From the NCBI RefSeq assembly GCF_037975245.1, contig NC_092570.1, positions 3,878,001 through 3,942,000 of the forward strand: 64,000 nt of DNA, written 5' to 3'. Source of the DNA: Apostichopus japonicus (lineage: Eukaryota; Echinodermata; Holothuroidea; Aspidochirotida; Stichopodidae). The number at the start of each line of letters is the position of its first letter. Position 1 is the stretch's first letter. The notes below the pieces were generated by a model. It was given only the letters and a program-made list of their open reading frames with translations, did no database searches and was not told the origin of the DNA. The translations under genes and the position numbers were made by a program. Shown here piece by piece: positions 1-64,000 of this stretch.

Positions 1-652
1 TTTTACTATGCTAAAGAAAATAGTGTTTTGATTATTCTAAACAAGATAGTGTTTTACGATTCTAAAGAAGATAGTATTTATATTATTCTAAAGAAGACAG
101 TGTTTTATTATGCTAAAGAAGATAGTGTTTACTATTCTAAAGAAGATAGTGTTTAACGATTCTTAAGAAAATCGTGTTTTATTATTCTAAAAAAATAGTG
201 TTTTACGATTCTAAAGAAGATAATGTTCACTATTCTAAAGAAGATAATGTTTTTATTATTCTAAAAAAGATAGTGTTTTACGATTCTAAGGAAGATAGTG
301 ATTTAATTATTCCGAAGAAGATAGTGTTTAACTATGCTAACGAAGATAGTGTTTGTACTATTCTAAAGAAGATAGTGTTTTATTATTCTAAAGAAGATAG
401 TGTTTTTCTATGCTAAAGAAGATATTGGTTGTTCTTATTCTAAAGAAGATAGTGTTTTACGATTCTAAAGAAGATGGTGTGTTTTTACTATTCTAAAGAA
501 GATAGTGTTTTACGATTCTAAAGAAGGTAGTGTTTTTCTATGCTAAAGAAGATATTGGTTGTTCTTATTCTAAAGAAGATAGTGTTTTACGATTCTAAAG
601 AAGATAGTGTTTGTACTATGCTAAAGAAGATAGTGTTTTTACTATTCTAAAG
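1..652. repeat. 25-bp satellite/minisatellite array, open at left edge
   Basis: About 26 tandem copies of a unit of roughly 25 bp with core TCTAAAGAAGATAGTGTTTT, followed by a variable linker (ACGAT, ACTAT, ATTAT). Copies differ by a few substitutions and 1-2 bp indels. A higher-order duplication of about 130 bp is visible: the distinctive variant containing GATATTGGTTG occurs at about 421 and again at about 551 with the same neighbouring units. The array continues beyond the left edge. The short ORF at 174-416 is only the array read in one frame. Confidence 0.95.
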
Positions 653-3229
<2,577 letters not shown>

Positions 3230-3424
3230 AAACCAGCAACTTCAATCACCGGAATAAAACCTGTATATGAAGTCTTTCTGTAACAACATTTAGTTGTCAT
3301 TTAATATAGCATTCTGTTTTCGAATAGTTTGCAAGCTTTTAAGAATACCTCCATACAGTGTAAATTATCAGAGAATAACTATGACACGCAGTATCTTGTT
3401 CAAAATACTTGTTACACAAATATA

Positions 3425-3670
3425 AAAATACTTCAGTACTTAATATACTTAATTATATTTAAAAATACTTAAGTATACTTTAATATCGTTAAATATACTA
3501 AAATATACTTAAATATACTAAAATAAACTTAAATACTTAAATATACTTAAATATACGTAAAACTACATAAATATACTTAAATATAATTAAATATACTTAA
3601 ATATACTTATCATATATGCTTAATATGCCAAATATGTTTAATATGCATAATATGCTTAATATACTTAAAT
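3425..3670. repeat. Degenerate AAATATACTT minisatellite
   Basis: Around 20 imperfect copies of a unit of about 10 bp (AAATATACTT and variants such as AATACTTAA and TAATATGC) in tandem. The 3' part drifts to TTAATATGC-type units. No coding potential. Confidence 0.8.
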
Positions 3671-5855
3671 AAATAAAAATACTTGTTACATAAATATAAA
3701 TAACGTTTAAAAAAGACTAAAACCTAACCAACCGCGTAGGTATAAACCTCCAGAATTTCTTGTGAAAATGAATAATTAAAAATAATTGTTTCTAAGTTTA
3801 TTTTGTTCATATTTCACTCTCCTGTAGCTTTGCTGCAGTTGAAGTTCCCATTTTCATTCTATCCGAGGAAACAAGTTAATTATATGTCTTCTATAATAGG
3901 ACTTAAACCAGTTCTATATTATACTACATCAGATCTAATTAAAATATTTATTTCTTTTTCCCATTGTTCCTTTGAATACCAAAGTTGACAAAATTATTGT
4001 CCAATTTCAATTAATTACTTAATTCAAATCACTTATTCTTTATTTTGCCTTCCAGTCCCCTTTTTTTAGACATTCAACTTTCTATTCAACACTTTCTTTT
4101 GAAGAAGAAAAAAAAGCGTGTATGAGTTTCTTTATGAATAATGATGAAAGTTATCAAATATTCTAATAGTTTAGGGAATTTATTTTTTAATCTTCAGAAA
4201 AATCATAATTTCTTTGAGACTGAGGATAGACGCCACTCTATAAATGTTATCAGCAAAACTACACATATAATATTTATGTTACTATATAATATGCATGCTT
4301 GTCACAAATTTTTGTAATTAATATTGATACACTAGATACGCTAAAGATACGTTATATTAATTATTGAACTAAAGCCGAGTGATCATTATTTTCCTCTCGG
4401 TGACGCAAGCCTACTTCTTCTCCGAGAAGAACCCCCCTCCCCCCCCCAAAAAAAAATATAATAATAATAATCTATGCGAACGCAAAATTACGATTATTAA
4501 ATTCGTCTGCGTGAAACGCAATTTTAAAATAGAGAATAATAAGTTTAATGTTTCTGAAGTATTGAGAAAGAAGCAAGATTGTGAAGACAGGAATGTAATG
4601 GGACATTACATTTTGAAGTTATGAATTTGGGTTCATAAATCTACAGGTGCTCATTATTCCCTAATACAGTTTCAACATATTTTTCATGCAGTTTATACTG
4701 AATCGGAATTATTCTATTATGAAACAGTACAATATACTACACTATTTTGACTATATATTATTGATATATATATAAATATATATATCTACGATTTCAGTTG
4801 TGTATATAAATATATATTTATATATACATATAGTTAATATTTATTAATGAATTCTAAGCATTTGCTTCTTTAAAGAAAAACTCTCTATTTATATGCAAAG
4901 TCATCATTATAAATCTTTATGGCTAGTTAATAGGTTAACGCGCTAAAACACCGTTATCCAATAAAACTAAACGTACTTCATGCTGACTGGAATTCAAACC
5001 ACTTTCTTTGAAATATTTCAACCATTTTCATAAAAACTGTGCGCGGTGAGAATTTAAAATTCACTGAAGTATAATGAGGTTATTTACTCCTCGTTTGCAT
5101 GTTTAATGGGCTCTAATGCATTTAATCCATACTATTATGACTGTTTGTTGACCTATAGGATAAAAGATGGTCGTCAGAATCGTCTTAAGTCGACATAGGT
5201 TTCGCGTCATTAATCTGATCACCATTGATTTATTGTGACAGCTAACAAACCCTTAAAGCTTATATCATATGAGAGAGTTTAATGGCGCGGAAGACATGCA
5301 GGCCGCGATAGATATTGGCTAGGATTGGAGAGAAATTAACACACAATCTTTCAACAATCCCGATGGCAGTTATATTATGTCTATTTTTGATCTCTAACAA
5401 TTATAGTCGATTTCGTTTCGCGGTATGGAATATTCATTACTGTTATAATTATTATTGTTATGATTATTAATATAATATTAGCGGCAAAATCGACCAAACT
5501 TTTATTTTCATAAAACAGTCATCATTCATTAATGATTACGGATCGGTTTTAATGAATAGTAAAGCTGTCTCCCCTAACATCACAGCAACACCAGACTATT
5601 GATCCAGCTTCTAGATTCGTCGACAACTTAAGAAGATTATAGAAAAGTTATAGAAGCACTTTTCAATATTGGTATATTTTTAGAAGGATTTCGCCCCGTA
5701 GGGATAATTTCTTAATTTGAATGAAAATGAAGACGCATATTTTGTTTTGTTTTTATCAAGCTGGTTTCTAAGACTCGACAATTTAAACATTAATTCTGAA
5801 CCATAGCAGGACATGCTTGTTTTTTTTATTAACACTCTGCTTATATTTTCCCAAG
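3671..5855. other. No gene seen
   Basis: AT-rich sequence with homopolymer and short TA tracts (for example 4755-4825). It was searched for the missing H-NOX exons of the downstream cyclase (YxSxR motif, proximal histidine region) and none was recognised. Confidence 0.55.
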
Positions 5856-5938
5856 GAGTCGAGGCACAGTTCCACAGGGACAAGCAAAATGGTATTCCTG
5901 CTTTCTACATCAGAGGCAAGTCAAGAGATTATGCAAAG
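5856..5938 (+). CDS. Candidate exon: end of H-NOX domain of GUCY1B2-like cyclase
   Basis: After an acceptor-like TTTTCCCAAG the frame encodes about 27 residues including QFHRDKQNGIPAFYIRGK, followed by an AAAG/GTCGGC junction. Its end phase (0) matches the next firm exon at 6230. The pattern R-x4-5-x-hydrophobic-F-hydrophobic resembles the last beta-strand of the H-NOX domain in guanylate cyclase beta subunits (family pattern ERTGKKEHVVFLV), just upstream of the linker to HNOBA, which is where this exon lies. Against it, the donor is non-consensus (GTCGGC) and the exon that should precede it was not found. It may be a decayed or alternative exon. Confidence 0.4.
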
Positions 5939-6229
5939 GTCGGCTCATCTGATGAATAAGCCTCTTAGCCAATCGCTAGTCGTGTTGAACAGTAACGTCT
6001 CTTTCGCATAACCGCTCTATACCGCAGTATAGACATAACGTTATAACAGCCGACACAGAGATAAAACATAATATATTAGTGAATGGATGTTTAGTTCTCT
6101 TTCGAGGCGATTTGAGGATTTTATTATTATTATTTCCAAGCACTATTCAAATTACCGTTGTGGATATTTATTATATATCATTCAGTCTGTTGATTGACCA
6201 ACCAAATTTGGCTAAATTTTTTCTTCCAG

Positions 6230-6668
6230 AACGGAAGCACGAAACCTGTCATGGATGACGACCCGACCGATGACGTTATAGACACCGAAAATCGGGGAAA
6301 CGACATCGAGAAAGACATCGTACCGGGAAGCCAATCGATTATGAACCTTGTCACTAATTTCACGCCATTTTATCCGGAACGATTATGGCTGAGCCAGGAA
6401 GTCTTTTGTGAATATTTTCCTTACCACATAGTCTTTGATTCTTATTTAAGACCTTTACAAACAGGGCTTCATATACAGCGACTGTTACCAACGTTACAGA
6501 GTACGGAAGCCGATACCCTTGATTCTTTCTTTAAAATAATCCATCCACAAATTGATTGGAAATTGTCCAGTATGAGAAAATTTATCAATATGCAGTTTGT
6601 TCTGGAGACCAAGAGATCTGTGATTACGCAAGGTTGGGGAAAAGATAGACCGATGTTGCAACTTCGAG
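6230..6668 (+). CDS. GUCY1B2: GUCY1B2-like exon: linker and HNOBA domain, first part
   Basis: Acceptor TTCTTCCAG, then an acidic linker ([14 protein letters not shown]), then the HNOBA (H-NOX-associated PAS-like) domain starting at [20 protein letters not shown] and continuing through IIHPQIDW and [11 protein letters not shown]. The donor is CGAG/GTAAGC, phase 1. HNOBA carries the dimer contacts of soluble cyclases. FCxxFPxHIVFD is the conserved start of this domain. An upstream ATG at 6194 lies before the acceptor and is not taken as the start, because family members have about 200 more residues upstream. Confidence 0.93.
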
Positions 6669-9299
6669 GTAAGCAACAAATTTAGATACATCGCTTTAAG
6701 AATTCACGTATGGTCGTGCAGGTATCTTGTATGAAGGAGGTTTGACTAAGGTTACAATATATATCACTTTAACAGTTTAGGCAAGGGTCAATCTGATAAA
6801 GTTTGTTGCTGCTGCTCATAAGACGATTTAGAATTTGTTTGCTTATCTTATATGAAACGCTTTAAGATGTTACATTTCAAGGATTTATTTTACGTCCCCG
6901 TAAAATGTCCAAATTAACGATAGAGTAAATATTGCCACAAAAATATAAAATATTTCCGCACAAGTAGAAACATCATAAAATCAATCGCGAATGTTTGCTT
7001 ATAGAAAATTTGGTCTCTGAAATGTTGCCGAGGTGGTCATATTCATGGCAACAAGTTTCATCGCATAAACGTTTACGTTTAATAAGATTGCATATAATGT
7101 TCACATCTCTCACCGATAAAGGGCTTTCGCGAGGTAGGCCACCGTATAATGAGCTAATTATACGGTGGCCGTATAATTATACGGTGGCCTAGCGGTGGCC
7201 GCTAATTATACGGTGGCCTAAAAAATCATTGAGTGTATACTATTTCACAGCTTTATCAATATTTGATTTAAAATTGTGTCACAAAACATATAATTATTCA
7301 CAGAATTAGCTGTAAAAACTATTTTACTTCCCTTTAACCTTGTCATCAAGTTTAATTTCGAACTAATTTCCGCTTTCAAGACATTGAATTTTGATATTTT
7401 TTGTCAAATAAACTAGTAAATAAAAGTAATATGACAAAAGTTAAGTGTAAATCAATGTAAGAGACATCAAAGGTACCTGCATGGGAACGCAATAGCTTGA
7501 GTCTGAAATGTATTTGCGTCAAATCTAACAATGGTTAACTTAAATGAAACGAAAGTGTTAGCAAACTGCTTATACACTAGAGAGCCTGTGTAAGAGAATG
7601 TGTAAAACTAAGTTGGCCTGACGTTTCGATCCCAGCAGGATCTTCTTCAAAGGCTAAATGACAAGTGACAGTAACAGATGGGACAAATACACGCACAGAA
7701 TCCAGACAGGTTAATGAGCAGGGTTAACACAAAGAGAAAGATGTAAGAGGATTAGTAGGAAAGGGATGGAGAGAAGAAAGAAACCAACAGGGGAAGAGGA
7801 TAGGTAGGGGATAAACTAGGATCGAAATGTCAAGCCCACTTACTTTTACACAATGGTTAACTTAGTTGACTCGATGAAACATTAATTGATTGTTCAAGTT
7901 CATGAAGGTTTGTGATCACTTTATGGTTAGTTTGATGCAGCTTTTATTACCATGTTTTATTTTATTTTTTGTCTACATTATATGGTACAGCAGTCTTGGT
8001 TATTTACCACATTAGACGGAAAATAGTGAGAAAATTATGAGAAATAACTGGAATTATAATTAGAAACGATAGTCTCATTTTCAGAAAGTGCCTCTCTTTA
8101 CAAATAAGAGTTGTGCCTGTTTTGTTAGTAAATGATATATTTTGATTTCAATTTTGCTACTTAAAGGTGCCCTTTCTTATTTTACAAATGCCCTTTGTTG
8201 TAAAATGTAAAGTACCATGCTGTTGAAAAACATCATTGAATTACTGGAATTTGTTATACAGTGTGCAACACGGATTAATTTCTGTAGGACAGGTTTGAAG
8301 ATATTTTGTTGCTGGCATCCTCAAATCAAAATCCCATGTCCTACTGCCCTCACGATTTGCGCATCCAACACCCCGTCCCCCATCCCCACCCCTCCCCCAC
8401 CCCAACAGGGACAAGCCAGCCCACACCCACGATAAAATCTTCCACAGACACTCCTGGGCAAGAAAGGAAACATCATTTGCTTTACCACTTTTTAATTTTC
8501 ACATGACCTAAATTACCCATAGACCTATAGTATATTATTTACTTTTTTCTTTCACAAACACGTACAAGGAAAAAGCTAGCATAATAATTGGAAAGTAGGA
8601 CCAAAACCCTTAGCGTTGCTTTATGATCTAAACTGTCACAATATTCCCACTCTTCACTATGAGAGTAGTAGAATCGATGGCATATACTTGTTTTCCAGTC
8701 TAAAAACCATGTCAGCCAAAAACAACCCTAGTTTCCTTTTTTAATTGCAAATATTGATTTCACGTAAGTTATGCTTTGAGTGATAATCCGGACGTGGAAA
8801 CACATAGTTTCTTCATGCCACTCACACAAAATATAATTTTGAACCTTTACAAGGGCGTTGGAGTTTTTATCGTGATAATAAAAAAACGATCAACATTTTA
8901 TTAGTTGTTAGCGTCAAGCCGACGTTTATAGATTTTTAGCCTAATAAATTTACCTGGATTTTTCAATTCCATTAAAGCGTATATTGCATTATGCTAAAAA
9001 ATGCTTCACGCATACTGAGTCAAGAATCCTATGTGCTCCTAAACTATATAGGCCTATATATAAGTAGTCCATTTTCTGTTACGTTCATGTTTCATCAATA
9101 TCTACAAAATCTCTAGTGAGAACGTTTTAAAGAACTCTAGAGACGACCGTAAACTGCACCGATGAAGGCCGGAATATTAATTTCTGCGGAGAAGCTAGCT
9201 AGCTGTAGTAAATTCAAAAAGTATATGGATACCAACCTATGAGGCAAATACATCATATATAAGCTCTGTAAGATGAATATTGTTGTGATATTACATATG

Positions 9300-9331
<32 letters not shown>

Positions 9332-12300
9332 AGAGAATTTGCTATTAGTATTTATCTATTTGAATGGGTGAGTGGCTTTGTAAGCAACTTCAGCACAACA
9401 GCCTACAACCAAAAATATGCCACAGAACACAAGCAGATACGATCACAAGATATATCGTGTTTCACTAATTTATAGAAGCAAAATCTGACAAAGGTTTGGT
9501 AGATTAAAATGTTTTTTTTTCCTTTAAAATATGCCATATCCATTCAACCAAGGCCAAATTGAATTATTAACCCTAATGATACTCACAGGAAATATCGTGA
9601 TAGTTGCCATGGTGATGATGTAATTGAATATATACAGGGATTTTTTTGAAGACTATAATTTTGTATCTGGTCAAAATATGCGGATTTAATTAATTAACTT
9701 CCCACGTTTCGTCAATATTTAGCCTTGTTTTTTGGTTACTGATAACGTAACATATGGTTACGCGAATTGTGCGACGTCAGCCCACTGTTAACTTGACATA
9801 AGGACCTACCCCCACCCCCGCCTCTCTTCCCCCCTAAGGGACACCTGTGCATATGTTTAGAAGGTTAGGAACAATGCTAGCTAATTATAGTTCCACACTA
9901 TGCATCACTTCTAAATCCTTTTTAAAAAAAGGGTGGAAAACACCCAAGAGCAAGATGTCGAAAATTTGTATCAAGGAGCGCCGTTTTGGAAAATAACAAT
10001 CATTTGAAACCGTATGATCGATTTTTGTTTTTTGTCTTTGTCTTTGATTGTTACCTCAGGTCAAATGATTTGGATGGAGAATTTAAACGCCATGTTATAC
10101 GTGTGTTCACCCAGAGTAGCTAGCCTCAAGGAATTAGAAGATCGCTGCCTACATTTATCAGATATTCCCCAACATGACGTCACAAGGGACCTGATATTAT
10201 TCAACCACCAACGATTGGCTGAAATCGAGCTGGGTAAACAACTCGAACAAAAGAAAGAGGAGTTACGGAACGCTCTGAACGATCTAGAGGCGGAGAAACA
10301 GAAGACCGATATGTTACTTCATTCCATGTTACCGAGACAGGTCGCAGATCAGCTGAGGGAGGGAAAGAAGGTTGAAGCTGGTAGGTCACGTGGTCATTTA
10401 AGAAAAAAATCCATTTGACTGATGGTTTATATATTCATACCCAGCTATATATGTTTGAAATACATGTATTACATTATAACTTGATGACGTACAGTTTGTA
10501 GTTATTAATGACGATATAAGTAAGCTAGAAAACAAACTATCGGCAATTAAACTTTAAAACGCCTGTTACTACTGACGATAGTTGCTTCATGAATATGCAA
10601 CAATTTCTCGCTGATGTCATGAAGTTAGTAGCCTGCTGATGTAGTCGACGAATAGCAGACAAACCAATTATCATACATATTCATATATATCTTTGTATAT
10701 GTACATGTACATATATATATATATATATTTATTTATATATATTTATACATACATACATACACACACATACATATACATATATACATTGAAACATTTCCAG
10801 TTGTAGTACAGAAATGATGAACCCACTATGCTTCCGTGTTATACTATCCAATATTGTATACTATGGCAGCACATCATAATGAGAACACTGCAGTTTTGTA
10901 ATGCAGCTCCCGCGCAGAAAATACTGTTTTTGATATCGGCCTAGTTTATGTCCTGGGATATCCAAAATTATCGGTGCGTGATAATACCTCGAAAAATGGT
11001 TGCTATTATGTTCAGTGACGACGATCTTCATTGAACTCAGATTAATAATTCATTATTCAGTCTCGTGGTTGATTGAAATGAGATTTTGGGAGAAAAGTAG
11101 AGATATTTGAAACCCAGCTAAATTACCGTATCCAACCGTAATGTATTTTATTCAGAGAGATGGAGTTTAGAGTAATATACATATATTATTTATTAGTATG
11201 CTGTGTGCTGCTTTCAGGACTCTCTCTCTCTCAGAAATAAAAACGAGAGCCAGGAAAACCTAAAAACTATACCTTCTAATGTATAAGTTGAAAGCAAAGT
11301 CAAATGACCGAGTTCCAGTTAATATCTAACGGTATACAGGGGATGCCTCCTGAAACATATTCTATCTCGTATTTTACTGTGGTATGAGGTATTACAGCTA
11401 GGCAGCCTAGGCCTCTCATGTCCTTTTAAGATCTTACCACTATAGCAATCCACGTTCATTGTCCAAGTCTTGCAGATAACGTTTAAAGTTTTAGGAACTT
11501 TCTAAAGCTGCAATGTTTTGTATTTTCTGAATCACATAAGAAATATTAAGGATATTAACATACCACGAAAGGTGTAATCTAAGGCTGATACAAACCTACA
11601 AAGGGCCTGGCTGGCAATTTACAGCAATAAGAAGGCTTATGCTTTCAAGGTACATTTTAACAAAATGTTTAAAGTACCGAAGTTTACTTTCCTTAAGGTT
11701 CTCTTTATTCAAAGGATTTCTCGAGAAATCAAGAATTTGTAAATAAATTAATGTCTCGGTGAAGGAAAAATGTTGTGACACATGGCTTTACCATGATTTG
11801 TTGATGTTTGCGCATCAGTGAGCAATATGAAAGTTCCTAACCTGTTTCCAGAGGTATAACACCAGTAATATTACAACTACATGAGAGCGAATAAAAATAG
11901 AGTTCCTCTTGGTATGAGTACAATTTGCGAGTACAAGTCTCTTAGCGCGAATACGAGTACTCAATCTCTCAGTAGTAATAGTAGTATAGCTAGAGTATTA
12001 AAATGACTCGAGTACAAATATACGAGTTCAAATTCACAAGTCCGAGTCCTATGCGAGTACCATAACCAGTACGGACATAGTCCCATTAATTCTGGGTAAT
12101 AATGGCGATTTTCCATTTCTAAAGCAATCTTAGAGGGGGCACTTATTTGAATTACCATCATATTCTAAGGGTGGGTTGGGGAGGGGGAGGGGTGGGTGGG
12201 GTGGGATGAGATGAGGGGTCACAGTAGTGGCCTCATTAACCAGTCTCCCTTTCTCACACTTTACGACACTCTACGAGACCTTAATCTGTTAGTTCGGCAA

Positions 12301-15300
12301 TAGCGGCAGTATCCGAGCGAAATATTATTTTAATCTACACATTTATATTTTAAATAACTCACTTAACGAAACTTAATTCGGGAACCCGTTTTTTTTTTTG
12401 TCCATTCAATATTATCGATCTCGAAAACTTTAATCTTAGCAAAAGAAAGCAACAGTATACAAATCAAATACCAAAATGGTTGTTTCTTACAACTAAAGGG
12501 AGAAAATATAGGAACTACATTCCACAGATTGAGTTCGATAAGGCTCGATGGCAAAAATACAAATATATAAAAATAAGTAAAAAACAAAGGGAAGATTATA
12601 ACTGGACTTGTAAACCTATCTGCAAGAGGCCTCTCAGAATTAGGTTATACCCGGCAGTCAAACTTTAATTGAAATTGATATTCTACCCAAGGAATAGATT
12701 AATATATGGTCTGGAAAATAAAGCCATTTTCAACATGAATAAACAATTTTCAACACATGCCTTATTATTTGGGACAGGATATTTCGTTGGATCGGCAAAA
12801 GAGTCCCTAAACATCTTTGCCTTTGGGTGAAATTAATTTGCGGGTGAAGACATAACCTTGTAGCAAAATCTAATAAAAGGGGAAAACTCGTGAAGCTATA
12901 TAACCGTAAAACTAGATATACCCTTTTAGGTCTTGATTCATGTGACCGGTAGGCTTGTCAAAGGATTTGTTGGAAATAACATCTAGATATTAGTATAACG
13001 CCTGATTCCTGATATTTTAATACGGAATGCATATATACTACATAAGACATTAACAATGCTAATTTTTTATTATTAAATTTTATATCCCAAAATATACCCA
13101 TAATGATTTCCCCCGAATTTCGGAATCACAACGCAAATGCCATGATTTTGGTCAGGTATGGTTCTCGTTGTTAACTTAAGGACATAATTAAAAAACAATT
13201 TTGCCAATATTAACAATTTTTTAAATCCAATTATGACCATAAAAGTGGAAAAAAACTTTGAAGCCCGTCTAAAGCCTAAGGTAAGGAAACATCAATATGC
13301 GTACGACGAGTACAAATATAAATTACTTTGCTATGAGTACAATTTCGAGTACAAGATGATAAGCTCAAGCAAGAGGACTCAATTTTATACTAGTGTTACT
13401 ACAATATAGCCTACACTGTAAATATTACATTTGACAAAAGGAACTGCGTTGACTAAATACAGATAAAAGCGTTGTGTTTTATCTAGAATTCCGCACTTTT
13501 TTTACATTGTGAAGATCTTAATGATTCAGTGCGTGTGCTTGAACATAGCGAATACAATGTTGTACAGATAACCTATGCTTTTACTTTTCTAGCAACGACA
13601 GTGGGAAAAAAGTACCTCCGTTCGTAATCAAGAAATGTACAAGAAAAACCTTAAAAGCTGCTAGCATTTCGGTAGAAGGTTTCTCAAGTGTGTACTCCTC
13701 AAATTTAATAACATCGGTCACGTATTGTCTCCCATAAGGATTGAACAACATGGAGAATTATAAACGATTTTACATTTTGACGTCATAGTGGTTGCATGTG
13801 ATATGACGTTGATCACACTTCAAGGGAGGCTAAGGTCCTTCAGATGCTCTCAGTCAGAACGAATCTCTGTTAGATTAAAGGAGCCTTACTGACATATGTA
13901 TATACGAACTTAATGCCTTCTGTATTCTATAATCCTAAGTTATATCTTGTACTTTCACCTTATACATATATATATTATAAATATAGTATATATATATTAT
14001 AATATATATATATATATATGTATATATTGAAGGCCTATATGTATTATAATAAAATATTTTTCAACATCATTTTAACGAGCATTTTATGAACACCTCTAAA
14101 CACGTTGAGCCTGCGAGATATACCATTCTATTTTATTCAAAACTGGTGAATTTTTGGAGATAATTTTATAGCGCGGTTCAGAACGTCTGGTCCTAAACCG
14201 TACCGTACCGTGAATGGTTTTATCTTCTTCCGATTTATATTTAGCAATAACTGCATATGGGATCAATATTGATGACATTTAAAACCGTAATATGAAACAA
14301 GTCCGTACGGAAGCGTAGAAGGGACATTGCATTGACGAGTTACCAACTTGACAAAACGACAATTTTCTGCAAATTGACGAGTTGTCGAGATGGTAACGTG
14401 ACAAAATTCAGAAAATTGACGTTTTGACGAGATAACGGATCTCGTCAACGCAGCAATTTTCTGCAGATTGACGAGTTGCACACTTACTAGACAACTTGTC
14501 GAGATGACTTGTTCTACGCTTCCGTAAGTCCGTCATTTCATGAGGTAATAAATTAAATAAAAGAAGCTACTTTAAATTGAGTTAGTTCTCTGCACTCGAT
14601 CGAATGATCAATATTTAAGGAATATACATGCAAATGACTAGAAAACTGGCCTGCAGATCTATATATCTTGTTAACGTGGTCATCCTTTCAGAAATGGGAT
14701 TAACAAGAACAAGTGGAGAACACATACCAAGTGGCCACAAGTGTCTGCTAAAGACTATTAGTTGTAAAATAGCATTGAGAGAAATATTTCTTCCAAAAAT
14801 TTACAAAACGCAGGATGAGAACTGTAAACACTGTAGATGACGTTACAGAGCCGTCTTATCTTTTTTCTTGTCTTTTTTGTGACATTTTTAAGATCTTATT
14901 CTTGAAAAATTAGTCATTTGGCTCTGGTGAACTTTTATTCCATACCATTTCTGCTAGAAGTTTCCTACATGTCTTTAACGCAAGGCTCACAGCATGAACC
15001 TGCAGGGGAGTAACTACGTACAATTCTTGGGGGGCGAGCTTCATGCCCCCCTCCCCCCCAAAAAATCTAAAAAAAATCCAGGGGGAGTCAGAGCAGACGG
15101 AATATGACAAAATGTTCCTATAGTGTACGGTTCATAAATAAATAACGTGTTTATGAGGTACAACTTAGACAGTCAACAATTCTTCAACATTGCTTTAAAG
15201 AGTTGCAAAATATTACTCGATTTTTGCGTCTAATCACAATTCATTTCATCACAATTTTTTAAAAGAGAGGGGGCCACCCAGCTCCTTAAACCCCTCCCCT

Positions 15301-17318
15301 GGACGACTTAACATCTTACCCCCCCCCACCCCCCTTGTTGCCTCCACGCTCAGTACAAAATAAGTGGTTGCGTCCCTGTGAACCTGTATAATATCTGTCA
15401 CAGCATGCTGCCGGGGAACGCAGCAGGATAGGAGAATTTGACAGAAAACAGAGTAAGTTACGTGAACATTTTTTTTAAAGATTCATTACGTGCGCCCTCT
15501 AATAACCCAATGAATCCTTATCTCGAGCGAACACGCCCCGAGCCTAGCCGTTTTAGAAAAGAACAAAAAAATAGAATAATCGACCAAATCAATCAATTAA
15601 TTAACTTAGCAGGAACACTTCACATACTATCAAGAAAGACATCCATACATTAAAAAATCATGAATATTAATTTGGAATGGATGCCTTAAGTAGCACAATT
15701 TGTTTTGATATTTCATGAGAAACACTGTTTTCGATTTCGAACTATAATAGTATACAATAAACGTATAATGATAATAAGCAGTGTATGTATCACGCCAAGA
15801 ATTTAATTATGTTCCAAAATATAGAGGTGAAGTTAGAATCATTTTAACGGTATGGAATGTTGGACAAATTACATTCGTGCATTGTGGGTACACTTCTAAA
15901 CAGTAGAGCAGAGTGTTAAATTAGTCGGAATGTACCAGTGTATTTGAACAGTTTAATATACAGTAACCTGTGTTGTATTACTACAGCGATATCAATGTTG
16001 TCTCTAGATGCAACCAAGCTTAACTATAACGTATAACTACATTGTAGTACATTGCTACTGTTTAATTGTTCATGTCACACACTGGTATCATTACTTCATA
16101 ACTTCGCAGCTGAAATCGAGCCAGACGTATTGTCTTTCATAGTCTCAGGAAGACAATTTGCCTTTTGTCTTAAGATATTAATCGATTACAAAACCAAACA
16201 GAAAGAAAGTCAACAACACCTTTGGGATATAACACAGTCTCTTTGCTCTGTTAAGCTAGACCGAGCCTTATTTTGGATAAGAAATTGTACGCGAACACTC
16301 TTTTTGTCGCCTAATGTCACGGAGCTGTTATACTATAGAGAGCCCTGGGCTGACACATACTTTATCTATAACAGAGCATACAGTGTTATTCAAAGCCGTA
16401 AAATTTGGGGTTATTCGTAAATATGCGTGCATTTGGTTGTATACTTAATTGAGTAGCCTAATAAAGCAACAAGATTTCATGGTCCCGACGCATCTTGAGC
16501 AAACACGCATGCAGACTTCGTGTGAACGGAAGTAACATAGCATGAGTTTGATGCAGTGTATATATTTTAACCAAATTAGTTTGGGGATCATGTAAGGTAC
16601 ACATCTTATCCCAAGGTTGTAAGGGTGGGTATAAGTAAGGTTAATTTTTAAAGGATTTTATGGATTATGCGTCTTGTTTACACTTTTTTTTAAATATTTA
16701 TTTTATAAAGGGGCACAACGTTTTATGGTGATGTAGTATACCCCAGTGGTGTGACTTTTCTCGCCGCAGCTAAACAAAGGTCGTAAGATCTATACCACAC
16801 TGTGTGGTATTTCCCTTGTGACTCAGACTCTAAATTGACTGCATAAAATAGGAGAAGCCCTCAACACTCATTCTTTAAGATACAGTTGACATGAAACTGT
16901 GGGAATGGATCCCCAGTAGGTGGCATCTGTATCTATTTACGACTGTTCCTGCAGAACTGATTTGACACGTCAATAATTCATCGATGTAATCAGAAACCTG
17001 TCGTGAATATTGTTCAAAAAGAGGAACGATGTTGAAACTGACAAAAAAAGAGGACAATTTAGAAGAAACAAGATAAAATGCCTCATATATTATAAATCTT
17101 ATATATATAAAAATAAGTAATGAAATTTGAACACTGTCAGCGTAATTTTGATTCGTCAAATAAATGAAAATATGTCTAAAAATTTGTAGCCAGCCATAAG
17201 GCCGCAAAAATGTAAACTTTCTTGAACGTTTGTCAATATACTGCGGAATGCGAAATTTTGTTGTGACAAACTTCCAATTTCTTTGAACAATGTTGATAAT
17301 TTGTTCCATGCAATCAGG

Positions 17319-17399
<81 letters not shown>

Positions 17400-20300
17400 A
17401 ATATGAATATTCTTATTTTCCAAGAACAAAACATTGTGCACAAATGTCGAGAAATGATAATGAAACTTGCCAGAAAAGTGAAGTAGAAATCAGGTCTCTC
17501 TATGAGTGCGAAATAAATTATCCAAACAAAAGAGAAAGACAAGAGAATAAGAAAGAAAGGTATTAAACTTACACATTTTTACTAAATTTCGGATAATATT
17601 TTAAGGCTACAGTTAAGACACTAGTATAGAACGCAATTATGGATTTACCATTAGCTAGAGTAAAAGAGGCACACATTCACATCTCTCTATTATTCATGAG
17701 ACTATAAGCAATTTCTCAATTCAAATTCAAAACAAATTTCTCCAGAAGGCTTTTGAGAGGCCCAATAATTTTCTTAAAATCAGGGGAATAACAATTAATA
17801 GTAAACGGGGAATTTTCCCTTTTTGCTATTGCAACAAAACAAAGAAGACCGCTTTACCATCTGTCCTGTATAAAATGTCGCTGCTATAATGTTAATGTGA
17901 CTGCTGTTGTGAGTTATCCTGACAGAAACGGCCGATAAAATATATTAGGTTGTGAAGAAAAACTCAATATTAAATGAAATAATAAATATGATTTTGTATA
18001 GCGTAATATCCAGGTGGAATGCTGATCAGAAGCGCTGTAGGAGCAAGGTTCACAGTATACATTTCCATGTTCATGATTTTGACATAAATTCAAATGCTTT
18101 ATTCCCTTTAGTGAAGTAATCACCATGAAACTAAGAAATCGGGTGATTGGGCAGGAGGGAAACGCATCAATCGAGTTCTTTAAGCACGCAGGCATGTTTG
18201 GGTTGTATTGAAACGCTTAACGTAGCAGCGTCGACTGAATAAGTTTGGACAGAAAACTATAAGATTTTCCCAGTTAAACGCATAAACTGTATGAACTTCA
18301 GCAAATCAATAGAATGACTTTGACATTTAATTATGTTCTTGTCTTCACACTTTCCAGGTCAACTTTTCTGTCGTAAAAAGGAACTTTCGCTGCAGTAATA
18401 GTCAAAAGAACATTCAAGTCGAGGGGACGGTTCACGTCCGGGCGCTTCAAAATGACTTTTTCTTTACAAAATATCATATATAAGAAAAGTCTGAAAATTG
18501 CATATATAGTTCATATACCCACAAAACAAATGAGTGACGTAGAAGTGGTTACTTTGGCTGTGGAATGCTTGTAAAGCTGAAACGGCTGCTTAAGAAGTAG
18601 GCTGGTTATAAGCCCGTTGCAGCAATCGAGGTAATGATCTGATATGTAATCAATAAACATTTGTCTCTTTTCTTGTTCCATTTTAGGTGAATTTACTATC
18701 GTAACAATTCTGTTTAGTGACATCGTCTCATTTACAAATATCTGTGCTGAATGTCGTCCGATAGATATCGTCAACATGCTAAACGCCCTCTATGTAAGAT
18801 TCGACAAGCTGACGTCAGTGCATGACGTATACAAGGTATGTACATGTGGAGAACATAAAAAATGATAAATAAATATGATTCATTCTTTGGAATGCTTATG
18901 AGAGCGTTCACCTTTTCGTATGTAACAATATCAAACATGCCAATATGCTAAACGCCCTCTATGTAAGATTTGACAAGCTGCCGTCAGTGCATGACGTATA
19001 CAAGGTATGTACATGTGGACAACATGAAAATGATAAATAATATATGATCGATTCTTTGGAATACCTTTAAGAGCGTTCACCTTTCGTATGTAACAAAGTC
19101 AATATGTTAAACGCCCACTATTTAGTATTTGACAAGCTGACGTCAGTCCATGACGTTAATAAGATATGTACATGTGAAAAACCTTTAAAAAATGATAAAT
19201 AAATGATGATTCATCCTTTGGACGCCCCTATGAGAGGTAAATCTTTCCTCTGTTACAATACCAAACATGTCAATATGCTAAACGCCCTCTACATAAGATT
19301 TGACAAGCTGACGTCAGTCCATAACGTACACAAGGTATGTACATATGTGCAACATGAAGTGATGAATAAAATATGATTCATTTTTTGCAATACCCTATTA
19401 GAGCTTCCCCTTTCTTATGTAACAATATCAAGCAAGTATGATTTTATAACGAATTTAACAGTGATTATGTTGTGATTTGTAGCGTAAAACTAACATATAG
19501 GCCTATATGTCGTTCAACTTTCATTATCTATTTGCTTTCAGGTGGAGACGATCGGTGATGCTTACATGGTGGTTGGGGGATTGCCGATACCTGTACCGTC
19601 CCACGCGGATAGAATAGCTAATATGGCCCTGGGAATGACCGTGGCCTGTCAGGAGGTCATGTCACCTGTCACCAGAGAACCTATCAAGGTACAGTACGTC
19701 GCGTCTGTTTTGTCGTAGGAACCTTCAGCTCGTACGTTGATAAAAAACCGAACATTTACAGTAAAACAGCAAAGTCTAGGACTAAACGGGATTTGAACAA
19801 GGCCCTGCTCTCTATAGCAACTGCAGACTTAAGTTTGTAGCCATGTCTTTGTCGGGATGCCAGTCGGAACCCCATAGTACCACAGTACAATGTAGCCATG
19901 GATCACACCCTTATTTCATTTGATATGAGACCCAAAATGTAAGAGAAGGAAATTTAAAAAAAAAAAAAAAAAAATCCGGCTTTGTATGTATGTACAAGTA
20001 AATGAACAACAGATAAATTACCGGTAAATTATAAACAACTGAATTGTATGATATTAAGAACAAAATACGGATCTATAAAATATGGATTGCGCCACTATCA
20101 TCTGACTAAAATCCGAATTACGAAGTAAGTTAATTAAGGAACTAATCAATGTATTGTTAGCGCATAGCCTATAGTAAAATCTCTTGGCATGTAGACAATT
20201 AATTATATTTTCTTTCTCCGCGCGGATTCGCCTCAGGTGTTTTCTTATTTTTTTAGTTGGCAAATGCATTAATGAATCCCATATATACATTAATTATTTA

Positions 20301-23300
20301 CAGTTGTTTGCGATTGTTGTTCACAGATCTGTAACGTATCTTGTATCAATCTCGCAGTTAGAGGCTCTCTGGCAAATTTGAAGGCGCTATGCTTAATCTT
20401 TATCCATGTATAAAGATTTCCCAACCACGCAAATATAACTTATGAGTTATATTATCCTGAAGAATGAATGTCCTTACATATCCAGTTATGGTATAATGAA
20501 AGTATCCATTTCTAGAGCATTTCAAATGTTACATACTGAAATTCAATTCAATTTTTCAATTCAATACACTCAAAAAAATGAAGTGTTGAAAAGTAATCGA
20601 TAAGTGTTATATCAAACACTTCAGCCTAGCTCGTACAGGGACAACACCCTCCTTGCTAATTTTACACTTTCCGAGTGTTAAAAATCTAACACCTCGCTGG
20701 TGTTGAATTTATCAACACTTGAAGGTGTCATTGTCACACCCAGTCCCCTAAATTTAGCTCTTCAAAGGTGTTTATTACTCAGTTGATGGGAGAGCTGTAG
20801 TAACACCACATGTCTGGCTATTCTGACACTTTTTGCGTGTTGAATATAGCCAGCACCTTACTGATGTTCAGTTGACAATTGCAGGTGAAATTGCAAACCC
20901 CAAATCCCATAAATATAACACTTACACTAAAAAACGTGATACACAGGTTAAGTAAAATTAAACTTAATTTTCATGTGAAATAAGAACACTTAAACATTTC
21001 AGTAAAAATTACTTAACTGTTGGTTTGTACAGTTTTACATGTTTATTATGTAACGCAAATGCAACACTGTTATGTAAAATTTTGCCAGAGAAGTTTACAT
21101 AGCACCCATTTAGTAAATATTTTATACAGGTTTTAGGTTAATTATTACCTAGTAATTAGGTAAACAATATATGGATGCATGTTTGAATTGCTCACAGCAG
21201 AGAGGTACATTTAAGAGAGAGTAAAAAGCAAAGACAACACAAACAATTCAGAATGTGCGATTTTCAGCAATTAAACACCCTACTACCTTCCTATTCCAGA
21301 GGTCCATATATTATATCCCATTAAATGTAAAATAAACAATTTAGGCTGTAAAAGTACTGTCTTGTGGAATGAAGTCAACTTAAAAGTGCCAACATTTTCA
21401 ATTGCTACAGTTCAGTTACTTGGTCTTTAATGTTTGCGCATGCCTTTTGGTATTCCAGATTAAACACAAAGAAACAATTCTTCCCAAAGTCAATTTCAAA
21501 TATGCAACAACTTTAGAGAAATTCTGATCCATGGGATGAGAAAACATGGAGTGCTGTGTATGATGACTGCTACACTACAGTGACTACGTATTTGTTGTTG
21601 GCAAATGCCTTTTGGTATTCCAGATTAAACACAAGAAACAACTCTTCCCAAAGTCAATTTGAAATAGGCAACAACTTTAGATATATATACTGATCCGTGG
21701 GATGAGAAAACGTAGAGTGCTGTCTCTGATGACTGCTACACTGCAGTTACTTTGTCTTTGTTGTTGGCTCGTGCCCTTGGTATTCCAAATTAAACACAAA
21801 GAAACAACTCTTCCCAAAGACAATTCCAAATAAGCAACAACTTTACATACATTCTGATCCTTGAGATGAGGAAACGTGGAGTGCTGTCTATGACAACTGC
21901 TAAACTGCAGTTACTTTGTCGTTTTTGTTGGCACGGTAAGCATAAAAATCTCGAATCTGGTTGCACTTCACACCACCAGGCAACTGGTAGACAACTTTTT
22001 GGAAAAATTCCCAGGCACCGAAACTTGCAATTTGGTATATTTCAGATTTAACGCGTAGAATCATTTGAAGCAACATCAATGGCTTCATAAATGTCCTCTG
22101 GGGTAGGGCATGTCTCTCGATGATCACAAATGACTGCTGAGGATGTATTTTGCTTCCTCCAAGAAGTAACACATATTGCTGAGGTCTTTCTGAAATATTT
22201 TGCAAATAGAATTCCAAGTTGATACTACCTAAGTAACAAAGAAAAGAAAAGAAAATTCCCATCATAATGAAGTTGTGTTAAAACATTCTTGGAGCATAAG
22301 CAATTATTTACATGTACCCCTCACAAAACATTGACATTCCTAAAGAAAATGCACACAATTTAATCAGTTGTGGTTGTCTTCTTCAAGCACGTTTGAAACT
22401 AGAAAGCCAGATGGCCTATAGTGATTCCTTGTCAAACAGGAACTTGCATTAAACTTTCATCAGACAAGTTGCCTATAGGCAACTTTTACAACCAATGCAC
22501 CATGTTAACAATGCTTCAAACAGTGCTCACTCCCATTGTATGCAATTGTGTAGATGGCTATGAACTATAACAGCTAGATCACTTCCATAATATCGCTAAA
22601 TTATAGTTGGGCCTAGGTCTTAAAGTATCACCGATCCACATCAGCTTCGGCCTACTTGCTACAACTTACAAGCTAAAATGGCAATTAGTGGTAATTATAT
22701 ATTGCATTACATGAATATATGTTTATCCCTTATTAAACATAGTACCAGCGTAACTATAGGCCCATGCCCGATGCTATTAAAAATGCATTGCCTTGAAATA
22801 GCTTAAGTATATATCCTACTAGTACTACTACTACTTTAAAAAGTGACTCGCAGGGTATACGAAGTTACGGTTAACGCCCAAAGGAATAGAATGCACTAGG
22901 TTACATAAAAGGCCTAGATCAAAGTCCTCCGCCCGTCCGTAGGCAATTCCGTTTAATTTTACTTGTATGTAGGTTACACAGATTCGTTGACAATTATCAG
23001 TTGACTATGACAAATAGCACCTAGCCTATTATATTAACTTATCGTATGACTTTAACGTTAGGTCTACGTAACGCAAGCGATTCGAATGCATTCGTCTTCC
23101 CAACTTAGTCGTGGGTCTCTAAGCATATCTCGTTCTTTTCACGTTCACTTACATAATATCATAACATACCTCCGAATTTTTCAATCAATTCTTCCAGGTC
23201 CCAGTCTCCTATAACGTCATTTTCCATGCCATTGTAGCTCGTTATCGCACACTGAGTACGTTACGTTATGTGGCTTGCATGTATATATGGCCGTGGTTAC

Positions 23301-26300
23301 TATAGTACATTTAGTAACGATAAATGTTGTCAGTGGTTTAAACACTTAACTTGCACTAAGAATCCAGCTGATGGGAGGTTTGACCAATCGGAATGCTCGA
23401 ACTGAAAGTACACTTTCTGCAGGTGTAAAAAATACACGCTACATGAATTATGTTACCCTACTCAGGGTCAGAGTAACCCTTCAGGTGTAGGGTGAACGGT
23501 TACACCTGGAAAGTGTTCAAATTCAACACTCCATTTTTTTGCGTGTATCAAGTCATATTTATTGTATCATAAGTGTACAAACAGTCAATAGAGGCGCCTG
23601 GTATACACAAATAACTTAGTACAAATGATGGACACTAGAAAAAAAACAAAGGTTGTTTCTCAATCTAGTGATCATATGCACAACATTAAATCGGAAGAAA
23701 AAGTCTATAAAAAAAATTAAGCCCAAAAAAAAAGAAATTCTTTAGAAAATAAAGAAATATAAAGAATACTGCTCAGCAAAGTGTCTATAACTAGGTAGGA
23801 TTTCATATTATTTTGGAATACCCGAGAGTACTAGCTGATCGAAGATATAAGGCGACATTATGCCAAATTTAATAGCAATAGTTGGTAATTAATAATTAAC
23901 CATGAATAGTTTTACGATGTGTTACTGAGAAGCTGCGGGCATTGTTGCGAGTTCTCTTACAGAGATACTCGGATTAATTTAGCGGATCGATAACACGAGA
24001 TAAACGAAGGAAGCAGATTATTACGATAACTGAAATACATTACGACTTAAGGAATATAAATGTAAGAAGATCATTCTATGTGTATCTTTGTCTTTTATTT
24101 AATGCATGTTTATATGTTGTTTGGTTTCTTTCGTCTCCAAAATATGTTGGAGAAAACTTTAATATCTGTTCAAATAAAAAATACACGTTCATTACCATGC
24201 AATCAAACCACTTCAGGAACTATTCAATGGATGGTTGCGTTTAAGAGATATATGAAGAAACGCAGTATGACTACAATATAACGGCGGTCAATTTCTGCAA
24301 GAGGATCTAAAACAGAATATAAAAGATGGCGCTATTCATATATGTCAACATAGTAAGATTACCACAAGCCCGAAATGTTGTGTTCCACCCCATCACATAT
24401 TGTTATGGAATAATCATTAACATATTAGTCAGAAATACCAATTGAAAGGAAATTTGAGAATGATGTAACTTTCTTGAAATTCGATCCTGCTTGGTCGACT
24501 TTTGTCCTTGATTAATGTTAATATACTCTATATTTCCTTTTATTAATAAAAAGGTTCGTTTCGGAATTTCGTTCTTAATCATGCATTGAAACTCGAGTCA
24601 GAAGCCTTTCAAAGTGTAAATGCGATCACGAGATACAGAAACCTTCTTAACTCAGTAACATTACACAGTGTTTGTGTCCCATACAAAGACCTTAACGTAT
24701 GGGACAAATAATTAACAGCATATCATGAGAAAGATACTTTAGCTAAACAAAACAAATTTATATTCCAATTTTTTAGATTCGTGTTGGGATACATTCAGGG
24801 CCAGTGGTAGCCGGTGTTGTTGGGAGGAAGATGCCGAGGTATTGTCTCTTTGGTGACACAGTTAATACTGCTTCCAGAATGGAGAGTCATGGACTACCGG
24901 GCAAAATACACATCAGTTCTGCTTCATGTCAGTAAGTATACCAGTTTTTTTTTCTTTACTGTTTTATTCATAAACAACAGAATTGACACGTTGGTAGTAT
25001 GAATGTGTGTATTTATGTATGTATTTTAGATCCTCCTGCAAGCAGGAACTCGCGACAAGCCTCATTGGCTTATCAAAGCCGCAAGCTGACCGAAGTCTGT
25101 CTCTTAGGATTCATATTTAACGTCCACAGGCATATTATGAATTGTCAATTTTCAACAAGTCTGTAACTTAACGACATACATTAATCTTGGAATGACTCGA
25201 ATTTGGAACCTTGTGATTGGAAGGCACCGGCTTTAACCACTGAGCTAAAACTCCTTCTACAGTTATTATACCAAAAGATATAAATAATTATTTGCCAAAT
25301 CTGCGGAGATGCTAAGAAAATGTCAAGTTTGTGATTTTGACTGTGACGTCACCAAATTTTATGGATCCAATTGCATACCACAATTGTTAGATTTTTTAAT
25401 TTTTTTTTTACATTTGTAGGTCGAAAGCACATCCTCATAGCATTTTGTGTTATGTTTTTTTTTTGTAAATTTGGAGATATTTTGTAAATATCTTTGACAA
25501 CAGCAGAGTGAATGATGGCAATAAATTTGCTTTTTCCCTTTTTAATTTCTTTATCATTTTCCAATGAATTTTTCGCAGAGGAAATTAATATTTTTTGAGA
25601 GAGTTTAGATGAAGAATTTTAGCTATAGACTGAGAACATTGAGAGCTAAACAAACATTCCAAATTTATCAGATTTTAAGGGAAAACCCAACAAGAAGATG
25701 CTAACAGAATATTTGTCATAAAGTTTTTCAATCTTTAATTTTTTTTAAAGAATATCATGAGTAGTGTACTATCTATTAACAAAACAAAAATTCAATTTTG
25801 TAGATGCTTGATAGAAGAAAACTTTGAAATCTCTGAAAGAGGTGAAATTCTGGTGAAAGGAAAGGGTACAATGAAGACATATTTCGTGAATGAGAACAAA
25901 AATGCGTCGATGGAGGAGATTATGGGAAAGAAGAGAAAGGCATCAACACCAGAGAAGAAGGACTCCGTCAAACTGGAAACAGATTCATTGATTAAATTCG
26001 GAACTGGTAAAGAATAGTCATTTTTATACCGATATGAATATATATATATTATGTCTAATAGAATATTATGTAACAGAAACGTTTGAAATAGTTTAGCCGA
26101 TGACTAATTTTATGTCTTTATATGGGATGCAATTTAAAAATGATATTAGCTCATTTAAATCTCTTAGAGGAACCCTGGTGAATTTTCACAGATTCACGGC
26201 GTCCTTGGGAAGTTTTATTCGTCAGATTCCTACACAAGTATATAAAGAACAACTTATAAAACTATAGTTTAAACACGATCTATAATTAAAGATATCTAGA

Positions 26301-29300
26301 CAAGCTATGTGCTCTTCTCGGCAAGCTCGTAGGCGGAGCTTGAATGAAAAGGTTTTGCTTTCACTTTCTTTGGAGAAACTCATTCAATAATAGTAACAAA
26401 TTTTTTTATGTGTACGTGTGCGTGCGTGTTTATGTATGAATGCGTGTGCGCATGCATGTGCGCGTGCGTGTGCGTGTGTGTTTTAGGTGATTGTCAAAGA
26501 TGACATGGTTAATAATTTCCCATAATTCTAGACGCCCTCTAGTTATAAGATCTTAATGGTTGCTCGAATCGGCTCTCACAATTATTATGTTGTAACGTAG
26601 TCGGCCGTATATTGTGATATTATATTCGATCGTGATGTTATATGACAATGACAATGAAAATGAAAATCACAATCACAAAAATGACAATGACAAGGCGATA
26701 GCTAAAATGATAATGATAACGAGGACGGGGACGTTGACGACTTCGACCATGCGTATTACGACGTCGATTACGATAATTATGAGGGGAGAACGATGCCGAG
26801 GACGTCGACGACGACGGCGACCATGAATATTACGACGTCGATTACGAAGATTATGATTGCAATGACGATGACAACGCTGGTGGTATCAACTATCCTGTAA
26901 TCAATTCTATGTTATTCTGCGTTATTTCTTACACAGATCCATACAGTCATAACACAGAAGCAATACCAATGGTGTATAATGATGAAGACCGAATGGCTGA
27001 ATTTATGAAAACTCCCCAAAGAAAATTAACGCCAGCACCGTCAGATTCAAGTGAGTATTTATCAAGTGCGCCACCATTTTTTCGCACCGCCAACGATGCA
27101 AGTACTTTACAATTTTTTTTTTTTTTTTTAATATAAATATCTTTTTATCTAAGTTTGAAACAGGAAGGCATTGAAAGTAGAACACCGGCTATGGCCTAGC
27201 TTCTCATGCTTTCCATTCACAGATCGCGTTAATTAGTGACAATAAACAAAAATTTGCTTACAGCCGTACAGAAATATGGAATACCATTAACCCCAAAAAA
27301 GTTGCGGCGGAGGTCAGGAAAAGACCTGGTTTTCCTTGCAAGAGATTGCACTCTGATGCTCGTTCTTGCTGCACTAACAGCGTGTTATACGGCGGCAAAA
27401 ATGTTGACGGACACTTTGTCCGTGGACTCTCTGCGAACTCTCTTTGCCCGTATACGGGATCCAGACTCCTCCGGGGTTCACGGACTTAGGTCGAGAAAGG
27501 CCGCACTACAGTAATACATACAGTATTACATTGAATACATATTTTGATCGAATGAAAAAGACGGGACAAACAGCACAACGATCTGATGAAAGTAACGCTA
27601 CTAAAAAAAAAAAATAGTAGAAACCGACCTAAGGCAACAAGATTCGATACATTTACTGGAAGTTGATTTTTCTTCCAATTATGAAAAACGAAAGAAAAAA
27701 TGTATATGTCATTTCAAGGGTTGGTATATGAGTCGTGGTACAAAAAGAAAATAATTAAAGAAATTAAATCTTTTCGAGTGGCCTCGAGTGGCCTCGAGTG
27801 GCCTCGTCCTGGATAACCCAAGATATGATTACAGATATAAAGTTAATAACCTGATATACCATTTGCTTCGTTGCGTTCTGGTCGTACCAGTTTCATCAAG
27901 CAAATCGGGGGAAAGGAACTCCTTGAATTAATTTAATGTTTTCAATAGCAATTAATTCATATAAATAAAAAAATCTAGATTTTTTATACGGTTGTTACCT
28001 ACAATGGATATCTAAATGTAGGTCCAAGTTGCAGATTGCATTACATCATATGCTTGGGTTCATTACAGTGGAATATATTAATGAAGCGACAAAAACTAAA
28101 ACAACGCCAGTGTGATTATAATTGTATAGGGGCGGTAACAGAGTTGGAGGGTGGACGGGAGGGGTGAGGAAGGACGCGAAATATGCAGCAAAACTATACA
28201 AAAAGGAATTAAATTTCTTGAATACGACATAAGTCATAGACAGTTATTTTTCGGATCTACAACGGTGAAAGGTGTATATATTAATATAATTATACATGTA
28301 CATATGCATATGATTATACATATACATATACACATACATAACCATATACGTATGCATATGCGTATGTTTATGCACATACACACACACATAATCATATACG
28401 TATGCATACACGTATGCATATGCGTATACATATCCATATATGTGTATTTAATACATATGAAGGTTTGAAATATTGCGTATTACAACCCAAAACGTCATGT
28501 TTATTCCAACTAGAATCAAGTTTCTTCCTTGTGTCCGTTGTGATATAAATTTCCTTCTACCAGGCTTATACAATGAATAAATTATTATAAAGTATCCTCC
28601 CCACCCCCCCCCCCCCCCTCCGGATCACAGTTTTCAGCATAGACCTATATAGCAAGTACCATTGTATAATACCCCCCCCCCCCCCCAATGTCGATTTCTT
28701 ATAATTCAATACGTCTTTCTCAGTGGTAAATAACTTTCATTCAGATATCCCAGTGATACCACTTCAGTCGATCTCAGTCTTGCTGGCTGATCAATTTAAC
28801 CTCATCTATAGCTTATTCAGAATCATTAGAAAAAAAATAATGCACATTTTAATTGTACTGAGGTACCAAGTAACATATTTTACCCTCTCGAGGCAATAAA
28901 AATGCAATATTATTACCCTTGATTGACGCTTAGCCGTTCAATCTTGTGTGGCACTTCATTTAGGAACGCTTTTATTCCTCTGAACATTTGGTCACAGATG
29001 GGGTACCAAATGTGACGGAAATAAATTGAAAGGGGAAAAAACAATAATGCAGTCATCAGGCCCGAACTCTCCTCCATAATTGGAAACTTTCCGCTTCATG
29101 TAAAATTCCCCCTAACTCCTCTTAAGCTAAGCTCATTCGTTTATTTATTTATTTGTTTGCCACAAAAGTACAAAGTGGAGGAAGTCTTCCATAAAGCTTA
29201 AAAGCTTAACAATGTGGAAGACTCCCTGAAGAAAGAAAAGAAAAGAAAAGAAAAACAAAACAAAATATACATATGTGTATGAATACATATATAGATATAA

Positions 29301-30356
29301 TTTAATGCGTATATAGATATAATTTAATGCGTATATAGATATAATATAATGCGTTTATTCTAGCAATTGAGATATATTAATTACATATATTTTAATTAAT
29401 GTTTTGTTTTAATAAGTGTAGAGAAGAAAGGAAAGAATACTGCTCTCTAAGACTAGAACGCCTAGAAACCAAAACAATAACAACAACAACAAAATGCGAT
29501 CTACAGCTATTAGATTAAAAACGTAAAACTAACAAGGATAATCTAGGAATTTTTGGTTTTTCAATTTGATCAAAACAAACTACTGTAAACATCCTGTTGA
29601 CGTCTGCAGAATGTTATCGAAGACTTGATAACTCAAATCGTCACAGTTTTATATACCATATAAGTGAACTTGAAGCAAACAGGTGTGATGTCATAGTTGC
29701 ATAATAATAGTAAACTGTTTCTGTTTGCATTGATTGTTTTGCGCTTTGTTGATTTGTTCTTGAATTAGATATATAAACTTTCTCTTTTTATTCCTGTAAA
29801 GAGGGTGTTTATATTTCAGTGACTTATGTTTCAATGAATTCATATATAAAATTAGATGCATCACAAATTTGCCTTTAAATGATTATATAATCTTGGGGGC
29901 AAAATGTCAAAGTACTTTTAAGACATCATTTCCGTTTCTTTTAAGAATAAATATGTTCCTTTCTTCCATCAGTCCCAGGTGATTTTTTTAGTTTTAGTTT
30001 TTACCTGGACTATCCATTTAGCCTCTCATGACACTTGTTGAGTCCGTGAAATTATAGCCAAAGCCTACGTCATGAATACATTAAGATTGGCAAGAAAGAT
30101 ATGAATTTGAGACACCAGGAATCGTTGAAAGCAAAGTTGACTTTTTAATCTTCTTCTGCTAGATTCGGATACAACCAAACCGGAAGATCAAAGCAGTAAT
30201 GACGTCACTACAGATAACGCTCACAGAGCGACAACGAGTTCAGAGAGCAAACGAAACGAGATTGTCGAAGCAACACAAAATCACGGCGCCACAAATTTTG
30301 GAAGACGCTCTCGCAGGGCTGACATACAGGGCTCCAGAACGTGTGCAATATTATAG
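6230..30356 (+). CDS. GUCY1B2: Soluble guanylate cyclase beta-2-type subunit (partial, 5' end missing)
   Basis: Joined exons 6230-6668, 10060-10380, 18687-18835, 19542-19688, 24777-24931, 25804-26006, 26937-27050, 30163-30356; every junction is GT/AG with matching phase. The 573 residues run HNOBA domain (about 55-215), coiled-coil signalling helix (about 205-245), class III nucleotide cyclase domain (about 255-440) and a low-complexity tail ending CAIL-stop. The family makes cGMP from GTP and is normally NO/heme regulated through an N-terminal H-NOX domain, which is outside the window or largely missing. Both metal-binding aspartates (D265, D309), the guanine-side E305/C375 and transition-state N382/R386 are present, so the catalytic half looks complete. 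The C-terminal CaaX motif is the hallmark of the vertebrate beta-2 subunit and points to membrane anchoring. Coordinates follow my exon joining; no transcript evidence was available. Confidence 0.9.
7135..7220. repeat. Short inverted-repeat element (hairpin cluster)
   Basis: Left end TAGGCCACCGTATAAT is the inverse of the right end ATTATACGGTGGCCTA. Between them lie two further copies of the GGTGGCC arm, so alternative hairpins can form. Size and structure fit a minimal foldback or MITE relic. No coding capacity. Confidence 0.75.
7543..7849. mobile_element. Non-autonomous insertion with 15-bp direct flanking repeats
   Basis: ACAATGGTTAACTTA occurs at 7528-7542 and again at 7850-7864, as expected of a target-site duplication. 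Inside, the segment starting GTGTAAAACTAAGTTGGCCT (7600) recurs inverted with four mismatches near 7822-7852. The left arm continues into GACGTTTCGATCCCAGCAGG. No ORF of note. The long duplication suggests retrotransposition or a Penelope-like mechanism rather than a cut-and-paste element. The family is not identified. Confidence 0.65.
10060..10380 (+). CDS. GUCY1B2: GUCY1B2-like exon: end of HNOBA and coiled coil
   Basis: Acceptor TTACCTCAG, phase 1 in, phase 1 out (GCTG/GTAGGT). It encodes [18 protein letters not shown], the last strand of HNOBA, then [19 protein letters not shown], a near-invariant stretch of soluble cyclases. A long heptad-rich helix follows ([20 protein letters not shown]), ending at [14 protein letters not shown] just before the catalytic domain. 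The helix is the family's parallel dimerisation and signal-transmission coiled coil. Confidence 0.95.
11900..12063. repeat. GAGTAC-rich low-complexity repeat
   Basis: The hexamer GAGTAC or one-base variants (GAGTTC, GAGTCC, GAGTAT) recurs every 8-20 bp, with spacers such as AAATAT and AATTTGC. Similar patches occur at 13297-13400 and 63180-63375. Confidence 0.7.
12169..12205 (+). other. G-quadruplex-forming G-run
   Basis: Eight runs of three or more G separated by one- or two-base loops (GGGTGGGTTGGGGAGGGGGA, then further GGGG/GGG runs). This satisfies the usual G3+N1-7 pattern on the coding strand of the cyclase intron. Confidence 0.7.
13297..13400. repeat. GAGTAC-rich low-complexity repeat
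   Basis: A second, shorter patch with GAGTACAA recurring (CGACGAGTACAAATA, ATGAGTACAATTTCGAGTAC). Same style as 11900-12063. Confidence 0.65.
14306..14525. mobile_element. hAT-like MITE, 220 bp
   Basis: Terminal inverted repeats ACGGAAGCGTAGAA (left) and TTCTACGCTTCCGT (right) are exact over 14 bp, and the element is flanked by the 8-bp direct repeat AAGTCCGT (14298-14305 and 14526-14533). An 8-bp target duplication is characteristic of the hAT superfamily. The interior has repeated ATTGACGAG and TGTCGAGAT motifs in both orientations, reminiscent of subterminal transposase-binding repeats. There is no transposase. Confidence 0.85.
17320..17400. repeat. (TA)n microsatellite
   Basis: TA tract of about 80 bp with one C interruption (ATATACATATA near 17379), in the 8.3-kb cyclase intron. 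The YIYIYI ORFs on both strands are artefacts of it. Confidence 0.95.
18687..18835 (+). CDS. GUCY1B2: GUCY1B2-like exon: start of catalytic domain
   Basis: Acceptor CATTTTAG, phase 1 in, phase 0 out (TACAAG/GTATGT). It encodes [20 protein letters not shown] followed by [13 protein letters not shown] and [22 protein letters not shown] contains the first metal-binding aspartate (D265 of the assembled partial protein). The beta-1 paralogue carries glycine here, so this supports beta-2 rather than beta-1. The last 60 bp and the donor are repeated three more times in the following intron (see 18941-19432). Confidence 0.96.
18941..19432 (+). repeat. Three tandem partial copies of the preceding cyclase exon
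   Basis: Units of about 159-171 bp begin at 18941, 19100 and 19271 (parent at 18772). Each carries the last 60 bp of exon 18687-18835 (codons [11 protein letters not shown] through VHDVYK), its donor region and about 100 bp of intron. The 20-codon frame stays open in all copies. Copy 2 has one replacement (T to P) and an intact GTATGT donor, copy 3 has a damaged donor (ATATGT) and several replacements, and copy 4 has an intact donor and V-to-I, D-to-N and Y-to-H changes. None has an acceptor or the exon's 5' half, so none can be a normal exon. Confidence 0.9.
19542..19688 (+). CDS. GUCY1B2: GUCY1B2-like exon: catalytic core, second metal aspartate
   Basis: Acceptor TTTGCTTTCAG, phase 0 at both ends, donor AAG/GTACAG; 49 codons. 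[15 protein letters not shown] carries the family's glutamate and second metal-binding aspartate (E305, D309), followed by [12 protein letters not shown] and the REPIK turn. In heterodimeric cyclases the metal aspartates are supplied by the alpha subunit. Here this beta-type chain has both. Confidence 0.96.
21410..21935. repeat. Tandem repeat of ~165-180 bp inside the transposon
   Basis: Three diverged copies share TGGTATTCCAGATTAAACAC, then CTCTTCCCAAAG, GCAACAACTTTA, a GATGAGAAAAC motif, AGTGCTGT and CTGCAGTTACTTTGTC. Copies start near 21445, 21614 and 21777 if aligned on TGGTATTCC. Confidence 0.8.
21900..22265 (-). pseudogene. Transposon-borne ORF remnant, unknown domain
   Basis: A 121-codon minus-strand ORF within the TIR element. 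Segments [27 protein letters not shown] and [15 protein letters not shown] resemble, from memory, a domain common in hypothetical proteins predicted from fish and invertebrate genomes (pattern V-L-L-G-G ... F-V-V-I-E ... A-L-P ... W-E-F-F-Q-x-V-V-Y). The stretch between the second and third blocks looks out of register, as if one frameshift has occurred. The function is not known to me. It may be the C-terminal piece of an element-encoded protein. Confidence 0.5.
24777..24931 (+). CDS. GUCY1B2: GUCY1B2-like exon: catalytic core, guanine and transition-state residues
   Basis: Acceptor TTTTTTAG, phase 0 in, phase 2 out (TGTCA/GTAAGT). It encodes [36 protein letters not shown] and [15 protein letters not shown]375 in RYCLFG is the guanine-recognition cysteine of guanylate cyclases. 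N382 and R386 (NTASR) are the transition-state asparagine and arginine. Together with the two aspartates in earlier exons this is a full active-site set in one polypeptide. Confidence 0.97.
25011..25256 (-). repeat. tRNA-derived SINE-like element (type B), reverse copy
   Basis: Read on the minus strand it begins with a degenerate TTAGCTCAGTGGTTAAAGCC (A-box-like; here GTTTTAGCTCAGTGG) and a decayed B-box region, followed by the shared body (GTCGTTAAGTTACAG, GACGTTAAATATGAAT, CAGCTTGCGGCTTTGATAAG) and the tail CAGGAGGATCTAAAATACATACATA. It matches the copies at 30936 and 53135. It lies in a cyclase intron. Confidence 0.85.
25804..26006 (+). CDS. GUCY1B2: GUCY1B2-like exon: end of catalytic domain
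   Basis: Acceptor ATTTTGTAG, phase 2 in, phase 1 out (ACTG/GTAAAG). It encodes [40 protein letters not shown] and a lysine-rich linker. [16 protein letters not shown] is the conserved C-terminal beta hairpin of class III cyclases. The NASMEEIMG segment that follows matches the beta-2 subunit (NATEDEIMG in mammals, from memory) and not beta-1, which ends near here. The variable tail begins after this. Confidence 0.95.
26408..26480. repeat. Alternating purine-pyrimidine (TG/CG) tract
   Basis: About 70 bp of near-perfect Pu/Py alternation rich in GTGCGTGCG, with a central GTGCGCATGCATGTGCGCGT. This is the classical composition for left-handed (Z) DNA under supercoiling. It lies in a cyclase intron. 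Confidence 0.75.
26642..26880. repeat. GAC/GAT-rich simple repeat with a duplicated 20-bp core
   Basis: GACAATGACAATGAAAATGA-type repeats are followed by GACG/GACGACG-rich sequence. The core ATTACGACGTCGATTACGA occurs at about 26755 and again at about 26828. In one frame it would give Asp/Asn-rich peptide, but it is not joined in phase to the cyclase exons and is treated as intron. Confidence 0.7.
26937..27050 (+). CDS. GUCY1B2: GUCY1B2-like exon: variable C-terminal tail, part 1
   Basis: Acceptor TTACACAG, phase 1 in and out (TCAA/GTGAGT). It encodes [20 protein letters not shown] and [18 protein letters not shown]. No domain is recognised. It is polar and proline/serine-rich, as expected of the unstructured beta-2 tail. 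The phase agreement with both neighbours is the main support. Confidence 0.85.
27290..27515. other. GC-richer island with an open frame, unassigned
   Basis: About 225 bp with markedly higher GC than its surroundings. An open frame (27236-27514, +) gives a basic, leucine-rich peptide ending [20 protein letters not shown]. No splice sites place it in the cyclase frame and no family was recognised. It could be a fragment of an inserted retroelement. Confidence 0.35.
28284..28445. repeat. ATACATATG/GTATGCAT alternating simple repeat
   Basis: About 160 bp built of CATATGCATATG, ACATATACACATAC and CGTATGCATATG words, nearly all Pu/Py alternating. The short HIHIHI ORFs here are artefacts. Confidence 0.85.
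29288..29354. repeat. Three tandem 22-bp units
   Basis: ATATAGATATAATTTAATGC plus GT repeated three times; the third copy has one change (ATATAATGCG). Cyclase intron. Confidence 0.85.
30163..30356 (+). CDS. GUCY1B2: GUCY1B2-like terminal exon with CaaX motif
   Basis: Acceptor TTCTTCTGCTAG, phase 1 in, ending in TAG at 30354-30356. It encodes a polar tail ([20 protein letters not shown], then [18 protein letters not shown]) and ends [19 protein letters not shown]-stop. CAIL fits C-aliphatic-aliphatic-X with X = Leu, the signature for geranylgeranylation. A basic run (RRSRR) precedes it, which commonly assists membrane binding. Mammalian GUCY1B2 also ends in a CaaX box (CVVL, from memory). No canonical AATAAA was found close downstream. 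Confidence 0.9.
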
Positions 30357-30935
30357 TGAAAAATCATGTTTTTCCCTTATCTTTCTCTCTCTCTCTATCT
30401 ATCTACCTTGACAACATGATTAATCTCGTGACCGGGCCAATGAAGTAAATGGTGGGGATGTTTTTAATTTGAGTGGGAAAGTAACTTTGAAGGATTTATT
30501 GCATAAATATACCCAAAAGTCTTCCCATTTATGGTAAAATTTAAATTCAAGTATAGTCAATTATTTACTTCTTAAAAGACGTAAAGTGAGAAACCTAGCG
30601 ACATGTTCAACTGTTAATGAGTTTTAAGGCCAATTATTAAGGGATAATACACGAATTTCGATTGCGTGGGATCAATCCGGCTGCAATGAGGGACTTATAA
30701 AGACACTAATCATGAAGTTTGTGATATGGCGGATCCAGGATTTAATAAGCGAGGGATATGACCCTGGGTCGTTTAAAACGACACCCACATATAGCGGTCG
30801 TGGGGGGGGGAGGGTGGTAGGGGCGGTTGGGTGAGCCACGCCAGATAAATGAAGTTATATGGTGCATTCTGCATATATATATATATGGTGCATACTGCAT
30901 GGTGCATGGTGCTAGAAGCATGGTGCAGGGTGCAA
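30357..30935. other. Cyclase 3' flank / 3' UTR
   Basis: Begins with a (CT)n/(CTAT)n tract (30384-30405). No canonical poly(A) signal is obvious; the first AATAAA seen downstream is near 31423. It ends in a stretch of GCATGGTG words (30860-30935). Confidence 0.5.
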
Positions 30936-31180
30936 GGAGTGTTAGCTCAGTGGTTAACGCCGGTGCCTTCCAATCATAAGCTCCCCGGTTCGAGTCACTC
31001 CAAGATTAATATATATGTCGTCCAGTTACAGAGTTGTTGACAATTGACAATTCATATTCACGGACGTTAAATATGAATCTAAGAGACTGACTTCGGTCAG
31101 CTCGCGGCTTTGATAAGCCAATGATGGCTTCTTCGCGAGTTCCTGCTGGCAGGAGGATCTAAAATACATACATAAATACA
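30936..31180 (+). repeat. tRNA-derived SINE-like element (type B)
   Basis: GGAGTGTTAGCTCAGTGGTT (A box TAGCTCAGTGG) and CCCCGGTTCGAGTCACTCC (B box GGTTCGAGTC) form a tRNA-like head with pairing ends GGAGTG/CACTCC. A body of about 170 bp follows, with the tail AGGAGGATCTAAAATACATA and ACATAAATACA. Near-identical to the copy at 53135. Confidence 0.9.
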
Positions 31181-32282
31181 TTCTTACTCATATGCAGATT
31201 ATAAATTAGGTCTATAATTAAAGGTATAAAGGCAACATTTTGTTGAAAACTATTCTTTGAGCTTTTGCATGAGGATGACATGAAAATGGTTGCGGGAGGG
31301 TACACCCTAAGGACACCTCCCATTCCACAGGATCCACCCCGCCCCTGTCTATACCTTTATGATGCAAGATTGATCAAGGGGTTAACTGTATTAAATAACA
31401 ACGAATGGATTAATGAAAATTAATAAAGGATTAATAATTAATGGATTACACTTGTATCTCTATTTAGCCACCATTTAAGTGTAAAATATGCCCCCTCCCC
31501 CACCCCCAAAATGTAAATTATATCGGTATTTTAGCTTTTTACCCCGGTGTGGGGATCAATAGACTTCTTTCATACCGGTCCTTCCAATTACCGCTATTTG
31601 GTAAAATACGATTGGTGCCAGGTGTAAATTATGTAACTGTGTTTCTAAATTTACACAGATATTATTTATGTACTTTTCCTTCAACTAGACAGTGTGTACT
31701 CAGGAAAATTGTTACCTTTATTCTAATGGAACACGCTACATCTCTTAGAAAGGAACTATTTGATACCTGCAGTTATAAGTTTCTTATTAAATGAACACGT
31801 AATACAAGAACATACTTTCGTTACCCATAACCGATTTTAACGACATTATTTATATAGTCTACTTCTAGAAGGTATATGATGTGAAAAAAATGTAATAATT
31901 AAATATAAATAAATACATATTATTGAAGACAGTACAAACAAACATAGATTTCCATAATGCAGTGTATTTTCTGAACGGATAAAGAGACACCGGTGGAAGG
32001 AACCGTTCTACTGACTATGAAATTTGTTCGTTTGCACAGCTAAGGCATGCTCTGGTTACTATGGTAACTATAAGAAAAAATGAATTAACTCATACCGCGC
32101 AACACTTATTAGTGAATTAATGAATTTTACTTTCACGTATAATGCCATAATTGTTACAGTTATTTAAAAAAAATTGCAATGTTTCAGCCGAAGTGAATTC
32201 CATACTTAGGGACAAAGGATATTTCTCCAGTTAACTATATACATTATATCAGGGATCAACAACAGCTAACCATTACATATAT
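31181..32282. other. No gene seen
   Basis: AT-rich intergenic sequence with small C-tracts near 31490-31508. The ORF at 31549-31794 shows no family resemblance. Confidence 0.55.
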
Positions 32283-32945
32283 ACAGGGGGTAGGAGCCTG
32301 GGCACTGGGGACACGTACCCCCACTTTTTTTTCCAAAATAGCAAATGTGCCCTTCTGGCAAATAAACTGTGCCCCTTTGATGAAGAACTGTCGTTTGAAT
32401 ATCTTAAGCTTTTGTTAATTTTAATATTTTATTTTAATTATATTTTTTTAGTCTGTACATGCTATTTTTAAAACGGCATCCCATATCTTTTTGTAGCACG
32501 GTTAACAATAAACAATCTCAATAAATAAAACATCAATGTTGCATCGCACCATAATAGTATTGGTAGCATATACTAACACATCATATATATTTCAGTGATA
32601 TGGCCGGTGTGTATATATCGGTTAATAGCATAACGAGTGGTGGTTGTAGAATGAGAAAGCCCCTCTGATATTGTGCACCCCCCCCCCCCCGCACATTTTG
32701 GAAGCTTCCTACTCCCTGGTTGTGCCCCTGTAGTGACCATTACAGAACAGTTTATATTTTAATTCGTCAAGTTACAAGACTATATTTGGTCGTTGAATAT
32801 GATGTCACGTAACAGTTTGGAATGTGTACAGTCCACTCGGTTAAACTCATGTAAGTCCCTTACAGCTGCCTTGGTGGGCCATCAATCCCAGTTTTTTACT
32901 TTCCAGTTTCTCGCACTCCATTATAAAGAACAAGTTCATTGGATT
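32283..32945 (+). repeat. Interspersed repeat R1, longest copy
   Basis: Starts AGGGGGTAGGAGCCTGGGC and includes GATGAAGAACTGTC, GCATCCCATATCTTTTTGTA, a poly-C run (32678-32689), TTGGAAGCTTCCTACTCCCT, CCATTACAGAACAGTTTATA and GCTGCCTTGGTGGGCCATCA. The same blocks occur inverted at 37107-37560 and 46313-46741. No ORF; class unknown. Confidence 0.85.
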
Positions 32946-33413
32946 TTCTCAGCGGCATGAATTGTCACATTTGATTAACACATTTACTTCGTTTTTCTTT
33001 AATACTAAAACTAGTGCAATGAAGGTGCTATCTCCTTTCACGGTGCATTCCTATTAGGCTGAGGATTATACAAATATTGATACTAACATGTTAGTTGTGT
33101 TCCTGTGTTTTTATTCTTTGCCCGTGTTTGTGAAACGCCCTGTCTATGATTATAATAACTGTTGTCACGGGGTAAACAAATGTTTATTCACATTAATAAT
33201 TCATAATTAATTAATAATTTAACAGTAGTGTGATTTAACTCTATATGAGAGTGTTCACGTTAGTAACTCCATCGGGGAATATATTTCCGTTATTTTATAG
33301 GTGTGTGCAATTTACGTTTGTAGAGTAAAACTTTCATATCAAAAGCTAAACTTACATGACACCACTCATAAAAAAAAGGTATCTATTACACCCCGAAGAA
33401 GCTCTATGTGTGT

Positions 33414-33626
33414 ATATATATATATATATAGCCCGGGCATCCCGCTTTATATGCGGACACCCCAACCACTAGGCTATGGACGCTGATTGTGTGTCCAGAG
33501 GTTCGAAACCGGTAAGGAAGGTCGTTATTCCATTGTAGGCGTTTGACACCTGTATCGAACAATAGTAGTTCTGTTTTGAAGACATATTTGCCTTACTCTA
33601 AAGATCAAACATGATGTTAACCAACT
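33414..33626 (-). repeat. tRNA-Asp-like SINE (type A) with (TA)n
   Basis: (TA)n at 33414-33430 is followed, on the minus strand, by the tRNA-like head (TAGCCTAGTGGTTGGGGTGT A-box region, reverse of ACACCCCAACCACTAGGCTA) and the body containing GGTTCGAAACCGGTAAGG on the + strand, ending near AACCAACTCGATCAG. Matches the copies at 38630, 50208 and 55587. Confidence 0.8.
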
Positions 33627-34880
33627 CGATCAGTCGAGATACAGGTCGGGGCAAAATGCTATGTTTTAATAACAAACAGAGCCTCTTCAGGGTGTAATAC
33701 GTAAAAATGTTGACCTCATTATTCTTTAATTGACTAGTAGACTTAACAATCGGGACTGACAATGGTAGGGGAGGGGGTGAGGAAATAGCCCCCATGAACG
33801 GTGTCAAATAAAGGGGCCCTACAGAATATGAAGAGGTGACCCGTTAAAGTATGAGACAAAGAATCGTGTCATCTCATTCTGATAATATACTTGAGGGAAA
33901 ATTAAGAGTGCAAAGAGGGGTCACCGGTGAGGTTATGTATATCATTTGACCCGACCTGGTTTCACAACGTTTACGTCATCATGTAACGTCTACGATGACA
34001 TTGTAAAATTCAACACTTAAATATTATGTAGAACCCGTCGAATGCATATATTGTTTCTAAAGGTTATTATCTAACTTGATCACATTTTGTAGATATACAT
34101 TATATAAATACTAATTTTACATAAATGATTTGCAAGTGAACAAATTCAATTCGTATTTTGTTATCAATTGTTTGTTTTTCTATTTTCACCATTTCTTCCA
34201 CTTTTCCCTATTCAATCAATACAATCGCGTTTCATGGAAAGTGCAACTGGTCAAGAACCTTCTGTTGCTAGTAATAAATTAGTTGGTTGCTATGGGCTAC
34301 TTGGTGTGTAGCGTGCTCAGATTCAATTATGCGTTAAGAGATACGCGTTATATTTTCGATTAGTTTGCAGCAGTTCATTATGTCTATACATATATATAGC
34401 ATACAACTATAATAGTTTGCGTTCTGTTCAATAAAGTAAGCAGATTGAACAGTTTCTCGTTCTGCTGTATACAACTCTGCTTAACAATAACATGCTTATT
34501 TAATTTCCCTGTTTTATTCTGCCCGCAACAATAGATCTAGCTTTATTGGGACTTATAAATATAAATTGCTTTCATTTGCTGTTTAAACTTGACGATTAAT
34601 CTCGGCATGATATATATAGTTTAATAAGGAATGTTTACATGATCGTAGTTTGATTGTTTCTTTGTTAGATTAGGTAATCAAGCTAATTATTGAATTGATC
34701 AACCTCAGATATTGTGAAGAGTCATTGCTCCAAATGTGGGAGTGGCAACGAAGCAAAAAACAAACAAGAACAAAATCATATCACTATATACATTAATATT
34801 AAATATTTACACATCGAGGCCAAACAATACACTACGTATATTACAGCTGCATATACAGAAGCAACAGTTCCATGATATAA

Positions 34881-34980
34881 TGCCTACTGAATTGCGGCTG
34901 AACAAAACATGTTGCATCGCCACGTCCCTGCCTACCGAATTGCGGATCAACTAAACATGTTGCATCGCCACGTCCCTGCC
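34881..34980. repeat. Two tandem 48-bp units
   Basis: CCTACTGAATTGCGGCTGAA and CCTACCGAATTGCGGATCAA start two copies that both end CATGTTGCATCGCCACGTCC. Few differences; recent duplication. Confidence 0.85.
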
Positions 34981-37106
34981 TTCTTATAAACGATCGAATG
35001 TCCTCTTGGGAGCTATGACTTCGTTCCATTTATTCATCTAGTCGGGTCATGTGATCTATGCATCAATAACGACACACGTGCCTTTGCAAAATCAAAGTTA
35101 ATTTAAAGGAGCACGTTTAAAAATAAAATGTGGGATATCTCACCGTAAAAGACGGCTTCCTGCAGTAGTCTATATTTGGGTACTTAGGAAGAGGCTTTGC
35201 CTAAGAAGCAATTGCTATTGCAACAAGGAATTATTAAAACAAAGGACCGAACATGTTGTTTAAAGATGGAGACATCAGGATACAAATTTGGACTCATAAG
35301 GTATATATGATTTTATTATCATAATATCACGTTTAAGAACATCCATTAAGAACATCCAGCTGTGATGAATCCATTGTTCAAAATGATGTTATGTGATACA
35401 TGAACAAGCATGAAGTTGCTTCGCTTTGAAAAAAAATGTGGGATTTCTCAAAGCTCACTAATTAACTGAGATTTTGGTTGCCAACTCACTCAACTGGTAC
35501 TAAGTATCTGTGACAATATTATAATTATTGACACTAACTTATAATTCAGTGTAAAAAGTTATGAAGTTCAACAACGGTACTCAAGAAACAAATAACTAAA
35601 TTATCGCGGAATTGGATAGCAACCTATAGGCCTACTGTTTACTGTTCGGCGTGGAACGAAACTTTAATGTAATGAAAACACAAGTTAAAACAAACTACGT
35701 TTACTGGCTCCATGGTTTGATGGCTTATTGATTAATCTCGAACACAAAACAGGATTTAACATAACTTTATTCTATCATGGCTTTTCCTTTTTTTTTCTTG
35801 TTTTTTTTCAATTCCTCTTCGAGTGTCCAGGTCACTACGTCATCAACATCATCAAGGGAAATTAAATAATCAACCAACTTGGGATAAGAAAAGATAACTT
35901 GCTGTTTGTAATGCAAGATAATATCGATTTGATGTTAGAACATATACACAGGTGGATCGAAAAATAACTACAGAGTGCGCTGAAATTAAAGGCAAACTAG
36001 CTTACAGTGTACGCTGATTGCCACTGGAAGATAGCTTTAAATACTGATGATTTCAATAACTAAACAGCCATCTTTGACAAGCAATGAAACAAACACAATA
36101 ACATGTGCTCTTCGTTACATGACTCGTGCATTTTATTGATTTTATTGACAAAAAAAGAGTCAATCCTAATATTGATCTCAACAACTTGTTTTGCATAGTC
36201 TGTAGTAAACATACATTTTAATTTCTCAGAACATTTTATTCCATTATCAAGAGCACATATTTGACTTAACATAGGATTTAGTAAGCCTTCGTCACCATGT
36301 TACCAGAAAGTTAACGTGTACTTTTTTCTAGGAAACCAATAAAGCAATAAATCATTTCGTTTATTCAATTGATGAGCACCATCTGGTTTGCCATTGCATT
36401 TGCAAGATATATCATAAATACATAAAACGATATACAATATTTAATTATTATTTAAGGCACATTCTGGCCTTTGTGGCTCCACTTGACAATTATTATAAAG
36501 AGCAATGCAAAATATGAAATGATAATATTGGTAAGTTATTTCACTTATTTATTTCACAACATTTCCGCCATAATAGAAACACGCGTTAATATGACCACAC
36601 CTTCAACAGATTTCATATATTCAATTATATTAATAAATTAGTACTTCAGGCGTTCCACACAAACGATTTAAAGTTCCAATTCGAATTTCCGATGATGTAT
36701 TACTCTCTTTCTGAATGAATATTTTTAATCACGATTTTATAATGTAGTGTAGTCATTCAAATTCAATTATACGGCCCTCATTTGAATAATTATGGCGATA
36801 GTATTCTTATTCAAGCAACAAGTCAGATATTTATTATGCGGTGGCTGCTAGACCTGGCTCTGCAGTTAGAAGGCGACCGATATTATGAAATATGATTTGA
36901 AGATTTGGTGGAGTTAAACACACCTCTTCATGTCTTATTAATATGGAGCATGAGGTTGTTCTAAGAATTAACCAATCAAAAATGAACTTGTACATTTGCA
37001 AGTATTCACTCCGCCTACATGCGTGCCGCCGAGAAAGCAAACACATATAGCATTTAATAATTTCATTGATCTGGGAGAATTAATTTTCGATCATATTTAG
37101 AAGAAA
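34981..37106. other. No gene seen
   Basis: AT-rich intergenic DNA. Small ORFs on either strand (for example 36060-36272, 36834-37046) have no recognised similarity or convincing splice context. Confidence 0.55.
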
Positions 37107-37560
37107 AAAAATGCTAAACTTGTTCTTTAAAATTGAGTGCGAGAAACTGGAAAGTAAAAAACTGGAATTGATGGCCCACCAAGGCAGCTGTAAGGGACTT
37201 ACATGAGTTTAACCGAGTGGACTGTACATATTCCAAACTGTTACGTGATATAATGTTCAACGACCCAACTCTTGTAACCGGACGAATTAAAATATAAACT
37301 GTTCTGTAATGGTCACTACAGAGGCACAACCAGGGAGTAGGAAGCTTCCAAAAAGTGGGGGGGAACAACATCAGACGAGGGGCACTTTCTCATTCCAAAA
37401 CCACCACTCGTTATACCCCGATACACACCGGCCAAATCACTTAAAGATACATGATGTGTTAGTATGCTATCAATACTATTATGGTGCACGTGAATAATTA
37501 AAATTAAATATTAAAATTAAAATTAACAAAGGTTTAAGATATCCAAAAGACAGTTCTTCT
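37107..37560 (-). repeat. Interspersed repeat R1, inverted partial copy
   Basis: Reverse complement of the 3' two thirds of the 32283-32945 copy: CTTGTTCTTTAAAATTGAGT, GATGGCCCACCAAGGCAGCT and TAGGAAGCTTCCAAAAAGTG are shared. There is an internal deletion after GTGCACGTG relative to the 32-kb and 46-kb copies. Confidence 0.85.
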
Positions 37561-38462
37561 TCCTTCCCCATGGACACAACCACCTACTTGTACTGGGATG
37601 GGAAGGAATGAGGGTGGGGGAGGGGCGGTGGTTATTACGTTAAGTCGTTGACAGAGAGTGATCTAAAGGGAGATGTGACTCCTACCATTTCAAAAATTTT
37701 TGGTAAAATTGAGGTTGCCTAGCTGCAAAGTGTTGCTACATATTTTGCAACTTTTCAAACAATACTGAAGAATTTTGTAACTGTTTAGATTGTACAGCAC
37801 ATGTTACATTTTGAATATATCTGTACTACACACCAGCATTTCTTGTGATATTAGGTCTGCTGGGTCGGTGGGGTGGGGTGGACTGGGTCTATTGAATTCA
37901 TTCACTGGGAGGGGCTTAAACACACCACTCCACAGAAGTATACGTGGTTTTCCCCCTACGCTACCACATGGTCAATAGTTTGACAGTATGGCAACAAATG
38001 TCCCATTCGATTAAAACATCTCTACATGAAGAGGGGACATTGAGCGTTCCCTTAATCCCGCTAATCTTTACTCAACTTCATGAGATTTGTTGATATTTGT
38101 TTTCTACGATCATAAAAAGAACAAAACATATTGAACACTGCAGGTTTGACCAGTATTCAAGCCTGAGTTCATTCATTGTCAGGATGCAAGATTTCGTTTG
38201 CTACGGGAAAGGTTAGATTAAAACTATTCTTTATGATGTTTCGAAGTAATAAATAGAGTAAGTGATATCGACTTGTTGAAATGGCGTCCGCAAATCATAT
38301 TAGGCAATCTCGCTCCATTTTACGTTCGACTTAACGCTTCCCTCATAAAAAGTCAGAGTACATCGCTAAAAACCTACTTAATAAAATTATAGCTCATATA
38401 AAATTGGGTGAAATATATTTCTATATTTGGCTGTTCACCGTGCTTGCTTGCCTCGATAAGCA
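37561..38462. other. No gene seen
   Basis: Includes G-rich (37611-37631, 37860-37885) tracts. No exon recognised. Confidence 0.5.
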
Positions 38463-38813
<351 letters not shown>

Positions 38814-38826
38814 CATATATATATAT

Positions 38827-38889
38827 ATTTTCTGGCTAATACATTCGCGACAGACGTTAAGGTAAGGTTGATTAATTTTTACAATATTA
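38827..38889. repeat. 63-bp duplicated segment, copy 1
   Basis: Runs from ATTTTCTGGCTAATACATTC to TTTTTACAATATTA and is identical to 39484-39546. It is squeezed between two SINE fragments. Confidence 0.95.
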
Positions 38890-38893
38890 GTGG

Positions 38894-38955
38894 AATTATA
38901 TAGTAGAATTACGATCTTCCTTACTGGTTTTGAACCTCTGGACATACCATCAGCG

Positions 38956-39050
<95 letters not shown>
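38894..39050 (+). repeat. Partial type A SINE and (TA)n array
   Basis: AGAATTACGATCTTCCTTAC through CATACCATCAGCG is the type A body in the opposite orientation to the copy at 38632, truncated into a (TA)n array of about 95 bp (38957-39050). The two SINE pieces and their arrays form a large imperfect inverted repeat. Confidence 0.85.
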
Positions 39051-39053
<3 letters not shown>

Positions 39054-39483
39054 CATTCATTACATTGATTACATAAAGTTATATATAAAGGGAGACTTAG
39101 AAAATAACATTTATTTAACTTAGCTTGAGTAATAAGTGGATGAGGGTTACCAATATGTACGAATTGACAGTACTTAATTTAAAGGTGCCATCAAATCTTA
39201 TCAAAATAAAAATGGAAAAAAGAGAGTGGTTATGTAGTTCGTGAATCTGATAACAGAATTTAACGAGACAAATATAAATGAATGTAAATAAACTCGAAAT
39301 CATTATTGACAGTGATATTTCTAAAATAAATAAAACGCATTTGGTCATTAAAATAGTGCTTGTGGAACACCCAAACGTTACAAACAGACTTGATAAATCA
39401 GCAATCATGCAAAAGCAAAGTCATGTGAAACGAGTACAACGATCATTACCTTTAAGACGTCGTTGGTTAAAAGTCGGGAAAAG

Positions 39484-39546
39484 ATTTTCTGGCTAATACA
39501 TTCGCGACAGACGTTAAGGTAAGGTTGATTAATTTTTACAATATTA
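39484..39546. repeat. 63-bp duplicated segment, copy 2
   Basis: Exact match to 38827-38889. Confidence 0.95.
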
Positions 39547-42500
39547 ATTAATGCCTGATATGCTTACAGTCAATTTAGATGCATGTAATTAAAAAATGTC
39601 TCAAATATTCTTAGCTTCTAGCTGACTAGAGTAATTCTAAGAAAAACATGTGTAAAAATTTCGTAGAAGGTAATCTTTGTACGAGGTGGTAATATCAGTA
39701 AAACGTTTGAACCACCAATTATATTTTTAATAGTCACACATCCATTGCAACGGCCAAACCATGGTAAAACTTCCATGGTTCTTAACGCCATCTATAACAC
39801 TTAAGAATTCTGCAGTTCATTTAACGTAGAAAATTGTTCATTTCAATGTTCAAAGATGAGTTTATGTATATGTCGGCAGTTTATAAAGAGATCCATTCTA
39901 ATTAGTTGCACTGTATAAGGTTTGCAATTTACAAACAGGACGTGCTTAAATTTCTTAATTATGTTCATATAAGTGACATTTGTAATCAGTATCTTGCAAT
40001 AAAAAAAAACGAAAAAAGTTCAATCGTAACTGACAAGCTCCAAGTAATAAGTTACGAGAAAAAAAAAACAATTTCGTCTTAGAGCTTCATTAATTAGACC
40101 TTTTATCACTTGTCATTTCCGAGAATTTAATAATTATAACAAGGATATTTGATCATTCAATTCTCGTCTATTGTTTCATTCTTTCTTCCTTTCCGTGTAC
40201 GTATAATTCCATGAAACTATTAAGACATCATATTTCATGGCCTGCATCTGGCAACCCGTCTTCTTTCTTTCTTTTTCGTTTTTTTTTTACGTCTTACGGT
40301 AAAATAAACACTCATCAGTTATCAGTGGTATATGGAGAAGTTCAAGAAAGAAAAAGATAAAATGTAGGCTTGAGTTTTAAGCCTTAAGGGTTAACGTAAC
40401 ATCCGAGATGTACTTCAGTCTTATGGACGAAAATGAATCTATGAGTTGAGACTGAAGCGGTTCATGTGCTTGACATGGAAATTGGTCGATGAAAAGAGAA
40501 AAATCGGCAATACAAAAAAAAAAATGGATAAGTATAATCATTGTATTTTCGTCTAAAAGAGTTATAGATGCGAATAGTACCGGTTTCCGTATGTTGTAGT
40601 AGATGTATATGAAGATTAAAATGGGCATACATTATTTCTTGGTGTGATTGTCAGAGGCAGAAAACATCCCTGACCGAGCTACGAGCTTTTCGTTCTATGG
40701 TAATTTTGCAACGAATATATCATAATTAATAACAGTCGTGTGAATGAATGTTTGTCCTAAAGATATTCACTGAATAATCATGTTAACACAACTTGTTAAA
40801 ATATTTATGTTTTTCAATAAACGTTGGATAAATTCAGGTCTCTAATTTTTAGTATTTGAAATAATAAAGTATGAGAAAACTGTCATACCATCGAAAACTC
40901 CGGACTAGTGTTTCGTTATGCAATTTGTATTGATCCAGATCTTTGAAGATGACTTTACCCAGCTTTTATTCATGGCACTAGGGAGGGGAGTGGGCGTGTG
41001 GGGAGTGGGGTGGGGAGGTGTACATGCCCCATTTTCGACCGCATCCAAAATAAAATTTAAAAAGTTATTAGCACAACCTTGCTTGCAGATGTCATTATAG
41101 ACCTAATTTATTGAACGTCTTAATATTTTTTTTTTTTTTATATTTCTGGACGAGGGTCCACCCTTCCATCGGATTTGACCTCAGCTACCCCAGCGTCACA
41201 CCTCCTAATATTTATATGATATCATGAATCTGTATAAACATGTACATATAATATCATTTTTAAACATATAATATAATATTGCATATAGCTGTATAAACAT
41301 TTACATGCAATATCATAATACAAATAGCTATGTATACACTTGTACATAAAATACAATATTACTTTTAACTATATTAACTTATACATGTCTTGATGTATTA
41401 TAGTTGTATTAACTTGCACATATAATGTAATAAGATACTTAGCTGTATATAAACTTGCACATACAGTATAAATATTACATATAGCTTTATTAACTGGTAC
41501 ATAATTATTATGTAATAACCTTAAAACAAGACGGAGTATGTCTATTTCTAATAGTTAGAAATTAAATCATCTCGAACATTTCGTCCTTCCTCTTAAACAA
41601 AATGTAAAAAATAAAAATATGGAACAAACATTTTATTCTAATTTCTTTCCATCTTAGTTCATTACTGTCCTTTTGTCGAAAGTTGTTAAAGCCCTAAAGG
41701 ATTTGAGAATTTCAAACAGGCTATATTTTGTTTGCCCTCGTAGTATCTTATGTCCTAAATGTGTCAGAGAGCTTCCAGCCATTGATCGATGCATAAGCAA
41801 AATTCTAAATTTAATGAAACAGAGCGTAGAAGCCCCTGGCAGCCACATTTTGTATCGAAGTTGCACTTTTTTGCCCATAATCTGTCAAGGACGGGGACAT
41901 TATACCCGTAATTCATCCATGAGGTTTAAACAGATTTACTGAGAGAAGGATTCGCTCTGTGAGAATAATTCAATCTAATGTCTCTTGGCTATGTTAGTTA
42001 CCCTTAAATCCGGCAAGTATATATCACTCCTACTTCCATGTTGCGAGTACAGCATTTTTCAAGTGTCTTACCATTTAAAAGTATTAATCAGATTTGTCTT
42101 ATAAAACACGAGTTAACCGCAATTTGATGTCCACTGTTCACTAAAGCGGTTAATTCCGGAATGTTAATATTCTTTTATATATTATACTGCGACATAAGGT
42201 TCGTCAACTAAACATTTAACTTTTGTGTAGTTCATTTAACGGACAGTCTGGGCCACACAAAAAATGTCACAAAAGGGGCAACTTATGCAGGTTATTTTTG
42301 CATTTAGACTGTAACACAAGTAGTAATGAGTTTTCTTGGTTACTGAATTTACCGTTAAAGTACAGTATTTCCAAGTGTCTTACAAACGTATAATGAAAAA
42401 TTCGGCACATAAATCACCCAGGTTTACCAACATTTAATGTCCATTGTTCATTAAAAAGATAACTGTTGTTGACTTACTTTATTAAATATGACAAAACAGC

Positions 42501-42675
42501 AAGTACATAAAGGTTAACTTTGTGTATCTTAATTTTACGGAATTACAAGAATAGTTTTGGGTCATTTCATAAAAGCAGCAACTTGAAGTGTTTGCATTTA
42601 GACTAAGCAATGTGATAAAAAAACATGGCCCTTTTATTAAACGGTGATAAAGGTGGACAATCCCAGCCGATACTC
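39547..42675. other. No gene seen
   Basis: AT-rich intergenic DNA with G-rich (40980-41015) and poly-T (41128-41139) tracts and a degenerate repeat zone at 41210-41475. An 89-codon ORF at 41673-41942 has no recognised similarity. Confidence 0.55.
41210..41475. repeat. Degenerate ~60-bp AT-rich tandem repeat
   Basis: Four to five diverged units contain TATAGCTGTATAAAC(A/T)T, TACAT and AATATAATATTAC blocks in the same order (41224, 41287, 41330, 41400 and 41440 approximately). Confidence 0.65.
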
Positions 42676-42824
42676 ATAGCTAGTACAGTAACTACTGGTG
42701 CCACCTGTAACACATGTTACCGTGTTACGAACACAAAGTAGTAATTATACTGATACACGGTTGAGGGACATGAACAGTGGTAACATGTGTTGCAGGTGGC
42801 ACCAGTAGTTACTGTACTAGCTAT
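42676..42824. mobile_element. Near-perfect 149-bp foldback/MITE hairpin
   Basis: The left arm of 45 bp (starting ATAGCTAGTACAGTAACTAC, ending CACATGTTAC) is the inverse of the right arm with one mismatch, around a loop of about 59 bp. The loop sequence (GTTACGAACACAAAGTAG, GAGGGACATGAACAGTG) recurs inverted at 43026-43085, immediately before the 11-bp minisatellite, so a second copy of the element abuts that array. Confidence 0.9.
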
Positions 42825-43019
42825 GTGTTTGAAGTAAATGAGGTACGGTACCGCTTGATTCCAGTTCACACCTCTCTTTAAATTACGCCAATTCGTCATG
42901 CCGAGAACGAAGAAATGCCATGTTCGGGTGTATCCATAGGCCTACTTATAGCATAAATCGACTAGATTCGACTTCATTTCAGAATCGCGTATTAAAGAAC
43001 TCGCACTCAAAGGTTTGTA

Positions 43020-43109
43020 CAACAACTACTGTTCATGTCCCACAACCGTGCATCAGTAATGACTACTTTGTGTTCGTAACATGTGCAACATGTGTTACAG
43101 GACATGAAC
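43020..43109 (-). mobile_element. Inverted partial copy of the 42676 foldback element
   Basis: ACTGTTCATGTCCCACAACC and CTACTTTGTGTTCGTAACA match the reverse complement of the loop of the 42676-42824 element. Its arm is truncated or rearranged into ACATGTGTTACAGGACATGA and then into the 11-bp array. Confidence 0.8.
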
Positions 43110-43727
43110 AGTATAGTACCAGTATAGTACCAGTATAGTACCAGTATAGTACCAGTATAGTACCAGTATAGTACCAGTATAGTACCAGTATAGTACCAGT
43201 ATAGTACCAGTATAGTACCAGTATAGTACCAGTATAGTACCAGTATAGTACCAGTATAGTACCAGTATAGTACCAGTATAGTACCAGTATAGTACCAGTA
43301 TAGTACCAGTATAGTACCAGTATAGTACCAGTATAGTACCAGTATAGTACCAGTATAGTACCAGTATAGTACCAGTATAGTACCAGTATAGTACCAGTAT
43401 AGTACCAGTATAGTACCAGTATAGTACCAGTATAGTACCAGTATAGTACCAGTATAGTACCAGTATAGTACCAGTATAGTACCAGTATAGTACCAGTATA
43501 GTACCAGTATAGTACCAGTATAGTACCAGTATAGTACCAGTATAGTACCAGTATAGTACCAGTATAGTACCAGTATAGTACCAGTATAGTACCAGTATAG
43601 TACCAGTATAGTACCAGTATAGTACCAGTATAGTACCAGTATAGTACCAGTATAGTACCAGTATAGTACCAGTATAGTACCAGTATAGTACCAGTATAGT
43701 ACCAGTATAGTACCAGTATAGTACCAG
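43110..43727. repeat. Homogeneous 11-bp minisatellite (GTACCAGTATA)n
   Basis: About 56 tandem copies of GTACCAGTATA with no visible variant unit over 618 bp. On the minus strand no frame of the unit contains a stop, giving long YWYYTGTILVL-repeat ORFs (43007-43752) that are artefacts. The unit resembles the arm of the adjacent foldback element (GTTACTGTACTAG, ACCAGTAG). Confidence 0.97.
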
Positions 43728-44230
43728 CCATGACTATCGGGTGACAAGCCATACTTGGGTATGCTATATTGGCCCCAAATATGCTAGATATTCAAATATG
43801 GTCACCTTTAGTCAAAATTCTTAAACTGTTTTAATGACAACCTTCGAGGAAATTTTCCTCACAGGGACATTCAGTCGTCTTGTGTGTTCCTTAAAAATGT
43901 CTGAGAACACTTTTGAGAGTTGAGACCTCCAGGAAAAGTACTTTTGAAAACTTCTAGCAATTATAGCGTGCTATAATTTGGGGCCTATACTGACTACCAA
44001 GATTCTCTTCCCAGTTGAAGGTAAGGAAAAATCAAACCTCTTCACATCTCGGACAAATCGCATCAAGCAATTATCAATCCACGTCATCTGCATTTTGTTA
44101 AGCTTAACGTTAGCTTAAAGAAAAGATGTTGTGTTTCATAACATCTCCTTGTATTGAAATCGACTCAACAGAACCTGGATATACTACTGACGTTGAATGT
44201 GCTGTAACCTGCAGATATTGGCGTGTCAAG
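43728..44230 (+). promoter_or_regulatory. Putative promoter and 5' UTR region of the multicopper oxidase gene
   Basis: The start codon at 44231 follows an acceptor-like CTGTAACCTGCAG (44202-44214), and a strong donor-like TTGAAG/GTAAGG lies at 44020/44021. A TATA-like GCTATAATTT sits near 43970-43979. Together these suggest a short non-coding first exon around 44000-44020 spliced to 44215. This is inference from consensus only; no transcript evidence. Confidence 0.35.
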
Positions 44231-44291
44231 ATGATTTGGATCTACCCCTTCCTAGTTGTTAATATGGTCTTATCTGTTGTCCTAGGAGAAG
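44231..44291 (+). CDS. Multicopper oxidase exon 1: start codon and signal peptide
   Basis: ATG at 44231 opens a hydrophobic leader [20 protein letters not shown], donor GAAG/GTACGT, phase 1. An in-frame ATG further upstream (44126) would bury the leader behind about 35 polar residues, so the 44231 start is preferred. Cleavage near G19-E20 is plausible. Confidence 0.8.
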
Positions 44292-47200
44292 GTACGTTAG
44301 TTCACTTGTATGCTTTTTTTTTCATAATGAGTCGCTATCATTAACCTTTTCAATAAAAAACATAAAAACCTAAAGAGACTAATATTCGTTTTAATATCGC
44401 TAAATCTTGAGCAGCATAATCCTGTACGTTCAGCTTTGAGATTGTTTACAGCTTATTGACACCCTCTTGGTAGAATTTCGCCTATGTCGAGAGGGAGAAT
44501 CAGAGGGATGCATCCCCTGTTTTATGCCGAAAGAAAATATGGAGGACCTGGGAAAAATATGATAAAGAATATTGTATTTTGATTTTCCCAGTAGCCAATG
44601 CTTTTAGGAAAAGGAGAGTATAAAAGTGGGAGGTAAAGGAAGGTGTGGGGTGGGGAAAGGGGGATAGCGGAGACAAAGCTGCCTCCGGCTCTCGACTTGA
44701 CTCTGTAGACCTTAGCTTATTTTGATAATTAGAGTCAAGATTACCATATGAAATTTTTCAAAAAGGAATTTCAGTAAACGCTAGAGATCAAATTATCATT
44801 TAAATATATCGTTACTACAATCAACGTGTTCCGCCATCTTGTTTTTCTGACTAGAAGATTTTGAAGAAGACAAGAACCACAATTGTTACCGTAAATGTTC
44901 CTGGCCTGCTGAACCATTAACTTGCAATTACAAATTCGAGTTAGAATGCCTTACTGCGATGTCAGAAGCCTGTTATGACTGTCCGTATAATAAGGAGGAT
45001 TGCCTTAGGAAAGGTTGCATCCCTCTCAGTGGAGTACAAAAATCAATTTTTGCAGTGAACGGAAGAATGCCTGGACCAGCTATTCATGTGAGAGTGTAAT
45101 CTACAATTACTAAATTAATATACCAATTAGAAAAGACTATACTAATTTCATATTGTTTATAATAGTATATTATCTAAACAACCTTCGTACATATTTCGAT
45201 AATGCCTTCGGTCTGTACCTACATGCAGTATGTTCTTCTTCTTCTTGTTATTATTATTATTTTTTTTTATCTATTTTAATATGTGTTCGTATTTTTAATA
45301 TGTGTTGTCTCAGATCCTGCCAGGATCGATACGTCGGGAACCTTATTACGCTTATTTATATACCCACACAAGCATTTGCCAGTAAATAAACATTTCTTCT
45401 CTTTGTGTGAGTGTCCATGGCACTAAGATATAATGAAACATATATTAGATTTAAGTTTGTCAAGGTTGTATATCAATGCTTGATTTACAGGTTTATATTA
45501 ATAATAATAATAATAACCATATTAAACTAATTAAGATACAGCAAAGAATCAAAAAATTACAAGGACAGTTCACAGGTTAATTGAGTTTGGTTATAAAAGA
45601 CCTTTTCAACGTAATTTTCTTGTCACAATTTGTTTCACAAAGGGAACTTGAAGCAAGCACATTTGATGTCTTATTGGTACATTGACAAACCTATGTGTTC
45701 ATTCTCATTATGATTCACTCTTTCAATCTTTTTTTCATCTTCCATTGCGTCGTATACCTTTCCATGTTGGAACTGAATGAATTTGTTACCACAATGGTAA
45801 ATCATATTCCAGTTTGTCAGCAAAACTTACCTCCGAATTATACTTGATGATGTGGAATCGATATAATGTAAACCACAAAGTGTTTGCTCGTTTGCTAAAA
45901 GCCTGTATAGCATAAATTAATATCAATGTGAACTATTTCACCTGAAACTCCTCCTCCCCTCGTAGGTTTGCGAAGGAGATACAATTAACGTCACGGTTAC
46001 AAATAAATTGGGTTTTGGAGAAGGCACTAGTATACACTGGCACGGTATACACCAACGTTCTTCACCTCAAATGGATGGAGCGACATTCATTACGCAATAC
46101 CCAATCGAGCACGGAACTACTTGTACGTACACATTCCAAGCAGATCCAACTGGGACCCATTACTGGCATTCGCACCACCGACTGCAACGTGTAGATGGCC
46201 TATACGGTTCTCTGGTCGTGCGACAGTCGAAAGAGGTGTAGTGTATCTTGCAAAAAATAGTTCGTAAAGAGATTTGCTGGTGAATTCTTATACTGTTTAG
46301 CTTGATATATGCAGGGGGATAGGAAGCTTCCAAAAAGTGGGAGGGGGGAACAACATCAGAGGGGCACCTTCTCATTCCACAACCACCATTCGTTATGCTC
46401 TAAACCGATACAAATCGGCCATATCACTGAAATATATATGATGTGTTAGTATGCTATCAATACTATTATGGTGCGCTGCAACATTGACTTTTTATTTATT
46501 AAGATTGCTTATTGTTAACTGTGCTACAAAAAGATATGGGATGCCATTTTAAAAATAGCATGTACAGATTAAAAATAAATAATTAAATAAAATATTAAAA
46601 TTAATAAAGGCTTAGATATCCAAAAGACAGTTCTTCATCAAAGGGGCACATTTTATTTGCCAGTAGGGCACATTTCTATTTTGTAAAAAAAGTAGGGGCA
46701 CGTGCCCCCAGTACCCCCACCCCCGGCTCCTACCCCCTGGACATATGCAATCATGATTGAAAGGTACAGTTGCTATAGCTTGTAGTGTAAAAAATAAGAA
46801 CACATCGTAACAGAAAAGAAATTCGACTTATAATAAGTGTATGCCGTAAACGCCCAAACGCTTGGTGACTTTATTGGTTTCGTTGGTAATGGTAATTTTC
46901 ATCACTCTGTTGCCAACGCACCGTCATTTCCTCCCAACGCCTTGTCAATCCCTCTGGGATCTAGAGGATATACAACTGCCCAGTTAAAATGGTTGATCAT
47001 TGCAACAAACTACTGTAACGTAACCCATTGCCAACGAAAGGTATAGTCGCACATAATAACAGCAGGATGTTATCGTGTGAAGATGGTTTTTGGAATGGAC
47101 TGTAGCAAATTGGAGCATAACACAACGGTGGAAACTGAGGAAAATTAGGGCAATAAATTTACCGTGACTTTGTTAACGACAGTTTGTACATGTCTCAATC

Positions 47201-50142
47201 GAAATCACAATGTTCAGTTTATTGGTGTCAACGTCTTATGGCGGATAATCAATGCAATACTTGTATAACACTGTCTAGAATTAACAACTTGCATGTAACT
47301 TGATAATGTGTAAAAGTCCCCAAACGACCTACAGCTAGCAAGAGAGTTGATCTAATTAAAACGAGCTAGACTTGAATTTTTTTATTATGTTATGTATATG
47401 TTTTATAAAAAATAATATCAATCTCAGACTAACGTCATGATTTGTTCGCATTACTGTTACCATTCTCATTTTTTGCTTTTATATTCCTCACTTATCTTGA
47501 TGTGAAAAAAAATCATTTTTACCTTCCTCATTGTCTTTAGAGAGATGTTCACGGAGATGAATACGACACCGACTTATTGGAACACACCATCATTGTGTCC
47601 GATTGGTTTCATGCTAACGTTGACCAGCAGTATGAAGATGATATGCGCGAGCCTGACGCAATCCTAATTAATGGCAAAGGTAAAAGTGAACTCAGCAGTG
47701 AAAGATTCACTGACGCCTCCTCCTCCAATGTCAAAAGCAGAACCACCACCGAGAGAGCAGTGTTCGATGTTTCTGAAGGTAAACGACACCGATTCCGTGT
47801 CGTTAGCAATGCTGCAAATGATTGTCCTATGAGAATTGCCATAGACTACCACAAGTTAAGAGTCATTGCGAGCGACGGACGGCCTTCTCGTGCCGACGAT
47901 TTTGATTCCATTACGATTAGTTCCGGTGAAAGATTTGATTTTGTTCTAAACGCTAGTCAAAGAGTCGATAACTACTGGATGCGAGTGGAAGGGTAAGCAA
48001 TGAAAACTATGAAAACTAACAGGGGCAATGCTCTATAGGTTAGCGTTTCACAAAATAGTAACAGTGTTACTTGGAAGTTAATACGAAAAATGGAATTCGC
48101 AATAACGCTGGAATTGTTGTGATGAGCTTGTTATTCTGGTTTAAGTGTGAACCTGTACTGTGGAACTCAATTTAAATCATCTTTTTTTACATTCAACTCA
48201 AATGTCTAAGATTTTGATAATTTCAATTAAAGTGGAACTGCGTGTCTCTATTCACTACGAGCCTTGTCAACTTCAATTCTAAACTCAAATGTTGACCACT
48301 TACAGGTTATATTTACCTGCTTGGTTGAGATCAGAGGCTGTTATTCCCTTTGGGAAAGTGAATATTGGTGCTTCGTGCCAGAAACAACAATATCTACATA
48401 AACTTACTGATACTTATAGTGGCATATTTTTATCCGTTACAGAACAAATGTGATACGATAGTTAATGTGGTATTGGTCATGTAGTACACTTAGATTAACC
48501 TTTATATTCCAATAGCTAGATTGCCGTTAAATTAACGTTGTTGATGTTTGAATATATCACAATAAAACGTCGTGGACTGTGTCGCAAATCAACAAGAGCA
48601 AAATGGCAAAGTATGAAAATCAATCAACAGGAAATTTGAAAAGATTATATATGTTCAAACTTGTTAACCATGTTTATATTTGCAGGCTGGCCGACTGTCG
48701 CCATCATCAGGAATTGGCCGTTGTGCGTTACAGAGGGGCCAAGGGTATTGATCCTATCGAGTCTTATGATACGAAGAACGATATCAAAGGAACAGAAGTT
48801 AACTCATTGAAACAGATGAATAGTCAATTTGACATCATCCGACTAAGATCTTTAGGTGACTAGCATCATAATTAAATGTTTCTCTTTCTGCCCGATACTC
48901 ATAATTACTCAGATATGTTCACTGAAAAGAGCGTATGACATTAATTTAGCTACTTGATCACTTAATACTTTAATTGCAAGATTTCAGGAGAAAGTTCTGG
49001 AGTGCAATCATGAAAGCATAAATGATCATATTGTTATTATTTGTTATTATTCATATATACAGGGTTACAACCATATAATAACGATAATATGCTATCATTC
49101 GCTAAATAACTATTCCTTTTGTAAACTTTCAGAACCGCTTCCCTTAGAGGACACATTGGAGCCAAATCGAACGTTTTACTTGAATTTGGGGTTCCATACG
49201 ATGGATACCACGACAACCAAACCAATGACACAGATAAACAGCGTCTCCTTTCGAGAGCCATCGATGCCTCTGCTTAGAAACCATTCCAGTATTAATGCAT
49301 CACAATTCTGCTATTATAAAGATGTGACTCAAGAGATGATCGATAAATGTTCCTCAGAATATTGTTCATGTATTCATGTTATAAAAACTAATATTAATGA
49401 GGTACGTTAAAGAAAGTCATTTTAATATGGGCTACGTCAGAGCTCAATGTTCGTTCAGTAAGGCTTGCATCAATAACATATTTGTTGAGTCTTCTCGGTT
49501 AGACCTATGTACTTTTACGTTTAGGCGAGATGTGTTGACTCTGACAAGGACACCAGAATATAGCCCTTATTCTTTTATGGTATAGAAAAAAATGGTTATG
49601 GAACTTTGCCGACTATTTGACACAAAGTAACAAAGCTGTACATTTGGTTGGTTTTTACAAAGTATAGTTATAGCTAGTTTTTATCAAGTGTGAGAAAAGT
49701 ATAAAAGGTGCTCATAACTGTGTCTCGTGCATATACTTCATATTTAAGATATACGTACTCAAAACTCAAGAAAACTGTCTGCATTATAAAAGAACCTGCG
49801 GTAAACTGGTCTATCAAATTTCGTTCCTATCGTTTCTTGAACCAGATTATAGAATTTGTGTTAATTAATGAAGAAGGCGGGATGACATCAAATCACGCAA
49901 TGCATCTCCACGGTTATTCATTTCGAGTTGTTGCCATGGGTAACCTGGATGACTTCATAGACAAGAATGTTCTCAGAAAAACGAATGAGGCCGGACAGTT
50001 ACGCAAGAATACCCGAACAGGTCCGTTAAAAGATACTACAGATGTTGCAGTTGGAAGGTACTCGATAGTACAAATCAAGACTGACAACCCAGGATGGTGG
50101 TTCTTCCATTGCCACTTTGCTTTTCATTTACAGGTAGGCTGC

Positions 50143-50181
<39 letters not shown>

Positions 50182-50576
50182 CATATACATATATATATAT
50201 ATATATATGATTGAAATTGTAGTGAGTTGGAAAATCCAGAAAAGAGAACAAATTTCAGGCCTCCACCGGGATGCGAACCAACTAGGCTATGGTCGCTGAT
50301 TGTATATCGAGAGGTTCGAAACCGGTAAGGAAGGTCGTAATTCCACTTAAGGCTTATGTATATACTGGTCAGGTAGAGGGGAAATCTTCCTTTTCTAGGA
50401 TGAATAAGAATGTCACTTTGATGTTGCCTATCAATTGTACGTTTTCACGAGAAGAAAATATATGCATAACGCAGCGGTCTCTTGAAAAGTACATTTTATC
50501 TGGTCCACAGGATGGCATGAGTCTTGTTCTGCAAGTTGGAAACGAAGAGCACCTTTCGGACATTCCTGACCGCTAA
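44231..50576 (+). CDS. Secreted laccase-like multicopper oxidase, complete (8 exons, 602 aa)
   Basis: Joined exons 44231-44291, 44855-45087, 45966-46235, 47541-47992, 48686-48855, 49133-49401, 49846-50133, 50511-50576; all GT/AG with agreeing phases. Three cupredoxin domains follow a signal peptide ([20 protein letters not shown]) and a Cys-rich N-terminal segment typical of animal laccases ([20 protein letters not shown]). Copper ligands: HWHG (122-125), HYWHSH (163-168), HAMHLH (502-507) and HCHFAFH (573-579). The T1 axial position is methionine (M584, in HLQDGM), usually associated with a lower redox potential. The enzyme family oxidises phenols, catechols or metal ions while reducing oxygen to water; the substrate here cannot be told. 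Length is normal for compact animal laccases. An ATTAAA poly(A)-type signal lies at 50672, about 95 bp past the stop. Confidence 0.92.
44855..45087 (+). CDS. Multicopper oxidase exon 2: Cys-rich segment, start of domain 1
   Basis: It encodes [20 protein letters not shown], then [20 protein letters not shown] and [11 protein letters not shown]. The (M/A)S-ACYDCP-x3-DC motif and VNG-x-x-PGP-x-I are diagnostic of animal laccase-type oxidases. The acceptor is a NAGNAG site (CTAGAAG): using AG at 44854 or 44857 keeps the frame and changes only one glutamate. Donor CAT/GTGAGA, phase 0. Confidence 0.93.
45088..45965 (+). other. Multicopper oxidase intron 2
   Basis: About 0.9 kb, AT-rich, with short CTT and TAA trinucleotide tracts (45234-45262, 45500-45515). 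Nothing else recognised. Confidence 0.7.
45966..46235 (+). CDS. Multicopper oxidase exon 3: domain 1 copper motifs
   Basis: 90 codons, phase 0 at both ends. [13 protein letters not shown], then [17 protein letters not shown] and [19 protein letters not shown], then SLVVRQ. HWHG and WHSH supply the first four trinuclear-cluster histidines. The usual animal pattern after WHSH is T/S-G-x-Q-x-x-D-G; here it is HRLQRVDG, a modest departure that keeps the Q and DG. Confidence 0.96.
46313..46741 (-). repeat. Interspersed repeat R1, inverted copy in multicopper oxidase intron 3
   Basis: Shares TAGGAAGCTTCCAAAAAGTG, GATGTGTTAGTATGCTATCA, AAAGATATGGGATGCCATTT and CCAAAAGACAGTTCTTCATC with the 32.3-kb copy in reverse. 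Ends with GGCTCCTACCCCCTGG. Confidence 0.85.
46840..47041 (+). other. Unassigned open frame inside intron 3
   Basis: Open for about 68 codons ([20 protein letters not shown] ... [10 protein letters not shown]) and followed by AAAG/GTATAG, a plausible donor. No acceptor with a good polypyrimidine tract precedes it. The peptide does not fit the oxidase alignment between exons 3 and 4, which join directly in phase. It may be chance, an old repeat or an unknown cassette. Confidence 0.3.
47541..47992 (+). CDS. Multicopper oxidase exon 4: domain 2
   Basis: Acceptor TTGTCTTTAG, phase 0 in, phase 2 out (GAAGG/GTAAGC). It encodes [32 protein letters not shown], then [20 protein letters not shown] and [12 protein letters not shown] ... 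YWMRVEG. DW-x-H, ILINGKG and R-FR-V/L-S/N are conserved second-domain landmarks of laccases. A serine/threonine-rich loop ([20 protein letters not shown]) is likely surface exposed. Confidence 0.95.
47993..48685 (+). other. Multicopper oxidase intron 4
   Basis: About 0.7 kb of AT-rich sequence; nothing recognised. Confidence 0.7.
48686..48855 (+). CDS. Multicopper oxidase exon 5: end of domain 2
   Basis: Acceptor ATATTTGCAG, phase 2 in, phase 1 out (TTTAG/GTGACT). It encodes [20 protein letters not shown], then an acidic linker to FDIIRLRSL. The position G-L-x-DC ... Q-x-AV-x-RY matches the end of the second cupredoxin domain in animal laccases. Confidence 0.92.
49133..49401 (+). CDS. Multicopper oxidase exon 6: linker and domain 3 entry
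   Basis: Acceptor AAACTTTCAG, phase 1 in, phase 0 out (GAG/GTACGT). It encodes [24 protein letters not shown] and [23 protein letters not shown]-x-x-P-x-x-PLL and the C-x3-C-x-C-x-HV segment are conserved just before the third domain. Confidence 0.94.
49846..50133 (+). CDS. Multicopper oxidase exon 7: domain 3 copper motifs
   Basis: 96 codons, phase 0 at both ends. [72 protein letters not shown] supplies T1, T2 and T3 ligands; HCH-x3-H supplies the T1 cysteine with its flanking histidines. The usual proline of HPxHLHG is replaced by alanine. A (TA)n array starts six bases past the donor. Confidence 0.96.
50138..50206. repeat. (TA)n microsatellite in the last multicopper oxidase intron
   Basis: TA tract with a few C and TTT interruptions, directly between the exon 7 donor and the tail of a SINE. 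Confidence 0.95.
50208..50352 (-). repeat. tRNA-Asp-like SINE (type A), internally deleted
   Basis: GATTGAAATTGTAGTGAGTT, TCCACCGGGATGCGAACC, then AACTAGGCTATGGTCGCTGA and GAGGTTCGAAACCGGTAAGG. It lacks about 30 bp of the tRNA-like anticodon region present in the 38632 and 55587 copies. It occupies the last multicopper oxidase intron. Confidence 0.85.
50511..50576 (+). CDS. Multicopper oxidase exon 8: C terminus with axial methionine
   Basis: Acceptor TCTGGTCCACAG, phase 0. It encodes [21 protein letters not shown] then [13 protein letters not shown] is the family's standard ending after HL(E/Q); the methionine is the T1 axial ligand position. The family often has a further proline/cysteine tail (P-x-NFPxC), absent here. 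Confidence 0.9.
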   Translation, partial: DGMSLVLQVGNEEHLSDIPDR

Positions 50577-51847
50577 GCATGTCACCATTCTTAAAGGAAC
50601 CATGGTTGTCAAGCTCTCCATAAATCCTCACATTCTCTGATTTTGTAACCATATGAGAAGTTAATCATCCAATTAAACGTGGACCATTTGTTATGAGTGA
50701 CTTGGCTGTTGTAATGTTTTTAAGACGATTTAAAGTCGGCGGACTCGGACATATACCGGTGACGCCGTTACCTTTAACCAAGCGTTATATTTGGCGGCTC
50801 CGGCGACATCGGCATCAACATCTGAGGAAATCAGCCCCTTAAGCATTTTAAAGGCTTGGCGGTGATGCCATTCGGATCCTTGGACGCAGAGACAACACGA
50901 TATGATATGTTTTTCAAGGACAAATTGTGTTAAATGTTAACCATGTATACTCTGTTCTTTATATGAAGCTAAAAGAACAGTTTTTTTTTTATTGAGTCCG
51001 TACTAATGAGCCGACGGCAACGTCAATTTAGCCTTAAAGGAGCTTACCAGTAGTTTAGAGGTTATATCTTGAATACCTGAATAGATATAGAGACTCTACT
51101 ATATTTTGTTTTCCTTTTTCTTGGAAAATGACATGCATGTCAAGACTAAAACTGGTACCTTAATGTATACCTTAATTAATTGACAATATTTATCACTTTA
51201 CATTCTGAACCACACCATACTGTCGGTAAAGTTTGTTGTTTTGCAGCCTTCATTATTTTTTATTAAATTATTAAATGACAACGTTTAACGCTGTTGTGTC
51301 AAATCGATAGATATTGTCGTGCGTGAATTTTATTCCACACCCGATATTAGGAGAACGAATATCCATTTCGTGATATGATAATACAATAAACCAGTTATCA
51401 GTCAGTTTTCTGTCTCACAAATACCTTTCTTCTTAATCATATGATCGCATTAATTGAAGTGAAACTGGGAAAATTAAGAAATATCATTAAAAGATATGCT
51501 ATCTGACTAAAGGCTATAATCAAGATTTTTATCACGAATGACGCAATTAGTCATACATCTCAAATGCATGCCATTTAAAGAAAAAAAGAGAAAAAGGTTT
51601 GCAATACATTTAACAGACAGTTGTCGTTATTTACGAGCCTCGTGGATGTTAAAACATATAAGACATATTTTAGTAATAATTATAGTCAGGGTTGATATCT
51701 CGTGCAAAGAATTAAGTATGCTTATTCCCATAAACGTATACGTTCAAGTAAAGCTTGAACATTATATTTTATAACGCGCAACATGTATTTCAGAATCAAC
51801 CAATTCTGATATAACATGTAGACAACGTTCTGTCCGCAAACGTTTAG
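50577..51847. other. Multicopper oxidase 3' flank
   Basis: ATTAAA at 50672 is the nearest poly(A)-like signal; AATAAA occurs near 51385. No other exon recognised. Confidence 0.5.
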
Positions 51848-52066
51848 GCCCACGACCCAGAATCTTTGAAAGGAAAATTAGATTACGACCCACCAGGACC
51901 ACAACCTTCAGAATCGATGCTTAGAATTCATGAAAGCTACTTTGAACTAGATTTCAAAAAGAATAACTGGATGAATCTCCGTCGCAAAGATCCGGAAACT
52001 GTCGATAAATTTCCCACGCCTAGAAAACTTCCGCAACCCACCGACATTTTTTTGCGAACCGCATAA
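51848..52066 (+). CDS. Candidate terminal exon, unassigned
   Basis: After CAAACGTTTAG a frame runs 72 codons to TAA (52064-52066), followed by AATAAA at 52140-52145. The peptide (AHDPESLKGKLDYDPPGP, then SESMLRIHESYFELDFKKNN and KFPTPRKLPQPTDIFLRTA) is charged, proline-rich and unlike the background. It is phase 0, so it could be spliced to multicopper oxidase exon 7 instead of exon 8, but then the T1 axial methionine would be lost. It may equally belong to another gene. No family recognised. Confidence 0.45.
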   Translation, partial: AHDPESLKGKLDYDPPGPQPSESMLRIHESYFELDFKKNNWMNLRRKDPETVDKFPTPRKLPQPTDIFLRTA

Positions 52067-52139
52067 TTTGGGGACCGTCTGTATAGATTGTAGCCATGAG
52101 CTAGTCATACATATCCTTCTTTCTAATCTGGTCTTGACC

Positions 52140-52145
52140 AATAAA
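52140..52145 (+). terminator. Canonical poly(A) signal AATAAA
   Basis: Lies 73 bp beyond the stop codon of the candidate terminal exon, which supports that exon being real. Confidence 0.5.
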
Positions 52146-53033
52146 GATAAAATAATAATAATAAAAGTTTATATAATGATTGTCGCAACAATTTGTCGTA
52201 AATTCTCGGAAACTTTTCGCGGGCTGGACATAATTGAAATCTCAAATGTGGTTACCATAGTATCATATATTCTACAATAATATTATCGTGATTTTATTGC
52301 CTAATAAAGCAGTTCATCCGGTTTATCGGTACCTTAAACCCAAACTAGTTCAACATTGAAGGTGACACCGCAGCGATTTATGATTTATGATATCAAGGAA
52401 TTTCGTTGAAACATTTTTTTATGGTATAGTTGTTTTAAAAAATCGACAAGTGTAAAGGTATATATAAAGTATATAACGTTAAGCCACTGCATATACTGTG
52501 AACAGGCTTATTAACCCCAAGTCTGTGAGTCTAGGTCAGGCATACTGATAATGAAGCAGTACATACAGCATTGAACAAACTTGTTCATGTTCAAAGGAGG
52601 AAAATATTGTTTTATTAATTTTTTATTAATTTTCTGATTGTGTGTAAACAACAAGTTATGTAATAGTCGAGCAGGCATAAACTGATCATGATATGTAACA
52701 TAATTGGTTAATCAAAATCATATTTAAAGGGTTTTCTCAAAGTCATATTTTTTGTCACATTGTCAAATTTATACTTTTGGGCATTCAACCAGCATTTCAT
52801 GCCACTGATCTGAAGCATATATGAAGTGAATTTCCCAAAACGTTTACAATAATTACTATTCATTATATCTGATTTATCAAACCCTCAGTAGCTCAAATTA
52901 CGTTCCTTGTAGTGGAGCGTTAACGAGGCATTACAACTTTGTTTTTAGTGCGTTCCCACGAACCCGGAGTTTGCTTTACCCCTGTATTACGTAATAGCAA
53001 CAAACAAGCCCGGTGTTTTAGATCCATGTCCCT
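52146..53033. other. No gene seen
   Basis: AT-rich intergenic DNA without recognised features, apart from a second AATAAA near 52302. Confidence 0.5.
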
Positions 53034-53593
53034 TATGGCGGGCCATCAGTCTCAAATCATGGGAGATCGACTTATACCGATTTAAATCGACATATACCAG
53101 TTTAATTCGACATATCATCGATTTAAATTGACATGGAGTGTTAGCTCAGTGGTTAACGCCGGTGCCTTTCAATCATAAGGTCCCCGGTTCGAGTCACTCC
53201 CAGATTAATGTATGTCGTCCAGTTACAGAGTTGTTGACAATTAACAATTCATAATCATGGACGTTAAATATGAATGTAAGAAACTGAATTCGGTCAGCTT
53301 GCGGCTTTGGTAAGCCAATGAGGCTTCTTCGCGAGTTCCTGCTTGCAGGAGGATCTAATATACATACATATACATACATACATACCCGATTTATTTTACT
53401 TATCATCGATTTAAATTGGTATATGTAGATTTAAATCGATGGTATGTCGAATTAAACTGGTATATGTCGAATTAAATCGGTAGAAGTCAATTTCAGCTGC
53501 TGGAAACTGGTATAAGTCGAAGGAAACTGGTATATGTCGATTTAAATCGGTATTAGTCGATCTCCCATGATTTGAGACTGTTGGCCCGCCATA
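53034..53593. mobile_element. 560-bp foldback element interrupted by a SINE
   Basis: Ends TATGGCGGGCCATCAGTCTC and GAGACTGTTGGCCCGCCATA are inverse with one difference, and inversion continues through CAAATCATGGGAGATCGACT and repeated CGATTTAAATCG motifs. GTCCCT flanks both sides (53028-53033; 53594-53599), a candidate target duplication; a TA duplication reading is also possible. Interior palindromic 12-mers (CGATTTAAATCG) recur. A type B SINE sits in the loop. Confidence 0.88.
53135..53385 (+). repeat. tRNA-derived SINE-like element (type B), nested
   Basis: GGAGTGTTAGCTCAGTGGTT, GGTTCGAGTCACTCC, a shared body and the tail AGGAGGATCTAATATACATA with further CATA units. Same family as 30936-31180. 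Because the foldback arms resume on both sides, the SINE inserted after the foldback element. Confidence 0.9.
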
Positions 53594-54610
53594 GTCCCTA
53601 CGTGTTACTCGGGTGTTAGACCATGAAGCTATAAAAACAGGCACGCGACAGTCTAGCGCAACTCTGCGTGAGTCACGCAAGCGATAGACCAATGGAATAC
53701 TAGTATTCACACTGTGAGAGTGTCCCACATTACTGTGGTAACTTTCAGCATGATATATAACGTGCGTACAGTTATATACACAGAATACATGCATAACTTG
53801 TGTATGTCGTGCTACTATATCTGCGCTGTTCTTTTGCCTGCGAACCCGACACTTGTTTTAAATTTCAGTCGTGTTTCCTAAGGGCAGTCCAAAGGAAGAT
53901 AAAGTATCCCACGCGACGTACTTTGTCTGTATCTTAGGCTTCTGATTGAGATCTTGTGGGTACATTTTCCTCATATCAATCAAACCCAAGACACGTCAAA
54001 GATAAAAAACAGTATCATATTTCGTTTCGGTAAAATTCTTAATACCGGTATAGAGAAAACAACTCCACAAGTAAGATTCCTATGGATTCAAGATGGACGT
54101 GTAACCGCGTGCGGTCATTATTCTTTCTGGTCTGACATAAGTAATTTTAGTATGTTAACCTATACGAGATCCTTCATTAATGTTCCTTCACGAATGATTC
54201 CCGTCTATCGTTACTAATTAAAGTGACTTACAGGAACGTCACCTATAAGCATTGGTAGTATGGTTAACCAAGTATAGATTTTCATTGCAGTAACCAAATC
54301 GATTTTCTCGTCGAACTATGTCAAGTATAAATAAGCTCATATAAGACTATATAGCTCATGCAAGAACTGAGTAGTCACGTAACCTAACCATTTGATCTTT
54401 AGGAACTTGAAATTTAATTGGAAACCGCCATTCCGAAGTAATTAATACATAGATAAAAAGGCAAACAGTAGTAGTGGTTCTGTGTTCTGTGTTCTTTTCT
54501 TATTTTTACACAATGTGAATGTGCTTTAGTCATCTGTTATTGTCATTATTTGGATGATGTTTTCAAGTAGTAAAGTAGCAGTTTATTTATTATAAAACAT
54601 ATCGCTCTTT

Positions 54611-54613
<3 letters not shown>
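53594..54613. other. No firm gene
   Basis: Contains an 87-codon ORF (53954-54217) without recognised similarity, and otherwise plain AT-rich sequence. Confidence 0.5.
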
Positions 54614-54648
<35 letters not shown>

Positions 54649-54672
54649 GTATATATATACATACATACATAT
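54614..54672. repeat. (TA)n / CATA microsatellite
   Basis: TA tract followed by TACATACATACATATACC. Confidence 0.9.
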
Positions 54673-55384
54673 ACCATCGCTAATACGAAATTCCAAACAT
54701 TATCTACTTACAGGTGATGCATTCTGAGGACATTCGATTCGTAATATCCTCGTTTTATAAGATTCGATCAGTATCTGCGTCAGGGGGGTTAAATACGGTC
54801 AGGGCCCGCAGTCCTTGGGTGACAATTCTATATAAAAAAAAACAGATAATTGATTTCTGAAATTGATTTGAAGAAAAAGTGAAGACACCCCAACTTCAAA
54901 AAAAAAATCAGAAAGAAAAAAATGATTGTCATTCCTGTGCTGTTATCAACAAGATATTTCATATGACCTGAAACTAGAACACATAGCGTCTATAGGCGTC
55001 TAGCGGATACAGGTGAAATATTTATGGTATTCCCCCTTTATGGCGTTTTTTTTTTAGTTTGCTGGTGGCTAGTCCATTTTGTTCTGATTTTTAATTAAAG
55101 ACACAAAGAAAATGTTATCTGCACTATTTTTTTTTTTCATTTTCTACTTCCTAATCGAAAAAGTTAATATAAAGCGACCTCACATTTGCTTTAACATTTT
55201 ACCTTTGGTCCATCTGAAAAGTGCGCAAAAAACCAATGCCGTACCTACCAAGCGATGATATATTTTTTAAGAATATGTTCATACACTACGACAAAAACGA
55301 ATTAAACTTAAAAAGTACAAATTCAAAATCTTAATACTAAATACTAAATACAGAAATGAACTTCAACATAACACTGACAAATGT

Positions 55385-55407
55385 CCAGTTTTTTAAGTAC
55401 TCCGCGT

Positions 55408-55473
<66 letters not shown>

Positions 55474-55514
55474 TGTCCAGTTTTTAAAGTACTCCGCGTT
55501 GTGTATATATATAT

Positions 55515-55580
<66 letters not shown>

Positions 55581-55586
55581 ATATGA
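55385..55586. repeat. Duplicated unique stub plus (TA)n arrays
   Basis: TGTCCAGTTTTTTAAGTACT with CCGCGTTGTG occurs at about 55382 and again (one indel, one change) at about 55474, each followed by a (TA)n array of about 60-85 bp. A segmental duplication including the microsatellite is the simplest reading. Confidence 0.85.
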
Positions 55587-55802
55587 GTTGGTTAGCATCA
55601 TGTTTGATCGTTATAATAAGGCAAATATGTCACCAAACTAGAACTAGCATTGTTCGACACAGGTGACAAACGCCTACAGTGGAATTGCGACCTTCCTTAC
55701 CGGTTTCGAACCTCTGGACATACAATCAGCGTCCATAGCCTAGTGGTAAGGGTGTCCGCCTGTCAAGCGGGAGGCCCGTGTTCGGATCCCCGTAGAGGCT
55801 GG
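55587..55802 (+). repeat. tRNA-Asp-like SINE (type A), 5' part, split by a MITE
   Basis: Body from GTTGGTTAGCATCATGTTTG through TTCCTTACCGGTTTCGAACC, then the tRNA-like head GTCCATAGCCTAGTGGTAAG (A box TAGCCTAGTGG), anticodon-arm-like CCGCCTGTCAAGCGG with GTC (Asp) in the loop, and the B-box-like GTTCGGATCCC. Stems are too degenerate for a functional tRNA. It resumes after the MITE at 56197. Confidence 0.88.
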
Positions 55803-56196
55803 CAGTGGCGGAGCTAGGGGTATTGGTCAGGGGGCGAGAATGATCTGTAGGGGCGCTTTCGACACTATCTAAGCGGAGCGCCACCACAGGTTGGCGCGGA
55901 ACGTACAGAATTTATTTGAGTAAAGATACTCCCTAGATCGCCGGAAAAGACCCTTTCCGGGCCTTGCTAATTTGCAGATAAACGAAGAATAAATAGGTGT
56001 CATCGCCATTTTGTCAGAAAATTACATCAACAAAATGTGACAAATGTCAATTGGTAGATGAGAGAGCCAAAAAAAAAGTCAATAATCGCAAATAAGTAAA
56101 AAGTTGTAGCTGAAAAGGGCGCCAGCATTCCATTTGAGTCCGTCAGGGAGGGTGGCATCCGCCCCCCCCCCTGACTGTATGGACGCTCCGCCACTG
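55803..56196. mobile_element. hAT-like MITE, 394 bp, nested in a SINE
   Basis: Terminal inverted repeats CAGTGGCGGAGC and GCTCCGCCACTG, with 8-bp direct repeats GAGGCTGG at 55795-55802 and 56197-56204. CAGnGGCGGA ends and an 8-bp duplication are classic hAT signatures. There is no transposase. A poly-C run lies near the right end (56163-56171). Confidence 0.92.
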
Positions 56197-56245
56197 GAGG
56201 CTGGAAGTTTATTCACTGTTCAATTATGATATATACTATATCAAA
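56197..56245 (+). repeat. tRNA-Asp-like SINE (type A), 3' part
   Basis: GAGGCTGGAAGTTTATTCAC continues the SINE head interrupted at 55802, in agreement with the GGCTGGAAGTTTTTTTTAC order seen in reverse at 38632. Confidence 0.7.
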
Positions 56246-58185
56246 AATTAACAAATCGTTCATCAAAAACTGAGGTTAACGTAACTACAAATGTGTCTTT
56301 TGTACAGCAATTCTTACTTCTCTGCTCTTATAAGGAAAGCCAGTGTTGTTCTTTTTGTCATTTATAAATCTGCAAAATAATCATTAATAGTACTAATTTC
56401 TTTCCCTCCAGTTCGTTCAGTCACTCCGTATTGTAACATATGACGCATTGACGTTAATCAACAACTATTATGACATCTTAACTGATGCCTTGAAGACAAA
56501 AAAAAATCCTCTTTGAAGAAATTTAATTCAAAACCGAAAGACAATTTAGACGAGACAAACTTTCATCCGTCGATATTTATCATTGTGATCTTACTAAGCC
56601 TTGTTGAAGACTATTTAAGAGCCACCACAGTCATAAAACAAATAGATTTCTTAGTATAGGATGAGTCCACAGCTTTACTAACATGACGTGGCAGTTCTGC
56701 CAATATCGTAAACAGATGAATCGTTTCTCTAAAACGACAGTTTTACAACCTCTTCAAGCTCTCTGTCTAAAAAGGTTGAGACTATTAAAAAGTTGCCATG
56801 GAGTACTTTTGTGATTGAGCCATTATGCACAACGACGAAGAGGATAATTTATAGCACAAAGCTAATATTCTGATAACATTTAGGAAAACCTTTATCATTA
56901 AAAGGCAGTCATAAAAGAGATCCAATTGGGATTGGAGAGATAACCACCTTTTTTATGAAGTACATCCTAAGTGGATGAATAATACAAATATACGTTGAAG
57001 TATATGCAACATAATGAATGCTTTAGAAGCAAACACCAGCACAGGGTTAATTTTAAAGGCGTTTAACCGGATCTATTCCTTTTATCTAATAACACATGCG
57101 AGAGAAGAAGATCAGTTGGCTGGTTGCGAGTTATGCCTCTACTGATATGTAACAACATGTTTCAAAAAATACACTGAATTATTCATATTCAGCCCACTGC
57201 TTATTGTAAGTTTATTGGCCTATATTGTAAGTAAAGCAACGGTAGTCAATATCTATGACATTAAACAAGGGTTTTGGGTAGAATTCTTCCTTTTTCACGC
57301 CCCCCCCCCCTCCCCCAACACACACAAACACACAAAAGAATAATAATATTAAAAGTGCCTATAGGACTTATCAGCATAACCTCGTGTGTAGACATTCACG
57401 GCTAATGGGATTTTCTCCCTTCTGGAGTACCTCCACCCCCACACCCCCGACACGGGAATCGTCTTCAATGACCCAGACCAGGCACCCCTTTCAATATCCT
57501 AAATCCTCCCCTTTTGAACAATCTTTCATTCCGTATTCATTAAGATTGTATATTTACTTTGATGTGAAAATGTCTGACGCCCTCTCTCGGACTACTTTTC
57601 GTTCGAATGATCGTTCTTCATCGTAGGATGATCTTGGTCTTTTATACACGTAGCTGATTGATAGTTTTCCCGCCAATTGTTGTTGGAAGGTACATGTATA
57701 TGTCTTCCTATGATATAATATTAATTAGACAATTAGACAAACAGAGGAACATTTTCAGAAAAAAAAAACTTTGATCGTTATGTGAGGAAAATATTATACT
57801 TTGCAGGAAATAAGAGATTTTCACATTTTGACCACTTCGTCTGAAGGCAGCACACACTTACAATCAATTTTAATTTCTTCCAGTTATAGCATATACCTAT
57901 ATACTGAGGTACCTTCACGAAGTTTATTGAGGGCAGTTCACCTCAAATTCATAGTTTCTTCAAAAGAGGATTGGAAACCATCCATACACTCCCAGGTGTC
58001 GTTTTAACTACTACCACGTCCCACAGAAGCAGTGATCCCTCCAATCCACCTCAATCCGCCTCACCCACTCACCCCACCATTCCCGCAAACTTTCTGAGGA
58101 ACTGTATGATAAACACACTCTCATGCAACATACCATAATGCCTTTTCCCCACTAGGCTACTTTATATATGTTTATCTATCTATAT
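56246..58185. other. No gene seen
   Basis: AT-rich intergenic DNA with C-runs at 57300-57316 and a C-rich patch around 57430-57500. Small ORFs (57384-57626, 57801-58007) have no recognised similarity. Confidence 0.5.
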
Positions 58186-58298
<113 letters not shown>

Positions 58299-58537
58299 AT
58301 CTATGAACACTACTGTGCAGTGACAAGTACCTTCCGTCCACGATTGAAGCATAGTACGTTATGTTCATGTGCGAGTTGTTTGTGCACTCATTGGGTTTGT
58401 TTACTTCACGGTCTTCCGTTACACTCGCCTTCTTAAATATGAACGTTTCGCGCGAAGTCTTCGAGAAAAGTAACACTTGTGGGCTGGGATGGTGACTGTC
58501 AATGACGCAGGCGGCTTGAATGTGATGAGAGTTAAGA

Positions 58538-58559
58538 ATGGGGGGGGGGGGAGGGGGGA
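58538..58559 (+). other. Poly-G / G-quadruplex-type run
   Basis: GGGGGGGGGGGAGGGGGGA. Similar G-runs occur at 61417-61437 and 63882-63901, and C-runs at 28603-28619, 28673-28686 and 62072-62083. Confidence 0.6.
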
Positions 58560-58748
58560 TAGAGCCTAATATTTATTGATTTACCATCCTCGGAAAGTCT
58601 TCACATTTGATAATATAACCGCAAGACACTTAATGATAGGCTTGCAAACCTGTCACAAGTAAATTCTATTTTAAAGTATTTCTTAATTAACTTATGACAG
58701 CGATTTTTACTGCTTACGTATTCATTCGACTGCGTCATCTATTAACAA

Positions 58749-58885
58749 CCAATCAGCACGCAGCTTGTGGAATAAAAAGCGAATCGTAGAGTCGAGTAGA
58801 CAACCATTTCTTTGGAACGCCCTCCAACAAGACATTTAATTTTTTTGGAACTTGTGTGAACACGTTAACGTGGAAAGATAATTGG
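58749..58885 (+). promoter_or_regulatory. Putative promoter and non-coding first exon of a downstream gene
   Basis: AACCAATCAG (CCAAT box, 58748-58757) is followed 16 bp later by AATAAAAAGC (TATA-like, 58771-58780), then about 30 bp to a likely start near 58800-58810, and a strong donor TTGG/GTGAGT at 58885/58886. Spacing fits a TATA-driven metazoan promoter. No coding exon of that gene was recognised before the right edge, so the first intron would be longer than 5 kb. Inference from consensus signals only. Confidence 0.4.
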
Positions 58886-61800
58886 GTGAGTACAGTGCTC
58901 CTTTATATTTGATTTTGAAAGTTGTTTTTTTTTTCAAGTCGAAAGAAATATTTTGTCTGTAGAAAGTGTTAACAAAAAAAAAAACAATTACACACTCAAC
59001 ACATTACTCTGTTGCTATTTATACTTAAAACCTATTATCTTACTGTTTTGTGTGATGATTTTGCTATTTTCGTTTCTTGATTTTCCCCCCTTTGTTTTGG
59101 TCACTTGGACGAGGTATTTCCTAATACATTGCAGTTTAATCGTCTGGTTTTGAAATGAGGTAAGGCTCAGGGAGAGGAGAAGGGCTTGGAGATATGATAA
59201 GTATTGTACCGTAGGCTTGTATTGATCCGTTACACGTTTGTTTCTAAATTCTCACCCTTAAAAAATACATTTGAATAGGTTAATTTGTCGAATGAGAAAT
59301 TGCAAAATTCACATAATTTCGAATTGAACATGAAAAACGAGAGCGTTTCGAAATCGTACTTTGTTGTTTGCTCTTTACTAGATTGCCGAACAGATATACT
59401 TCCTATAGAATCGAGATTTTATAATTAAATTTATCAGTGAGACATTGAACAGTGTGTAATTGAATTAATTGACGACGGGCTCGTGTTTCCTGTGTCTGTC
59501 TCTTTTGTGTTTATATTAAGGATTGCTATTTTGAGATGCGTCTTCTGTATTGGCATTATTTATACGACATGTTAGCAAACTTGTTCTTGACGCGACAATT
59601 GCACGGTGAATTAACCATTGAAACATTTCCTTTTCAATGTTTCATTTTATTTTAAATGTGTTTATTGTTTGAAATGTTTTATTATTGGGGTTATGATAAG
59701 CATGAGCGTATAGTTTAATAATACGAGAATTTATGCATGCAGGTCTAGTAGGCCTACGTAGTTTGTTCAGTGCTTGTTAAAACTTGTTCCTGAAAATCCC
59801 TTGTAACCAAGGGTAACAGTTAGGTAGCATCTATAGTATTGCATGTCCTCTTTCAGACTCTTCAGACATAGGCGAAAACTTGAGAAATTTCTCTCAAATA
59901 TGCATTGAAGACGTCTTTGGTGATAGTTCATGACATTTCAGCACGACGTAGTTGTAGATAATAGCAAACAAAAGAAGGCCATTGGATGACATACAAGACC
60001 ATTTGTCCCTATCGACATGTAATGTGTTGTATACATGTTAATTTAGGCCATAATGTCTTAGGCTTTCTATTGAATTTATTATGATTATGATTATTTTATT
60101 TTTTTGCATCTGCGTAACTGATCTTATTGTCAGTGTGTTAGACTAAGTAGTCCAGCCACTCTCATAGATTAACCTCAGATGTGTAAAGGGTAATTTCTCA
60201 AGAAATAAATAAGTGATATAGAAATACAACATGCACTGATATACATTCTGGTTTCTTGGTCTGCAACATATCAATCATCATTTTATGTTCAAAAGTCAAC
60301 ATTCAAACACTGTTTACTGTTGAGGTGTCAAGTTTGATCTATTCCTTGATCTGCATATAATGGCCAAGATGGTATCAGAAATAATAACGCAAACGTTGCT
60401 TTGTAAGTGAAATGTTAACATAGAGTACTGAAAATATCATCGCCGATACTATATTTTGCTGTAAAGGGAGATTCAATAAAGTGTGTAATAGAAAGAGAGT
60501 CATTCCAAGCTCTTGCATGACATAGACTTTCCAAACGTAGGCTACAAAGTAAATTCATCTGCAGGGTTTCATCAAAAAGATAGCTGCAGTAAAATCCAAA
60601 GAGAAACAAAGACAAAAGATCGGCAACTGTACGAGTCTTTCCGATCAATTAAAAAGGTAACTTGTCTCACACCATCTAGACACTTAATCAATGACTCATT
60701 CCTACATGGTTTCAATGTTCAAGTTTCTGGAATCATAAATTATATAATATAAGTCTTTGAAATAGGTATTACCGATGAAAGATATCTCTGCCTTCTTTAG
60801 AAAAAGGAATGACAACTTTCCTAATGGAAATTTGTCTGGAAATATTGAAATAAGTTTGAAAACGCTTAAGTGCTATATGCGACAGATAATCTATAAAACA
60901 AAAGAGGAGATGTTTGCCTTTAACACCCTTAATTGCCGACGATTTTATCAAACTTACCCCGCTATTATAATATTGAGAAAGATCAATGACAGGCACTTTT
61001 GTTTTCAATGTATTGACTTAAGCAACAATCCTTAGTCAATAATTGATGGTTGCGTTCCTTTCAAATAAAATTTACAAAAGAGACAAAGGAAACTTGAGCA
61101 TCCAGACTATTTTCCATATGCAGAAAGTAAACCTGAAATTACTTTCAATATTTTAAAATGAAACTTGAATTTTGAAAGGATTTTAGTATCAAATAACATC
61201 AATGACAAGCTATCCTTAACATACCCAAATCACCCGTATGAATGTATCATGAAGAGGTCAAGGGTCAGATGACTACTGCAGAACACCTTATTATGAAAAC
61301 CCGGTATATATGGAATGACATATCCACAGGAACATACATTGCCATTAATGGCAGCACGCTTGTTTCTTCACAAGCAAAACTATTTTGTTGCTGGTATTTG
61401 GAGGTGGGGTAAGCGGGTGGGGGGGGGGGAGGGAGGGTAAGAGAACTCGGGTGAAATATACAGTATATGTGATAATGTAATTGTTTTGATTAAAACTTGA
61501 TAATAGTGTGTAAGGCATGTATATCTCCATCGCAGTATAAGCGTGTTTGGAATTTTATAATTTTACTTACTGGCCATCAAAATGACGTCAGAGAACATAA
61601 CTATATATATTCTCTTGTCAACAACTCATTACGTAAAACAAAGGAAATACATTATACATCTATATCGATCTTCTCATTTATGTACTTATAATACAATGCA
61701 TTTTCAACTAAAATGCATCATAATAATATATTATGAGAATTTTCACTTCTCATTTTACCCAAAACGTATAAAGGTAGACATTAATAACAATTAATTATAT

Positions 61801-62856
61801 TGTTAAACGTTTAAAACGTTTCACTCCAATTTTCAGACTAAATGTTCAAGATTCAATGAGTACATGATAATATCCGGTAAAATATCCACCTATAGTGTGT
61901 GTTTGGTCAAATTAAGGATTTTTTAATCGTCTAATTTATTTCGATCTTTCATTAATGATATTTTTACTCGCTTAAATTCCTTGAACTATCGATGATAAAT
62001 TGACCCGCATATAGATACACGTTTCCAATTAAAAACCAACCGTTATACATATTGATGAATGGTAGATAAAAATACCCCCCCCCCCCTCTCTGCAGTGAGT
62101 TAATAATAGATCCTGCTTCTCTTAATCAATGCGTCCTGTAATTAACATCAAAGCGTCAGCTGATGACGATAATATTTCCGAAAGGATCAAAATCCCAATT
62201 TTTTACCCTTTTCTTTTCTTTTCATAAGTCTATATTTTTTCTTCAAAAACATTAAAATAATCACAACTGTAAGGAGTATATACTTGTAGCAAGGTTACGA
62301 AACGCCAATCTTAGCTTCCAGCATACATTTCACAAGGTTGCTAATCTCTCCAAAAACCCATGTTACCAACGGGCTTTAAAACAAAGTTTCCTGTTTTAAT
62401 TCAAATTGCAAATGGCAAACGGCAAACGTTTTCATTTAAAAAAAAAGCTTGAGTGCATGGTAATTAAATACTAGCCTACTTGGACATGAATCGTTTAAGG
62501 ATATTGTTATGGAATGATTACAAAATATCTCTGATTACTTACCGTAATTGACAAGTATTAGATTTTGACAAAAACTCGAGTTTAAAGTTTCTTAATGCAC
62601 CAACGGCCTACATAAGAAAACCATCCTTATTATAGGTGATCGAAGGTTAAGAGCCAAAAAAAGGTTTCTTTTTCTCTTCACAATCCGGTAATACAGATGT
62701 TTCAAGATCGCTGTTAAAAACCCCATTTTATATAATTCTCTTTATTTTCTGGTATGAAGATGTCAACATAAATATTCAGATCTTTTGTGGCGAATTGCCT
62801 CTAGCAACAGCAGAAGTGTATTCTGAATGATCTGATTAGCATATTACTTTACTTCA

Positions 62857-62857
62857 G

Positions 62858-62895
<38 letters not shown>
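62857..62895. repeat. (ATT)n microsatellite
   Basis: Thirteen ATT trinucleotides in an uninterrupted row. Confidence 0.97.
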
Positions 62896-63179
62896 GACTT
62901 GTCGGCATATCACTGGTGTTGTGCGGTAGATTATTTACATATGTATACGTTTAGCGAATATATTCGACGGTAGATCTTAATATTATTCAGTAATGGAAAT
63001 TTAAGAACAAAGATATGATATTCTCTTTAGATAAAACATCCAAAGTGACATAGAGGCCGGCGCATGCGTATAATCTCTGAATAAGGTTGTCATTTATGTA
63101 TATAGTAAATATCGTAAAGTTATATACGTAGTCTACTGGCATACACACAAATATTTATCTAAGGTTGGTCAAAGGATGT

Positions 63180-63375
63180 GAGAATTGAAGTACAAGTGAA
63201 AAAAAAAATGAGTACCAATACAAATACAATTCACCTTGAATTCGAGTACAATGCTCTGTGCGCGATAACGAGTACGTATATAAATCTTGCTGTGAGTAGA
63301 TTCCTAAATCGAGTACCTGTCCATAATGGTGAGTACGTGGTAGGGAGTACAAACAGCCACACTAGAGTACGGGTA
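63180..63375. repeat. GAGTAC-rich low-complexity repeat
   Basis: GAGTAC or GAGTAG/GAGTAT recurs about ten times with spacers of 8-25 bp (TCGAGTACAAT, AACGAGTACGTA, GTGAGTACGTGG, GGGAGTACAAAC). Third patch of this type in the window. Confidence 0.7.
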
Positions 63376-64000
63376 AGAGGATGGAATCACTACTAGATGG
63401 GGTGGAATGTAGGAGCTGGAATTAACGTTGGAAGTCCTATATACAAAATTGGTATAAGGTACTTTACAAATATGAATACATTAATGTTATTTTAGTCTAT
63501 TATCGAAGTATTAGAAGAGACAAAAGTACCCTGAAACTTGTTCAATTATTCGATTATTAAGTCGAATCTTCTAGCAGCTCCCTTATAATATCCATAATGC
63601 ATAGCAAAGAAAAAAATACCATGGAATATTTGCAATAGCATATAAGAAAAGGATATTCCATGCCTCAATTATTATACTGTAATATTTAAACGAAGTAAGT
63701 TTTAAAATGATAACCGTTGTATATACAAAAAAGCAGTTAACATTATTCCACGAGCAAACACTATGGTCGCTAAGTACGTTGAGGAAATACTGTACATATT
63801 TAATATAACAGCTTGAGCAAATATCAAACTCGTTGCTCTTTCGGTCTCGTTTATATTTCTTCCCGTCTTCTTTGAGGAGGGAGGGAGGAGGGGGGGGGGG
63901 GTTTACAAGTAATAGTTGGCAGTCATTGAAAACGATGCACGAACAAAACGTTTCCTAACCTGATTTAATAATGTCTGTCGTTAACAGAGAACAGTTCTCC

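Follow-up and report, generated by a model that had tools for sequence, protein, structure and literature searches.

The last part of a guanylate cyclase exon, together with the beginning of the following intron, forms an array of four head-to-tail units, from 18770 to about 19434 of the 64-kb window (the whole stretch of DNA that we analysed). We consider it very probable, judging from the sequence, that the array is a neutral tandem duplication across this exon–intron boundary, that it is decaying, and that the donor of the first unit (u1) is still the one used. Tandem Repeats Finder placed the array at 18770-19431, with a period of 169, 4.0 copies, 78% matches and a score of 790, and a repeat search of the window returned four copies at spacings of 169, 159 and 171. 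Every unit comprises the last 66 bp (22 codons) of the cyclase exon and 93–105 bp of intron. The initial annotation of this DNA had described the exon end and three further copies within 18772..19432, with 60 bp (20 codons) of exon and about 100 bp of intron in each copy; the existence of the array and the number of further copies stand, while the limits and both lengths are corrected by the figures given here.

All four units lie on the plus strand. The first, u1 (18770-18938), consists of the 66 bp of real exon end and 103 bp of intron, and it is followed by u2 (18939-19097), in which a 66-bp exon copy with an intact donor at 19004/19005 precedes 93 bp of copied intron. In u3 (19098-19268) the 66-bp exon copy has lost its donor (ATATGT) and is joined to 105 bp of intron copy, and in u4 (19269-19434) a 66-bp exon copy again ends in an intact donor, at 19334/19335, before 100 bp of intron copy. 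Whole-unit identities, computed at two gap costs, are 92% for u1-u2, 87% for u1-u4 and 84–85% for u1-u3, and 86–87%, 79–81% and 77% for u2-u4, u2-u3 and u3-u4, respectively. The junction motif AAGGTATGTACATGTG, allowing up to three mismatches, occurs six times in the window, and four of these six occurrences are the array units. This count is above chance, as shuffled sequences gave a mean of 0.98 and a maximum of 5, and none of 100 shuffles reached six. A blastn search (E 0.01) found no unit copies outside the array in the window; dispersal of the units within the window was rejected on this basis, since all matches were confined to the array.

The joint between u3 and u4 reads ...ACAATACCAAACATG/TCAATATGCTAAAC... 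and that between u1 and u2 reads ...ACAATATCAAACATG/CCAATATGCTAAAC..., and the outer ends of the array are ...ATATCGTCAACATG and ...AATATCAAGCAAG. The outer ends have in common a TCAA, near the start of the unit and near its end, which would fit slippage or exchange at short homology. We infer that a segment of about 165 bp spanning the boundary was duplicated in tandem by replication slippage or unequal exchange, and that the array later reached four units. The start of the array in mid-exon, which had been singled out as unusual, would need no special cause, because the breakpoints of a duplication may fall anywhere.

The true cyclase exon (149 nt, 18687..18835, plus strand) begins after the acceptor TTTTAG, closes at 18835/18836 with the donor AAG/GTATGT and ends in phase 0. 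The next exon on the same strand (19542..19690) is preceded by the acceptor TTTCAG, and the array-bearing intron between them measures 706 nt, with 34% GC. Joined, the two exons match Pfam Guanylate_cyc with an E value of 7.3e-31, as part of the catalytic domain, and the three closest relatives of solved structure are all soluble guanylate cyclase alpha subunits (best E 7.5e-28). Upstream, matches to Pfam HNOBA lie within 6194-6682 and 10008-10415, so that HNOBA and Guanylate_cyc follow one another in the order of a soluble guanylate cyclase gene. A further Guanylate_cyc match, just over the cut-off, falls within 25739-26014, and another cyclase exon, judged by eye, starts near 24777. The label GUCY1B2-like agrees with residues that we take to be those of the beta-2 subunit; the Pfam matches are to Guanylate_cyc and HNOBA only. 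By eye, the exon preceding the array-bearing one seems to end at 10380 (G/GTAGGT), so the intron before 18687 would be about 8.3 kb long.

The following intron of the same gene holds a second local array (21403-21933, about 3.2 units, period 166). It gave no common blastn match (E 0.01) with the array at the cyclase exon, and we rejected kinship between the two, as their sequences are unrelated; that two independent arrays have periods of 166–169 bp, near nucleosome size, may be chance. Elsewhere in the window, a dispersed repeat at 30933-31124, 53132-53321 and 25134-25265 has a tRNA-like head, GTTAGCTCAGTGGTTAACGCC...GGTTCGAGTC, and is, by eye, probably a tRNA-derived SINE. A tRNA-Asp-like sequence (Rfam tRNA, 55728-55801) overlaps the margin of a family of dispersed repeats at 33434-33627, 38733-38821, 50276-50364 and 55585-55778; it may be a SINE as well, instead of a tRNA gene. 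Between 43109 and 43727 lies an 11-bp array of CAGTATAGTAC (56 copies), for which Tandem Repeats Finder reports 100% matches, and which is accordingly very young or homogenised. A multicopper oxidase gene has exons within 45966-50211 (Pfam Cu-oxidase_3, Cu-oxidase and Cu-oxidase_2).

The donor AAG/GTATGT is identical in u1, u2 and u4. The window has three occurrences of its 9-mer, AAGGTATGT, all of them on the plus strand (18833, 19002 and 19332) and all of them donors of these units, where about 0.8 would be expected over both strands; a tandem array at an exon end thus carries several donors that look intact. At the corresponding position u3 reads AAGATATGT. Two of the three copies had been reported to retain GTATGT and to offer spare donors, and both points are borne out, with u2 and u4 as candidate sites. 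Spliced to the acceptor before 19542, the u1, u2 and u4 donors define predicted exons of 149, 318 and 648 nt and leave introns of 706, 537 and 207 nt.

At the real acceptors, pyrimidines make up 0.87 (before 18687) and 0.73 (before 19542) of a 15-base tract. Scanning 18836-19434 for an AG with a pyrimidine tract identified no strong acceptor at any copy start: 22 of the 24 AGs listed have shares of 0.40–0.67, and the only AG at a copy start (19097) has a tract of 0.60 and belongs to the copy whose donor is lost. The remaining two, a GAG at 19233 and a TAG at 19400, have a share of 0.73. Both are intron-derived, and neither lets any copy be read in its own open frame; the TAG falls past the last copy donor, and the GAG, upstream of u4, would give with the u4 donor a 100-nt exon with a shifted frame. 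A GAG is a poor acceptor. The statement that no copy has an acceptor is thus right for strong acceptors and has to be qualified for this weak candidate. Having no strong acceptor of their own, the copies do not form duplicated cassette exons, and the copied segment, as we read it, contains the gene's donor and lacks its acceptor, which does not correspond to intron gain by tandem duplication.

If the u1 donor were passed over, the first in-frame stop, a TGA at 18863..18865 on the plus strand, would be met after nine codons of read-through. All three copies remain open in the frame of the exon, as had been noted, but are shifted by one base relative to it in the read-through transcript. Given the stop and the shift together, splicing from a later donor cannot carry translation from the first exon into the open frame of any copy, and use of the u2 or u4 donor would truncate the protein.

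The persistence of these open frames and donors had been taken as a hint of function, which our simulations do not support. When the inferred 66-base common form was randomly changed by the observed 2, 9 and 5 substitutions, all three copies stayed open with a probability of about 0.60. The changes in the copies are 6 synonymous and 10 nonsynonymous, with a simulated neutral synonymous share of 0.25, and those in the true exon (u1) are 2 synonymous and 0 nonsynonymous. Neutral survival of the donor 9-mer has a probability of 0.70 for u2 and 0.55 for u4, so that retention of both copy donors is unsurprising.

Comparison of divergence in the exon- and intron-derived parts, which had been suggested as a check, gave an answer that depends on the alignment. 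When each pair was optimally aligned under the lightest of the gap costs, exon/intron divergences are.06/.06 (u1-u2),.17/.14 (u1-u3),.11/.12 (u1-u4),.17/.21 (u2-u3),.11/.12 (u2-u4) and.15/.22 (u3-u4), and none of 18 such tests (six pairs at three gap costs) identified a slower exon part, the lowest p being 0.061. MAFFT multiple alignments of u2-u4, in contrast, have 13 variable columns of 66 in the exon part versus 32–37 of 91–92 in the intron part, for which p is 0.009 under the default gap cost and rises to 0.049 when gaps cost less; with all four units and lighter gap costs p is 0.038. Among pairs read off the default MAFFT alignment, three of six have p <0.05, the lowest being 0.012 for u1-u2. 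In that alignment, however, a one-base gap belonging to a T run is set upstream, so that u1 is misaligned with u2. Because pairwise optimal alignment removes the signal, we rejected a slower exon part as a sign of function.

In sign, most exon-versus-intron comparisons nevertheless favour slower change in the exon part. The copies carry 10 private changes in 66 exon-part positions versus 19–26 in 87–91 intron-part positions (p = 0.055–0.41, in eight of the fifteen alignments made). The exon-derived part of the copies is free of indels, and the intron parts have several, many of them in A, T or ATAAAT runs. Weak constraint on the exon-derived copies may be read from these figures, but it is not robust. 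The intron part of u1 has 1–3 private changes versus 7–13 in u3 and 6–10 in u4, over fifteen alignments and on an unrooted tree, and the counts depend on the alignment; for chosen counts, this deficit has p = 0.003–0.092 against u3, 0.021–0.146 against u4 and 0.22–0.63 against u2. We take this as an alignment-dependent hint that the first 100 bases past the real donor (18836-18938) may be constrained and the copies not.

Which donor would be chosen can be considered in the light of splice-site competition in human genes, as described in PMC9225289. There, when a minigene offered two strong and identical 5′ splice sites, with flanking introns of 365 nt, only the upstream site was used. For sites of near-equal strength, PMC9225289 reports a preference for the upstream site when the introns on both sides are long, and for the downstream site when a long upstream intron is combined with a short downstream one; before matching for strength, the downstream site is the preferred one in about 60% of all events, and the border of intron definition lies at about 250 nt. 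If these rules transfer to a sea cucumber locus, exon definition predicts u1, the donor that ends the 149-nt exon behind the upstream intron of about 8.3 kb, and only u4 would have an intron short enough for intron definition, its 207 nt being below that border, so that competition from u4 is possible. Intron definition would give use of u4 and a truncated protein. The distance to the acceptor is 706, 537 and 207 nt for the three identical 9-mer donors, which all stand behind a copy of one coding sequence, and this makes the locus a natural counterpart of experiments that set identical 5′ splice sites against each other for a single acceptor. It is conceivable, though very unlikely, that u2 and u4 serve as a ladder of graded donors: a change between exon and intron definition would take splicing from u1 to u4, the output would switch from the full enzyme to a truncated or degraded one, and the number of units would set the ratio between individuals.

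Two of the copies could also be working decoy or poison donors, such that some transcripts use the u2 or u4 donor, meet the stop at 18863 and are degraded or truncated, tuning cyclase output. Retention of the true donor's 9-mer in both, the proximity of u4 to the acceptor, the nearby read-through stop and the lean of the MAFFT alignments would all suit such a role; however, retention of the two donors is expected under neutrality, that of u3 is gone, the evidence for constraint on the exon copies changes with the alignment, and exon definition, as described in PMC9225289, favours u1. We regard this role as unlikely. Tandem arrays are frequently misassembled, and the array or its copy number could be an artefact of the assembly, but its units differ from each other by about 8–23%, as repeats of a single unit by the assembler would not, making this explanation highly improbable. 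In telescripting, U1 snRNP shields intronic polyadenylation signals, and copies that bind U1 snRNP unspliced might likewise shield the AATAAA signals of this intron. AATAAA follows the exon copies of u1, u3 and u4, at 18868, 19198 and 19365, yet in a 706-nt intron of 34% GC such hexamers may be chance, and u3 has the hexamer without a donor while u2 has a donor without the hexamer; we consider this role extremely improbable.

Neutral duplication is supported by the one dead donor, the read-through stop, the chance-level open frames and the 6 synonymous versus 10 nonsynonymous changes, and the MAFFT signal in the exon part and its freedom from indels would count against it. Lying within the 706-nt intron, u2-u4 would decay as intron sequence and the gene would keep its first donor. 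If the copies are silent, as we expect, they are ordinary duplication debris in an intron.

Several known systems resemble parts of this arrangement. A recursive splice site, or ratchet point, is an acceptor fused to a donor. The array resembles such sites in having exon-end AAG/GTATGT motifs inside an intron, and recursive splicing had been proposed for it, but the tract before the motif is pyrimidine-poor (47% in u2 and 53% in u4, versus 87% and 73% at the real acceptors) and the intron is only 706 nt long, so the copies do not have that form. The literature matches listed contained no description of this locus and no case closer to the array than those considered here. Judged by title, the nearest known case appears to be the IFI6 minisatellite, in which a tandem repeat likewise gives one transcript several donors; there, however, the repeat is reportedly short and its donors are used, whereas our unit measures about 165 bp, 66 bp of it coding exon, and its donors are predicted. 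In PMC4974935, a potato RdRp gene gained an intron via tandem duplication across an intron–exon boundary, as confirmed by 106 RNA-seq reads. As in our array, the duplicated segment spans one exon–intron border; in potato the acceptor side was copied, creating a new intron, whereas here the donor side was copied three times, with no acceptor. The array would thus be a further case of a known kind, a duplicated exon edge with spare donors.
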